From: Lysobacter sp. ISL-50
GTDB taxonomy: Bacteria; Pseudomonadota; Gammaproteobacteria; Xanthomonadales; Xanthomonadaceae
Direction: 5' to 3'
DNA: 56,754 nucleotides
Assembly (NCBI RefSeq): GCF_018612875.1
Contig: NZ_JAGGRI010000022.1
Span: 1-56,754, forward strand
Of this stretch, positions 1 through 56,754 are shown piece after piece (position 1 is the stretch's first letter; every line of letters starts with the position of its first letter). The notes under the pieces were generated by a model. It worked only from the letters and a program-made list of their open reading frames with translations, was not told where the DNA came from and did not search any database. The translations under genes and the position numbers were made by a program.

Positions 1-18
1 GCGAAGATCATCAAGTGA
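1..18 (+). CDS. tuf: 3' end of upstream gene, probably elongation factor Tu (partial)
   Basis: The first five codons read A-K-I-I-K and are followed by TGA. An AKII ending fits the C-terminus of EF-Tu, and tuf commonly precedes rpsJ in proteobacteria. Only five residues are visible, so the identity rests mostly on gene order. The rest of the gene lies outside the window. Confidence 0.5.
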   Translation, partial: AKIIK

Positions 19-63
19 CGAACTGACCCGTGCGCGCCAAAGGCGCGCACGGCTTTGTCAGTT

Positions 64-95
64 CGTCATCCCCGCGAAGGCGGGGATCCAGAGAC
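64..95. repeat. REP-like palindrome, single copy (family A)
   Basis: A CGTCATCCCCGCGAAGGCGG core followed by GGATCCAGAG forms a short hairpin (CCCCGC/GCGGGG). It is the same family as the array at 52440-52915 and the copy near 41707. It lies just after the presumed tuf gene, the usual extragenic location for such elements. Confidence 0.75.
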
Positions 96-315
96 GAGGA
101 AGAAGCCCCGAAGTCCGGCGCCGCCCCTCATCGAAGGCCAAGATGCTCAAAGCGGCAATCCCCGGATCGCCGCCAGCAACAAAGAAACCCGCGACGGGCC
201 CAGCCCGTCGCCGGTTTTCTCAACCGCGGTCCCGCGACCGCGATTGAGAAAACCGGTAGTCCAAGTCCGGCCCGGAGAGGGCAGGGGCCGTATTCATCGT
301 CCAGGAGGCGGGTGC

Positions 316-345
316 TTGCACTCTCCGATCGGATGCATGTAGAAT
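316..345 (+). promoter_or_regulatory. Putative sigma70 promoter of the S10 operon
   Basis: TTGCAC (316-321) and TAGAAT (340-345) are separated by 18 bases. Both hexamers match sigma70 consensus at most positions. The site lies about 320 bases before rpsJ, which would leave a long untranslated leader. No transcription start has been mapped; the call rests on sequence alone. Confidence 0.55.
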
Positions 346-349
346 GCGC

Positions 350-667
350 GACCACCGTGCCACCCCTGTTTATTCCGGGGCGGCGCAACCAGCGAAATGA
401 GGAGCAGGATGCGCCTCGTATTCGCCAGACAGGGACATGTCGCACGGCAGCGCTCCATACGTTCTGGGCCCTCGGGCATCCAAAGAACGCTAAATGGAGC
501 CATTCGTGCGTTTTATTCCGTCTGGGCGGGCCGGGAAACCGGGCCGCCTTAGCTTTTCCAGGCAAGGAAGCTCCGGGGCGAGGGTGTTGCCCTGGAGTGT
601 TTGCGTTTTCGTGGGGTCGGCGCACCCAGAAGCCGTCCCGTCGCTCTTTTAACCAAGGAATTCCGTC
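350..667 (+). promoter_or_regulatory. Long 5' leader of the S10 operon with GAAA-capped hairpin
   Basis: This stretch of about 310 bases holds no supportable gene. It contains a hairpin at 525-548 (arms of ten bases with one G-G mismatch, GAAA tetraloop) followed by a short T-rich stretch. In gammaproteobacteria the S10 leader can mediate feedback by ribosomal protein L4. Whether this leader does so is inference. The rpsJ ribosome-binding site AAGGAA is at 655-660. Confidence 0.4.
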
Positions 668-979
<312 letters not shown>

Positions 980-989
980 GGCACCCACC

Positions 990-1646
990 ATGACCGCGAA
1001 GAAATATTCGTTGGGCATCGTCGGTCGCAAGGCCGGCATGAGCCGCTTCTTCACTGAAGACGGCAAGTCGGTTCCGGTGACCCTCATCGAAGCGACCCCG
1101 AACCGTATTACCCAGATCAAGACCACGGAAACCGACGGCTACAGCGCCGTGCAGGTGACCGTCGGCGTGCGCCGCGCGGCGCTCGTCAACAAGCCCGAAG
1201 CCGGTCACCTCGCCAAGGCGAAGGTCGAAGCAGGCCGCGGCTTGTGGGAACTGCGCGTGGAAGACGACAAGATCAACGCTTTCGAAGTGGGCGGCGAAAT
1301 CAAGGCCGACATCTTCGAAGTGGGCCAGATCGTCGACGTCCAGGGCATCACCAAGGGCAAGGGCTTCCAGGGCACGATCAAGCGCTGGAACTTCAGCATG
1401 GGCGATGCGACGCACGGTAACTCGCTGTCGCACCGCTCGCCGGGTTCGATCGGCCAGCGCCAGACGCCGGGTCGCGTTTTCCCGGGCAAGAAGATGTCCG
1501 GTCACATGGGCGCCGTCCAGCAGAGCACGCAGGGCCTGGAAGTGGTCAAGGTCGACGCCGAGCGCGGCTTGATCGCGATCAAGGGCGCCGTGCCGGGCGC
1601 TCCGGGCGGTGACGTGATCGTCCGCCCGTCGAGCAAGGGAGCATAA
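990..1646 (+). CDS. rplC: 50S ribosomal protein L3
   Basis: This 218-residue protein has L3 hallmarks: [10 protein letters not shown] near the N-terminus, the [19 protein letters not shown] segment, and the [16 protein letters not shown]...[15 protein letters not shown] loop that reaches toward the peptidyl transferase centre. L3 binds 23S rRNA early in 50S assembly. The second residue T and the glutamine in the SIGQ segment are normal for the family. It sits between rpsJ and rplD, with only two bases before rplD, so translation is probably coupled. Confidence 0.98.
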
Positions 1647-1648
1647 CG

Positions 1649-2254
1649 ATGGAACTTGCCATCAACGGTAGCGACAAGAAGCTGTCGGTTTCCGACGCCA
1701 TCTTCGATCGCGAATTCAGCGAAGACCTGGTTCACCAGGTTGTTGTGGCCTACCGCAACGCGGGCCGCGCCGGCACCAAGGCGCAGAAGACGCGTTCGGA
1801 AGTCAACGGCACCACCAAGAAGTCGAAGAAGCAGAAGGGCGGCGGTGCGCGTCATGGCGCGCTGACGGCTCCGATCTTCGTCGGCGGCGGCGTGACCTTC
1901 GCGGCCAAGCCGCGCAGCTTCGCCCAGAAGGTGAACCGCAAGATGTACCGCGCGGCGATCGCCGCGATCCTGTCGGAGTTGAACCGCCAGGGCCGCATCA
2001 CCGTCGTCGAAAAGCTGGATATCGACTCGCCGAAGACCTCGGGCATGATCGCCATGCTGAAGTCGCTGGAAATGGGCCGTCGTCCGCTGCTCGTCACCGA
2101 GGAAGCGTCCGAGAATCTGTACCTCTCGGCCCGCAACCTGCCTTATGTGGAAGTCCGCGACGTGCAGGGACTCGATCCGGTGGCCCTCGTCGGCGCCGAT
2201 TCGATCGTGTTCACCGCCGATGCGGTCAAGAAGATCGAGGAGTGGCTGGCATGA
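1649..2254 (+). CDS. rplD: 50S ribosomal protein L4
   Basis: The 201-residue product has the L4 layout: a globular N-terminal part, the basic extended loop around [25 protein letters not shown] that lines the peptide exit tunnel, then the C-terminal domain ending EEWLA. L4 is an early 23S rRNA binder, and in enterobacteria it represses its own operon through the S10 leader. Whether that feedback operates here is unknown. The stop codon overlaps the rplW start (ATGA at 2251-2254). Confidence 0.97.
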
Positions 2255-2547
2255 ACGACGCCAAGCTCTACAGCATCATCCGCGCACCGCGCGTGTCCGA
2301 AAAGACCGCGCGTCTGCAGGAAGTCTCCAACCAATACGTCTTCGAAGTGGCGACGGACGCTACCAAGGCCGACATCAAAGTCGCCGTGGAAAAGCTGTTC
2401 GACGTGAAGGTCGAGGCTGTCAATGTGGTCAACGTGAAGGGCAAGCAGAAAGCCTTCAAGAACCGCATGGGCCGTCGCGCCGACTGGCGCAAGGCGTACG
2501 TGAAGCTGGCCGATGGCCAGTCGATCGACGTGATGGCCAAGGCCTGA
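2251..2547 (+). CDS. rplW: 50S ribosomal protein L23
   Basis: This is a 98-residue L23, recognised by [18 protein letters not shown] and the C-terminal basic loop [15 protein letters not shown]23 lies at the tunnel exit and docks trigger factor and SRP. I chose the ATG at 2251, which overlaps the rplD stop by four bases and has GAGGAG about nine bases upstream. The GTG at 2242 would add three residues and is too close to that motif. Confidence 0.96.
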
Positions 2548-2557
2548 GGAAAGATCC

Positions 2558-3385
2558 ATGGCATTGATGACTTTCAAGCCCACTTCCGCCGGCCGCCGCA
2601 ATGCGGTCCGCGTCGTGACGCCGGGCCTGCATAAGGGCGCGCCGCACGCGGCGTTGGTCGAAAAGCAGAGCAAGAGCGGCGGCCGTAACCACCACGGTCG
2701 CATCACCACCCGTCATATCGGCGGTGGCCACAAGCAGCATTACCGCATCATCGACTTCAAGCGCGACAAGGAAGGCATTCCGGCGCGCGTGGAGCGGATC
2801 GAATACGATCCCAACCGCACCGCGCACATCGCGCTGCTGTGCTACGTCGATGGCGAGCGCCGTTACATCATCGCCCCCAAGGGCCTGAAGGACGGCGATC
2901 AGGTGATCGCGGGCCGCGACGCTCCGATCCGCGTCGGCAACACGCTGCCGCTCACCAACATCCCGGTCGGCTCCACGGTGCATTGCATCGAAATGAAGCC
3001 GGGCAAGGGTGCCCAGCTCGCCCGCGCCGCCGGCGCCGGCGTGCAGCTGGTCGCTCGCGAGCAGGGCTACGCCACGCTGCGTCTTCGCTCCGGCGAAATG
3101 CGCAAGGTGCCGGTCGAGTGCCGCGCCACCATCGGCGAAGTCGGCAACGACGAGCACAGCCTCGAGAAGCTCGGCAAGGCCGGCGCCAAGCGTTGGCGCG
3201 GTATCAAGCCGACCGTTCGCGGCGCGGCCATGAACCCCGTCGATCACCCGCACGGTGGTGGTGAGGCGAAGGCTGGCCAGGGCAACCCGCATCCGGTCAC
3301 CCCGTGGGGTGTTCCGACCAAGGGTTACAAGACGCGCAAGAACAAGCGCACCACGCAATTCATCGTGCGCGATCGCAGGGGTTAA
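2558..3385 (+). CDS. rplB: 50S ribosomal protein L2
   Basis: This 275-residue L2 carries the conserved blocks [36 protein letters not shown] and the C-terminal [18 protein letters not shown]. The histidine-rich C-terminal loop is needed for subunit association and peptidyl transfer. The length is typical of gammaproteobacteria. It starts at ATG after a GAGGAAAG ribosome-binding site and is followed six bases later by rpsS. Confidence 0.98.
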
Positions 3386-3391
3386 TCGGAC

Positions 3392-3661
3392 ATGGCACGT
3401 TCACTCAAGAAGGGCCCGTTCGTCGATCATCATCTGATGAAGAAGGTCGAAACCGCGGGCAACAACAAGAAGCCGATCAAGACCTGGTCGCGTCGTTCGA
3501 TGGTGCTGCCGGAAATGGTTGGCTTCACGATCGCCGTCCACAACGGCAAGAATCACATCCCGGTGCTGGTCAACGAAAACATGGTTGGCCACAAACTTGG
3601 CGAGTTCGCTTTGACCCGTACGTTCAAGGGTCACGGCGGCGACAAGAAGTCGGGCAAGTAA
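3392..3661 (+). CDS. rpsS: 30S ribosomal protein S19
   Basis: The 89-residue product is S19 over its whole length: it begins [18 protein letters not shown] and includes [20 protein letters not shown] and [21 protein letters not shown]19 lies in the 30S head next to S13 and contacts the A-site tRNA region. It is tightly packed between rplB and rplV, and its stop at 3659-3661 shares the final A with the AGGAG used by rplV. Confidence 0.98.
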
Positions 3662-3671
3662 GGAGATGACT

Positions 3672-4007
3672 ATGGAAGCGAAAGCCATCCTGCGCACCGC
3701 GCGCATCTCCCCGCAGAAGGCCCGCCTGGTCGCTGACCAGGTGCGCGGTCTGTCCGCTGAGCGCGCCGTCAACCTGCTGAAGTTTTCGGACAAGAAGGCA
3801 GCTGCACTGATCCGCAAGGTCGTGGAGTCCGCCATCGCCAACGCCGAGAACAACCAGGGCGCCGACATCGACGAGCTCAAGGTCAAGACCATCATGGTGG
3901 ACGAGGGTCCCGCACTGAAGCGCTTTATGGCTCGTGCGAAAGGCCGCGGCACCCGCATCCTCAAGCGCACCAGCCACATCACTGTGGTTGTGGGCGCGGG
4001 CAAGTAA
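3672..4007 (+). CDS. rplV: 50S ribosomal protein L22
   Basis: L22 of 111 residues, starting [20 protein letters not shown] and including [23 protein letters not shown], the beta-hairpin that extends into the exit tunnel and is a known site of macrolide-resistance changes. Two ATGs are possible. The one at 3666 abuts the AGGAG at 3661-3665, whereas the one at 3672 has proper spacing of six bases, so I chose it. No alteration in the tunnel loop is apparent by eye. Confidence 0.95.
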
Positions 4008-4021
4008 GGCGGAGTCAGACA

Positions 4022-4765
4022 ATGGGTCATAAAGTTCATCCGACCGGAATCCGCCTGGGCATCGCCAAGGACTGGAATTCCAAGTGGTTCGCCAACAAGA
4101 AGCAGTACGCCGAGTACCTGGCGGCTGACCTGAAGGTTCGCGAAATGCTTCGCAAGAAGCTGGCTCAGGCCGGCATCTCGAAGATCTTCATCGAACGTCC
4201 GGCGAACAACGCCCGCGTGACGATCCACACCGCCCGTCCGGGCGTGGTGATCGGCAAGCGCGGCGAGGACATCGAGAAGCTGCGTAAGGAAGTCAGCGCG
4301 CTGATGGGCGTTCCGGCGCACATCAACGTGACCGAGGTCCGCAAGCCGGAACTCGACGCGCAGCTCGTCGCCGAGTCGATCGCTCAGCAGCTGGAACGCC
4401 GCATCATGTTCCGCCGCGCCATGAAGCGCGCGGTCGGCAACGCGATGCGCCTGGGTGCCCTGGGCATCAAGGTCAACGTCGCCGGCCGTCTCAACGGCGC
4501 CGAAATCGCGCGTTCGGAGTGGTACCGCGAAGGTCGCGTGCCGCTGCACACGCTGCGTGCCGACATCGACTATGGCTTCGCTGAAGCCAAGACGACCTAC
4601 GGCATCATCGGCATCAAGACCTGGATCTATAAGGGCGAAGTGTTCGACTTCTCCCAGGTGGGCCAGGAGAAGCAGGACGATTCGCCGCGCAGCGATCGTG
4701 GTGACCGCGGCGACCGCGGTGATCGTAACGACCGTCCGGGCCGTCCTGCCCGCGAACAGAGGTAA
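4022..4765 (+). CDS. rpsC: 30S ribosomal protein S3 with Asp-Arg-Gly repeat tail
   Basis: This 247-residue S3 has the KH domain ([20 protein letters not shown], about residues 73-92) and the C-terminal domain ([31 protein letters not shown]). S3 forms the mRNA entry site with S4 and S5. After the conserved end near residue 217 comes an unusual tail with [10 protein letters not shown] repeats (about residues 226-235) and then an Arg/Pro-rich end. E. coli S3 is 233 residues long, so the tail is mostly a lineage extension. The function of the tail is unknown. Confidence 0.97.
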
Positions 4766-4771
4766 TCCGTC

Positions 4772-5185
4772 ATGTTGCAACCCAAGCGAACCAAGTACCG
4801 CAAGGTACACAAGGGCCGCAATGATGGCCTGAGCTGGAGCGGCAACGCCGTCAGCTTCGGCGAATACGGCCTCAAGGCAACCGCGCACGGTCAGCTGACC
4901 GCGCGCCAGATCGAGGCGGCCCGCCGTTCGATCAGCCGTTACGTCAAGCGTGGCGGCAAGATGTGGATCCGCGTGTTCCCGGACAAGCCGATCACCAAGA
5001 AGCCGATTGAAGTCCGAATGGGCTCCGGTAAGGGCAACGTCGAGTACTGGGTCGCTCAGATCCAGCCTGGTCGCATGATTTACGAGATCGAAGGCGTGGC
5101 TGAAGACGTGGCGCGCGAAGCGTTCCGTCTGGCCGCGGCCAAGCTCTCGGTGACCACCACTTTCGTTACCCGGACGGTGCGCTAA
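4772..5185 (+). CDS. rplP: 50S ribosomal protein L16
   Basis: This 137-residue L16 contains [44 protein letters not shown] and [14 protein letters not shown]16 organises the A-site region of the 50S subunit and contacts tRNA. The arginine in the GRM loop that is hydroxylated by RoxA/YcfD-type enzymes in other bacteria appears preserved (PGRMIYE). The last base of its TAA stop is the first base of the rpmC ATG (TAATG), which implies coupled translation. Confidence 0.98.
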
Positions 5186-5370
5186 TGGAACTCAAGCAAC
5201 TTCGTCAGAAGTCGGCCGATGAGCTCAAGGCTCATCTGGTCGAGCTGCATAAGGAGAGCTTCGCTCTGCGCATGCAGAAGGCCACCGGCCAGCTGGCCAA
5301 GACCCACGAACCCCGCCGCGTGAAGCGCGAGATTGCTCGCGTGAACATGCTGCTGGGCGAGAAGAAGTAA
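5185..5370 (+). CDS. rpmC: 50S ribosomal protein L29
   Basis: A 61-residue L29 beginning [18 protein letters not shown] and containing the family signature [19 protein letters not shown]. It is two helices that sit near the tunnel exit beside L23. The length and position between L16 and S17 are canonical. The start codon overlaps the rplP stop by one base. Confidence 0.98.
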
Positions 5371-5379
5371 GGACCCGCC

Positions 5380-5649
5380 ATGACCGACAACAATACAGAC
5401 AAGGCGCTGCGCACGGTTGAAGGCCGGGTCGTCAGCAACAAGATGGACAAGACCGTCACCGTGCTGGTCGAGCGTCAGGTCAAGCACGCGCTGTACGGCA
5501 AGTACATCCGTCGCTCGACCAAGCTCCACGCCCACGACGCCGATAACGCCTGCAAAGAAGGCGACATCGTGCGGGTGAAGGAAATTGCTCCGATGTCCAA
5601 GACCAAGAACTGGAGCGTGGTTGAAATCGTCAGCCGCGCGGCCGTCTAA
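5380..5649 (+). CDS. rpsQ: 30S ribosomal protein S17
   Basis: An 89-residue S17 with the OB-fold signature [19 protein letters not shown] and the C-terminal [14 protein letters not shown]. It binds the 5' domain of 16S rRNA early in assembly. The ATG lies after AAGGAC and is followed, after a 14-base gap with a strong AGGAGG, by rplN. Nothing unusual is visible. Confidence 0.97.
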
Positions 5650-5663
5650 GAGGAGGCTGAACC

Positions 5664-6032
5664 ATGATCCAGATGCAAAGCTACCTCGGCGTTGCCGACA
5701 ACTCCGGTGCTAAGGAAGTGATGTGCATCAAGGTGCTCGGCGGCTCCAAGCGCCGTTACGCGCACATTGGCGACATCATCAAGGTCACCGTGAAAGACGC
5801 GATCCCGCGCGGCAAGGTCAAGAAGGGCGACGTCTACGACGCCGTCGTGGTCCGCACCCGCAAGGGTGTGCGCCGTCCGGACGGCTCGCTGATCCGCTTC
5901 GATGGCAACGCTGCGGTGTTGCTCAACAACAAGCATGAGCCGATCGGCACCCGTATCTTCGGACCCGTGACTCGCGAGCTTCGCTCGGAGAAGTTCATGA
6001 AGATCGTCTCGCTCGCGCCTGAAGTGCTCTGA
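5664..6032 (+). CDS. rplN: 50S ribosomal protein L14
   Basis: This 122-residue protein starts [20 protein letters not shown] and contains the L14 signature around [20 protein letters not shown] and [18 protein letters not shown]-like text (here [18 protein letters not shown]). L14 lies at the subunit interface and forms bridge B8 with 16S rRNA. It has one of the best ribosome-binding sites in the operon (AGGAGG, eight bases before ATG). The length is standard. Confidence 0.98.
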
Positions 6033-6048
6033 GCAGAGGAACTAGACC

Positions 6049-6363
6049 ATGAACCGTATCAAGAAGGGCGATCAAGTGATCGTCACCGCCGGCAAGGACA
6101 AGGGCAAGAAGGGCGATGTGGTGCGCGTGCTCGGCGACAAGGTCGTCGTGTCGAACATCAACATCATCAAGCGCCACACCAAGCCGAATCCGCAGGCCAA
6201 CCAGCCGGGCGGCGTGATCGAGCGCGAAGCGCCGATTCACATTTCCAACGTCATGCTGTTCAACCCTGCCACCGGCAAGGGCGAACGCATCGGTTTCAAG
6301 ATGCTGGAGGATGGACGCAAACTGCGTGTGTTCCGCTCCAGTGGTGAGGCGGTTGACGCCTGA
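6049..6363 (+). CDS. rplX: 50S ribosomal protein L24
   Basis: A 104-residue L24 with the N-terminal KOW motif ([20 protein letters not shown], about residues 4-23) and the [11 protein letters not shown] segment. L24 is an assembly initiator that binds the 5' end of 23S rRNA near the tunnel exit. It is placed between rplN and rplE as in all spc operons. The C-terminal end GEAVDA is a little unlike enterobacterial L24 but within normal variation. Confidence 0.97.
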
Positions 6364-6374
6364 GGAATGCTGAA

Positions 6375-6917
6375 ATGACCACCCGGCTCGAAGAGTTTTA
6401 CAAGAAAGAAGTGGTTCCGTCGCTGACCGAAAAGTTCGGCTACAAGAACCCGATGGAAGTGCCGCGCCTCGTCAAGATCACGCTGAACATGGGCGTGGGC
6501 GAAGCGGCCACCAACAAGAAGATCCTGGAAAATGCCGTCGCCGACATGACCAAGATCGCCGGCCAGAAGCCGATCGTGACCAAGTCCCGCGTGTCGGTGG
6601 CTTCGTTCAAGATCCGCGACGGCTGGCCGATCGGCGCCAAGGTCACCCTGCGCCGCGCCAAGATGTACGAGTTCCTGGACCGCCTGGTCAACATCTCGTT
6701 GCCGCGCGTGCGCGACTTCCGTGGTGTCTCCGGCCGTTCGTTCGACGGCCGTGGCAACTACAACATGGGCGTCAAGGAGCAGATCATCTTCCCGGAAATC
6801 GATTTCGACCAGGTTGACGCCCTGCGCGGCATGGACATCGCGATCACCACGACCGCGAAGACCGACGCCGAGGCGAAAGCCCTGCTCGAAGCCTTCCGCT
6901 TCCCGTTCCGCAACTGA
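6375..6917 (+). CDS. rplE: 50S ribosomal protein L5
   Basis: This 180-residue L5 contains [13 protein letters not shown]-like text ([20 protein letters not shown]), [18 protein letters not shown], the [20 protein letters not shown] block and the C-terminal [22 protein letters not shown]5 binds 5S rRNA with L18 in the central protuberance. The ATG follows TGAGGAATGCTGAA. Length and position are canonical. Confidence 0.98.
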
Positions 6918-6932
6918 GTCTAGGATTGAACT

Positions 6933-7238
6933 ATGGCTAAGACTTCCATGATCAACCGCGACATCAAGCGGACCAAGCTGGTGAAGAAGTACGCCGGCAA
7001 GCGCGATGCGTTGAAGAAGATCATCTCCAGCGACAGCGCTTCGTACGAAGACAAGGCCGAGGCGGTCATCAAGTTGCAGAAGCTGCCGCGCGACTCGTCG
7101 CCGAGCCGCCAGCGCAACCGTTGCGCCCTGACCGGTCGTTCGCGCGGCGTCTACAAGAAGTTCGGCCTGGGCCGCAACAAGCTGCGCGAAGCCACCATGC
7201 GCGGCGACGTGCCGGGCCTGCGCAAGGCAAGCTGGTAA
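6933..7238 (+). CDS. rpsN: 30S ribosomal protein S14
   Basis: This 101-residue S14 starts [20 protein letters not shown] and ends in [36 protein letters not shown]. It is the zinc-independent long form: the C-x2-C pairs of the short zinc-binding form are absent and only one Cys remains in the RCALTGR segment. The gene is followed by a 145-base gap with a strong hairpin before rpsH, unlike the tight spacing of the preceding genes. Confidence 0.97.
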
Positions 7239-7272
7239 ATCTCTGGTACTATTACCGGCTTTCCCGGTTCCA

Positions 7273-7298
7273 CCGCCGCGGCCCTCGGGCCGCGGCGG
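7273..7298. promoter_or_regulatory. Intra-operon hairpin between rpsN and rpsH
   Basis: A perfect 12-base inverted repeat (CCGCCGCGGCCC at 7273-7284, its complement at 7287-7298) leaves room for only a tiny loop, so about 11 pairs would form. No T-run follows. It could slow RNases or act as an attenuator or processing site. No specific function can be read from sequence. Confidence 0.6.
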
Positions 7299-7383
7299 CG
7301 TTGTTGAAGCAACGTAACTAGCTGTATCTATTACTGAAATTCGCAATCCCGCGGATATCGGTGCTACTCATAGGTGATATTCA

Positions 7384-7782
7384 ATGAGCATGACTGATCC
7401 CATCGCCGACATGCTGGTCCGCATCAAGAATGCGGCCGCTGTGCGCAAGCAGACGGTGAAAATGCCGTCGTCCAAGGTCAAGGTGGCTATCGCCGCCGTG
7501 CTGAAGGACGAGGGTTACATCCTGGATTCGCGCGTGACCGAAGTCGGTCCGGGCAAGTCCGAACTCGAAATCTCGCTGAAGTACTACGAAGGCAAGCCGG
7601 TGATCGAGCGCCTCCAGCGCTACTCCCGTTCGGGCCTACGCCAGTACCGCGGCAAAGACGGGTTGCCCAAGGTCCTCGGCGGCCTGGGTATCGCCATCAT
7701 CTCCACCTCCAAGGGCATCATGACTGACGCCCAGGCGCGCCAGCAGGGCGTCGGTGGTGAAGTCCTGTGCTTCGTGGCCTAA
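7384..7782 (+). CDS. rpsH: 30S ribosomal protein S8
   Basis: A 132-residue S8 starting [17 protein letters not shown] and ending in [27 protein letters not shown], both family signatures. S8 binds the central domain of 16S rRNA, and in E. coli it represses the spc operon by binding near the L5 start. Whether that regulation is conserved is not visible. Its upstream gap (7239-7383) is unusually long for an internal spc gene. Confidence 0.98.
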
Positions 7783-7796
7783 GGGAGTAATCAGAC

Positions 7797-8324
7797 ATGT
7801 CCCGAGTTGCCAAGAAGCCGATCGCTCTCCCGAAGGGCGTCGAAATCAACATCCAGGCCGACACGATCGTCGCCAAGGGCCCGAAGGGCTCGCTGTCGAT
7901 CGGTAAGCCCGCCGCCATCAATCTGAAGGTCGAGAACGGCGAAGCCCTGTTCACGACCGAAGACGCGGCGCTGATCCCGCTGACCGGCACCCTGCGCGCC
8001 ATCCTCGCCAACATGGTGAAGGGCGTGTCGGAAGGCTTCGAGCGCAAGCTCGAGCTGGTCGGCGTCGGTTACCGCGCCTCGATGCAGGGCAGCGACCTGA
8101 ATCTGGCCCTGGGTTTCTCCCATCCGGTTCTGTTCAAGGCCCCGGAAGGCATCACCATCGCGACCCCCACCCAGACCGAAATCCTGGTCCAGGGCGCGGA
8201 CAAGCAGCGCGTCGGTGAAGTCGCCGCCAAGATTCGCGGTTTCCGTCCGCCGGAGCCCTACAAGGGCAAGGGCGTGAAGTACGCCGGCGAAGTCATCATC
8301 CGTAAGGAAGCCAAGAAGGCCTAA
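7797..8324 (+). CDS. rplF: 50S ribosomal protein L6
   Basis: This 175-residue L6 has the two duplicated RNA-binding-fold halves and the C-terminal signature [23 protein letters not shown]. It binds 23S rRNA near the sarcin-ricin loop. It starts [17 protein letters not shown] after TAAGGGAG. A GC-rich hairpin (8334-8353) lies ten bases after the stop, before rplR. Confidence 0.98.
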
Positions 8325-8333
8325 CGGGTAGGG

Positions 8334-8353
8334 CGCCGGTCCTAGGGCCGGCG
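8334..8353. promoter_or_regulatory. Hairpin between rplF and rplR
   Basis: CGCCGGTCC (8334-8342) can pair with GGGCCGGCG (8345-8353) with one G-U pair and a very short loop. No T-run follows, so it is not a standard terminator. It is one of several hairpins in gaps of this ribosomal cluster. Confidence 0.5.
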
Positions 8354-8390
8354 TCAAAACACCAAGCTTTCAGCTTTCGGAGATCAGAAC

Positions 8391-8744
8391 ATGAACAAGA
8401 ACATCGCTCGTCTGCGTCGCGCCAAGTCGACCCGCTCGCACATCCGCAATCTCGGCGTCGCCCGTCTGACCGTGCTTCGCACCGGTCAGCACCTGTACGC
8501 CCAGGTCTTCACCGCCGACGGTTCCAAGGTCCTGGCCACGGCTTCGACCGTGCAGGCCGACGTCAAGGAAGGCCTGAAGAACGGCAAGAACGCCGAAGCC
8601 GCCGTCAAGGTCGGCAAGCTGATCGCCGAGCGCGCCAAGGCCGCGGGCATCGAGAAGGTCGCTTTCGACCGCTCGGGCTACCGCTACCACGGCCGCATCA
8701 AGGCGCTGGCCGATGCCGCGCGCGAAGGCGGTCTGCAGTTCTAA
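8391..8744 (+). CDS. rplR: 50S ribosomal protein L18
   Basis: A 117-residue L18 that starts [18 protein letters not shown] and contains [16 protein letters not shown] and the C-terminal [26 protein letters not shown]. It binds 5S rRNA with L5. The ATG follows a CGGAGATC ribosome-binding site. A gap of about 200 bases with a hairpin separates it from rpsE, which is unusually long for these two genes. Confidence 0.98.
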
Positions 8745-8778
8745 TACGGCTTGCCGTATTCAGACTGATATCAGGCTT

Positions 8779-8809
8779 GAAAGCGTGGAGATTCGTCTCC
8801 ACGCCTTTC
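8779..8809 (+). terminator. TTCG-capped hairpin between rplR and rpsE (attenuator or processing site)
   Basis: GCGTGGAGA (8783-8791) pairs perfectly with TCTCCACGC (8796-8804) across a UUCG tetraloop; flanking GAAA and TTTC extend the stem with one bulged C. Only a short CTTTC follows, so termination would be partial at best. UUCG-capped stems are very stable. In an essential operon it probably reduces or processes the transcript rather than ending it; that is inference. Confidence 0.5.
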
Positions 8810-8945
8810 GCATCGAACAGCTTCACCCGCCGACACGGGTTTGTGTCGGGCGCTTTGGCGGATTCCTGCCACTGCGCGGCACCCGAATCACTTCACAATC
8901 ATAAGCGGCCACGCCGCAAATCCCTTTAATCAAAGAGACATCGAA

Positions 8946-9485
8946 ATGGCAGACGATAGAGCCCCGCGGGGCCGCGACCGTGATCGCAACCGCGAAGAGA
9001 TCGACGACGGCATGATCGAAAAGCTGATCGCGGTCAACCGCGTCAGCAAGACCGTCAAGGGCGGTCGCCAGTTCACCTTCACCGCGTTGACGGTGGTCGG
9101 CGACGGCAACGGCAAGGTCGGCTTCGGTTACGGCAAGGCGCGCGAAGTGCCGGTCGCGATCCAGAAGTCGATGGAATACGCCCGCAAGGCGATGAACAAC
9201 GTGGACCTCAATGGCGGCACCTTGTGGCATGCCGTGAAGTCCGGCCATGGCGCGGCGCATGTGTACATGCAGCCTGCCTCGGAAGGTACCGGCGTGATCG
9301 CCGGCGGCGCGATGCGCGCCGTGCTCGAAGCGGTCGGCGTCAAGAACGTGTTGGCCAAGGCCACCGGTTCGCGCAACCCGATCAACCTGGTTCGCGCCAC
9401 GCTGAAGGGTCTGACCGGCATGCATTCGCCGGCCAAGATCGCGGCCAAGCGCGGCAAGAAGGTGGAGGATCTCAACCATGGCTAA
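8946..9485 (+). CDS. rpsE: 30S ribosomal protein S5
   Basis: This 179-residue S5 has the dsRBD-like N-terminal domain ([38 protein letters not shown]) and the C-terminal domain ending [16 protein letters not shown]. It contributes to accuracy and mRNA helicase activity at the entry site. I used the ATG at 8946. The frame stays open upstream but that sequence is not S5-like. The first 20 residues are a charged Arg/Asp-rich extension. The last eight bases overlap rpmD. Confidence 0.97.
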
Positions 9486-9684
9486 GGCTGCTAACAAGCC
9501 CGTCGAGGGCGGCACCGTCACGGTGCGCCTGGTCAAGGGTCTGCGTGGCTGTCAGTCGCGTCACCGCCTGTCGGTGAAGGCGCTCGGCCTGAACAAGCTC
9601 AACGACGTGCGGACGCTGAAAGACAGCCCGCAGGTTCGTGGCCTGATCAATACGGTCCACTACCTGGTTCAGGTCGAGGGCTAA
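9478..9684 (+). CDS. rpmD: 50S ribosomal protein L30
   Basis: A 68-residue L30 containing [20 protein letters not shown] and [20 protein letters not shown]. It binds the 23S/5S region. The ATG lies inside the end of rpsE, with GGAGG-like sequence (GTGGAGGATC) upstream, so its start is coupled to S5 translation. The short N-terminal extension compared with E. coli L30 is typical of xanthomonads as far as I know. Confidence 0.96.
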
Positions 9685-9694
9685 GGAGAACATC

Positions 9695-10132
9695 ATGCGT
9701 CTCAATACACTCAAGCCGGCTGACGGCGCCCGCGAAGACCGCAAGCGCGTCGGTCGCGGTATCGGTTCCGGCCTCGGCAAGACCGCCGGCCGCGGCCACA
9801 AGGGTTCTTTCGCCCGTTCGGGCAAGGGCAAGATCAAGGCCGGCTTCGAAGGCGGTCAGATGCCCATGCAGCGTCGTCTGCCGAAGATCGGCTTCCGCTC
9901 CAAGCTGAAGAACGATACGGCCGAAGTCCTGCTGTATCAGCTGGACAAGCTGGAAGCCGGCGAGATCGATTTCGCCGCGCTCAAGGCCGCGAAGCTCGTT
10001 CCGAGCAACGCCAAGCAGGCCAAGATCGTGAAGAAGGGCGAGCTGACCAAGAAGTTCGTGCTCAAGGGCGTGCTGGCCACGGCCGGCGCGAAGGCCGCGG
10101 TCGAAGCGGCCGGCGGCAAGGTCGAGGAGTAA
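9695..10132 (+). CDS. rplO: 50S ribosomal protein L15
   Basis: This 145-residue L15 begins [20 protein letters not shown] and has the glycine-rich extension [18 protein letters not shown] that penetrates the 50S core, then a globular C-terminal half. It starts after TAAGGAGAACATC, a strong ribosome-binding site. Its stop is seven bases before the secY start, as in canonical spc operons. Confidence 0.98.
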
Positions 10133-10139
10133 GGGCTCA

Positions 10140-11513
10140 ATGGCGCGCAGCGGCAACGCAATGGCTGGAATCGGCGGCGGACTCGGCAAGTTCACCGAGT
10201 TGCGTCAGCGTTTGCTGTTCGTCATCGGCGCGTTGATCGTCTATCGCATCGGCAGCTACATCCCGGTGCCGGGTATCAACCCGGAGGCGATGGTCAAGTT
10301 CATGGAGACCAAGCAGGGCACCATCGTGGACATGTTCAACATGTTCTCCGGTGGCGCTCTGCACCGTTTCAGCCTGTTCGCGTTGAACGTGATGCCGTAC
10401 ATCTCGGCATCCATCATCGTGCAGCTGCTGGTGCAGATCGTGCCGAGTCTGAAAGCCATCCAGAAGGAAGGCGAATCGGGCCGTCGCAAGATCAACCAGT
10501 GGTCGCGCATGGGTGCGATTCCGCTCGCGGTGTTCCAGGCATGGGGCATCGCGGCGGGTCTGCAGTCGAGCGTGGCGCCCGACGGTCTGCCGGTGGTGTA
10601 CGCACCGGGCATGGGCTTCATCCTGACCGCCGTGATCTCACTGACCGCCGGCACCATGTTCCTGATGTGGCTGGGCGAGCAGATCACCGAGCGCGGTATC
10701 GGCAACGGCGTGTCGCTGATCATCTTCGCGGGTATCGTGGCGGGCCTGCCGGCCGCGGTGCTGGAGATGTTCGAGCAGATCCGCAACGGCGACATGAGCG
10801 CGATCGCGGCCATCGCCGTCATCGCCCTGGTGTTCGGCTTCACCTACCTGGTGGTCTTCGTCGAACGCGGCCAGCGCCGGATCACGGTCAACTACGCCCG
10901 TCGTCAGGGCGGTCGCAACGCCTACATGAATCAGGCGTCGTTCCTGCCCCTGAAGCTCAACATGTCGGGCGTGATCCCGGCGATCTTCGCTTCGAGCATC
11001 GTGATGTTCCCCGCGACCGCGGCGACCTGGTTCGCCCAGAGCAACAGCGGCAGCGGCGTGTCCGGCTTCCTCCAGCGCATGAGCCAATGGCTCAGCCCGG
11101 GTGAACCGGTGCACATGATCCTGTATGCTGGTCTGATCATCGGCTTCGCGTTCTTCTACACGGCGCTGGTGTTCAATTCGCAGGAAACCGCCGACAACCT
11201 CAAGAAGTCGGGCGCGCTGATCCCGGGCATCCGTCCCGGCAAGGCCGCCGCGGATTACGTTGATGGCGTGCTGACGCGGCTTACCGCGGCCGGCGCGATT
11301 TACCTGGTCATCGTCTGTCTCCTCCCGGAGATCATGCGTACCCAGCTCGGCACCTCGTTCTACTTCGGCGGCACCTCGCTGCTGATCGTGGTGGTCGTGA
11401 TTATGGATTTCATCGCTCAAATCCAGGCTCATCTGATGTCGCATCAGTACGAGAGCCTGTTGAAGAAAGCGAATTTGAAGGGCGGCTCGCGCGGCGGTCT
11501 CGCGCGCGGGTGA
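10140..11513 (+). CDS. secY: Preprotein translocase channel subunit SecY
   Basis: SecY of 457 residues, with ten predicted membrane helices. It forms the SecYEG channel in the inner membrane. Signatures are [12 protein letters not shown] (about residues 38-49), [32 protein letters not shown] and [22 protein letters not shown]. The C-terminal cytoplasmic tail [15 protein letters not shown] is the SecA/ribosome-contact region. It follows rplO by seven bases. rpmJ, which often comes next, is absent; instead there is a 233-base gap with hairpins and a possible promoter. Confidence 0.97.
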
Positions 11514-11602
11514 GTCAGGACCGGTTCGCGCGCAAGAGTAGCGCGCGGGGCTGAGCAGGGCAGGTCATCGCATTGTTCAGCCAGTTCAGACTCGTCGCCG
11601 GA

Positions 11603-11653
11603 GCATGGGCACACTCCCCATGCCGTGGTTCCGTGGCACCTCTGGTGCCGCGG
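11603..11653. promoter_or_regulatory. Two tandem hairpins after secY
   Basis: GCATGGG (11603-11609) pairs with CCCATGC (11617-11623). A second hairpin pairs CCGTGGCACC (11631-11640) with GGTGCCGCGG (11644-11653) with one G-U pair. No T-run follows either. They lie just upstream of a TATAAT box before rpsM, in the gap where many bacteria place rpmJ. Confidence 0.5.
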
Positions 11654-11656
11654 GGC

Positions 11657-11685
11657 TTCCTATTAACCCGAGACCTAGATATAAT
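11657..11685 (+). promoter_or_regulatory. Putative promoter of the alpha operon (rpsM)
   Basis: A perfect TATAAT lies at 11680-11685, 61 bases before rpsM. The -35 at 17-base spacing (TTCCTA, 11657-11662) matches consensus at only three positions. A separate promoter before S13 is common in other bacteria, and the long gap supports it here. Confidence 0.45.
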
Positions 11686-11746
11686 TTCCAGTTCACTCCG
11701 CCGGGATTGATCCGTCTCGGCCGCCAAATCAGTTGGAGATCGCCTT

Positions 11747-12103
11747 ATGGCGCGTATTGCGGGCGTTAATTTGCCTGCCCAGAAGCATGTCTGGGTTGGC
11801 CTGCAAAGCATTTTCGGCATCGGCCGTACCCGTTCGAAGCAAATCTGCCAGACGGCAGGCGTGACTTCGACGACGAAGATCCGTGACCTGTCCGAGCCCG
11901 AAGTCGAGCGCCTGCGCGCCGAAGTCGGCAAGTTCGTGGTCGAGGGCGATCTGCGTCGTGAGGTCGGCATCGCCATCAAGCGTCTGATGGACCTGGGCTG
12001 CTACCGCGGCCTGCGTCACCGCCGCGGCCTGCCGCTGCGTGGTCAGCGTACCCGGACCAATGCACGTACCCGTAAGGGTCCGCGCAAGGCCATCAAGAAG
12101 TAA
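11747..12103 (+). CDS. rpsM: 30S ribosomal protein S13
   Basis: This 118-residue S13 begins [20 protein letters not shown] and includes the helix-hairpin-helix region [13 protein letters not shown] and the C-terminal [26 protein letters not shown] tail that contacts P-site tRNA. It lies at the top of the 30S head and forms intersubunit bridges. It is the first gene of the alpha operon, 61 bases after a TATAAT box. The ribosome-binding site is TTGGAGAT. Confidence 0.98.
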
Positions 12104-12116
12104 GGGGACCTAGACC

Positions 12117-12509
12117 ATGGCCAAGCCGGCAGCAGTCAAGACCAAGAAGAAGATCAAGCGCATCGTCACCGACGGTATCGCCCACGTCCATGCTTCTTTC
12201 AACAACACCATCATCACGATCACCGACCGCCAGGGCAACGCGCTCTCGTGGGCGACTTCGGGCGGCGCGGGTTTCCGCGGCTCGCGTAAGTCGACCCCGT
12301 TCGCCGCCCAGGTGGCAGCCGAAAAGGCTGGCCGTGCTGCGCTCGACTACGGCGTCAAGTCGTTGGAAGTGCGCATCAAGGGCCCGGGTCCGGGTCGCGA
12401 GTCCGCCGTTCGTTCCTTGAACAACGTCGGGTACAAGATCATCAACATCATCGACGTGACGCCCATCCCGCACAACGGGTGCCGTCCGCCGAAAAAGCGT
12501 CGCGTCTGA
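12117..12509 (+). CDS. rpsK: 30S ribosomal protein S11
   Basis: S11 of 130 residues: [40 protein letters not shown] and the C-terminal [18 protein letters not shown] are all diagnostic. It forms the platform near the E-site codon. The N-terminal lysine-rich stretch is normal. It lies 13 bases after rpsM and 14 before rpsD. Confidence 0.98.
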
Positions 12510-12523
12510 GGAGCTGAAGAAAA

Positions 12524-13153
12524 ATGGCTCGTTATATTGGCCCCACCTGTAAGCTCGCTCGTCGCGAAGGCGCTGACCTCGGTCTGAAGTCGTCCGCGCG
12601 CGCGCTCGACTCGAAGTGCAAGCTCGAGCAAAAACCCGGCCAGCATGGCCCCACCGCCCGCAAGGGCAAGCTGTCCGACTACGCCACCCAGCTTCGCGAG
12701 AAGCAGAAGGTCAAGCGTATCTACGGTCTGCTGGAACGTCAGTTCCGCAACTACTACAAGAAGGCCTCGACCAAGAAGGGCAACACCGGCGAGAACCTGC
12801 TGCAGTTGCTGGAAACCCGTCTGGACAACGTCGTCTACCGCATGGGCTTTGCCGTGACTCGTCCGGCTGCCCGTCAGCTGGTCTCGCACCGCGGCGTCAC
12901 GGTCAACGGCAAGTCGGTCAACCTGCCTTCCTACCAGGTCAAGGCCGGCGATGCGATCGCTCTGTCCGAGCGCGCCCAGAAGCAGCTTCGCGTGCAGGAA
13001 TCCCTGACCGTGTCGTCGCAGATGGACCTGTCGCCGTCGTGGGTCGAAGTGGACAGCAAGAAGTTCAGCGGCGTGTTCAAGGCGGTTCCGGATCGTGCGG
13101 ACCTGCCGGCCGACATCAACGAAGCGCTGATCGTCGAGTTGTACAGCAAGTAA
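12524..13153 (+). CDS. rpsD: 30S ribosomal protein S4
   Basis: A 209-residue S4 starting [19 protein letters not shown], with the S4 RNA-binding domain ([20 protein letters not shown] and [20 protein letters not shown], about residues 98-150). It is a primary 16S binder, and in E. coli it is the repressor of the alpha operon and an antitermination factor. Whether it represses here is not visible. It is followed by a 159-base gap with a hairpin before rpoA. Confidence 0.98.
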
Positions 13154-13165
13154 TAGTGCAGGGCA

Positions 13166-13195
13166 TCCGCCGGCATCCCTCGGGATTCCGGCGGA
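13166..13195. promoter_or_regulatory. Hairpin between rpsD and rpoA
   Basis: TCCGCCGG (13166-13173) pairs with CCGGCGGA (13188-13195), and inside it ATCCC pairs with GGGAT. There is no T-run. It may stabilise the upstream message or set the lower or separate expression of rpoA. Confidence 0.5.
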
Positions 13196-13312
13196 GAACC
13201 CGCAACCCAGGTCGGTGCGCCAGTCGCATCGGCCGCTCCCTCGATCCGAGGGGGCTCCAAGAGCTAAAGCCTCTCGCCGCCCCCCGGCCGAGGTCATTGG
13301 AGACACCGAAAC

Positions 13313-14311
13313 ATGACGGTTACCGCCAACCAGGTACTGCGCCCGCGCGGTCCGCAGATCGAACGCCTCGCCGGCAATCGCGCGAAAGTCGTGATTGAAC
13401 CGTTGGAGCGCGGTTACGGCCACACGCTGGGCAACGCGCTGCGTCGCGTGCTGCTGTCGTCGATCCCGGGTTTCGCCATCACCGAGGTCGAAATCGACGG
13501 CGTACTGCATGAGTACACCACGGTCGAAGGTCTGGAAGAAGACGTGCTGGAAGTTCTGCTGAACCTCAAGGACGTCGCCATCCGCATGCACACCGGCGAC
13601 GCTTCGACGCTGTCGCTGGCCAAGCAGGGTCCCGGCATCGTCACCGCCGGCGACATCAAGACCGACCACAACGTTGAAATCCTCAACAACGACCACGTGA
13701 TCTGCCACCTGACCAAGGACACGGCGATCAACATGCGTCTGAAGATCGAACGCGGTTTCGGCTACCAGCCGGCGGCTTCGCGCCGTCGTCCGGACGAAGA
13801 AACCCGCGCGATCGGCCGCCTGATGCTGGATGCCAGCTTCTCGCCGGTCCGTCGCGTCGCTTACGCCGTGGAAGCCGCGCGCGTCGAGCAGCGTACCGAC
13901 CTGGACAAGCTGGTTCTGGATATCGAAACCAACGGCACGATCGACGCCGAGGAAGCCGTGCGCACCGCCGCCGACATCCTCACCGATCAGCTGTCGGTGT
14001 TCGGCGACTTCACCCACCGCGACCGCGGTGCGGCCAAGCCGGCGACCAGCGGTATCGACCCGATCCTGCTGCGTCCGATCGACGACCTCGAACTCACCGT
14101 TCGTTCGGCCAACTGCCTCAAGGCCGAGAGCATCTACTACGTCGGCGATCTGATCCAGAAGACCGAAGTCGAGCTGCTCAAGACCCCGAACCTCGGCAAG
14201 AAGTCGCTCACCGAGATCAAGGAAGTGCTGGCTCAGCGCGGCCTGTCCCTCGGGATGAAGCTGGAAAACTGGCCGCCGGCCGGCATCGCTTCGCATGGGA
14301 TGATGGGGTGA
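13313..14311 (+). CDS. rpoA: RNA polymerase alpha subunit
   Basis: A 332-residue alpha subunit. The N-terminal domain (about 1-235) that dimerises and assembles beta and beta' contains [20 protein letters not shown]. The C-terminal domain (about 250-332) that binds UP elements and activators contains [20 protein letters not shown] and [20 protein letters not shown]. The length is standard for gammaproteobacteria (about 329-332). The ATG follows a TTGGAGACACC ribosome-binding site. A gap of nearly 300 bases with two hairpins separates it from rplQ. Confidence 0.98.
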
Positions 14312-14312
14312 G

Positions 14313-14373
14313 TCCCAGCGCTTGCGCGGCATAGCCGCGCGCTGGGACGAACGCCCGGCGCACTGCGCCGGGC
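14313..14373. promoter_or_regulatory. Two strong hairpins between rpoA and rplQ
   Basis: The first stem pairs TCCCAGCGC (14313-14321) with GCGCTGGGA (14339-14347) and encloses GCGGC/GCCGC. The second pairs GCCCGGCGC (14353-14361) with GCGCCGGGC (14365-14373) with a three-base loop. Neither is followed by a T-run. The rest of the gap up to 14607 holds nothing I recognise. Confidence 0.55.
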
Positions 14374-14607
14374 CGGGAACGAAAGGAGTCCACGCCGAGG
14401 GCAACCGAAGCGTGGATTCTTCACTCGAATCCTGCCGCATCCGCAACACCGCACCACGCACCAAGCCCCACCCCGCCGACGGACCCAGAAGTCCGCGGCC
14501 AGCCGATCAAGGAACGATCGGTTCGGACCACCCGCAGTCCAATGCACCAACGCCTGGATGGCGACAGCGAAGTCCAATCGTTTCAACATTCATCAGGAAT
14601 CACAGTC

Positions 14608-14982
14608 ATGCGCCATCAGAAAGCCGGCCGTAAGTTCAGCCGCACCAGTGCTCACCGCGACGCCATGTTCACCAACATGGCCGCTTCGCTGATCAAGCAC
14701 GGTCTCATTCGCACCACCCTGCCGAAGGCCAAGGAGCTGCGTCGCGTCGCCGAGCCGCTCATCACGCTGGCGAAGAAGGACGGCGTCGCCAATCGCCGCC
14801 TGGCCTTCTCGCGCCTGCGCGACAAGGAAGCCGTCGGCACCTTGTTCGTCGAGCTCGGCCCGCGTTACGCCTCGCGTCCGGGCGGCTACCTGCGCATCCT
14901 CAAGTGCGGTTTCCGCGCTGGCGACAATGCGCCGATGGCCTATGTCGAACTGGTCGATCGTCCGCAAGCCGCGGCCGAGTAA
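14608..14982 (+). CDS. rplQ: 50S ribosomal protein L17
   Basis: L17 of 124 residues, starting [20 protein letters not shown] and containing [20 protein letters not shown] and the C-terminal [17 protein letters not shown]. It lies near the tunnel exit. The frame is open upstream to 14542, but the ATG at 14608 gives exactly the family N-terminus. It is the last gene of the ribosomal cluster and is followed by a terminator. Confidence 0.97.
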
Positions 14983-15073
14983 TCGAGCCGCGCCGGGCGA
15001 CTGGCGCTGCGACGTGCAAGATCCGAAAACGACAAGGTCCGCGGCCGCTCATCCGGCCATGGACCCGTCAGCG

Positions 15074-15099
15074 AAACCCCGGCCCAGGCCGGGGTTTTT
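15074..15099 (+). terminator. Rho-independent terminator of the ribosomal cluster
   Basis: AAACCCCGGCC (15074-15084) pairs with GGCCGGGGTTT (15087-15097), followed by T's. It lies about 90 bases after rplQ and is the only textbook terminator in the first 15 kb. Confidence 0.85.
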
Positions 15100-15297
15100 G
15101 CTTTTAGGCGACGGTTACGCCGGCAACGGTTGCAGCGGAAAATGATCACGACAGGCAGGTCCAGGTAGCGATTGGTTTGCGCGCGCAACTTTCGCCGCCG
15201 GGCGCAGTCGATGTTGACTGCGACGAAACGCCACGTTGCGCCACGACATGCCTATCCGACATTGGCGCGACCCGACCCAGACCCGTATGGTGTGAAT

Positions 15298-15798
15298 ATG
15301 AGCCCCTTCAAAGCCTCCTTCCGTATCCAGTACCTGCTCGGCTTCCTGGCCTGCGCGGCGCTGCTGGCGTATGCGTTCTACCTGCAGCTTTACCAGCACC
15401 TCGAGCCGTGCCCGCTGTGCATCTTCCAGCGCGTGGCGTTCGCCGCCCTGGGCGTGGTGTTTCTGATCGGCGGTCTGCATGGGCCGAAGAAGCCCGGCGG
15501 CCGTCGCAGCTACGGCGTCCTGGCGCTGTTAGCGTCGTTGGCGGGCATCGCCGTCGCCGGCAATCACGTGCGCCTGCAGCACCTGCCGCCGGATCAGGTC
15601 CCGGCCTGCGGCCCGGGGCTGAACTACATGGTCGAGGCGATGCCGCTGGCCAGCGTGATCCGCAAGGTCATGACCGGTTCGGGCGAATGCGCCGCGGTCG
15701 ATTGGACCTTCCTGGGCCTGGCCATGCCGGCCTGGAGCCTGATCTGCTTCATCGTGCTGGCGCTGTGGGCGGCCTATGCCGCGTTCCGCGCACGTTGA
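15298..15798 (+). CDS. dsbB: Disulfide bond formation protein B
   Basis: DsbB is the inner-membrane quinone reductase that reoxidises DsbA. This 166-residue protein has four hydrophobic segments and the active CPLC pair (C38, C41) after the first helix. A second periplasmic Cys pair lies in the PACGP and SGECAAV segments. I used the ATG at 15298, which puts the first helix (IQYLLGFLACAALLAYAF) at residues 10-27. The open frame upstream is not DsbB-like. No dsbA neighbour is visible; the next gene is a DAHP synthase. Confidence 0.93.
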   Translation: MSPFKASFRIQYLLGFLACAALLAYAFYLQLYQHLEPCPLCIFQRVAFAALGVVFLIGGLHGPKKPGGRRSYGVLALLASLAGIAVAGNHVRLQHLPPDQVPACGPGLNYMVEAMPLASVIRKVMTGSGECAAVDWTFLGLAMPAWSLICFIVLALWAAYAAFRAR

Positions 15799-15885
15799 AC
15801 CGAGTAAGCCTTCTGTTTCAGCCGTCCCAACCCTCCCATTCACTCCAACCCTCCACACACCGCGACACCAACTGGAATCAAGGAA

Positions 15886-17280
15886 ATGAGCGCTTCCGAT
15901 CGCAACAGCAACCTTCGTGCCGTCAATCTGCCCGCCGACTGGAGCCCGACCTCCTGGCGTGAGCGCACCGCACTGCAGTTGCCCAGCTATCCGGACGCGA
16001 CCGAGTTGGAGTCGGCGTTGCAGGAACTGCGTCAGTTGCCGCCGCTGGTGACCTCGTGGGAGATCCTCTCGCTCAAGCAGCAACTGGCCGAGGCGCAGGA
16101 AGGCAAGCGATTTTTGCTGCAGGGCGGCGATTGCGCCGAGAGCTTCGACCAGTGTTCCTCCGACGTCATCTCCAACCGCCTGAAGGTGTTGTTGCAGATG
16201 AGCCTGGTGCTGGTCCACGGCATGCGCAAGCCGGTGGTGCGCGTGGGTCGCTTCGCCGGCCAGTACGCCAAGCCGCGTTCGGCCGACAGCGAGACCATCG
16301 ACGGCGTGACCTTGCCGAGTTACCGCGGCGACATGGTCAACGCGCCGGCCTTCAACGAGGCCGCGCGCAAGCCCGATCCGCGCCGCATGATCAAGGGCCA
16401 CGCGCGTTCGGCGATGACGATGAATTTCGTCCGCGCCCTGATCGACGGCGGCTTCGCCGACTTGCATCATCCCGAGTACTGGAACCTGAGCTGGGTCGGT
16501 CACTCGCCGCTGGCCGACGAATACCGGCGCATGGTCAATGCGATCGGCGACGCGGTGCGTTTCATGGAAACGCTGTCGGGTTCGGAAGTGCACAACCTCA
16601 ACCGGGTGGATTTCTACACCTCGCACGAAGCCTTGCTGCTGCCGTACGAAGAATCGCTGACCCGGCAGGTGCCGCGTCATTGGGGCTTCTTCAACCTCAG
16701 CACCCACTACCCGTGGATCGGCATGCGCACCGCCGCGGTCGAGGGCGCGCACGCGGAATATTTCCGCGGCATCCGCAATCCGATCGCGCTCAAGGTCGGT
16801 CCGTCGGTGACGCCGGATCAGCTGCTGCGCACGATCGATCTGCTCAATCCCGAGGATGAGCCGGGCCGCCTGACCTTCATCCACCGCATGGGCGCGACCG
16901 CGATCGCCGAGAAGCTGCCGCCGCTGCTCGATGCGATGCGCCGCGACGGCCGTCGCGTGCTGTGGGTGTGCGATCCGATGCACGGCAACACCGAGAGCAC
17001 CAGCAACGGTTACAAGACCCGTCGCTTCCGCAACATCCGCTCGGAGATCGAAGACTCCTTCGAACTGCATGCGGCGGCGGGCACGCGCCTGGGCGGCGTG
17101 CATCTGGAGCTGACCGGCGAAGACGTGACCGAATGCCTGGGCGGCGCGCGCGAGCTCACCGAGAGCGATCTGGAACGCGCCTACCGCTCCACGGTCGATC
17201 CGCGCCTGAACTACGAGCAGGCGCTGGAAGTGGCGATGCTGATCGTGCGCAAGCAGGTGCAGATCGCCGCGCCGGCCTGA
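15886..17280 (+). CDS. Class II 3-deoxy-7-phosphoheptulonate synthase
   Basis: This enzyme makes DAHP from phosphoenolpyruvate and erythrose 4-phosphate, the first step of the shikimate pathway. The 464-residue protein matches the plant-type class II family: NLPADWSPTSWRERTALQLP, LLQGGDCAESFDQ (about 80-92), GHARSAMTMNFVRALIDGGF, DFYTSHEALLLPYEE and LWVCDPMHGNTEST. Conserved metal-site residues (C in GGDCAESF, H in DPMHGNT, E in HLELTGE) are visible. Xanthomonads use this class alongside or instead of the E. coli AroFGH type. A terminator follows. Confidence 0.93.
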   Translation: MSASDRNSNLRAVNLPADWSPTSWRERTALQLPSYPDATELESALQELRQLPPLVTSWEILSLKQQLAEAQEGKRFLLQGGDCAESFDQCSSDVISNRLKVLLQMSLVLVHGMRKPVVRVGRFAGQYAKPRSADSETIDGVTLPSYRGDMVNAPAFNEAARKPDPRRMIKGHARSAMTMNFVRALIDGGFADLHHPEYWNLSWVGHSPLADEYRRMVNAIGDAVRFMETLSGSEVHNLNRVDFYTSHEALLLPYEESLTRQVPRHWGFFNLSTHYPWIGMRTAAVEGAHAEYFRGIRNPIALKVGPSVTPDQLLRTIDLLNPEDEPGRLTFIHRMGATAIAEKLPPLLDAMRRDGRRVLWVCDPMHGNTESTSNGYKTRRFRNIRSEIEDSFELHAAAGTRLGGVHLELTGEDVTECLGGARELTESDLERAYRSTVDPRLNYEQALEVAMLIVRKQVQIAAPA

Positions 17281-17309
17281 GGCTGCCCGCGCTCCGGCTT
17301 CGGCAACAA

Positions 17310-17331
17310 AAGCCCGCCGCATGGCGGGCTT
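17310..17331 (+). terminator. Terminator-like hairpin after the DAHP synthase gene
   Basis: AAGCCCGCC (17310-17318) pairs with GGCGGGCTT (17323-17331) across GCAT, 30 bases after the stop. The T-run after it is short (TTCATTG), so strength is moderate. Confidence 0.65.
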
Positions 17332-17339
17332 CATTGCCG

Positions 17340-17849
17340 CCGGGCTGCATGCTTTTGTGCGAGATTTTTCGACATCCCTGCCGCGATCCGGACGCACCGA
17401 CGCATCCGATGCGTGGCCCGGCCGAACCGCTGCGCTCAGACCGGCCTGACCCAATCGCGCAGCTTGCGCGCGCCGGCATCGGCGACCCGCAAGCCGCGCG
17501 AACTGCGCCGCCGGCGCGGTAGGCCCTGCTCCGCCACGCGCAGTCCGCTATCGGCGCCGGTTGCGAACGCGCGATCATCGACGTCGAACGCTTGTGGACC
17601 GGCAAACGGCGGGTGGACAACGCCCGCGTGCGGCAGCCGACGCCGATCGTGCGCGGCGAACGGGACCACGTCACCACATCGACGCCGATGCCGAGCGCTT
17701 GCGCGCCGAGATCGGCGGCGCGGCCGAACGCAGCGACGTCAAGATTTCAGGCGGCAATCACGCGTCGCATCCGCAGCCGCGGCGGACCGCATTGCGATCT
17801 ACGGTCGGCGCGTTTGTGTGCGACTAGCCGCGCGATCCCCGCGCGCCGC
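17340..17849. other. Gap of about 510 bases with no supportable gene
   Basis: Several frames stay open here on both strands, as expected at this GC content. None gives a protein with recognisable motifs, a good ribosome-binding site, or plausible composition (the translations are mostly Arg, Ala and Pro). It could be a decayed gene. Nothing more can be said from sequence. Confidence 0.5.
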
Positions 17850-19490
17850 TCAGGGACTCAGCGTCGCGCGATAACGTGGCGGCGTGCGCGCCTGGGCGGC
17901 CTGCTCGAAGGCGTAGCCCAGCGAGAGCAGTTGGGCGTCGCTCCAGCGTTTGCCGATGAACGCCAGGCCGATCGGCAGGCCCGAGGCCTCGCCCATCGGC
18001 ACCGTCAGGCTGGGATAGCCGGCAACCGCGGCCGCGCCCCAGTTGTCGCCGCTCAAGACGTCGCCGTTGACCGGGTCGACCATGAACGCAGGCGAGGTGG
18101 TCGGAGCGATCAGGGCGTCGAGCTTGTGCTGCCTGAGCGCGGCATCGATGCCTTGCGCGCCGGCGAGCTGGCGCGCCTGCGCCGCGGCCTTGCGATAGGC
18201 CGGGTCCTTGAGGCTGTTCTTCCGCGCCGCCTGTTCCAGCAGCTCTTGGCCGAAATACGGCATTTCGTGCGCGGCGTTGGCGCGGTTGAAGGCGATCAGC
18301 TCGTCCATGGTCTTGATCGGCGCGCCGCTGTCGCGCAGATAGCGTTCCAGGCCGTCCTTGAACTCGTACAGCAGCACCTGCAATTCGGCTTCGCGCCATT
18401 TGCCGTCGTTGGGCATGCGCACCTCGACGATGGTCGCGCCGGCGTCGCGCATGAGCTTGAGCGCGCGCTGCAGCGCCGCGTTGCCCTCGGGCGGCAGCTT
18501 GACCGCGCTGTCGCGCAGCAGGCCCAGGCGCGCGCCGTTCAGCGAGTCGGCGTCGAGCGCGGCGACGTAATCGGCCAGGCGCTTGCCGGCCGCGGCCCGC
18601 GCCGCGGCGTCGTCGCCGGCCTCGGCCGCGGCAAGCACGCTGAGCAACTGTGCCGCGTCGGCAACGCTGCGCGCCATCGGCCCGGCGGTGTCCTGGCTGC
18701 TTGAGATCGGAATGATGCCGGCGCGGCTGACCAGCCCGACCGTGGGCTTGAAGCCGACCAGGCCGCTCATCGCCGACGGGCACAGCACGCTGCCGTCGGT
18801 TTCGGTGCCGACCCCGACCGCGGCCAGGTTCGCCGCGATCGCGGTGCCGGTGCCGCTGCTGGAGCCGCAGGCGCTGCGGTCGAGTACGTAGGGATTGCGG
18901 GTCAGCCCGCCGCGCGCGCTCCAGCCGGAGATCGAGCGATCGGAGCGGAAGTTGGCCCACTCACTGAGGTTGGTCTTGCCCAGGATCACCGCGCCGGCCG
19001 CGCGCAGCGCCGCGACCAGCGGCGCGTCGCGCTTGGGCCGGTGCTCGGCCAGGGCCAGAGAACCGGCCGAGTTGACCATCGGCGTGGTGTCGATGTTGTC
19101 CTTCACCAGCACCGGAATGCCGTGCAGCGGACCGCGGAGTTTGCCGGCCTTGCGCTCCTCGTCGAGTGCGCGCGCTTCGGCGATCGCGTTCGGATTGATT
19201 TCGATCACCGCGTTGAGCCGCGGGCCGTTGTCGTCGAGCGCGGCGATGCGGTCCAGGTAGGCCTGGGTCAGGCGCACGCTGCTCAGATTGCCGTCGGCCA
19301 TGCGCGCGGCGAGGGTGGCGATGTCGGCCTCGACGATGCGTAGCGGATCGCCCTGTGCGAATCCCCTCGGCGCCGCGCCGTTCGCCGCCGCCGGGCGCGA
19401 GCTTCGCGATGCGCCGTCGCCGGCGCAACCGGCCAGGGCCAGGGCGAGCGCCAGTAGGCTGAGACGAGCGGTGAAATGGGGGCTGGGCAT
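17850..19490 (-). CDS. Secreted lipoprotein of the amidase signature family
   Basis: This 546-residue protein has a lipoprotein signal (LLALALALAGC, lipobox Cys near residue 22) and an amidase-signature domain. The Ser-cisSer-Lys triad is visible: Lys in GIPVLVKDNIDTTP, the SACGSSSGTGTA glycine/serine loop, and Ser in GTETDGSVLCPSAMSG. Such enzymes hydrolyse carboxylic amides; the substrate is unknown. I chose the ATG at 19490 because it places the signal peptide at the N-terminus; the frame upstream is shadow. The fold is close to Glu-tRNA amidotransferase GatA, but the export signal argues against that role. It lies downstream of the pqq operon with a 318-base gap. Confidence 0.88.
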   Translation of the reverse strand: MPSPHFTARLSLLALALALAGCAGDGASRSSRPAAANGAAPRGFAQGDPLRIVEADIATLAARMADGNLSSVRLTQAYLDRIAALDDNGPRLNAVIEINPNAIAEARALDEERKAGKLRGPLHGIPVLVKDNIDTTPMVNSAGSLALAEHRPKRDAPLVAALRAAGAVILGKTNLSEWANFRSDRSISGWSARGGLTRNPYVLDRSACGSSSGTGTAIAANLAAVGVGTETDGSVLCPSAMSGLVGFKPTVGLVSRAGIIPISSSQDTAGPMARSVADAAQLLSVLAAAEAGDDAAARAAAGKRLADYVAALDADSLNGARLGLLRDSAVKLPPEGNAALQRALKLMRDAGATIVEVRMPNDGKWREAELQVLLYEFKDGLERYLRDSGAPIKTMDELIAFNRANAAHEMPYFGQELLEQAARKNSLKDPAYRKAAAQARQLAGAQGIDAALRQHKLDALIAPTTSPAFMVDPVNGDVLSGDNWGAAAVAGYPSLTVPMGEASGLPIGLAFIGKRWSDAQLLSLGYAFEQAAQARTPPRYRATLSP

Positions 19491-19769
19491 GGCCGGTTCC
19501 GGATCGGGACGCGCGAGGAATTCACGCGAGTATGCACGTGGTTCGGCGCAGTGGAAGCCGGATGCGATCGGGTAAGGCGGGCCGTGGCGTCTCGCGGCGC
19601 GTCGGCGGTGGAAGACGTGAGTCGGCGGCGTGCCTGGGATCTGCAGATGCGGCACAGCGGCGTTTTTTCGAGTTCGCGCGGCGTTCGGGGCCGTCGCGGG
19701 ATCGCGCGGACTTAAGCGCAGGCGAATGCGCATCGGCGCGGAAAGAATGCGCGACGCCGATCGCTCTCA

Positions 19770-19798
19770 CGCCGCGACTGCGAGCGCAGTTCGCGGCG
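19770..19798 (-). terminator. Hairpin just after pqqE
   Basis: CGCCGCGA (19770-19777) and TCGCGGCG (19791-19798) pair, with inner CTGCG/CGCAG and one bulge. It lies about ten bases past the pqqE stop on the - strand. No T-run follows in that direction. The rest of the 19491-19808 gap holds nothing I recognise except, presumably, the amidase promoter. Confidence 0.4.
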
Positions 19799-19808
19799 CG
19801 GTGGGCGA

Positions 19809-20981
19809 TCAGTCCTCGTCGGCGAGGTTCGCCGTCGTCGCGCGCATGCGGCGATACACGAACTGCGGCGCGGGCGCAGAGGATTCGGCGATCGCCAGCG
19901 CGCGCACCCGCGCGTGGTCGGGCGACTTTTCGCAGACCGGATCGAGCGTGTCGGCGCGGCCGCTCAGCGCCAGCGCCTGACAGCGGCAGCCGCCCCAGTC
20001 GCGTTCGCGATGTTCGCAGCCGCGGCACGGTTCGGGCATCCAGCCGGTGCCGCGATAACGGCGGAAAGCTTCCGAGTCGCGCCAGATGTCGCCCAGGCTG
20101 CGTTCGCGCACCGATTCGAAATGCAGATCGGCGATGGTCTCGGCGGCGTGGCAGGGCAGCACCTTGCCTTCCGGGGTGATGTTGACGAAGCGCTGCGCCC
20201 AGCCGCCCATGCAGGCCTTGGGCCGGCGCGCGTAGTAGTCGGGCGTGACGTAGTCGATGGTGAGCCGGCCGCGCAGCCGCAGGCGCGCGTCTTCGACCAC
20301 GGCGGTGACCGCATCGAGTTGCGCGCGCGTGGGCATCAACGCAGCGCGATTCTTCAGGCCCCAACCGTAGTACTGCGTGTGCGCGACTTCCAAGCGCCCG
20401 GCGCCCAGTTCGAGCGCGAGTTCGATCATGTCCGCGACGCGTTCGGCGTTGTGCCGATGCACGACGGCGTTGAGCGTCAGCGGCAATTCCAGTTCGCCGC
20501 ACCAGCGCGCCAGGGCCAGTTTGCGTTCGTGGCTGCCGGCGTAACCGGCGATGCGGTCGGCGCCTTCGCGGTGGCTGTCCTGGATGCTCAGTTGCAGATG
20601 GTCCAGGCCGGCGTGCTGCAGTTCCTGCAGGCGCTCGCGGCTGACGCCGACGCCGGAGGTGATGAGGTTGCAGTACAGGCCGTGTGCGCGCGCATGCCGC
20701 AGCAGTTCGGGAAGGTCCTTGCGCAAGGTCGGCTCGCCGCCGGAGAAATGCGCTTGCAGGATGCCGAGCTCGGCCGCTTGTTCGAGCACGCGCAACCATT
20801 GTTCGGTGCTCAGCTCGTCGCGCATGCCGAGCAACTGCAGCGGGTTGGAGCAATACGGGCACGACAGCGGGCAACGATGGGTGAGTTCCAGCAACACCGC
20901 CAGCGGCGGCGCCGGCTCGGGATCGGCGCGCAACGGCCGCGCTGATGCGGCGGTGGCGACCGTGGCGGCGTCGGCGCTCAT
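19809..20981 (-). CDS. pqqE: PQQ biosynthesis radical SAM protein PqqE
   Basis: PqqE makes the carbon-carbon link between the Glu and Tyr of the PqqA peptide, the first step of pyrroloquinoline quinone synthesis. The 390-residue protein has the radical SAM cluster motif C-x3-C-x2-C (C37, C41, C44 in [14 protein letters not shown]). It also has a C-terminal SPASM domain whose Cys ligands appear in [17 protein letters not shown] and in the DPVCEK segment. It is last in pqqABCDE, 34 bases after pqqD. PqqD normally presents the peptide to it. Confidence 0.95.
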
Positions 20982-21015
20982 GATGGGCGATACCGGGCGC
21001 GCATCGGCGTTGCCC

Positions 21016-21312
21016 TCACGACATCTGCGGCGCGAACGCCAGCATGCGTTTGTCGAGCAGGCCGGCGAACAGTTCCAGCACGTCGCTGTAGATTTCGCCG
21101 GCGTCGGCGCCGTACTCGGCCGCCAGCGCGGCGACGATGGCTTCGACGTCGGAACGCCCGTCGATGTGGGTGAGCACGGCGTGGGCGATGTCGTCGAGCT
21201 CGACCACGCGCTCCGGCGCCAGCAGCACCCACTGGTCGCGCGCGCGGTCGTGCTGCAGGCGCACGCCGATCGGGAAGCGCAGCACGCTGCCGGCGTCGAT
21301 GGTCGCGGTCAT
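21016..21312 (-). CDS. pqqD: PQQ biosynthesis peptide chaperone PqqD
   Basis: PqqD binds the PqqA peptide and delivers it to PqqE. The 98-residue protein contains [20 protein letters not shown] and the acidic helix region of the family, matching PqqD in length. I chose the ATG at 21312, which overlaps the pqqC stop by four bases (ATGA on the - strand). The longer open frame upstream runs through pqqC in another frame and is shadow. Confidence 0.94.
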
Positions 21313-22094
21313 GGCGGCGTCCGCCGCGGATCGAACGCGCCCGGCGGAATCAGCCGCGGCTCGACATAGGCCAGGTGCAGCGCGTCGAGCATCGACCACA
21401 GTACCTCGCACTTGAAGCGCAGCGCGTCGCAGACCGCGTCCTGCTGCTCGCGCGTGCGCGCATGGCGCTTGACGTAGTCCAGGGCGAAGTTCGCGTCCTG
21501 CGGCGCCTGGTGCAGGCGCGAGTCGAAATAGGCCAGCGCCTGGGGCGAGACGAAATCGTAATTGGCCAGCATGCCGGCGACGCGCTGGCCGATGATGGTC
21601 GGCGCGAACAATTCCGTGAGCGAGGAGGCGATCGCCTCCAGCAGGCTGCGTTCGCGCACGAAGTGGATATAGGCCTGCACCGCGAACCGCGTCGCCGGCA
21701 GCAGCGCGCGGCCGGATTCGACCAGTTCGCGGTCCAGCCCGAGCGCATCGGTCAGATGCAGCCAGCGCGCGATGCCGCCGTCGCCTTCGCGTTCGCCGTC
21801 GTGATCGACGATGCGCTGGCGCCACACGCGGCGCAGTTGCGGATCTTCGATGCGGGCGAGCAGGGCGGCGTCCTTGAGCGGGATGCAGCGCTGGTACTCG
21901 AAACGATTCAGCGCCCAGGCCTGGACCTGGCAGCGATCCAGCTGCCCGCCGTGCAGCAGGCCGTGGAAGGGATGTTTGTCGTGATAACGCTCGGCGCCGA
22001 TCGCGCGCAGCCGCGCTTCCAGTTGCTCCGGCGACAGCAGTTCACGATCGTGCGACGCGTGGGCGCGCGGCAGGTCGGCGGCGCTGGCGTTCAT
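21309..22094 (-). CDS. pqqC: Pyrroloquinoline-quinone synthase PqqC
   Basis: PqqC is a cofactor-free oxidase that carries out the last ring closure and eight-electron oxidation to PQQ. The 261-residue protein shows family blocks RYHDKHPFHGLLHGGQL, QAWALNRFEYQRCIPLKDAA, RIVDHDGEREGDGGIARWL and FVRERSLLEAIASSLTELFAP. These contain the conserved His, Arg and Tyr residues of the active site. It overlaps pqqB and pqqD by four bases each, so the middle of the operon is translationally coupled. Confidence 0.96.
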   Translation of the reverse strand: MNASAADLPRAHASHDRELLSPEQLEARLRAIGAERYHDKHPFHGLLHGGQLDRCQVQAWALNRFEYQRCIPLKDAALLARIEDPQLRRVWRQRIVDHDGEREGDGGIARWLHLTDALGLDRELVESGRALLPATRFAVQAYIHFVRERSLLEAIASSLTELFAPTIIGQRVAGMLANYDFVSPQALAYFDSRLHQAPQDANFALDYVKRHARTREQQDAVCDALRFKCEVLWSMLDALHLAYVEPRLIPPGAFDPRRTPP

Positions 22095-23026
22095 AGGCTC
22101 ACTTCCATGCCGTCCTCGGCGACATCCCAGCCGTGCGCGCGGGCTTGCGCGCGCTCGGGCGAGGATTCGTCCAGGACCGGGTTGGTGGTGTTGAGATGGA
22201 TGAAGATCTTGCGCCGCACGTCCAGCCCGGCGAACGCGGCCAGGGTGCCGGCGTCGTCATCGCCGTTGCCGCCGGCGATGCTCATGTGGCCCATGCGCGC
22301 GCCGGTCTTGCTGCCGACGCCGGCGCGCTGCATTTCGTCGTCGCGCCACAAGGTGCCGTCGAAGAACAGCAGCGCCGCGCCGTGCAGGCGTTCGCGCAAG
22401 GCCGGAGTCAGCGCGGCGCAGCCGGGGATGTAGTAGAAGCGTTCGCGACCGTCGGAAATTTCCAGGCCGACCGTCTCTTCCTCGCCGCCGCGCAGATCGC
22501 CGTTGGCGCGCGACTCCATGAACAACGGCACTTTGCCCGGGACGCTGAAGGCGGTGACGCGCAGACCCAGCGGCGCGTCGAGGCCGGCAATGTCCAGCGG
22601 CGCCTCCAAAGTCAGCGCGCGGCGGGTGACGTAGTCGGGATGAAGCGAGTCGAAGATCGGATTCTGGCTGAGCACGTCGAGTACGCGCGCGCTGGCCCAC
22701 AGGTCGAAGCGCTGGCGTTCGCGCATCGACAGCAGGCCCGCGATGTGATCGATTTCGCCGCTGGTCAGCAGCACCGCTTCGATCGGCGAATGGCGCAGAT
22801 CGCGCTGCGGCCACAGCGCGGGCGCGGCGAGGATCTGCTGGCGGAAGTCGGGAGAGGCGTTGATCAGCAGCCAACGCTCGCCGTCGGCGCTGACCGCGAT
22901 GCTGGCCTGGCTGCGGCGCCGATGGCCGGGCTCCTGGCGCCAGGCGCGCCGGCTGCCGGAGGTGTTGCAGTTCCACTGCGGATAGCCGCCCCCGGCCGCC
23001 GCACCGAGCACGAGGACGCGCATCAT
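22091..23026 (-). CDS. pqqB: PQQ biosynthesis protein PqqB
   Basis: PqqB belongs to the metallo-beta-lactamase fold and is an Fe-dependent hydroxylase acting on the Tyr-derived part of the intermediate. The 311-residue protein starts MMRVLVLGAAAGGGYPQWNC and contains LTSGEIDHIAGLLSMRERQ (the modified metal motif), FFDGTLWRDDEM and MGHMSIAGGNGD. It is 61 bases after pqqA and overlaps pqqC by four bases. Confidence 0.96.
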   Translation of the reverse strand: MMRVLVLGAAAGGGYPQWNCNTSGSRRAWRQEPGHRRRSQASIAVSADGERWLLINASPDFRQQILAAPALWPQRDLRHSPIEAVLLTSGEIDHIAGLLSMRERQRFDLWASARVLDVLSQNPIFDSLHPDYVTRRALTLEAPLDIAGLDAPLGLRVTAFSVPGKVPLFMESRANGDLRGGEEETVGLEISDGRERFYYIPGCAALTPALRERLHGAALLFFDGTLWRDDEMQRAGVGSKTGARMGHMSIAGGNGDDDAGTLAAFAGLDVRRKIFIHLNTTNPVLDESSPERAQARAHGWDVAEDGMEVSL

Positions 23027-23087
23027 CGATGAACCATCGATGCGATGCGCGGCCGCGTGTGCGTTGCGACGGCGGAAGCGGACATGC

Positions 23088-23171
23088 TCAGAACAGATCG
23101 CCGGAGGAGTACGAATTGATTTCGCAACCGACCGAGATTTCGCGGATCTGAGGCTTGGACCAAGTCTTCAT
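23088..23171 (-). CDS. pqqA: PQQ precursor peptide PqqA (27 residues)
   Basis: This tiny gene encodes the ribosomal peptide whose Glu and Tyr become PQQ. Reading the - strand from the ATG at 23171 gives 27 residues starting MKTWSKPQIREISVGCEINS and ending YSSGDLF. The required E-x3-Y motif is E17-x3-Y21. A GAGGAA ribosome-binding site lies five bases upstream. It is the first gene of pqqABCDE. No protease gene (pqqF/G) is in the window. Conserved length and spacing make the call firm. Confidence 0.96.
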   Translation of the reverse strand: MKTWSKPQIREISVGCEINSYSSGDLF

Positions 23172-23468
23172 AAGCGTTCCTCATGTTGGACAGTGGGCTG
23201 TGAGCGTGGCAACCGCGTGCTTGGGAGGGCGCGCGTGCGCATCGGTGGGGTATTCGGCATGCCGCTGGATGCGCTGCGGCGGCATGTCTCGCAACTCGCG
23301 TTGCGATGCCGAAACCATACACCGGAGCGGTGCGCGATGCCTGTGACTTCAGCCCGAACGGGTTGGAATGCAGGCACGGTGAAAATTAATCCGCAGCTAA
23401 CATTCGGGTGCGCGCTCGGGCACGGCGGCGAGGGCTTGAGGGTGTCTTGGGGGGAGGGAGCTTTTGTT
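23172..23468 (-). promoter_or_regulatory. Region upstream of pqqA
   Basis: About 300 bases without a gene. It must contain the pqq promoter, but I could not pick a -35/-10 pair with confidence. A long open frame on the + strand here is antisense to pqqA and not supported. Confidence 0.3.
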
Positions 23469-23565
23469 GTAGGAGGGAGCTTCAGCCCCGATGCTTTTCG
23501 GTCAAGTCACCGCGGACTTACAAGCGATCTGACCGAAAAGCATCGGGGCTGAAGCTCCCTCCTAC
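23469..23565. repeat. Family B inverted repeat (36-base perfect arms)
   Basis: The arm at 23469-23504 is the exact complement of 23530-23565, with a 25-base loop. The core is CTTCAGCCCCGATGCTTTT. The same core occurs in four other gaps of the window. The element lies between the pqqA promoter region and the end of the DUF2127-like gene, so it could end transcripts from that gene. Confidence 0.85.
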
Positions 23566-23591
23566 AGCTAAAAGCAGGGGCGTCGGCGGGC

Positions 23592-24065
23592 TCAGCGGCG
23601 CCGCTTGAAAATGTCGCGGGCGAGAACCCAAACCACGATCACGTTGATTATGAGAACCGCCGTGGCGAGCCAGCCCGGGTGGCGGGTCAGCGCGTAGATA
23701 TCGAACGGCAGGTACAGCGCCGCGCCCAGGCAGCCCAGCCATGAGGCCCAGGCCTTGGCCTTCCACAGGCCCCAGGCTTCGATCAGGTGCAGCATGCCGT
23801 AGGCGAGCACGATGGCCGCGGCCAGGTGTACCGAATTGGGGCTGATGCTGTGCGCGAGCCAGGCCAGCGAGCCGTGCTCGGGGTCCAGGTGGAAGCGCTT
23901 GATGAGTTCTTCGATCCAGCGCTGCAGCGGCGCCGGCCCGAGCAGTTCCAGGCCGCTGGCGGCCGACAGCGCGAGCGCGCCCTTGGCCGCTTCGACCGCG
24001 GCGATCACGTGCAGGCCCGGATGGGCCTTGGGGTTGGCGTCGTAGTGGCGTTCGGGCGCGGTCAT
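23592..24065 (-). CDS. DUF2127-like membrane protein
   Basis: A 157-residue protein with about four hydrophobic segments: near residues 18-35, 75-95, 103-122 and 130-150. It carries the PSVHLAAAIVLAYGMLHLIEAWGLW-type stretch (here NSVHLAAAIVLAYG...) and the ASWLGCLGAALYLPFDIYAL stretch seen in the DUF2127 family. The N-terminal AVEAAKGALALSAA also fits. The biochemical function is unknown. It stands alone between typA and a repeat element. Confidence 0.7.
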   Translation of the reverse strand: MTAPERHYDANPKAHPGLHVIAAVEAAKGALALSAASGLELLGPAPLQRWIEELIKRFHLDPEHGSLAWLAHSISPNSVHLAAAIVLAYGMLHLIEAWGLWKAKAWASWLGCLGAALYLPFDIYALTRHPGWLATAVLIINVIVVWVLARDIFKRRR

Positions 24066-24241
24066 CGCGCGCGCGCCGGCCAGTGTCGGGCGGAGCCGCG
24101 CGCGACGGCGTGGGAGCAGGGGATTGCGATCAGACCGTGCACATGCATGCCGCTTCGATCCTTATGACGCGCCAAGGTTCGCAACGCGGCGAGGCGGGCG
24201 GCCCGGCGGACGCGGCACGCGCCGATGCGCGATGCCGCCGT

Positions 24242-24326
24242 GCCCCAAGTCCCGCGTGACGCTTCGTTGCGGCGAAGCGTACTGACTTGGGGCGAGGGCG
24301 CCGCGGTTCAAGCCGGCGGCGCCCCT
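24242..24326 (-). terminator. Palindromic region after typA
   Basis: GCCCCAAGT (24242-24250) pairs with ACTTGGGGC (24285-24293) and encloses an ACGCTTCG/CGAAGCGT stem (24259-24266 with 24273-24280). A second GC-rich hairpin covers 24296-24326. No T-run follows on the - strand. It lies directly after typA and probably protects or ends the transcript. The remaining gap to 24066 shows nothing else. Confidence 0.45.
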
Positions 24327-24333
24327 GCTGCGA

Positions 24334-26163
24334 TCAGGCCGCGCGCGAGGCGCGCTTGCGATCGCTCTCGGTGAGGAACTTCTTGCGCAGGCGGATTTCC
24401 TTCGGCGTGACTTCGACCAGTTCGTCGTCTTCGATGAAGTCCAGCGCCTGCTCCAGCGTGTACTTGATCGCCGGGCTCAGCTGGATCGCATCGTCCTTGC
24501 CCGAGGCACGCATGTTGGTCAGCGGCTTGGTCTTGATCGCGTTGACGGTGAGGTCGTTGTCCTTCGAGTGGATGCCGACCAGCTGGCCCTCATACACGTT
24601 GTCGCCTTCGGCGGCGAACAGCCTGCCGCGCTCCTGCAGCGGCCCAAGCGAATAGGCCGGGGTGGTGCCCGGCGCATTGGCGATCATCACGCCGTTGATG
24701 CGCTTGGCGATCGCGCCCTGTTCCTTCGGACCGTAGTGGTCGAACACATGGAACAGCAGGCCCGAACCCTGGGTCAGCGTGCGGAATTCGTTCTGGAAGC
24801 CGATCAGGCCGCGGGCCGGGATCATGTAATCCAGGCGCACGCGTCCCTTGCCGTCGGACACCATGTCCTTCAACTGAGCCTTGCGCGTGCCGAGCTTCTC
24901 CATGACGCCGCCCTGGTGCTGCTCTTCGATGTCGACCACCAGTTGCTCGACCGGCTCCATCAGCTTGCCGTCGATTTCCTTGATGATGACTTCCGGCCGC
25001 GACACGGCCAGCTCGAACCCTTCGCGGCGCATGTTCTCGATCAGCACCGACAGGTGCAGTTCGCCGCGGCCCGAGACCAGGAATTTGTCCGGATCGGAGC
25101 CTTCTTCGACCTTCAGCGCCACGTTGTGCAGCGTTTCGCGCACCAGGCGCTCGCGCAGCTGGCGGCTGGTGAGGAACTTGCCGCCGCTCAGATCCTTATT
25201 GCCGGCGAACGGCGAGTTGTTCACCTGGAAGGTCATGCTGATGGTCGGCTCGTCCACGGTCAGGGCGGGCAGGGCTTCCGGAGTGTCCAGCGCGCACACG
25301 GTGTCGGAGATCGACAGATCGGCGACGCCGGAGATGGCGACGATGTCGCCGGCCTCGGCTTCCTCGGTCTCCAGGCGCTCTAGGCCCAGGAATCCGAGCA
25401 CCTGCAACACCTTGCCCTGGCGCTTCTTGCCGTGACGGTCGATCACGCTGACCGGCATGTTGCGGCGGACCTTGCCGCGCTGGATGCGGCCGATGCCGAT
25501 CAGGCCGACGAAGTTGCTGTAGTCCAGCTGGCTGATGCGCATCTGGAACGGGCCGTCGAGATCGACTTCCGGCGGCGGGACGTGCTTCATGATCGCTTCG
25601 TACAGCGGGGTCATGTCGCCGGAGCGCGCGGCGTCGTCCAGGCTGGCGTAGCCGTGCAGCGCCGAGGCGTAGACGATCGGGAAGTCGAGCTGCTCGTTGG
25701 TGGCGCCGAGCTTGTCGAACAGGTCGAACACCTGGTCGATGACCCAATCCGGACGGGCGCCCGGGCGGTCGATCTTGTTGACCACCACGATCGGCTTGAA
25801 GCCCATCGCGAACGCCTTCTGGGTGACGAAACGGGTCTGCGGCATCGGGCCGTCCATCGCGTCGACCAGGATCAGCACCGAATCGACCATCGACAGCACG
25901 CGCTCGACCTCACCGCCGAAGTCGGCGTGGCCTGGGGTGTCGACGATGTTGATGCGGTTGCCCTGCCAGGTGATGGCGGTGTTCTTGGCCAGGATCGTGA
26001 TGCCACGTTCCTTTTCCTGGTCGTTGCTGTCCATCGCGCGCTCGGCCAGCACCGTGCGTTCGGACAGCGTGCCGGACTGCTTCAACAGACAGTCGACGAG
26101 GGTGGTCTTGCCATGGTCGACGTGAGCGACGATGGCGATATTGCGCAGGCGTTCGATGGACAT
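24334..26163 (-). CDS. typA: Translational GTPase TypA/BipA
   Basis: TypA is a ribosome-associated GTPase needed for 50S assembly at low temperature and for stress responses. The 609-residue protein has G1 [10 protein letters not shown] (about 11-20), G3 [15 protein letters not shown]4 [16 protein letters not shown]-like domains II/III/V and the TypA-specific C-terminal [14 protein letters not shown] used the ATG at 26163 ([20 protein letters not shown]). The longer frame upstream would include the promoter. A TATAAT box lies about 47 bases before the start. Confidence 0.96.
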
Positions 26164-26209
26164 GCGATTGGACGCCGGGAGGCGCGATAGCTGAGGAAGA
26201 TAGCCGGCC

Positions 26210-26215
26210 ATTATA
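26210..26215 (-). promoter_or_regulatory. -10 box upstream of typA
   Basis: On the - strand a perfect TATAAT covers 26215-26210, 47 bases before the typA ATG. No good -35 is seen at 16-18 bases. The rest of 26216-26629 up to ppiB holds no gene that I can support; both strands have low-complexity open frames only. Confidence 0.4.
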
Positions 26216-26629
26216 CCGGTCAAAGGTGGCAAGTGCCTGCCGGGGCGGGCTTTATTCATGTCGGGCCGGTTTTATGAACGGGCAGGCCCGACAAAAGGCG
26301 GGAATGGCCTTGCGGGAGCGGCGAAACCGCGCCATCCGAAGCCCGGCCAACTCCGGCCGCCGAGCCTCCCCGGGACGTCCGCCTGCCGCCGGCCGGCCGC
26401 GTTCGGGCCCTGCGCCGACGCATTCAGCTCCGGGCCGCGATCGAGGCCCGGGCCCCGGCGACGCGATCCGGGCCGTACCCGCGCTGCCGCGGCTCGCGCC
26501 GCTCCGGCCAGGGCTTCGGCCCCGGCGAGGTTTTTTTCGCTTCGGTACCATTGAGGATTGCTCCGGCCGCCGCCATCTCGGCCGGCGAACCGTTTTCCCA
26601 TCCCCATCGCTACACCTGGAGTGCGCTGC

Positions 26630-27136
<507 letters not shown>

Positions 27137-27182
27137 GTCCGGGTTGCGCTCATCTCGCGGGGCCGCAGGGCTTCGCGATGCG

Positions 27183-27209
27183 AAAAGACGGCCGAAAGGC
27201 CGTCTTTTT
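27183..27209 (+). terminator. Rho-independent terminator after ppiB
   Basis: AAAAGACGGCC (27183-27193) pairs with GGCCGTCTTTT (27198-27208) around a GAAA loop, with a T-run ending at 27209. It is a textbook terminator 47 bases after the ppiB stop. Confidence 0.9.
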
Positions 27210-27237
27210 CGTTTGCGCCCCGGAATCAGGCCGCTTT

Positions 27238-27391
27238 TGTGGGAGGCAGCTTTTGTAGGGAGGGGGCTCTTGTGGGAGGGAGCTTAGTTGTGGGAGGGCG
27301 CTTTAGCCCCGACGCTTTCCGGCCCGATCGCATCGGGCTCTCACCTGGGCTGATCGAAAAGCATCGGGGCTGAAGCTCCCTCCCACAAAAG
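27238..27391. repeat. Family B repeat cluster between ppiB and the aminotransferase gene
   Basis: The left part (27238-27330) holds degenerate GTGGGAGGGAGCTT units. The right part (27356-27391) has the intact core GCATCGGGGCTGAAGCTCCC in the opposite direction. Together they can fold into an imperfect long hairpin. The rest of the gap to 27609 shows nothing I can name beyond a presumed promoter. Confidence 0.75.
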
Positions 27392-27609
27392 CATCCCTTC
27401 CCACTCGCGGCAGCGCCGCGAAAGGCCAGATCGCAAACCAGGGCCCGGCCATCGCTGTGCTACCATTTTGCGGCTAGAACCAGCGGTTCCAGTGCGTCCG
27501 GCGACAGCGCCCGTAAGCGGGCGCGGCCGTCGCAACCGCCGCTGCGTCCAGCGTCCTCGCTACTCATCTCCGCACGCTCCGTCGTACACCACCCCACGAG
27601 GTTTACACG

Positions 27610-28815
27610 ATGCCCCAGCTCGCCCGGCGCATCGGTCGCGCCAAGCCCAGCGCGATCATGCAGGTTGCCGAAAAGGCCAAGCGGCTCAAGGCCGAAGGCC
27701 GCGACATCATCAGCTTCTCGATCGGCGTTCCCAACTTCCTGCCCGGCGACCATGTCTACGCCGCCGTGCGCGAAGCGCTGGCCAAGGATAGCGGCCAGTA
27801 CGGCAGCAACCGCGGCGCCGACGCGCTGCTGGACGCGTTCATCGAGCACATGAGCAAAATCGGCCTGACCGGCTACGGCCGCGTCAACTGCGCCACCGGC
27901 ATCGGCGCCAAACACGTGATCTACAACATCGCCGAGGCGCTGTTGGACGAAGGCGACACGATCGTCTTCCCGACCCCGTACTGGACCAGCTATCTCGACA
28001 TCGCCGAGATCGTCAACGCCAAGATCGACCTGCTGCCGTGCCCGGCCTCGCAGGACTACAAGCTCACCCCGGCCCAGCTCGAAGTCGCGCTGGCGAAGAA
28101 GCCGAAGGTGTTCTTGTTCAACAACCCGTCCAACCCGACCGGCATGGTCTACGGCAAGGACGAAATCGATGCATTGGCCGCGGTCATCGCCAAGTACCCG
28201 GACACCTGGGTCATCACCGACGACATCTACAACCGCATGGTGTTCGACGGCCTGGGCTATCACAACTTCGTGCACTCGCATCCCGAGTTGCGCGACCGCG
28301 TGATCTTCATCGACTCGCTGTCCAAGACCTACGGCATGCCGGGTTGGCGCGTGGGCTTCATGGCCGGTCCGGAAGTGATCGCGCAGGCCGTGACCACGAT
28401 GAACTCCAACCACATCACCAACGTTCCGGAAATCGTCACCGCCGCCGCCGTGGCCGCGCTGTCGGGTCCGCAGGACGTGCCGACCGCCCGCTGCGCCGAA
28501 TTCCAGGCCAAGCGCGATCAGGTCATGGACGTGATGAATTCGATCCCCGGCGTGGTCTGCCCGCGTCCGCAGGGCGCGTTCTACGTGTTCCCGGACATCA
28601 GCGTCGCCTTCGGCAAGACCCACGGTCCCAGCGGCCTGAAGATCGGCAACGACATGGATCTGTGCAACGCCTTGCTGGAAACCAAGGGCGTGGCCTGCGT
28701 GCCGGGTTCGGCGTTCGGCGAGCCGCGCGCGCTGCGCATCAGCTACACCTGCCCGACGCCGCAGTTGGCGCCGGGTCTGCAGCGCTTCCAGGAGTTCTTC
28801 GCCGAGCTCGCCTGA
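27610..28815 (+). CDS. Class I aminotransferase, probably aspartate aminotransferase
   Basis: This PLP enzyme of 401 residues probably interconverts aspartate and oxaloacetate with a keto-acid partner. Fold-type I motifs are visible: the PTPYWTSYLDI segment, FNNPSNPTGMVY, TDDIYNRMVFD, and SLSKTYGMPGWRVGF with the PLP-binding Lys at K239. The C-terminal Arg in ALRISYTCP would bind the substrate carboxylate. It is close to type-Ib aspartate aminotransferases. It is 39 bases ahead of a glutaredoxin-like gene and near mdh, which makes oxaloacetate. The exact substrate is inferred. Confidence 0.85.
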   Translation: MPQLARRIGRAKPSAIMQVAEKAKRLKAEGRDIISFSIGVPNFLPGDHVYAAVREALAKDSGQYGSNRGADALLDAFIEHMSKIGLTGYGRVNCATGIGAKHVIYNIAEALLDEGDTIVFPTPYWTSYLDIAEIVNAKIDLLPCPASQDYKLTPAQLEVALAKKPKVFLFNNPSNPTGMVYGKDEIDALAAVIAKYPDTWVITDDIYNRMVFDGLGYHNFVHSHPELRDRVIFIDSLSKTYGMPGWRVGFMAGPEVIAQAVTTMNSNHITNVPEIVTAAAVAALSGPQDVPTARCAEFQAKRDQVMDVMNSIPGVVCPRPQGAFYVFPDISVAFGKTHGPSGLKIGNDMDLCNALLETKGVACVPGSAFGEPRALRISYTCPTPQLAPGLQRFQEFFAELA

Positions 28816-28854
28816 GCCCGGCGACAGAACCGGCCCGCGACAAGGAATCCAGCG

Positions 28855-29244
28855 ATGCGCGTAAGTACCGTGCTGTGCATATTGGCCGCGCTCTTCGTGG
28901 GCGCGGCCGGGGCGAAATTCGCCAAGTCCGGCGGCTGGTCGCAGTGGATCTCCGATCGTCCCGCGCAACTCGCGCCGGACGATCCGCGCCACAGCACCGG
29001 CGACAAGCGCATCGTCATGCTTGCGGCGGAGTGGTGCGGTTACTGCGAAAAACTGCGCAAGGATTTCGAACTGGCCGACGTGCGCTACACCCTCATCGAC
29101 GTCGATACCGCCGCGGGCCAGAAAGCGATGAACGCGGTCGGCGCGCGCGGCGTGCCGGTCACCATCGTCGGCCAGGACATCGTTTACGGCTACAACAGGG
29201 ACGAGATCAAAGACCGTCTCGAACCGTTGGGCTACCGCCTGTGA
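28855..29244 (+). CDS. Membrane-anchored glutaredoxin-like protein
   Basis: A 129-residue protein with an N-terminal hydrophobic segment (about residues 4-20, VSTVLCILAALFVGAAGA) and a glutaredoxin fold. The active motif is EWCGYCEKL (C61, C64), and the cis-proline loop is RGVPVTIVGQ. CGYC differs from the CPYC of classical glutaredoxins. The segment may be a signal anchor, which would put the domain in the periplasm; it could also be a cleaved signal. It sits between the aminotransferase gene and mdh and may be co-transcribed with the former. Confidence 0.78.
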   Translation: MRVSTVLCILAALFVGAAGAKFAKSGGWSQWISDRPAQLAPDDPRHSTGDKRIVMLAAEWCGYCEKLRKDFELADVRYTLIDVDTAAGQKAMNAVGARGVPVTIVGQDIVYGYNRDEIKDRLEPLGYRL

Positions 29245-29331
29245 GCGCGCGGCGGCCGCCGCGCGCTCGACTCCATCCATAACGCGGGCCGCGTGCCCGC
29301 CACACTGTTCACTAGCGAAGGAAACACCCCG

Positions 29332-30318
29332 ATGAAGACCCCCGTCCGCGTTGCCGTCACCGGTGCTGCCGGCCAGATCGGCTACTCGCTGCTGTTCCGC
29401 ATCGCTTCCGGCGAAATGCTCGGCAAGGATCAGCCCGTCATCCTGCAGCTGCTGGAACTGCCGCTGGAGAAGGCCCAGGCCGCGCTCAAGGGCGTGATCA
29501 TGGAACTGGAAGACTGCGCGTTCCCGCTGCTGGCCGGCATCGTCGGCACCGACGACGCCGAAGTCGCGTTCAAGGACGCCGACATCGCCCTGCTGGTCGG
29601 CGCGCGTCCGCGCGGTCCGGGCATGGAGCGCAAGGACCTGCTGCTGGAAAACGCGAAGATCTTCACCGCCCAGGGCGCGGCGCTGAACAAGGTCGCCTCG
29701 CGCGACGTCAAGGTGCTGGTGGTCGGCAATCCGGCCAACACCAACGCCTACATCGCGATGAAGTCGGCGCCGGACCTGCCGGCGAAGAACTTCACCGCCA
29801 TGCTGCGCCTGGACCACAACCGCGCTCTGAGCCAACTCGCCGCCAAGGCCGGCGTCGCCGTGGGCGACATCGAGAACCTGATCGTGTGGGGCAACCACAG
29901 CCCGACCATGTATCCGGACTACCGCTTCGCCAAGGCCGGCGGCGCGTCGCTGAAGGACAAGATCAACGACGCCGCCTGGAACGCCGACACCTTCATTCCG
30001 GTCGTGGGCAAGCGCGGCGCGGCGATCATCGAAGCGCGCGGCCTGTCCTCGGCCGCCTCGGCCGCCAACGCCGCCATCGACCACGTCCGCGACTGGGTCC
30101 TGGGCAGCAACGGCAAGTGGGTGACCATGGGCGTGCCGTCCGACGGCAGCTACGGCATCCCGGAGACGGTGATGTACGGCGTGCCGGTGATCACCGCCAA
30201 TGGCGAGTACACCCGCGTGGAAGGCCTCGAAATCGACGCCTTCAGCCGCGAGCGCATGGACAAGACCCTGGCCGAGCTGGAAGAAGAGCGCGCCGGCGTC
30301 GCTCACCTGCTGGGTTGA
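29332..30318 (+). CDS. mdh: Malate dehydrogenase
   Basis: Malate dehydrogenase interconverts malate and oxaloacetate with NAD in the TCA cycle. The 328-residue protein has the NAD motif [19 protein letters not shown], substrate-loop arginines in [37 protein letters not shown] and the catalytic His in [11 protein letters not shown]. It is the mdh-2/cytosolic-like type common in xanthomonads. I used the ATG at 29332, after GAAGGAAACACC. A strong terminator follows. Confidence 0.96.
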
Positions 30319-30356
30319 TCGAAGCGCCGGGCGCGGTTCGGCCCGGATGGATGCAT

Positions 30357-30391
30357 GAACGGGGCGGCTCAGGCCGCCCCGTTCTTTTTTT
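30357..30391 (+). terminator. Rho-independent terminator after mdh
   Basis: GAACGGGGCGGC (30357-30368) pairs with GCCGCCCCGTTC (30373-30384), then seven T's. It lies about 40 bases after the mdh stop. Confidence 0.92.
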
Positions 30392-30410
30392 CGGATGCCG
30401 GGCGGTTTTT

Positions 30411-30553
30411 GTAGGAGGGGCTTCAGCCCCGATGCTTTTGTTTCAGATGTGGGAGGGGCTTTAGCCCCGACGCCCTGCGCACAGATCGCCGCGGTCTGAA
30501 ACAAAAGCATCGGGGCTGAAGCCCCTCCCACAAAAGCCCCTCCCACAAAAGCC
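30411..30553. repeat. Family B inverted repeat with 33-base perfect arms
   Basis: 30415-30447 is the exact complement of 30495-30527, with a shorter degenerate unit in the loop and a second partial copy of CCCCTCCCACAAAAG at 30537-30551. It lies between the mdh terminator and the response-regulator gene. Confidence 0.85.
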
Positions 30554-30634
30554 GGCAAAAGCCGGCGCGGCCCCCGGCCCGTGGCGGAGCGTGTAGGATC
30601 GGTCCCGCTCTCAGCCCGAGGGGTATCCAGTCCG

Positions 30635-31309
30635 ATGAGCGCAACCCTGCGCCTGTTGATCGCCGACGACCACCCGATGTTCCGGGCGGCGCTGCGCTAT
30701 GCGCTGGGCGAGATCGCGCCCGGCGCGCAGATCGTCGAGGTCGCCAGCCAGAGCGCATTGGAAGCGGCCATCGCCAGCGGCGGCGAATTCGACCTGGCCA
30801 TGCTCGACCTGATGATGCCCGGAGCGATGGGCTTCTCTTCGCTGGTCTACGCGCGCGGCGAACGCCCCGAGCTGCCGGTGGTGATCATTTCCTCCAACGA
30901 ACATCCGCGCACGATCCGCCGCGCGCAGCAGTTCGGCGCCTCCGGCTTCGTGCCCAAGTCGGCGCCGTCCTCGGTGCTCGGCGAAGCGGTCAACGCCGTG
31001 CTCGCGGGCGAAGTCTGGTTTCCCTCGCAAAAGGCCGATCGCGACGAAGGCGACGCGCAACTCGCCGATCGCCTGTCCCAGCTGACGCCGCAACAGATGC
31101 GCGTGCTGCTGCGGCTGGCCGACGGCCTGCTCAACAAGCAGATCGCCTACGAGCTGTCGCTGGCCGAGAACACCGTGAAGATCCACGTCACCGCGATCCT
31201 GCGCAAACTCGGCTGCCACTCGCGCACGCAAGCCGCGGTGCTGGTGAAGGGGCTGGCGCTGGACGAAGACGGCGCCGGCCTGCACGACGACGCGCTGCGC
31301 CTGTCCTGA
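30635..31309 (+). CDS. NarL/LuxR-family response regulator
   Basis: This 224-residue regulator has an N-terminal receiver (IADDHPMFRAALR, phosphoacceptor D58 in MLDLMMPG, Lys in FVPKSAP) and a C-terminal LuxR HTH (about 155-205, LTPQQMRVLLRLADGLLNKQIA, ENTVKIHVTAILRKLG). It is probably a DNA-binding transcription regulator. I used the ATG at 30635. It converges with a small Cys-rich protein gene nine bases away, and a hybrid histidine kinase lies just beyond on the opposite strand. The two may form a two-component pair, which is inference from proximity. Confidence 0.9.
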   Translation: MSATLRLLIADDHPMFRAALRYALGEIAPGAQIVEVASQSALEAAIASGGEFDLAMLDLMMPGAMGFSSLVYARGERPELPVVIISSNEHPRTIRRAQQFGASGFVPKSAPSSVLGEAVNAVLAGEVWFPSQKADRDEGDAQLADRLSQLTPQQMRVLLRLADGLLNKQIAYELSLAENTVKIHVTAILRKLGCHSRTQAAVLVKGLALDEDGAGLHDDALRLS

Positions 31310-31318
31310 GCCGCGCGC

Positions 31319-31723
31319 TCAATCCCGCGCGATCGGGGTATCCACGATCAGCGCCGGATCGAGCAGGCGAATGCGCCGGTCCACGAAATAACCGCCGCCC
31401 TCGGTGTAGTGCAGAAAAGCGCGCCCGCACTGGCGGCATCGCCAGACATCGCAGTGATTGCACGGATAGCGGTCGATCGCGATCGGCGCGTCGGCGGACC
31501 AGTAGTGCGTGCCGCGCGGATGGTATTCCTCGACGCTGAGCTCGTAGTCCGGCGCCGCGATCAAGGTGGCGATCCGCTCCAGCCGCGACTGCGGCAGATC
31601 CATCGGCATGCTGGTCCAGGCGATCGGCGCCGGCGCGACGCAGGCGCAGGCGCCGGTAATCGCGGCCGAGTCGCGCGCCAGCGCGCGCAAGGCGGCGAGG
31701 TCGAGCAAGGGCAGGTCGGGCAT
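31319..31723 (-). CDS. Conserved hypothetical protein with four-Cys zinc-ribbon-like motif
   Basis: I do not recognise this 134-residue protein. It has a C-x2-C-x4-C-x2-C cluster (C88, C91, C96, C99) in YPCNHCDVWRCRQCGRAF, which suggests a bound zinc or iron. A second pair, GACAC, lies near residues 25-28. There is no signal peptide or membrane segment. I used the ATG at 31723 because the sequence upstream is not protein-like. It lies 120 bases after the hybrid kinase on the same strand and might be co-transcribed with it. Confidence 0.7.
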   Translation of the reverse strand: MPDLPLLDLAALRALARDSAAITGACACVAPAPIAWTSMPMDLPQSRLERIATLIAAPDYELSVEEYHPRGTHYWSADAPIAIDRYPCNHCDVWRCRQCGRAFLHYTEGGGYFVDRRIRLLDPALIVDTPIARD

Positions 31724-31843
31724 GACGCGTGCAGGGGAGGGCGAAGCCCAGTGTGCTACCGAATCGGGTCCGGCGCGGCGGCCGTGGGCGTGCGACGCCG
31801 ATACCGACCGTCCCGGCAAACTGCGGGTTTACCGACGGCGCGC

Positions 31844-34507
31844 TTACAGGCCCATGCCGAGCAACCGCGTCGCCAGCGCGCGCAGCGCCGCCGGTCGCAG
31901 CGGCTTGGGCAGGAAACTCCAGTCGCGTTCGGCCGCGCGCGTGCGCAGCGACGGGTCGGCATCGGCCGACATCAGCACCACCGGCGGCATGCGTTTCCAC
32001 TTGGCTTCCAACTGGGTACCCAGTTCGAAACCGGTGCTTTCGCCGAGCCGGTAGTCGAGCAGCAGCAGGTCCGGCATCGTCGCCGACGAGGCCTTGGTCA
32101 GCGCCTCGGCGGCGGTGCCGGCGGTTTCGACCGCGCAGCCCCAATCGCCAAGCAAGCGCTGCGCGGCCTGGCGCGAATGCAGGTCGTCGTCGATCACCCA
32201 CACCCGGCGGCCTTGCAGCGGCGAATCCTGGTCCTGCGCGGTAAGGCGGTCGGCCGCGGCGAGCGGCGGCGCGGTTTCCGGCGCGGACGGGGCGGCCTGC
32301 GCGTAGGGCACTTCGAGCGAAAACACGCTGCCGTGCCCGGGCCAGGAGCGCAGGTGCACGCGATGGCCGAGCAACAGCGCCACCCGGCGCACGATCGCCA
32401 GACCGAGCCCGGCGCCGCGCTGCGGCGCTTCGACGCCGGTGTCCAGGCGCTGGAATTCCTCGAAGATCAGTTCGCGCTTGTTCGCCGCGATGCCCGGGCC
32501 GGTGTCCCACACCTCGATGCGCACGCGGCCCGGCAAACGCCGCGCGCCGATCACGATGCGGCCGTCGCGGGGAGTGAATTGCATCGCGTTGGAGACGAAG
32601 TTCTGCACGATCCGGCGCAGCAGCACCTCGTCGCTGTCGATCACCGCGCTGGAGGCGATGCAGTGCAGGCGCAGGCCGCGCGATTCGGCCAGAATGCGGA
32701 ACTGGCTGTCGATGCTGGCGAACAGGCGCGACAACGGCAGCGCGGCGCGGCGCACTTCCAGCGCTCCCGATTCCAGGCGCGAGATGTCCAGCAGGCTGGA
32801 CAGGATGTCGTCCTGCGCGGCCAGCGCGGCCTCGATGTGATCGCTCAGCTCGCGGCCTTCCGCATCGCTCACGCGCCGCCGCAGCGATGACAGGTACATG
32901 CGCGCGGCGTTCAAGGGCTGCAGCAGATCGTGCACGGCGGCGGCGACGAAGCGGGTCTTGGAACGATTGGCGCGCTCGGCCTCGCCCTTGGCGCTTTGCA
33001 GATCGCTGGTGCGCTGCTCGATGCCGCGTTCCAGGCTGTCGGCCAGCGTGCGCAGATCGCGCGCAGCCTGCTTGTAGGCGGTGATGTCGGCGTAACTGGT
33101 GACGAAGCCGCCGTCGGGCATCGGATTGCCGCGGATCTCGATCACCGTGCCGTCGGGGCGTTCGCGCTCGTGCAGATAAGGCTGGCCGCGCTGCAGATGA
33201 TCCAGGCGGCGCCGGATCGCGTCTTCCGGATCGGCGCCGAGCAGGCCGCGGCGCGCGTTGTAGCGGATCAGGTCTTCGATCGGCCGGCCGACCTGCAACA
33301 GCTCGGGCGGATACCGGAACAGCTCGGCATAGCGCTGATTCCACGCCACCAGCCGCAGTTGCGCATCGACCACGCTGACGCCCTGCGGCAAATGTTCCAG
33401 GCTCTGGCCTTCGCCCAGGCTCGCTTGCCGCGCCGCGTGGACCACGCCGTCCTGGGCGTTGCGCAACGCTTCGGCGTGGTGCTCGACCATTCGCTCCAGC
33501 TCCTGCCGGCTGCGCAGGCGCAGGCTGGCGATGCGGTTGCGCTGCATCAGCAGCAGCGCGACCGAGACCAGCAGCAGCCACGCGCCGGCGGCCACCGCGC
33601 GCGCGATCCAGGCGGTGCGGATGCTCGGCGTGGTGTCGCGCAGCAGGTGCAGGGTCCAGTCTTCGCGCGGCAGGTGCAGCGATTGCCACAGCATCGGCTC
33701 GCGCATGCCCGGCTCGCGCAGGCGCACCACGCGCGCACCGTCGCCGACTTCGCGTTCCAGCCGGAACGAGGCCGGCCGCAGTTTCTGCCCTTGATACTGG
33801 CGGGTGCGCTGCAACTCGCCGTTTTGCGCCGGCGTCGGTGTGCGCAGCATGCGGTAGCGCCATTGCGGCTGCGCGGTCAGGAACACCACGCCGTTGGCGT
33901 CGCTGAGCAGGACCAGATCGCCGCGTTCGCTCCAGTCCGAGCGGATGTCTTCCAGCTCGACCTTGACCGCGACCGCGCCGACCGCGCCGCCGCGTTCGTC
34001 GTGGATGGCGCGGGCGATGAAGTGGCCGGGCACGTGCGTGGTCACACCGATCGCATAGAACTCGCCCGAGCCTTCGGCCATGGCTTTCTGGAAATACGGG
34101 CGGAACGCGTAGGAATGGCCGACATTGCTGTTGGGCAGGTCCCAGTTGCTCGCGGCCAGGCCGATGCCGTTGCCGTCGATCAAGGTCAGCGTGCTGGTGC
34201 GGTTGGCGAAATTGAGCTGGACCAGTCGCTCGTTGGCGCGCTGGCGCTGGACGCGGTCGGCGGGATTGGCCAGGGTCGCGCGCAACTGCGGGTCCAGCGA
34301 CAACACCGCCGGCATGATCCGGTAGCGATCGATGTGCTGCTCGATCACCTGCGCGCGCTGCGCCAACAGCACGCTGGCCTCGCCGGCCTGACGCTGCAAG
34401 GCCTGCGAATAGGCGATGCGGCCGACGATCAGCATGGTCAGCAACGCGCCGGCCAGCGGCAGCACGATCCACAGGGCGGTCTGGAGCTGGTGGCGGCGGG
34501 GGATCAA
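31844..34507 (-). CDS. Hybrid histidine kinase with DctB-like periplasmic sensor
   Basis: A kinase of about 887 residues. An N-terminal membrane helix (WIVLPLAGALLTMLIVG) is followed by a double-Cache-like sensor whose HSYAFRPYFQKAM, SGEFYAIGVTTHVPGHFIAR and DLVLLSDANGVVF blocks resemble DctB. Then come a second helix (AGAWLLLVSVALLLMQRN), a PAS domain (LPQGVSVVDAQLRLVAWNQR), HisKA with H526 (AAVHDLLQPLN), HATPase (QNFVSNAMQF, DTGPGIA, GAGLGLAIV) and a receiver with D818 (LLLLDYRLG). No ATG fits: I propose the TTG at 34507, but the frame stays open through repeat-derived sequence to 34786. It probably senses dicarboxylates, given dctA nearby. Confidence 0.85.
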   Translation of the reverse strand: MIPRRHQLQTALWIVLPLAGALLTMLIVGRIAYSQALQRQAGEASVLLAQRAQVIEQHIDRYRIMPAVLSLDPQLRATLANPADRVQRQRANERLVQLNFANRTSTLTLIDGNGIGLAASNWDLPNSNVGHSYAFRPYFQKAMAEGSGEFYAIGVTTHVPGHFIARAIHDERGGAVGAVAVKVELEDIRSDWSERGDLVLLSDANGVVFLTAQPQWRYRMLRTPTPAQNGELQRTRQYQGQKLRPASFRLEREVGDGARVVRLREPGMREPMLWQSLHLPREDWTLHLLRDTTPSIRTAWIARAVAAGAWLLLVSVALLLMQRNRIASLRLRSRQELERMVEHHAEALRNAQDGVVHAARQASLGEGQSLEHLPQGVSVVDAQLRLVAWNQRYAELFRYPPELLQVGRPIEDLIRYNARRGLLGADPEDAIRRRLDHLQRGQPYLHERERPDGTVIEIRGNPMPDGGFVTSYADITAYKQAARDLRTLADSLERGIEQRTSDLQSAKGEAERANRSKTRFVAAAVHDLLQPLNAARMYLSSLRRRVSDAEGRELSDHIEAALAAQDDILSSLLDISRLESGALEVRRAALPLSRLFASIDSQFRILAESRGLRLHCIASSAVIDSDEVLLRRIVQNFVSNAMQFTPRDGRIVIGARRLPGRVRIEVWDTGPGIAANKRELIFEEFQRLDTGVEAPQRGAGLGLAIVRRVALLLGHRVHLRSWPGHGSVFSLEVPYAQAAPSAPETAPPLAAADRLTAQDQDSPLQGRRVWVIDDDLHSRQAAQRLLGDWGCAVETAGTAAEALTKASSATMPDLLLLDYRLGESTGFELGTQLEAKWKRMPPVVLMSADADPSLRTRAAERDWSFLPKPLRPAALRALATRLLGMGL

Positions 34508-34514
34508 GGTGTTG

Positions 34515-34833
34515 CCGCCGGGAATCGGGAATTGGGAATCGGGAATCGTAAAAGCGAGATCGACGCGGGCTGTGGAATGCGCGGGGAAAAGGTTAAGCGC
34601 GATGAGTGCTGGCGGGGCATCGTGATATCCGCTGCGCGGGCTTGGCTTGCATCGTACAACTGGAAATCGGGAATCGGGGATCGCAAAGGCCGGTGCGCGG
34701 CTATTTGCGGATGGGGTAAGAGGTTCAAGCCAGAGGTCTGTAGCTCTGGCTTTTACGATTCCCAATTCCCAATTCCCAATTCCCAATTCCCGCTTTTACG
34801 ATTCCCGACTCCCAATTCCCGATTCCCGTCCCC
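34515..34833. repeat. Family C tract: GGGAATYGGGAAT-type tandem units in both directions
   Basis: At 34520-34560 there are GGGAATCGGGAATTGGGAAT units ending in CGTAAAAGC. A shorter copy is near 34664-34690. From 34753 to 34833 the complement (ATTCCCAATTCCC repeated) runs in the other direction, broken by GCTTTTACGATTCCC. The two blocks can pair over long distance. They fill the gap between the kinase start and the porin stop and give spurious reading frames rich in Gly, Asn, Phe and Pro. Confidence 0.8.
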
Positions 34834-36021
34834 TCAGAACTGCACCTGCGCCCGAACTTCCATCACGTCCGGATCGGCCGACAACAGGCCCTTGTCGGCC
34901 TTCACCCGCACGTAGTTGGCCTGGAACTTGAAGTGCGTGGTCAGGTACCAGTTCACGCCCACGGTCCAGTCGCGCTGCTTGCCGCCGGCGATGCCGCCGT
35001 CGTCCAGATCCAGTTCGCCGAAGCGCGTCAGCAACTCCACCGCGCCGTAGCCGTGCGCGGGCTTGATGTTGCCGACGTTGTTGCCGGTGTAGGGCCGGGT
35101 TTCGCCGGTCAGCACCCAGCTGCCGGTGACGTAGTAGCCGCTGGCGGTGAAGTCGCGCGCGCCGTTGTCGCGTTCGGCGGTCGCGCGCAGATACTCGGCC
35201 TGCACCGACCACGGGCCGTCGATCCACAAGGCTTCCAGGCCGTTGCGCACGATCTTGTCGGTATTGCGCAGGCTGCCCGAATCGACCAGCCGCACCGGCG
35301 TGAGGCCGTTCATCGGCCGCGCGCGGAAACGCGCGGCGGGGCCGAAATAGGCGCCGCGGCCATCGGTGAAACCGTGCGGGTTCTCGACCGAACCGGTCAG
35401 GCCCAGGTGCACGACGTGATCCTTGTCCTTGACCGGCGTCCACACCGCGCGCCCGGCGGCGGTGGTGCCCGGGTTGTCGCCCTGCAGATCGTGGCCGAAG
35501 AAGTACGCCGCGCTGACCGCGTAGCGCGGACGTTCCATCGACCACTCCACGCCGGTGCGGCGGCCTTCGTAGATCGCCTGCGAGGCGGCCGACTGTTCCA
35601 GCATGCTGACGGTGCGCGAGGCGGCGACGCTCTCCATGCTTACCGGCGTCTTGAAGTAACCCACGCGCAGCTTGCCGTAGTCGGCGCCGAACCAGGCCTT
35701 GGTGTCCAGGCGCAGGGCGACGTCGAGCCAGAGCTTGGATTCGAAATCGAACACCGCGGTGAAATCGTAGACGTCTTTCTTTTTCAGGTTCATGCCGAAT
35801 TCGCGGCGACGGTAGTGGCCGTCGTCGGACAGGTCGGTCGCGGCGGTGCCGTAGCCGTCGCCGGAAAAGTCCACCACGTCGTAGGCGAAGTTGCCGGTCG
35901 CGGAAATCTCCGTGCCGTCGCCGAAGGTGTACTTGGTCGGCCAATCGTCGAAGTTGCCGGCCTGCGCGGCGCAGGGCAACGCGGTCAGGGACAGGGCGAG
36001 GGCGAGGCGATCGATGCGCAT
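34834..36021 (-). CDS. OprO/OprP-like outer-membrane porin
   Basis: This 395-residue protein has a signal peptide (ALALSLTALPCAAQA) and beta-strand-rich sequence ending in ...RAQVQF, with the C-terminal Phe typical of outer-membrane barrels. The segments FDFESKLWLDVALRLDTKAWF and VGYFKTPVSMES match the phosphate-selective porin O/P family. That family includes polyphosphate and phosphate porins, but homologues also carry other anions. Here it lies 133 bases after dctA, so it might admit organic acids; the substrate is inferred from context only. Confidence 0.83.
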   Translation of the reverse strand: MRIDRLALALSLTALPCAAQAGNFDDWPTKYTFGDGTEISATGNFAYDVVDFSGDGYGTAATDLSDDGHYRRREFGMNLKKKDVYDFTAVFDFESKLWLDVALRLDTKAWFGADYGKLRVGYFKTPVSMESVAASRTVSMLEQSAASQAIYEGRRTGVEWSMERPRYAVSAAYFFGHDLQGDNPGTTAAGRAVWTPVKDKDHVVHLGLTGSVENPHGFTDGRGAYFGPAARFRARPMNGLTPVRLVDSGSLRNTDKIVRNGLEALWIDGPWSVQAEYLRATAERDNGARDFTASGYYVTGSWVLTGETRPYTGNNVGNIKPAHGYGAVELLTRFGELDLDDGGIAGGKQRDWTVGVNWYLTTHFKFQANYVRVKADKGLLSADPDVMEVRAQVQF

Positions 36022-36120
36022 GGTCGGTCGTGCTCCAGGGTCGTTGTTACCGCCGTCCTGGCAGCAGGAAATCGCGCCGGGCGCGCTGTGCGGCCGGCCG
36101 GGGAAAGGATGGGGTTGCGG

Positions 36121-36147
36121 CGGCCCGCGCGCGCGGCGCGCGGGCCG
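36121..36147 (-). terminator. Perfect 12-base hairpin after dctA
   Basis: CGGCCCGCGCGC (36121-36132) pairs with GCGCGCGGGCCG (36136-36147) around a three-base loop, eight bases past the dctA stop. No T-run follows on the - strand, so it more likely protects the dctA message or lowers read-through into the porin gene. Confidence 0.5.
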
Positions 36148-36154
36148 ATGGAAC

Positions 36155-37486
36155 TCAGGCGGCCTTGTCGCTCAGCGGACCGTGGTGATCGCTCGGCAGG
36201 TCGGCGTCGAGGTCGAGCGCGCTCGGCGGATTGAGCAGCTCATGATTGAGCTTGTCGCGGTCGAGCTCGTTCTCCCAACGCGCCACCACCACCGTGGCCA
36301 CGCCGTTGCCGATCAGGTTGGTCAGCGCGCGCGCTTCGCTCATGAAACGGTCGATGCCCAGGATCAGCGCCAGTCCCGCGACCGGCACCGCCGGCACCAC
36401 GGTCAGGGTCGCGGCCAGGGTGATGAAGCCCGCGCCGGTCACGCCCGACGCGCCCTTGGAGGTCAGCATCGCCACCGCCAGCAGGGTGATTTCCTGGGTC
36501 AGGGTGAGTTCGACGTTGAGCGCTTGCGCCACGAAGATCGCCGCCATCGTCAGATAGATGTTGGTGCCGTCGAGGTTGAACGAATAACCGCTGGGAACCA
36601 CCAGGCCGACCACCGGCTTGGAACAGCCCAGGCGTTCGAGCTTGCGCATCAGCGGTACCAGCGCCGATTCCGACGACGAAGTGCCCAGCACCAGCAGCAG
36701 TTCGTCGCGGATATAGCGGATGAAGCGCAGGATGCTGAAGCCGGTGAGGCGGGCGATGGCGCCGAGCACGATCAGCACGAACAGGGCGCAGGTGAGATAG
36801 AAGCTGCCCATCAGCTTGAGCAGCGGGCCGAGCGATTCGATGCCGAACTTGCCGATGGTGAAGGCCATCGCCGCGCCGGCGCCGATCGGGGCCAGCTTCA
36901 TGACCATGCTCATGATGCCGAAGAACGCTTTCGACAGCGTCTCGAACAGATCCATGACCTTTTCGCCGGCCTTGCCCATGTGCAGCAGGGCGAAGCCGAA
37001 CAGCACCGCCAGCAGCAGCACCTGCAACAGGCTGCCCTCGCCGGTGAAGGCGTCGGTGAAGGTCTTGGGGATGATGTGCAGGAGGAAATCGACCGTGCTT
37101 TGTTCTTCAGCCTTGTGCGCGTAGCCGATGGCCTCGGCGACCTTCTTCGGGTCCAGATCGGCCACGTTGGCGTTGAAGCCCGCGCCCGGCTTCAGCGTGT
37201 TGACGACCACCAGGCCGATCACCAGGGCGAAGGTCGACACCACCTCGAAATACAAGATCGCCTTGGCGCCGACGCGCCCGACCTTCTTGACGTCGGCGAC
37301 GCCGGCGATGCCGAGCACCACGGTCAGGAAGATGATCGGGCCGATCAACATCTTGATCAGCGAGATGAAACCGTCGCCCAGCGGCTTGAGCTTGACGCCG
37401 AAATCGGGGAAGAAATGCCCGACCACACCGCCGAGGATGATGGCGGCCACCACCCATAGATAGAAACGCGAGGCTGGCGATTTCAT
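36155..37486 (-). CDS. dctA: C4-dicarboxylate/proton symporter DctA
   Basis: DctA imports succinate, fumarate, malate and often orotate. The 443-residue protein matches the family over its whole length: [54 protein letters not shown] (substrate hairpin), [19 protein letters not shown] and [19 protein letters not shown]. Eight or so membrane helices and two re-entrant loops are expected. I chose the ATG at 37486 ([11 protein letters not shown]), 43 bases after kgtP on the same strand, so the two are probably co-transcribed. Confidence 0.95.
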
Positions 37487-37529
37487 GGTTTCGTTCCTGT
37501 AGCGCGACGAAGGGAAAAGGGAAGGGCGA

Positions 37530-38858
37530 TCAGTCGTGATCGATCTGCGAATGCTTGCGGGTGTCGGGCATGAACGCGTAGACCAGCAGCGAGCAGGCGA
37601 TGCAGGCGCTGACGTACCAGAAGAAGCCGGTTTCCATGCCGATCTGCTTGAACCACAGCGCGATCGGCTCGGCGGTGCCGCCGAACAGGGCGACGGTGAG
37701 CGCGTAGGGCAGGCCAACACCGAGCGCGCGGACTTCGACCGGGAACAATTCCGCCTTCACCACCGCGTTGATGGCGGTGTAGCCGCTGACCGCGCTGAGC
37801 AGGATCATGATCAGCCAGAACGCCTGCATCGGCGATTGCGCGTCGCGGATCCAGTGCATCACCGGCACGGTCAGCACGGTGCCGAGCACGCCGAAGGCGA
37901 TCAGCAGCGGGCGCCGGCCGATCCGGTCCGACAGCGCGCCGACCAGCGGCTGCATCAGCATGTACACGAACAGGCTGGCGGCGTTGATCAGCGACGCGGT
38001 TTCCTTGTCGAAGCCGGTGCTGATGGTGAGGAACTTCAGCATGTAGTTGGTGTAGGTGTAGAACGCCAGCGTGCCGCCCATGGTCAGGCCGACCACGGTC
38101 AGCACCGCGCGCGGATGCTGGGCCAGCGTGCGCAGCGAACCTTCCTTGCGCTTGGGCGTGTCGCTGGCCTGCAGCTTGGTGAACGATTCGGTTTCCTGCA
38201 TGTTGCGGCGAAGGTACAGGGCGATGACCGCGGCCATCGCGCCGATCGCGAACGGAATCCGCCAGCCCCAGTCGCGCAATTGTTCTTCGTTCAGGACGAA
38301 CTGCTGCAGCACGATCAGCACCATCAGCGCGAGCAGCTGGCCCATGATCAGGGTGACGTAGAGGAAGCTGGACCAGAAGCCGCGGTTTTCGCGCGAGGAC
38401 ATCTCGCTCAGATAGGTCGCCGAGCTGCCGTATTCGCCGCCGACGCTCAGGCCCTGCATCAGCCTTGCGGCCACCAGCAGGATCGGCGCGAACACGCCGA
38501 TGGTTTCGTAGCCGGGGGTGAAGGTGATGATGAGCGAGCCGGCGCACATCATCAGCACCGACAGCATCAGCGCGGCCTTGCGGCCGCGGCGGTCGGCGTA
38601 GCGACCGAACACCCAGCCGCCGAGCGGGCGCATCAGGAAGCCGACGGCGAAGATCGCCGCGGCGTTGAGCGCCTGCGAAATCTTGTCGCCCTTGGGGAAG
38701 AACACGTGGGCGAAGTACAGCGAGAACGCGCTGTAGACGTACCAGTCGTAGTACTCGACCAGATTGCCGATCGATCCGGAGAAGATCGACTTGAGCCGTT
38801 GTCCCGGGCTCATGGCCGCAGCGCTGAAGGGAATGTCGGCGGTGGTGATCGCGCTCAC
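37530..38858 (-). CDS. kgtP: MFS alpha-ketoglutarate permease
   Basis: This 442-residue MHS-type major facilitator closely parallels E. coli Kgt[81 protein letters not shown] and [12 protein letters not shown]. It should import alpha-ketoglutarate with protons. I chose the GTG at 38858 because AGGAG lies five bases upstream; the frame stays open to 38954 without a better start. It leads a likely kgtP-dctA(-porin) operon and diverges from a TonB-dependent receptor. Confidence 0.9.
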
Positions 38859-39262
38859 GGCGGCTCCTGCAACGGCGGTATGGCGGGTTGTGCGTCGTTG
38901 TCGCGGTGCGATCGTTCGCGGCGCGGCAACGGCGGGCGCGGCACGTCCCTGCACCCGGCGCCGATGGTGGGCTGGGGGGCGGGGTGGGCCAATAGCACCT
39001 TAGGGTTAGGGATCTGATGCGGAGTGTGCGTGGGGTTGGAAATACGCCGCTGAGCGCCGTTCAGTGGCAGGTCGCGCGCGCCGCGGGCGGGGTAGTGCTT
39101 TAGTCGAAGGCTGCCACCGCGGCGCGAACGATGCCGTGCCGGCTCGGCGAATCGTCGCGTCGTCGTTCCGCAGCTCACCGCGGCGGCGCGCGCCGCCATC
39201 TGCACGTCATCTGCGCCATTCATGCTTGTCCGGATGTGTCCGTCCTGCCCCCGGAGAGAGTC
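38859..39262. promoter_or_regulatory. Shared upstream region of kgtP and the TonB-dependent receptor gene
   Basis: About 400 bases without a gene between divergently transcribed genes, so both promoters should lie here. A GGCACG...TGCA sequence near 38940 resembles a sigma54 site, but the GG-GC spacing is one base short. No convincing sigma70 site was found. Confidence 0.4.
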
Positions 39263-41635
39263 ATGAAGTACCCCCACACCACGGCCGCGCTCGCGCTGGC
39301 GATTTCGACCGCGCTGGCGACCGTGCCGGTTTACGCCGCCACCGCCGCCGCCGATGCGCCCGCCAGCGCCGCGTCCGACGCGTCCGCCGACGCCTCCGCC
39401 GGCATGAGCGGCGAGACCACCACGCTCGACGCGGTGTCGGTAATCGGCATGGGCGAAACCCGTCAGGTGCAGCGCGTCAAGCTCGCCGACATCGAGAAGA
39501 CCACGCCCGGCACCAGCGCGCAGAAGATCCTCAACAAGCTGCCCGGCATCTCGGTGCAGTCCAACGACGCCTACGGCGCCAACGAGGAATCGCAGACCAT
39601 CAGCCTGCGCGGCTTCAACCAGCGCCTGCTCGGCTACACCCTCGACGGCATCCCGCTGGGCGACAACAGCTACGGCAACTACAACGGCCTGGGCATCAGC
39701 CGCGCGCTGATCGGCGAAAACCTGGCCAGCGCCGAACTCGCCGCCGGCATCGGCTCGCTCGGCACCGCCTCGACCAGCAACCTCGGCGGCACCTTGCAGT
39801 ATTACTCTTCCGATCCGCAGGCCGAATTCGGCCTGCGCGTCGCGCAGACCTTCGGCAGCGACAACACCCGCCGCACCTATGCGCGCCTGGACACCGGCGA
39901 GCACGGCGGCTTCTCGATGTATCTGTCCGGCTCGCTGCTCAGCGCCGACATGTGGTCGCGTCCCGGCGACAACCAGGACCAGAACCAGGTCAACCTAAAG
40001 GCGGTGTACAACTTCGGCGACGGCAACCGCATCAGCGCCTATGTCGCCAGCGCCGAGACCAGTCAGGCCAACTACGCCTATCTGTCGAAGGCCTTGCTCG
40101 CGCGCGGCGCGGATTGGGACTGGAATCTGTACAAGCCCGACTGGCAGCGCGCCATCGCCGCGGCGTACTGCGCGCCCAAGCCGTGGCCGGCCAACCAGCA
40201 TCGCGCCGGCGACCCGCGTTGTTCGTTCACCAGCCCGGCGGCGACGATCGACGACGCCTACTACGCCAGCCGCGCCATCCGCACCGACCATCTGGCCGCG
40301 CTGGCCGGCGAGTTCAATCTCGGCGAAGGCCTGCTGCTGAAGTCGCAGGCCTATTACCACGACGACCGCGGCCAGGGCCATTGGTGGTCGCCGGGCAATT
40401 ACTCGTACCCGAATACGCCCAAGGCGATCCCGATCTCGATCCGCAGCACCAACTACGGCATCAACCGCTACGGCGTGATGAGCTCGCTGGCCTGGGAGAT
40501 CGGCAACCACCGCATCGAAGGCGGCTTCTGGTACGAGAGCAATCACCACGACGTGCAGCGCAATTTCTATTTCATTCAAGGCCCGGTCAACGACGATCGC
40601 TTCCTCAACGATCCCGACCGCCGGCTGTTCTTCCAGAAGTACCGCATCAACACCCGCCAGGCCTATCTGCAGGACACCATCAGCCTGCTCGACGGCCGCA
40701 TGACCGTGGACGTGGGCGCCAAGAGCACCCAGGTGGACATGCGCGCGCGCCAGGTCGATCCGCGCGCGATGGAAGTGCCCAACGCGACCGGGCGCCTGGA
40801 AACCAAGGACAGCTTCCTGCCGCAGATCGGCGTGGGCTACAAGCTCGGCGAAGGCCAGGAATTGTTCGCGGCCTACACGGAAAACGTCGCCGCCTTCGTC
40901 GGCGGCGGCGCCGGCGGCCCGCTGGCGATCGGCCAGGCCGCGTTCGATGCGCAAAAGGCCGACCTCAAGCCGGAAGAATCGCAGACGCTGGAAGCCGGTT
41001 ACCGCCGCGTCGGCGAGACCTATCAGGCCTCGTTGAGCGTGTACAAGGTCAAGTTCGACAACCGCCTGCTGTCGTTGAACCCGTGCTCCAGCATCGAAGC
41101 CGGCACCCGTCCGGAGTGCATCACGAAGTTCTTCAACGTCGGTTCCGTGGACAGCTACGGCAGCGAGCTGGTCTTCATCTGGAAGCCGAGCGAACACTTC
41201 GAGTGGTACAACGCGCTGTCGTGGAACAAGTCTACTTATCAGGACAACTACATCGACAGCGGCAAGGTCGTGCAGACCCGCGACAAGCGCGTGGTCGATG
41301 TGCCGGACAAGATGCTGTCCAGCGAGATCAGCTATCGCAACGGCCCGTGGCTGGCGACGCTGAGCGGCAAATACACCGGCAAGCGCTATTACACCTACAC
41401 CAACGATAACGGCTTCGGCGGCTCGACCACCTTCGACGCGGCGGTGCGCTATACCTTCGACGCGATGGGGCCGTTCCGGCAGTGGTCGATCGCGCTCAAC
41501 GGTACCAACCTGGGCGACAAGCGCACGGCGAGCAACCTGACCGCGTTCAGCGCCTCCGATCCGCAGGGCAAGACCTATGCCTTCCATGCCAATGCGCCGC
41601 GGCAGGTGTTTTTGACCTTCGATGCCCGGTTCTGA
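39263..41635 (+). CDS. TonB-dependent outer-membrane receptor
   Basis: This 790-residue receptor has a signal peptide (ALALAISTALATVPVYA), a linker, a TonB-box-like VSVIGMG near residue 60, and a plug domain with ILNKLPGISVQSND and the LRGF/LDGIPLGD region. A long barrel follows, ending ...VFLTFDARF. The ATG at 39263 follows GGAGAGAG. The barrel segments GYRRVGETYQASLSVYKVKF and TNLGDKR fit siderophore-type receptors. The ligand is unknown; the divergent kgtP next door hints at an organic acid or metal-organic acid complex, which is inference. Confidence 0.92.
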   Translation: MKYPHTTAALALAISTALATVPVYAATAAADAPASAASDASADASAGMSGETTTLDAVSVIGMGETRQVQRVKLADIEKTTPGTSAQKILNKLPGISVQSNDAYGANEESQTISLRGFNQRLLGYTLDGIPLGDNSYGNYNGLGISRALIGENLASAELAAGIGSLGTASTSNLGGTLQYYSSDPQAEFGLRVAQTFGSDNTRRTYARLDTGEHGGFSMYLSGSLLSADMWSRPGDNQDQNQVNLKAVYNFGDGNRISAYVASAETSQANYAYLSKALLARGADWDWNLYKPDWQRAIAAAYCAPKPWPANQHRAGDPRCSFTSPAATIDDAYYASRAIRTDHLAALAGEFNLGEGLLLKSQAYYHDDRGQGHWWSPGNYSYPNTPKAIPISIRSTNYGINRYGVMSSLAWEIGNHRIEGGFWYESNHHDVQRNFYFIQGPVNDDRFLNDPDRRLFFQKYRINTRQAYLQDTISLLDGRMTVDVGAKSTQVDMRARQVDPRAMEVPNATGRLETKDSFLPQIGVGYKLGEGQELFAAYTENVAAFVGGGAGGPLAIGQAAFDAQKADLKPEESQTLEAGYRRVGETYQASLSVYKVKFDNRLLSLNPCSSIEAGTRPECITKFFNVGSVDSYGSELVFIWKPSEHFEWYNALSWNKSTYQDNYIDSGKVVQTRDKRVVDVPDKMLSSEISYRNGPWLATLSGKYTGKRYYTYTNDNGFGGSTTFDAAVRYTFDAMGPFRQWSIALNGTNLGDKRTASNLTAFSASDPQGKTYAFHANAPRQVFLTFDARF

Positions 41636-41706
41636 TGGGGTGATGTAGAGGTGCGGCGGCCCGAAGTGGGCCGTCGCATGCATGATTTCGCAGTCATTGT
41701 TTGGCT

Positions 41707-41735
41707 CGTCATTCCCGCGAATGCGGGAATGACAG
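41707..41735. repeat. REP-like palindrome (family A), single copy
   Basis: CGTCATTCCCGCGAATGCGG followed by GAATGAC is a near-perfect hairpin with arms GTCATTCCCGC/GCGGGAATGAC. It lies about 75 bases after the TonB receptor stop and may protect that message. Confidence 0.75.
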
Positions 41736-41765
41736 TGGTGGTTTTTGCTGCGACCTGATCGAAGT

Positions 41766-41846
41766 GCATCGGGGCTGAAGCCCCTCCTACAACAGACTTC
41801 GATAATGCGCCGAGGTCTTTTGTGGGAGGGGCTTCAGCCCCGATGC
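41766..41846. repeat. Family B inverted repeat (22-base arms)
   Basis: 41766-41787 is the exact complement of 41825-41846 (core CTTCAGCCCCGATGC). It lies between the convergent TonB receptor and Crp-family regulator genes and could serve as a bidirectional transcript end. Confidence 0.85.
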
Positions 41847-41895
41847 TCTTGTCCCAGAACTGGCCGATCTGTCCGATCAAAAACCCGCAGTAGAC

Positions 41896-42603
41896 CTAGC
41901 GCCCCTCCGGCAACCCCGACAACCGCGCCACCATCCGCTCCAGCGCAGCCGCATCGCGCAACACCACATGCCGATAGCGCAGCGCGATCCAGCCCTGTTG
42001 CTCCCACGAGCGCAGTTCCTTGCTCACGCTCTGTCGGGTCGCGCCGAGCATGCTGGCCAGATCGTCCTGCGGCAGCGCCAGGTCGATCAGCCGGCCTTCG
42101 GCTTCGTCCACGCCGTACACGCGCGCCAGTTCCAGCACGCGCTTGCCCAGGCGCGCGGCCAGCGGCAGGGTCAGGGCGTCTTCGACGAACTCCAGCACCG
42201 TGCGCAGCTTGCGGCACAGCAGGCGGGTGAAGCCGCGATACAACTCCGGGTGTTCGTTCAGCAGGGCCAGGAACCGCGTGCGCGGCAATAGCAGGATCTC
42301 GGTGTCGCCGACCGCCCGTGCATCCTGCGGACGCGGCTCGCCGTCGAACATCGATACCTCGCCGAACCAGCTGCCGGGTTCGAACAGCACGAACAGCATC
42401 TCGCGCCCGTTCGGCGTCGGCACGCTCATGCGGATGCGGCCGCGGACCACGCCGTACAGGCCGTCGGCGGCGTCGCCGCGCGCGTACAGCAGCTCGCCGT
42501 CGCGCAGGCGCCGGTGCACCGACATCGCCTCCAGGTGCGCGACCACGGCCGGCGACAGGTCGCGCAGCCAGGGATCGGCGGTGAGCGGCGAGCGATCGTG
42601 CAT
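41896..42603 (-). CDS. Crp/Fnr-family transcription regulator
   Basis: A 235-residue regulator with an N-terminal cyclic-nucleotide-binding-like domain (LYARGDAADGLYGVVRGRIR, GSWFGEVSMFDGEPR) and a C-terminal winged HTH (QDDLASMLGATRQSVSKELR, about 180-200). The Cys cluster of Fnr is missing, so it is unlikely to be an oxygen sensor of that type. The ligand is unknown; Clp-like proteins in xanthomonads bind c-di-GMP, but this one is more divergent. I used the ATG at 42603. It diverges from a class II aldolase gene 104 bases away. Confidence 0.88.
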   Translation of the reverse strand: MHDRSPLTADPWLRDLSPAVVAHLEAMSVHRRLRDGELLYARGDAADGLYGVVRGRIRMSVPTPNGREMLFVLFEPGSWFGEVSMFDGEPRPQDARAVGDTEILLLPRTRFLALLNEHPELYRGFTRLLCRKLRTVLEFVEDALTLPLAARLGKRVLELARVYGVDEAEGRLIDLALPQDDLASMLGATRQSVSKELRSWEQQGWIALRYRHVVLRDAAALERMVARLSGLPEGR

Positions 42604-42707
42604 GCGGGCTCCGGTGGCTGCGGGGTGCGGCAAGTGTCGGCCAGGCGACGGTCGCCGCCGCCGGCTCCGGGGTATTTTGCGCTCAGCCAACCCGAAGGTA
42701 AGCCACG

Positions 42708-43469
42708 ATGAGCGCACGCCCGATTGCCGGCCACGACGGCTCCGCCGAGGAATGGGCGCTGCGGGTCGATCTGGCCGCCGCCTACCGGCTGATCGCCCTG
42801 CACGGCTGGGACGATCTGATCTTCACCCATCTCACCGCCCGCGTCCCCGGCCCTGAGCACCATTTCCTGATCAACCCCTACGGCATGGGCTTCGCGGAGA
42901 TCACCGCGTCCTCGCTGGTCAAGGTCGGCCTGGACGGGCAGCCGGTCGGCGCCTCGGAGTATCCGGTCAATCCGGCCGGATTCGTGATCCACAGCGCGGT
43001 GCACGCCGCGCGCGAAGACGCCTTGTGCGTGATGCACACCCATTCGCTCAACGGCGTGGCGGTGTCGGCGCAGAAGGACGGCGTGCTGGCGATTTCGCAG
43101 CAGTCCTTGTTCGTGCTGGCGGCGCTGGGCTATCACGACTACGAGGGCGTGGCCCTCAACGACGCTGAGAAGCCGCGGCTGGTCGCCGACCTGGGCCGCA
43201 ATACTTTCCTGATGCTGCGCAATCACGGCCTGCTGACCGTGGGCGCGAGCGTCGCGGATGCGTTCCTGGCGATGTACATCTTCGAGGCCGCCTGCGCGAT
43301 CCAGGTGCGCGCGCTGGCCGGCGCGCGCGAGCTGCTGCCGATTCCGGCGCCGATCCTCGCCGGTATCCAGGCGCAGGCGGCGCAGGTGACGCGCGGGCTG
43401 GGCGGGGCGCTGGCGTGGCCTTCGTTGCTGCGGCGCTTGGCGCGGGAGAGTCCCGGGTACGAGCAATGA
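42708..43469 (+). CDS. Class II aldolase/adducin family protein
   Basis: This 253-residue protein is in the family of L-fuculose-phosphate and ribulose-phosphate aldolases/epimerases. Zinc-ligand histidines are visible in CVMHTHSLNG and LRNHGLLTVG, and the ITASSLVKVGLDGQPV block is typical. The substrate is unknown: adducin-like bacterial members often lack a defined sugar phosphate. The gene is divergent from a Crp-family regulator, which may control it. Family B repeats follow. Confidence 0.87.
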   Translation: MSARPIAGHDGSAEEWALRVDLAAAYRLIALHGWDDLIFTHLTARVPGPEHHFLINPYGMGFAEITASSLVKVGLDGQPVGASEYPVNPAGFVIHSAVHAAREDALCVMHTHSLNGVAVSAQKDGVLAISQQSLFVLAALGYHDYEGVALNDAEKPRLVADLGRNTFLMLRNHGLLTVGASVADAFLAMYIFEAACAIQVRALAGARELLPIPAPILAGIQAQAAQVTRGLGGALAWPSLLRRLARESPGYEQ

Positions 43470-43494
43470 GGCGGCGGCGCGAACTGAGCGAAGT

Positions 43495-43609
43495 GCATCG
43501 GGGCTGAAGCCCCTCCCACAAAAGACCTCTGCATCGGGGCTGAAGCCCTCCCACAAAAGACCTCCTGAGTGAAGGGCATCGGGGCTGAATCCATTCCCAC
43601 AAAAGACCT
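43495..43609. repeat. Three direct copies of the family B unit
   Basis: Units at 43495-43523, 43531-43559 and 43576-43609 share GCATCGGGGCTGAAGC and end in CCCACAAAAGACCTC. Unlike the other loci, all three face the same way, so no long hairpin forms. The third copy is the most diverged (CTGAATCCATTCCC). Confidence 0.8.
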
Positions 43610-43708
43610 CGGTGCGGGGAGCGACTTGACGGCGGCGTGTATACGCGGCGCATCATCGCTGTGTCGCGGCGTCGATCCGGGCTGCGCGCGCCATTCAGGA
43701 GAAACGCC

Positions 43709-44596
43709 GTGCAGGACAGCCTGTTGCTCAAGATCGGCCTGCCGATCGCGATCGCCATCATCATGTGCGGCATCGGCCTGACTCTCAGCGGCGAAGACTT
43801 CCGCCGCGTCGGCCGCCATCCCAAGCCGGTCGTGGTCGGCCTGATCGGCCACTACCTGCTACTGCCGGCGCTGGGCTTCGCGGTGGCCTGGATGTTTCCC
43901 GATTCGCTCGAATTCGCGGTTGGCTTCGTGCTGGTCGCGGCCTGTCCCAGCGGCAGCAGTTCGAACGCGCTGACCTATCTGGCCCGCGGCAACGTCGCCC
44001 TGGCGGTGACCCTGACCGTGATCAGCGCGCTGGTGACGTTCGTCAGCGTGCCCTTGCTGGTGAATCTGGCGCTGCAGTGGTTCGGCGGCGAAGCCCGCCA
44101 GATCCGCCTGCCGGTCGCGCAGACCGTGATGCATCTGGCCGCGCTGGTGCTGGTGCCGGTGTTGCTCGGCATGGGCGTGCGCCGGGTCGCGTCGGGTTTC
44201 GCGCTGCGGGTCGAACCGTGGGTGAGCCGGTTCGCGCTGGGGCTGTTGTTGTTGCTGATCGTGGCGATCATCGTGACCCAGCGCGACCTGCTGTGGCGCA
44301 GTTTTCCCGAACTGGGGCCGGCGGCGCTGGGGATGTGCGCGGCGGCGATCGGCGGCGGGTTTTTGCTGGCGCGGATCAGCGGCCTGGCGCTGCGCGATGC
44401 GATCACCGTCGGCATGGAGGTCGGCGTGCAGAACAGCACGCTGGCGATCGTGATCGCGCTGACCTTGCTGCAATCGCCGCAGATCGCGGTGCCGGCGGCG
44501 ATGTACGGGCTGATGATGTATCTGCCGGCGTTCGCGGTGGTGGTGCTGGGGCGGCGCGCGGTGGCGCGCGATGAGGCGCGCGGCGCCGTCGCCTGA
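43709..44596 (+). CDS. Bile acid:sodium symporter (BASS) family protein
   Basis: A 295-residue membrane protein with about nine or ten hydrophobic helices. The FVLVAACPSGSSSNALTYLARGN block is the conserved crossing motif of the BASS family, and EVGVQNSTLAIVIAL is the second crossing motif. Plant and bacterial members carry organic acids such as pyruvate and pantoate, not only bile acids. I chose the GTG at 43709 with AGGAG seven bases upstream. It converges with a PhzF-family gene, and a family E repeat lies in between. Confidence 0.88.
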   Translation: MQDSLLLKIGLPIAIAIIMCGIGLTLSGEDFRRVGRHPKPVVVGLIGHYLLLPALGFAVAWMFPDSLEFAVGFVLVAACPSGSSSNALTYLARGNVALAVTLTVISALVTFVSVPLLVNLALQWFGGEARQIRLPVAQTVMHLAALVLVPVLLGMGVRRVASGFALRVEPWVSRFALGLLLLLIVAIIVTQRDLLWRSFPELGPAALGMCAAAIGGGFLLARISGLALRDAITVGMEVGVQNSTLAIVIALTLLQSPQIAVPAAMYGLMMYLPAFAVVVLGRRAVARDEARGAVA

Positions 44597-44599
44597 GCC

Positions 44600-44690
44600 C
44601 CTCTCCCGTTGACGGGAGAGGGGTTGGGGTGAGGGCGCGCCCTCTTCCGGTCCTTCGGACCACCTTCTCCCGCAAGCGGGAGAAGGGTAG
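44600..44690. repeat. Family E palindromes between convergent genes
   Basis: CCCTCTCCCGTTGACGGGAG and CTTCTCCCGCAAGCGGGAGA are two short hairpins joined by GGTTGGGGTGAGGGCGCGCC. It is the same family as the element inside murL (48973-49112). It likely ends both convergent transcripts. Confidence 0.75.
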
Positions 44691-44693
44691 TAC

Positions 44694-45575
44694 TCAGCGC
44701 CAGTCGATCGTCCCGCGCACCACGTTGCTCACCCGTCCGCCCGACCAGACTTCGCCGTCGGCGTCCACGCGCAGTTCCAGGCGCGCGTCGAAACCGACTT
44801 CGCGGCCCTGGCTGACCGTGTAATGGCCGTCGCGGCCGGGCAGGGCGCCGTTGTGGTTGAGCCATGCCGCCAAGGTGGCGTTGGCCGCGCCGGAGGCGGC
44901 GTCCTCGAACTGCGCCGGCGCCCCGACGAAGGCGCGCACGACCAGATCGTAGTCGCGGCCGGCGTCGGCACGCGCGAACGCGCACAGGCCCATGCTCTCG
45001 GTGCTCTCGGCCAGGGCGCCGATGGCGGCCCAGTCCGGGCTCGCCGCGCGCAGGGCGGCTTCGTCGCGCAGCTCGGCCAGCCACCAGCGGCGGCCGCCGT
45101 CCATCAGCGCCGGCGGCAGCGCGCCCAGGGGCAGGCCGCGCAGGGTCGCGGCCAAGCGCGGGTCGCCCGCGCTGGCGGTCTCGACCACGCGCGCGCGCGG
45201 CGTGCGCACGGCGATCGTGCGCGCCTCGCCCTCGCCATCGACCGCCAGCGGCAACAGACCGGCCACGCCTTCCTGGACCAGACGGCCGTCCACCGGCGCG
45301 GCCAGGCCGGCTTCCAGCACCACGCAGGCGGTGCCGACGCTGGGATGGCCGGCGAAGGGGACTTCGCGGCGCGGGCTGAACATGCGGATGCGGTAGCTGG
45401 CGCCGGGCTGGGACGGCGGGAACACGAAGGTGGTTTCCGGCAGTCGGGTCCAGCGGGCGATGGCCTGCATGGCGGCGTCGTCGAGTCCTTGCGCATCCAG
45501 GACCACGGCGAGCGGATTGCCGGCGCCGGGGCGGTCGGCGAACACATCCAGTTGCAGATAGCGGCGTTGCGTCAT
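44694..45575 (-). CDS. PhzF-family isomerase-like protein
   Basis: A 293-residue protein with the two-lobed diaminopimelate-epimerase-like fold of the PhzF family. The start MTQRRYLQLDVFADRPGAGN, the catalytic Glu (E47 in RLPETTFVF), the FAGHPSVGTACVV loop and the QFEDAASGAANATLAAWL block are all typical. No other phenazine genes are in the window, so phenazine synthesis is not supported; most PhzF homologues have unknown substrates. It diverges from lysAC. Confidence 0.9.
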   Translation of the reverse strand: MTQRRYLQLDVFADRPGAGNPLAVVLDAQGLDDAAMQAIARWTRLPETTFVFPPSQPGASYRIRMFSPRREVPFAGHPSVGTACVVLEAGLAAPVDGRLVQEGVAGLLPLAVDGEGEARTIAVRTPRARVVETASAGDPRLAATLRGLPLGALPPALMDGGRRWWLAELRDEAALRAASPDWAAIGALAESTESMGLCAFARADAGRDYDLVVRAFVGAPAQFEDAASGAANATLAAWLNHNGALPGRDGHYTVSQGREVGFDARLELRVDADGEVWSGGRVSNVVRGTIDWR

Positions 45576-45697
45576 TTCGGGAAGAGGTCCGATGGGCCCA
45601 TGCGGTGGCGGGACAAGGGCGGTGCCAGGGAATAACGATAGAAAAGAATGCGTCGCAAGCTACAGCCAGGGTACGTTCGGGAGCCGGCCAGTTCGAC

Positions 45698-45860
45698 TAG
45701 AATCGTCGCTTCGTGCCCGGCTCCCGGATGAGCGCGCGGCTGTCGAAGGTGCGGCGTCCGCGCGAAGTTCCGCCGGGCGCTGCTCACAAGGCCGCGATTC
45801 TAGGCGCGCACGACCCGCAAGTGTGGAATCCCGCGACGTCCGCATCGACGCCGTCGCGGG
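45698..45860 (+). promoter_or_regulatory. Putative promoter and leader hairpin of lysAC
   Basis: TAGAAT at 45698-45703 is a good -10; the -35 (TTCGGG, 45676-45681) is weak. Downstream in the leader, CCCGCGACG (45830-45838) pairs with CGTCGCGGG (45852-45860). I see no lysine riboswitch features. The gap 45576-45924 contains no gene I can support. Confidence 0.4.
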
Positions 45861-45924
45861 CGGATCGACCTGCCCCGGCCGCGTGCCGGGCCCTAATCGA
45901 AGTGAAACGACAACCGAGGAAGAC

Positions 45925-48534
45925 GTGCAGACGCAACAGACTGGCTGGGTGGTGCTCAAGTTCGGTGGTACCTCGGTATCTCGCCGTAACCGTTGGGACA
46001 CGATCGGACGCCTGGCTGGGAAACGTCTGAAACAAGACGGCCGGCGCGTGCTGGTCGTGGTCTCCGCGTTGTCGGGCGTCACCAATGAATTGCAGGCGAT
46101 CGCCAACGCCCCGGCCGGGGTCGATGACGGCATCGCCGCGCGCTTCGCCGGCCTGGTCGAGCGCCACCGCTCGTTCTGCGCCGAACTGAGCCTGGACCCG
46201 GACACGGTGCTCGGCGAGCGCCTGGCGAAACTGGTTGCGTTGGAAACCGATCCGCGCGCGGCGAACCGCGCGCTGGATTGGCAGGCCGACGTGCTGGGCC
46301 AGGGCGAATTGCTGTCCTCGACCCTGGGCGCGGCCTACCTGCGCTCGCAGGGCCACGACTTCGGTTGGTGCGACGCGCGCGACTGGCTCGACGCGGTCTC
46401 GCTGCCCAACGCCAGCGACTGGGCCCAGCGCCTGTCGGTGAACTGTCGCCATCAGGCCGAGCCCGGCTTCGCCGAGCGCTTCGACGCGCAGCCGACCGCG
46501 ATGCTGATCACCCAGGGCTTCATCGCCCGCCACGGCGACGGCGGCACGGCGATCCTCGGCCGCGGCGGTTCCGATACCTCGGCGGCGTACTTCGGCGCGC
46601 TGCTCAAGGCGCAGCGCGTGGAAATCTGGACCGACGTGCCGGGCATGTTCAGCGCCAATCCGCGCGAAGTGCCCGACGCGCGCCTGCTGGCCCGGCTGGA
46701 CTACGCCGAAGCGCAGGAAATCGCCACCACCGGCGCCAAGGTGCTGCATCCGCGCTCGATCGCGCCGTGCCGCGACGCCGGCGTGCCGATGGCGATCCTC
46801 GACACCGAGCGCCCGGACCTGCCCGGCACGCGCATCGACGCCAGCGCGGTCACCGTGCCCGGCGTCAAGGCGATCAGCCGCCGCAACGGCATCGTGCTGG
46901 TGGCGATGGAAAGCATCGGCATGTGGCAGCAGGTCGGCTTCCTGGCCGACGTGTTCGAACGCTTCAAGCGCCACGGGCTGTCGATCGACTTGATCGGTTC
47001 GTCGGAAACCAACGTCACCGTGTCGCTGGACCCGAGCGAGAACCTGGTCAACAGCAACGTGCTCGAAGCGCTGTCGGCGGATCTGGCCGAAGTGTGCCGG
47101 GTCAAGGTGATCGCGCCGTGCGCGGCGATCACCCTGGTCGGCCGCGGCATGCGTTCGCTGCTGCACCGGCTGTCCGACATCTGGGCCGCGTTCGGCCGCG
47201 AGCGCGTGCATCTGATCTCGCAGTCGTCCAACGACCTCAACCTCACCTTCGTCATCGACGAAGCCGACGCCGACGGCCTGCTGCCGCATCTGCATCACGA
47301 ACTGATCCGCGGCGGCGCCATGCCGGTGCGCGACGAGAGCGTGTTCGGCCCCAGCTGGCGCAGCATCCAGGACGAAGGCAACGGCAAGCCGCCGCGCCCG
47401 GCGCCATGGTGGCGCGGCAAGCGCGCGCGCCTGCTGGCGATGGCCGCGGCCGGCACGCCGCGTTACGTCTACGATCTGGCCACCGTGCGCGAACGCGCGC
47501 GCTCGCTGATCGGCACCCAGGCGGTGGATCGCTGCTTCTACGCGATGAAGGCCAACTCGCATCCGGCCGTGCTCAAGACGATCGTCGGCGAAGGCTTCGG
47601 CCTGGAATGCGTGTCGCTGGCGGAAATCGAGCGGGTGTTCTCCGCGATCCCGCACATGGCGCCCGAGCGCGTGCTGTTCACGCCGAGCTTCGCGCCGCGG
47701 CACGAGTACGAAGCCGCGCTCAAGCGCGGCGTGATCGTCACGCTCGACAACGTCGAAGCGCTCAAGCGCTGGCCGGAGGTGTTCTGCGGCCGCACCTTGT
47801 GGCTGCGACTGGACCTGGGCCATGGCGAAGGCCATCACGAGAAAGTCCGCACCGGCGGCGTCGCGGCCAAGTTCGGCCTGCCGCTGGCGCGTTTCGACGC
47901 CTTCATCGAAGAAGCGCGCAAGCTCAACATCCGCATCAGCGGCCTGCACGCGCATCTGGGCAGCGGCATCGACGATCCGCAGCACTGGCGCGGCGTCTAC
48001 GCCAGCCTCGCCGGTCTGGCCGACAGCGTCGGTACGATCGAGACCATCGACATCGGCGGCGGCCTGCCGGTGGCGTACACGCCCGAAGCGCCGAGTTTCG
48101 ATCTGGCGCAATGGCGCGCCGGGCTGGAAGAAATCAAGGCCGCGTATCCGCGCTACGGCCTGATCATCGAGCCGGGCCGCTATCTGGCCGCCGAAAGCGG
48201 CGTGCTGCTGATCAGCGTGACCCAGGTGATCGAAAAAGACGGCGTGCGCCGGATCGGCTGCGACGCCGGCATGAACGCGCTGATGCGTCCGGCCATGTAC
48301 GAGGCCTATCACGGCATCCACAACCTCAGCCGCCTCGACGACACCCAGGTCGCCGCGTTCGACGTGGTCGGCCCGGTGTGCGAGAGCAGCGACGTGCTCG
48401 GCCGCGCCCGTCCGATGCCGGTCGCCACCGAGGAAGGCGACGTCGTCCTGGTCGCCGACGCCGGCGCCTACGGCATGGCGATGGCCAATACCTACAACCT
48501 GCGCGCGCTGCCGGTGGAGGAGGTGATCGAATGA
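45925..48534 (+). CDS. lysAC: Bifunctional aspartokinase / diaminopimelate decarboxylase
   Basis: An 869-residue fusion that catalyses the first and last steps of lysine synthesis. Aspartokinase domain, about 1-470: VVLKFGGTSVS, VVVVSALSGVTNEL-like text, GRGGSDTSAAY, and ACT-like regulatory domains. Diaminopimelate decarboxylase domain, about 485-869: PLP Lys K542 in CFYAMKANSHPAV, GLHAHLGSGI, IDIGGGLPVAY, EPGRYLAAESG, and CESSDVLG. This fusion is typical of Xanthomonas relatives. The GTG at 45925 follows GAGGAAGAC. Its stop overlaps a 20-residue reading frame that leads into murL. Confidence 0.95.
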   Translation: MQTQQTGWVVLKFGGTSVSRRNRWDTIGRLAGKRLKQDGRRVLVVVSALSGVTNELQAIANAPAGVDDGIAARFAGLVERHRSFCAELSLDPDTVLGERLAKLVALETDPRAANRALDWQADVLGQGELLSSTLGAAYLRSQGHDFGWCDARDWLDAVSLPNASDWAQRLSVNCRHQAEPGFAERFDAQPTAMLITQGFIARHGDGGTAILGRGGSDTSAAYFGALLKAQRVEIWTDVPGMFSANPREVPDARLLARLDYAEAQEIATTGAKVLHPRSIAPCRDAGVPMAILDTERPDLPGTRIDASAVTVPGVKAISRRNGIVLVAMESIGMWQQVGFLADVFERFKRHGLSIDLIGSSETNVTVSLDPSENLVNSNVLEALSADLAEVCRVKVIAPCAAITLVGRGMRSLLHRLSDIWAAFGRERVHLISQSSNDLNLTFVIDEADADGLLPHLHHELIRGGAMPVRDESVFGPSWRSIQDEGNGKPPRPAPWWRGKRARLLAMAAAGTPRYVYDLATVRERARSLIGTQAVDRCFYAMKANSHPAVLKTIVGEGFGLECVSLAEIERVFSAIPHMAPERVLFTPSFAPRHEYEAALKRGVIVTLDNVEALKRWPEVFCGRTLWLRLDLGHGEGHHEKVRTGGVAAKFGLPLARFDAFIEEARKLNIRISGLHAHLGSGIDDPQHWRGVYASLAGLADSVGTIETIDIGGGLPVAYTPEAPSFDLAQWRAGLEEIKAAYPRYGLIIEPGRYLAAESGVLLISVTQVIEKDGVRRIGCDAGMNALMRPAMYEAYHGIHNLSRLDDTQVAAFDVVGPVCESSDVLGRARPMPVATEEGDVVLVADAGAYGMAMANTYNLRALPVEEVIE

Positions 48535-48593
48535 AACCGACTCCGTCCACGGCCCGCGCGCGCATCGCTTCGATTTCGGGAAAACGCTTGTGA
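48531..48593 (+). CDS. Possible 20-residue leader peptide linking lysAC and murL
   Basis: A reading frame of 20 residues ([20 protein letters not shown]) starts within the lysAC stop (ATGA) and ends on a TGA that overlaps the murL GTG (GTGA). If translated it would carry ribosomes from lysAC to murL. The ribosome-binding sequence upstream (GGAGGAGGTGATCGA) is strong. No homologue is known to me, and it may be chance. Confidence 0.35.
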   Translation: MKPTPSTARARIASISGKRL

Positions 48594-50068
48594 GTGCTCA
48601 ATTCCAGCGCGACGCGGTGCGCGCCTTCCGTTTCGTCCGCTGCGGCCTCGACGCCGCGACCGGCGTCGCCGAACTGGTCTATGCCTTCGACGACGGCCCG
48701 GAGCTGACCGAGACCATCACCATTCCCGGCGCGCCGTTCGCGCTGGCCGGCGCGCGCGCGCATGCGGTCGAGCGGGCGCTGCGCTTGCTGCATCTGATCG
48801 CCGGCGTGAGCTATTACAAGGCGGCGGTGCCGGAAGAGATCCGCATCGATTCGTATGCGATCGATGCCGACACCGCGGCGCTGCTGGAGCTGATCTACGT
48901 CAACGGGCTGGGCGAATTCGCTTATCGCAATGGCCTGGATCTGCACGGGAAGATTCGTTTTCCCGTGGGCGAGGGCGTGCCCTCACCCCAGCCCTCTCCC
49001 GCAAGCGGGAGAGGGAGTTCTTCAGAAGCACCGCCACTGCTCCCTCTCCCGCTTGCCACCCAAGGTGACTTCCTTCGGGGCGCGGGAGAGGGCCGGGGTG
49101 AGGGCTGCGCCCCAGCATTGGGCCTGCGCCAACACGCCCTGGTCGCCATCGGCGGCGGCAAGGATTCGCTGGTCAGCATCGAAGCCCTGCGCGCGATGGA
49201 GATCGGGCAGACCGTCACCTGGATCGGCGGCTCGCAGCTCATCAAAGCCTGCGCCCAGCGCACCGGCCTGCCCACGCTCAATCTCGGCCGCGCGCTGGCG
49301 CCGCAGTTGTTCGAACTCAATCGCCAGGGCGCCTACAACGGCCACATCCCGGTCACGGTGGTGAACTCGGCGATCATGGTCCTGGCCGCGCTGCTGCACG
49401 GCGTGGATCAGGTGGTGTTTTCCAACGAGCGCTCGGCCAGCTACGGCAGCCTGATCGAGGGCACGGGCGAGGTGAACCACCAGTGGTCCAAGGGCTGGGC
49501 CTGCGAACAGGCATTCGGCGATTACGTCCAGCGCCATGTCGCCGCCGATCTGCATTACTACTCGCTGCTGCGTCCGCTCAGCGAACTGGCGGTGGCGCGG
49601 CAGTTCGCCCGCACCGATCGCTACGACGCGCATTTCAGCAGCTGCAATCGCAATTTCCATATTCTCGGCGAGCGGCCGGTGAGTCGCTGGTGCGGGGTGT
49701 GTCCCAAGTGCCACTTCGTGTTCCTGGCGCTGGCGCCGTTCATGACCAAGCCGCGCCTGGTCGGCATCTTCGGCCGCAATCTGCTCGACGATCCGGCCCA
49801 GACCGACGGCTTCGACGCGCTGCTGGAATACCGCAACCACAAGCCGTTCGAATGCGTCGGCGAGGGCCGCGAATCGCGCGCGGCGCTGGCGGCGTTGGCC
49901 GAACGTCCGGAATGGCGCGAGGACGCCCTGGTCGAACGCTTCGCGCGCGAGATCCGTCCGCAACTCGGCGACGACGATCTGCGCATCGAACCGCTGCTGA
50001 CGCTGGACGAAGAACAGCGCCTGCCGCCGCCGTTGTGGGAACGCTTGCGTGCGTATTTCGCAGCTTGA
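48590..50068 (+). CDS. murL: UDP-MurNAc-L-alanyl-L-glutamate epimerase MurL, with translated repeat insert
   Basis: MurL epimerises the terminal L-Glu of UDP-MurNAc-L-Ala-L-Glu to D-Glu using ATP. The 492-residue protein has the ATP-loop [17 protein letters not shown] (GGGKDS at 188-193), [32 protein letters not shown], and [18 protein letters not shown]. About residues 127-176 ([20 protein letters not shown]... onward) come from a family E palindrome (48973-49112) and are unlike the rest. The frame is preserved. Start is GTG 48590. It overlaps murD2 by 20 bases, which supports the pathway assignment. Whether the insert is tolerated or active is unknown. Confidence 0.88.
48973..49112. repeat. 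Family E palindromic element inside the murL coding sequence
   Basis: A left arm (48973-49002, GGGCGTGCCCTCACCCCAGC...) is nearly complementary to a right arm (49082-49112). Inside it lies the short hairpin CTCCCGCAAGCGGGAG. The unit is about 140 bases long and matches the extragenic copy at 44600-44690. It encodes the Ser/Pro/Gly-rich stretch of MurL. Confidence 0.85.
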
Positions 50069-51446
50069 AGGCCAGCGCGTCGCGCTGTGGGGCTGGGGCC
50101 GCGAGGGACGCGCGGCCTATCGGGCGATCCGCTCGCGCCTGCCCGAACTCGCGCTGACCCTGTTCTGCTCGCCGGAAGAAGCCGCTGAAGCCCGCGGCCT
50201 GCACGATCCGCGCCTGAATATCGAAACCGCGGCCAGCGCCGAACGCCTGAGCGCGTTCGACTGGGTGATCAAGTCGCCCGGCATCAGCCCGTATCGCGCC
50301 GAGGCCCTGGCCGCGGCCGAACAGGGCACGCGCTTCATCGGCGGCACCGCGCTGTGGTTCGGCGAGGACATCGGCGGCCGCACGATCTGCGTGACCGGCA
50401 CCAAGGGCAAGAGCACCACAACCTCGCTGCTGGCGCATCTGCTGCGTGCAGGCGGCCATCGCACCGCGCTGGTCGGCAATATCGGCGTGCCCCTGCTGGA
50501 AGTGCTGGAGCCGTCGCCGCCGCCGGAATTCTGGGCGATCGAATTGTCGAGCTATCAAACCGGAGATGTCGGCATGGGCGGCGCTCGGCCGGACGTCGCG
50601 ATCGCGCTGAACATCTATCCCGAACACCTGGACTGGCACGGCTCGCAAGCGCGCTACATCGAAGACAAGCTGCGCCTGCTGACCCAGGGCAAGCCGCGCA
50701 TCGCGGTGTTGAACGCGAACGATCCGGTGCTGTCCGCGCTGCAATTGCCCGACAGCCGGATTCATTGGTTCGGCGATGAGGCCGGCTGGCATCTGCGCGG
50801 CGACGCGCTGTGGCGCGGCGATCGCGAAATCATGGACACCGCCGCGTTGCCGCTGCCCGGCCGCCACAACCGCGGCAATCTGTGCGCGGTGCTGACCGCG
50901 ATCGAAGCGCTCGGCATCGACGCCGCGCCGCTGGCGCCGCACGCGGCGAGCTTCAAGCCCTTGCCCAACCGCCTGCAGCCGATCGGCGCGCGCGACGGCA
51001 TCGCCTATGTCAACGATTCGATCAGCACCACGCCGCATGCGACCTTGGCGGCGCTGGAATGCTACGCCGGCCGGCGCATCGCGCTGCTGGTCGGCGGCCA
51101 CGACCGCGGCGTGGAATGGCGCGGCTTCGCCGAGGCGATGCGGCGGCAGGCGCCGCTGGCGATCGTGACGATGGGCGAGAACGGTCCGCGCATCCACGAG
51201 CTGCTGGCGCCGGTCGCGGCGCAGGCCGGATTCCATCTGAGCGCGGCGAAAGATCTCGCCGACGCGATGGAGCAGGCGCGCGCAGCGCTGGGCGGCGAGG
51301 GCGGCGTGGTGTTGATGTCGCCGGGCGCGCCGAGCTTCGGCCCCTATCGCGATTACGTCGCGCGCGGCCGCCATTTCGCCGAACTGGCCGGGTTCGATCC
51401 CGATTCGATCAGCGCGATCGCTGGTCTGGGAATGGGGGGCGGTTGA
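50049..51446 (+). CDS. murD2: UDP-MurNAc-L-alanine:L-glutamate ligase MurD2
   Basis: MurD2 adds L-glutamate (not D-glutamate) to UDP-MurNAc-L-Ala, making the substrate of MurL. The 465-residue Mur ligase has the ATP P-loop [12 protein letters not shown] (GTKGKS at 117-122), the [10 protein letters not shown] block, [26 protein letters not shown] and the C-terminal [17 protein letters not shown] and [12 protein letters not shown] motifs. The pairing with MurL distinguishes it from housekeeping MurD. The GTG at 50049 lies inside the end of murL. A 28-base inverted repeat follows. Confidence 0.9.
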
Positions 51447-51451
51447 GGAAA

Positions 51452-51535
51452 GAGTTCAGAGGAGTGAGGAGTGAGTAAAAGCACGGTGTCCAGACCCAGC
51501 TTTTGCGTTTACTCACTCCTCACTCCTCTGAACTC
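51452..51535. repeat. Family D inverted repeat (28-base perfect arms) after murD2
   Basis: 51452-51479 (GAGTTCAGAGGAGTGAGGAG...) is the exact complement of 51508-51535, with a 28-base loop. It lies five bases after the murD2 stop and could act as a transcript end. No other copy is in the window. Confidence 0.8.
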
Positions 51536-51645
51536 GCTCCTCGCCCTATCCAGAACTTGCGCCTTCACGATCCGAGCCGCGCCTTCACATGCGAGCGCCG
51601 CACAGACGCGCTAGGCTTGGGCCTTTCCCCAATCCGGAGTCCGCC

Positions 51646-52440
51646 ATGCGCCGTCTCGCCACCGCCTTGTCGCTAGTGCTGTGCGCTTCGCCGTCGTTCG
51701 CGGCGATGCAGGCTAAACCGGTGGAATGGAAGATCGGCGAAGACAACTTCAGCGGCGTGCTGGTCTACGACAACGTCAACGCGATCAAGCGTCCCGGCCT
51801 GGTGATGGTGCCCAACTGGATGGGCATCACCGACAACGCGATCCAGCACGCGAAGGACATCGCCGGCGACGACTACGTCGTGCTGGTCGCCGATGTCTAC
51901 GGCAAGAACGTGCGGCCGAAGAACAAGGACGAGGCCAAGGCCGCGGTCGGCAAGGCCTACGGCGACGCCACGACGCTGCGCAAGCGCATCAACGAAGCGG
52001 TGGCGGTATTGAAGGCGCAGGACAAGACCGCGCCGCTGGACGCGAGCCGGATCGGCGCGCTGGGCTTCTGCTTCGGCGGCTCGACCGTGCTGGAACTGGC
52101 GCGCACCGGCGCGAACCTGGCCGGCATCGTGAGCTTCCACGGCGGCCTCAAGGCGCATCTGCCGGGCAACGGCGTCAAGGTCAACACCCCGGTGCTGGTG
52201 CTCAACGGCGCGGCCGACAAGTCGGTGCCGAACGAGGACATCGTCGCATTCGAAAAAGAAATGGACGAAGCCGGCGCCGATTGGCAACTCGTGAACTACA
52301 GCGGCGCGCGTCATTGCTTCGCCGAAATCGAGAACGCCAACAACGCGCCGGAAGACAATTGCCGCTACGACGAACGCGCGTCCAAGCGCTCGTTCGCGGC
52401 GATGCGGGCGTTCTTTGCGGAGCGGTTTGGGGTGCGCTGA
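51646..52440 (+). CDS. Secreted dienelactone hydrolase family protein
   Basis: This 264-residue protein has a signal peptide (LATALSLVLCASPSFA) and an alpha/beta-hydrolase domain. The nucleophile is Cys in ALGFCFGGSTVLE (C142), with Asp in NGAADKSVPNED and His in GARHCFAE, the Cys-Asp-His triad of the dienelactone hydrolase family. Dienelactone itself is unlikely as substrate for an exported enzyme with no catabolic neighbours; the real substrate is unknown. I used the ATG at 51646. Confidence 0.88.
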   Translation: MRRLATALSLVLCASPSFAAMQAKPVEWKIGEDNFSGVLVYDNVNAIKRPGLVMVPNWMGITDNAIQHAKDIAGDDYVVLVADVYGKNVRPKNKDEAKAAVGKAYGDATTLRKRINEAVAVLKAQDKTAPLDASRIGALGFCFGGSTVLELARTGANLAGIVSFHGGLKAHLPGNGVKVNTPVLVLNGAADKSVPNEDIVAFEKEMDEAGADWQLVNYSGARHCFAEIENANNAPEDNCRYDERASKRSFAAMRAFFAERFGVR

Positions 52441-52915
52441 CCCGCGAAGGGGGAATCCAAAGACTTCAGCGTCATCTCTCCAGTCCGTCATTCCCGCGAA
52501 GGCGGGAATCCAGAGTCTTCAGAGTCATCCTTCAAGTCCGTCATTCCCGCGAAGGCGGGCTCCGCTTTACTTCGGCGGAGCCGAACATCCAGAGACTTAA
52601 GCGCCATCCTTCCAAGCCGTCATTCCCGCGAACGCGGGAATCCAAAGACTTCAGCGTCATCTCTCCAGACCGTCATTCCCGCGAAGGCGGGAATCCAGAG
52701 ACTTAAGCGCCATCTTTCCAGGCCGTCATTCCCGCGAAAGCGGGCTCCGCTTTACTTCGGCGGAGCCGAACATCCAGCGACTTCAAACGTTCTCGCACGA
52801 AAGGCCCTGGATTCCCGCGTTCGCGGGAATGACGTTCTTGGAACATCGCGTTGAAGTGCCTGAATGTTCGGCTCCGCCGAAGTAAAGCGGAGCCCGCGTT
52901 CGCGGGAATGACAGC
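52440..52915. repeat. Array of at least seven REP-like palindromes (family A)
   Basis: Units start near 52486, 52539, 52618, 52671 and 52724 in one direction, and 52807 and 52862 in the other, plus a degenerate copy at 52442. Each has CGTCATTCCCGCGAANGCGG. Units at 52539, 52724 and 52862 carry an extra module (CTCCGCTTTACTTCGGCGGA, about 30 bases) inserted at the same point. Spacers carry GACTTCAGCGTCATCTCTCC or GACTTAAGCGCCATC variants in alternation. It lies between the hydrolase gene and ispB; nothing here codes for protein. Confidence 0.88.
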
Positions 52916-53009
52916 TTGAGTGCGGCTTGAGGCCTGGCGTGCTTCGTTGAACGCAGTCTTACGTCACCACAGCGCCAACTCAACGCCTACCAGCCCACCC
53001 CAAACGAAC

Positions 53010-53032
53010 AACGGCAGCCCAAGGCTGCCGTT
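53010..53032 (-). terminator. Hairpin terminator after ispB
   Basis: AACGGCAGCC (53010-53019) pairs perfectly with GGCTGCCGTT (53023-53032) around CAA. On the - strand it is followed by GTTCGTTTGG, a modest T-rich tract, about 70 bases after the ispB stop. Confidence 0.6.
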
Positions 53033-53100
53033 ATCCCTCTACCGATCGATGCACCCGGAACAGCGCGCCCCACAACCGGGCGCGCCCGCAACCCCAACGA

Positions 53101-54102
53101 TCAGTGATCCCGACTAACCGCATACCGCGCCAATCCGCGCAGCGCCGCCGTGTAGTCGCTGTCGTCCAGCCCTTCCAGCGCCGCCTCGGCGGCCTGCGCA
53201 TAGTCTTCGGCGCGCCGGCGGCTGTAGTCCAGGCCGCCGGTGGCGCGGATCGCCGCCAGCACCTCGGGCATGGCCTCGGTGTCGCCGTGCTCGACCGCCG
53301 CGCGCAGGCGCGCGCGCACGGAGTCGTCGTCGCTGTGGGCGATGGCGTGGATCAGCGGCAGCGTGGCCTTGCCCTCGGCCAGGTCGTCGCCGAGGTTCTT
53401 GCCCAGGGTCTGCGCGTCGGAGGCGTAATCGAGCACGTCGTCGGCGATCTGGAAGGCATAGCCCAAGGCCAGCCCGTAATCGTGCAGGCGCTGCTGGACC
53501 CGAGCGTCGGCGCCGGCCAGCACCGCGCCCAGGCGCGTGGCGGCGGCGAACAGCACCGCGGTCTTGCGCTCGATCACCCGCAGATAGGCCGCTTCGTCCG
53601 TATCCGGATTGCGCACGTGCAGCAGCTGCAGCACTTCGCCCTCGGCGATCTGGTTGGTGGTGTCGGCGAGGATCTTCATGACCTCCAGCCGGTCGAGTTC
53701 GACCATCAGCTGGAAGCTGCGCGAGTACAGGAAGTCGCCGACCAGCACGCTGGCGGCGTTGCCCCACACCGCGTTGGCGGTGCGGCGGCCGCGGCGCAGG
53801 TCGGATTCGTCGACCACGTCGTCGTGCAGCAAGGTCGCGGTGTGGATGAACTCGACCACGGCCGCGAGCTGGTGGGCGTCCGGGCCGCGGTGGCTCAGGG
53901 CCCCGGCCGCCAGCAGCAACAGCATCGGCCGCAGGCGCTTGCCGCCGGCGCCGACGATGTACTCGGCGACCTGGTTGATCAGCACCACGTCCGACGCCAG
54001 CCGGCGCCGGATCAGGGCGTCTACGGCCGCCATGTCGTCGCGGGCCAGGGACTGGATGTTCGCCAGGTCGAGGACTGACAGGGTCGTAGCGCTGGGAGGC
54101 AT
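53101..54102 (-). CDS. ispB: Long-chain polyprenyl (octaprenyl) diphosphate synthase
   Basis: This trans-prenyltransferase makes the ubiquinone side chain. The 333-residue protein has GAGGKRLRPMLLLLAAGAL, the first Asp-rich motif LLHDDVVDESDLRRG, KTAVLFAAATRLGAVLAG and the second Asp-rich motif YAFQIADDVLDY. Residues before the first Asp motif (HTATLLHDD) are small, which fits long products. An ATG eight codons upstream (54126) is also in frame, but a TATAAT box at 54134-54129 would place transcription start after it, so I prefer 54102. The length is close to E. coli IspB (323). Confidence 0.9.
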   Translation of the reverse strand: MPPSATTLSVLDLANIQSLARDDMAAVDALIRRRLASDVVLINQVAEYIVGAGGKRLRPMLLLLAAGALSHRGPDAHQLAAVVEFIHTATLLHDDVVDESDLRRGRRTANAVWGNAASVLVGDFLYSRSFQLMVELDRLEVMKILADTTNQIAEGEVLQLLHVRNPDTDEAAYLRVIERKTAVLFAAATRLGAVLAGADARVQQRLHDYGLALGYAFQIADDVLDYASDAQTLGKNLGDDLAEGKATLPLIHAIAHSDDDSVRARLRAAVEHGDTEAMPEVLAAIRATGGLDYSRRRAEDYAQAAEAALEGLDDSDYTAALRGLARYAVSRDH

Positions 54103-54126
54103 GGGACGGCCGAATCGTTGGGACAT

Positions 54127-55131
54127 GAATTATAGGGCTTGTGTCGCTTTGCATCTCAGCCCTGCGCGAGCACGCCACTCACGGCGCCGCCCACGCGTAT
54201 GGCAAGCGTGACTGATCCGCGCGTCGGGCTGAATCAGCTGAATTCCAGAATCTGCGATTTAGCAGACAATTTGCGCTCTTTTTAAGGCTGTTTTGGATGT
54301 ATGTCGCGTCGATATTTCACGCGGCTTCTGCATGCATAACGTTAATTTCTGTCTGAAAGGGCACATTCAGTTTGCCGAGATTGGGGCTTTAAGACGTAAC
54401 CCAGGCACTTCGTAATTCGCCCGCCGGCAGGGTCCAAAGCTGACGGGGGAGGTCACTCTTCTGACCAGGAAGGGCGCTTTTGTGCGATGGGTCGCTCGTT
54501 TTTATTGTGATGGCCATTGAAATAGTAATGTGATGGATGGCACACTATTTGCCATCCTGTCCTGTGTGGCAGTGCTCAACACGTATTTGGCGTTAGGGGT
54601 TCCACGGTACTTCTGGTGCATCTGTCGGCACTTTCCCTCGTAGGGAAGGTGTTGGTGGGGTGGAAATAAGGGGGAGGCACGTTATGACGTGTCAGGGGCT
54701 GAGTATCGGTATCCAAGGGGATGTCGCTGGTCCGGCCGCCATGTGGCGGCTTCCTGCTGTTTGTCGAGCGGCCGCGCAAGTGCGGCCGGCGTCAGGCGGC
54801 TCCTGTCCAAAGCGAATTGAACAGCCAGGCCTCGGTGCTTGGGTTGGCGTGGCGAATGTGCCGAGCGAACTCCACGCGCAAGACCCCGCAGTAGTTCAAG
54901 CGCAAGCGTGCGCTGTATCAACAACACGTTTTATGTGGATGTAGAGCCGTCCCGGGCTTGAGCGCTCAGCGTTCGCCCACGCATCAGGCATTCGTCGTAC
55001 CTGCACGACCCGCAATACGAACAAACCCGCAGCAAGCACGTCGACCAGCCGGTCGGCGGCGTCCGGACATCGCCGCAGGGCGATGGACGATGTCGTCCCG
55101 GCGCTTACCGAACTCCTGTTTGGGCTAACGC
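54127..55131. promoter_or_regulatory. About 1 kb with no gene, AT-richer, upstream of the DUF11 gene
   Basis: From about 54240 to 54670 the base composition is clearly lower in GC than the rest of the window, with runs such as CTCTTTTTAAGGCTG and GTTTTTATTGTGATGG. No open frame with plausible protein is present. Short stems occur at CCGCCATGTGGCGG (near 54738) and GGCCGCGCAAGTGCGGCC (near 54768). I found no riboswitch, tRNA or known small RNA. It may carry the regulation of the large surface protein. Confidence 0.5.
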
Positions 55132-56754
55132 ATGAAAATCGCCACTACTCGTACTCCGGCCAGCCAATCGTCCGTCCACCGCGACGTCCGTGCTGGATCG
55201 CGCATTGCTCGAACCGGAGTGCGTGTGCTGCTTGCAGCCGTGCTGACCCTGGCCGGCCTGCCGGCGATGGCGCAGTTCGCCAATCCACTGAACAACACCG
55301 CGACCATCACGCCGCCGGCCAACGTGACCAACGTCGATACGGCGTGTACGGCCAACGGCGGTACGTTCAATGCCGGGACCGGGGCTTGTTCGGCTACGGA
55401 TTCGAATACGTTGGCGGCGGTGGCCGATCTGGTACTGACCAAGACCGATGGCGTGACCAGCGTCACCGCCGGCGGTTCGACCATTTATACGATCGTGTTG
55501 CGCAACAACGGCCCGAGCGCGGCCAACGGCACGATCATCGCCGACCCGGTCGCGGTGGGCCTGACCAAGACCGCCGTGAGCTGCCTGGTCAGCGCGGGCA
55601 CCGCGGTCTGCCCGGCCGTGACCGTGGCCAACTTCGAAAGCGGCGTGACCATCGCGAACCTGCCCTCGGGCGGGGAGCTGACGTTCACCGTCAACGCCAA
55701 TGTCACCGCGACCAGCGGCAGCGTGACCAACGCGGTCACCGCGACCTTGCCGGCCAACACCACCGATCCGACGCCGACGGGCACGGTTACCGATGTCGAC
55801 ACGGTTACCCCGGTCGCGGATCTGGCCATCACCAAGACGGTGCTGCCGACCAATCCCGCGATAGGAACCAACGTCACCTTCACGGTGACCGTCAACAACA
55901 ACATCGGCCCATCCGATGCGGCCGGCGTGGTCGTCAATGACGTGTTGCCGGCCGGCTATACCTTCGTTTCCGCCACCCCGAGCGTGGGCACCTACAACAG
56001 TGGCAGCGGCGTGTGGACGATCGGCGCGCTTGCGCATAACGCCAGCGCGACCCTGACGTTGGTCGCTCATGTCCTTGAAACCGGGCCTTATCTCAACAGC
56101 GCCACGGTGAGCGCGACCACCAACGATCCGGTCGCCGGCAACAACACCGCGACGGCGACGCCGACGCCGGTGTCCAACCCGAGCTGGACGCTGGACAAGG
56201 CCACCACGTCCACGCCGACCCGCGCCGGCGACACGGTGACCTATACCTTCAGCGTCACCAACACCGGCAACGTCACGATCAACAGCATCACCGTGACCGA
56301 TCCGAAGCTGCCTTCGCTGGCGTGCACCATCGCCACGGTGGCGCCGTCCGCCACCGCCAGCTGCACCGCGACCGGGAACGTCTATACGGTCACGCAGGCC
56401 GAGGTGAATGCCGGTTCGGTCGTCAATACCGCGACCGCGACCGGTACGCCGACCAGCGGCACGTTGCCGAACGCGACCGACACCAATACGGTGACGATCG
56501 CGGCCGCGCGTGCGATGACGATCGACAAAGCCTCGACCGCGACGACCTATGCGACGGTCGGCCAGGTGATCCCGTACACCTACGTGGTGACGAACACCGG
56601 CAACGTCACGATCACCGCGCCGATCAGCGTGACCGACGATAAGACCACGGTGACCTGTCCGGCGCTGCCGGCCGGCGGCTTGAATCCGAACCAGACGTTG
56701 ACCTGCACGGCGAACTACACCGTGACCCAGGCGGATCTGAACGCCGGCACCTTG
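55132..56754 (+). CDS. Large secreted protein with DUF11 repeats (partial, runs off the window)
   Basis: The first 541 residues are visible without a stop. After a long N-region comes a signal peptide (VRVLLAAVLTLAGLPAMA, about residues 31-48). Four Ig-like DUF11 repeats follow: VADLVLTKTDGVTSVTAGGS (about 95), VADLAITKTVLPTNPAIGTN (about 225), SWTLDKATTSTPTRAGDTVT (about 352) and MTIDKASTATTYATVGQVIP (about 463). Each shows the YTF-VTNTGN-type strand. Thr, Asn, Val and Ala are abundant and charge is low. Such proteins are usually surface-associated or exported; no anchor or passenger end is visible yet. Confidence 0.88.
   Translation, partial: MKIATTRTPASQSSVHRDVRAGSRIARTGVRVLLAAVLTLAGLPAMAQFANPLNNTATITPPANVTNVDTACTANGGTFNAGTGACSATDSNTLAAVADLVLTKTDGVTSVTAGGSTIYTIVLRNNGPSAANGTIIADPVAVGLTKTAVSCLVSAGTAVCPAVTVANFESGVTIANLPSGGELTFTVNANVTATSGSVTNAVTATLPANTTDPTPTGTVTDVDTVTPVADLAITKTVLPTNPAIGTNVTFTVTVNNNIGPSDAAGVVVNDVLPAGYTFVSATPSVGTYNSGSGVWTIGALAHNASATLTLVAHVLETGPYLNSATVSATTNDPVAGNNTATATPTPVSNPSWTLDKATTSTPTRAGDTVTYTFSVTNTGNVTINSITVTDPKLPSLACTIATVAPSATASCTATGNVYTVTQAEVNAGSVVNTATATGTPTSGTLPNATDTNTVTIAAARAMTIDKASTATTYATVGQVIPYTYVVTNTGNVTITAPISVTDDKTTVTCPALPAGGLNPNQTLTCTANYTVTQADLNAGTL

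Follow-up and report, generated by a model that had tools for sequence, protein, structure and literature searches.

Recurrent palindromic repeats at one interdomain loop site of the predicted epimerase MurL

Judged from sequence comparisons, the interdomain loop of MurL is a recurrent hotspot for palindromic repeats across the family, and the sequences of these repeats differ by lineage. One of them lies in frame inside the murL gene of the window, the whole stretch of DNA that was analysed (56,754 nucleotides from Lysobacter sp. ISL-50). The initial annotation had recognized this repeat, which is located at 48979–49106 within the open frame 48590–50068 and has matches to the MurL profile on both flanks, and had overlooked that the same site is used throughout the family.

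The murL gene and its insert

The murL gene (48590–50068, plus strand) encodes a protein of 492 residues. The whole protein matches the profile NF041275 with a score of 804.8 bits (E value of 1.5e-242), above the cut-off of 700 bits, and in the genome search this profile is covered in two stretches, positions 2–125 and 128–446 of 447. The next gene (50049–51446, plus strand) encodes a murD2-like ligase, with a match above cut-off to TIGR01087 (murD) at 50049–51443. Based on the NF041275 score and this murD-type neighbor, the product of murL is predicted to be the MurL epimerase. MurD2 and MurL have been described as partners in one pathway (PMC8788868).

The insert consists of two palindromic units in opposite orientation (head-to-head), with a short spacer between them. 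The left unit (48979–49017, plus strand), which encodes 12 residues, contains CCCTCACCCC at 48980–48989 and hairpin arms at 48992–49001 and 49006–49015. The spacer (49018–49040, plus strand) was read from the sequence. The right unit (49041–49106, minus strand) is inverted relative to the left one, with arms at 49042–49051 and 49083–49092 and a tail, GGGGTGAGGG, at 49095–49104. The stretch between its arms is roughly 30 bases longer than that of the left unit. Copies of the right unit with 97% identity are found elsewhere in the window genome (G000), for example at C31:135511–135578 and C20:67835–67900. The region 48960–49120 has a folding energy of −116.6 kcal/mol (z of −9.9), forming one long nested hairpin, and none of 200 dinucleotide shuffles reaches an energy as low.

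The reading frame is open over the insert. Such repeats are often free of stops in frame because they are GC-rich, and for the window insert this is true for four of the six frames. The loop has 62 residues in the window protein versus 22–23 in the 15 members of the genus that lack an insert, so that about 40 residues are added; the extra stretch reported in the initial annotation is therefore real, while its length had been given as about 50. In a scan for promoters and terminators, no promoter-like site was found, and the one terminator-like site, at 48607, is outside the insert (mean of 0.9 in shuffled sequences). A search of Rfam with the region 44500–50100, at E values up to 1, gave no match in the insert and two matches at an intergenic copy (described below), both under the gathering score.

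The mean pLDDT of an AlphaFold model of the window MurL is 88.4, and residues 130–170, which correspond to the insert, are its sole segment with a pLDDT below 50. The suggestion in the initial annotation that the segment may be tolerated as a surface loop is supported by this model. The insert connects the N-terminal domain to one that is most similar in fold to QueC, a PP-loop ATP enzyme (E value of 1.7e-4; TM-score of 0.59 by target length and 0.29 by query length). It is positioned, as had been noted, just before the GGGKDS motif (49151–49168, plus strand; residues 188–193), which lies where the ATP-domain fold begins and is invariant across 70 aligned MurL sequences. A QueC-like fold of this second domain fits the AMP-forming reaction that has been described (PMC8788868). 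A sequence search of the PDB with MurL found no solved relative at E values up to 1.

Dispersed copies of the repeat

The palindrome CTCTCCCGCNNGCGGGAGAG has 98 exact sites in the window genome, compared to none for the reversed control pattern. A BLAST search with the insert against its own genome gives 92 pieces, including three at the locus of the insert itself, where one palindromic site may yield two pieces, and the best matches reach 100% identity over about 40 bases. The extragenic copies that the initial annotation had expected genome-wide do exist, and the repeat resembles a REP in being a small palindrome with a high copy number and a mostly intergenic location. The ends of the window insert carry neither GTAG nor CGTC, the tags of the REP superfamilies of those names.

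Related palindromes are located in the window at 44598–44687, between convergent open reading frames ending at 44596 (plus strand) and 44694 (minus strand). Two palindromes fill this gap (44597–44693) almost entirely. The likeness between the insert and this intergenic region was correctly recognized in the initial annotation, as their local alignment score is 62 while 300 mononucleotide shuffles score 38 at most, and this copy is absent from the 92 BLAST pieces.

In-frame copies are rare in the window genome, in agreement with the initial annotation. Among 61 repeat clusters (55 stretches around copies among the matches listed, together with the murL locus), two are clearly in frame within genes. 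With a test based on codon usage, 3 of the 61 clusters are called in-gene versus 446 of 1000 positions picked at random in the window (p of 2.5e-11); this test misses part of the coding sequence, as only 446 of the random positions are called. It replaced an earlier test, by which 162 of 400 random positions in the window and 221 of 400 in locus L105 were called in-gene. The third in-gene call (L126) proved on reading to be upstream of a start. Besides murL, the second in-frame palindrome (L109:3587–3652, corresponding to about 137585–137662 of G000:C31, minus strand) gives an insert of 31 residues in a mutase-type gene that we take to be icmF-like, with Pfam matches to methylmalonyl-CoA mutase, MeaB, and the B12-binding domain. 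The palindrome separates the MeaB match from the main mutase match, and the frame in which the repeat is read differs from that in murL.

The sole match to PF01797 (RAYT-like) in the genome (L202, G000:C4:66206–66529) is flanked by GTAGGAGGGGCTTCAGCCCC repeats, and its 3.3-kb locus contains neither GGGAGAGGG nor GGGTGAGGG on either strand. An origin of the window repeat from this RAYT-like gene is therefore not supported, as the flanking repeat is different. The description of the insert as a mobile-type palindrome holds for its copy number, with 98 sites and 92 pieces, and finds no counterpart in the RAYT-like gene. The GTAGGAGGGGCTTCAGCCCC repeat type also occurs within the MurL loop in other genera, as in L170.

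The MurL loop in relatives

The usual length of the loop in orthologues is 21–23 residues. MurL is found in all 20 genomes of the genus that were searched, with a long loop (at least 32 residues) in five and a loop of 22–23 residues in the other 15, and the loop frame is free of stops in all 20. Long loops are present in 17 of 77 relatives. These are the best 80 loci from named contigs except for L090 (lacking the N part), L101, and L104 (both distant), and two of them (L025 and L026) duplicate genus genomes (G011 and G017). The C part of MurL is found in 80 of the best 80 loci and the N part in 79. One of the contigs, with Bacillus subtilis SK7B5 in its title (L027), has a murL that groups with Stenotrophomonas, and the assembly is probably mixed or mislabelled.

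In the family as a whole, MurL is present in 390 of 395 genomes, and at least 42 of the 390, including the five genus members, have a loop of 32 or more residues; this count is based on match coordinates for about 150 and 80 genomes among those listed, from which 40 with long matches were taken. Long loops are found in 37 of these 40 loci (L162–L201), which are excluded from frequency estimates because they had been chosen for their long matches. Among 80 genomes listed, 13 have a MurL match that is split by an insert, and all the splits are between profile positions 122 and 138. Four other genomes with two matches (G033, G295, G350, and G392) are explained by a contig end, a frame break, or a partial match.

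Outside the family, a MurL match is found in 121 of 126 genomes of the order, and among the matches listed one genome (G443) is clearly split at the same site. This genome belongs to another family of the order, and a near-perfect long palindrome is located at its MurL site (L203, G443:C235; fold z of −13.4). Three MurL matches (G405:C1:42870–44153, G414:C46:29762–31048, and G488:C85:14297–15607) contain one in-frame TGA, which could reflect recoding, a pseudogene, or an error; G405 and G414 share a genus.

Of 140 loci, 139 yielded a loop sequence, and 128 distinct loops remained after removal of duplicates. The length is a multiple of three in all 128. A strong fold (z below −3) is predicted for 29 of the 50 loops with at least 96 nucleotides, compared to none of 50 controls of the same length from the same genes, and the other 21 long loops lack such a fold, which fits decay or another type of expansion. 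Clustering by BLAST places the long loops in a group of 33 (by single linkage on GC-rich sequence), a group of 7, and ten singles, including L189 (fold z of −7.5). GTAG is found next to the arms in the inserts of L087, L042, and L170. The loop in L169 (947–1297) has a palindrome followed by a short unit, RGEGEISSAPAH, that is repeated head to tail.

Four palindrome types in these loops have no BLAST link to each other. The GGGAGAGGG type, to which the window insert belongs, has 26–92 pieces in its own genome (6 of 6 genomes), the GTAGGAGCG/SRLKPLLQ type 33–115 (6 of 6), the GTAGCCCGGG type in L042 16 (1 of 1), and the L164 type 51 (1 of 1), where the pieces include both strands and the sites are fewer. 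As each of the four unlinked types has multiple copies in its own genomes, one site in MurL has been used by different repeats. The initial annotation had considered the same segment at the same place in distant relatives; segments are present at this place, but with different sequences and often of other palindrome types, so that repeated insertion is a better reading than one ancestral feature.

On a tree of 128 MurL sequences with the loop omitted, the loop must change between long and short 23 times, and 15 of these changes are forced by starred branches. The tree is from a quick search with SH-aLRT support only, and L088 and L190 were moved to 'other' by eye. Five of the long loops belong to one genus, and some are inherited, as those of L017–L019 have a common middle part and were probably passed on together, whereas the middle part in the window strain is different. 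Among the 20 genus genomes, the nearest one (G009, locus L013), which is 97.8% and 97.6% identical to the window over 370 and 900 flanking bases, has no insert, but the DNA of its loop retains a scar-like remnant resembling the right end of the window palindrome. This seems consistent with the in-frame removal of 117 bp between two 12-base stretches of similar sequence (read by eye), and the remnant would then mark a loss. No pair of filled and empty sites with a clean junction or a target duplication was found, and the insertion event itself was not seen.

Origin of the long loops and relation to known systems

We consider it likely that these palindromes are passively tolerated in a permissive linker of MurL, with recurrent gain and loss. 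Short GC-rich palindromic repeats would spread through Lysobacteraceae genomes, probably by transposition, and land anywhere, and selection would purge nearly all the copies in genes. The MurL loop would be one of the few sites where a stop-free, in-frame copy can persist, translated as a disordered loop rich in Ser, Pro, Gly, and Glu, and the inserts would later decay, be replaced, or be removed by in-frame deletion. The enzyme presumably works with the loop present, and the loop may be neutral. If chance insertion and tolerance acted alone, insertion should follow the repeat load. Within the genus this is observed, with medians of 128 palindromes in the five genomes with an insert and 35 in the 15 empty ones (p of 0.007, ignoring kinship and with G009 counted as empty). 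In the 60 other genomes, however, the medians are 14.5 and 15.5 (22 and 38 genomes; p of 0.12), and over all 80 genomes p is 0.09. Repeat load as the sole driver was rejected, as the relation is seen only within the genus. S. maltophilia carries GTAG-tagged SMAG-type REPs, and the short loops in its loci among the relatives, despite this expected supply, also argue against tolerance.

The hairpin could instead have a function, with mRNA structure slowing ribosomes between the MurL domains or adjusting how much MurL is made relative to MurD2, and with repeated recruitment of unrelated palindromes. The strong structure of 29 of the 50 long loops, the meeting of palindromes of different clusters at one domain border before the ATP domain, and the position of murD2 directly after murL are in favor of such a role. 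It is nonetheless unlikely, as 60 of the 77 orthologues manage without a long loop, a strong fold is missing from 21 of the 50 long loops, G009 seems to have lost its insert, and there is no terminator-like site at the insert. The linker could similarly be a selected landing pad, where unrelated palindromes are kept because a hairpin or a disordered linker tunes co-translational folding or enzyme dose, and we regard this version as doubtful to the same degree.

A preference of the palindrome-moving machinery for the murL DNA itself would explain why inserts are found at this site in many lineages. However, four or more palindrome types are present there, and empty relatives vary in the DNA of their loop, so that a common target of unrelated machinery is less likely than a common tolerance, and we consider such a preference improbable. 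It is very unlikely that mobility played no part, with slippage, duplication, or gene conversion in a low-complexity linker creating only an apparent likeness to intergenic repeats. Tandem or Ala/Ser-rich loops with no demonstrated dispersed palindrome (such as L169, L088, and L193) could have arisen in this way, but the palindromic loops match many copies in the same genome, including the long perfect matches of the window insert. An error of sequencing or assembly, or a dead gene, might be suspected from the 72 contigs of the window genome and from a MAG locus (L052) with a stop in the read-through; it is extremely unlikely, given that inserts are also found in single-contig genomes (G003 and G004), that the frame is stop-free in every genus genome, and that the window MurL scores above the profile cut-off.

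With passive tolerance as the preferred reading, the MurL loop provides a setting that gene-by-gene descriptions, the usual form for intragenic palindromes, do not: one loop of a conserved enzyme in many lineages. Its empty, filled, decayed, and scar-like states together form a natural series for timing the conversion of repeat into protein, from which gain and loss could be measured and tolerance separated from use. Differences in MurL length are often derived from repeats and do not imply functional domains, which is relevant as the pathway has been proposed as a drug target (PMC8788868).

Intragenic REPs and in-frame palindromes are already known; as far as the literature was searched, the novel aspects are the gene, how many lineages are affected, and the occurrence of several types at one site. 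The search covered MurL palindromes, Lysobacter REPs, and GGGAGAGGG, and returned no title on a MurL insert, although supplements could hold one. Palindromic elements inside protein genes of Rickettsia (RPE) were reportedly described by Ogata in 2000 and 2002. GTAG and CGTC REPs are reported inside open reading frames of several species, commonly as dimers or groups, and the intragenic-REP section of that paper, whose additional file could name further genes, mentions neither murL nor a cell-wall gene (PMC3733652). The GGGAGAGGG type of the window differs from these REPs in that its ends lack both tags. Different REPs are described at nearly the same position of recB in X. campestris and X. 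oryzae (PMC3733652), a precedent for a common site in two species, in contrast to the 23 changes on the 128-sequence tree for MurL. The coding palindromes in Nematomorpha (PMC6649704) are likewise long inverted repeats within coding sequence, but they are in animal mitochondrial genes, as described there, rather than being dispersed bacterial repeats. In its in-frame position within a coding gene, the window insert resembles the RPE (PMC10969869, PMC3733652), and it is not classified as one. Like the MurL inserts, the RPE are described as palindromes of several families that lie in frame in unrelated genes and are translated as an extra peptide. The RPE, however, are described in many genes, whereas MurL has one site with many insertions of different repeats.
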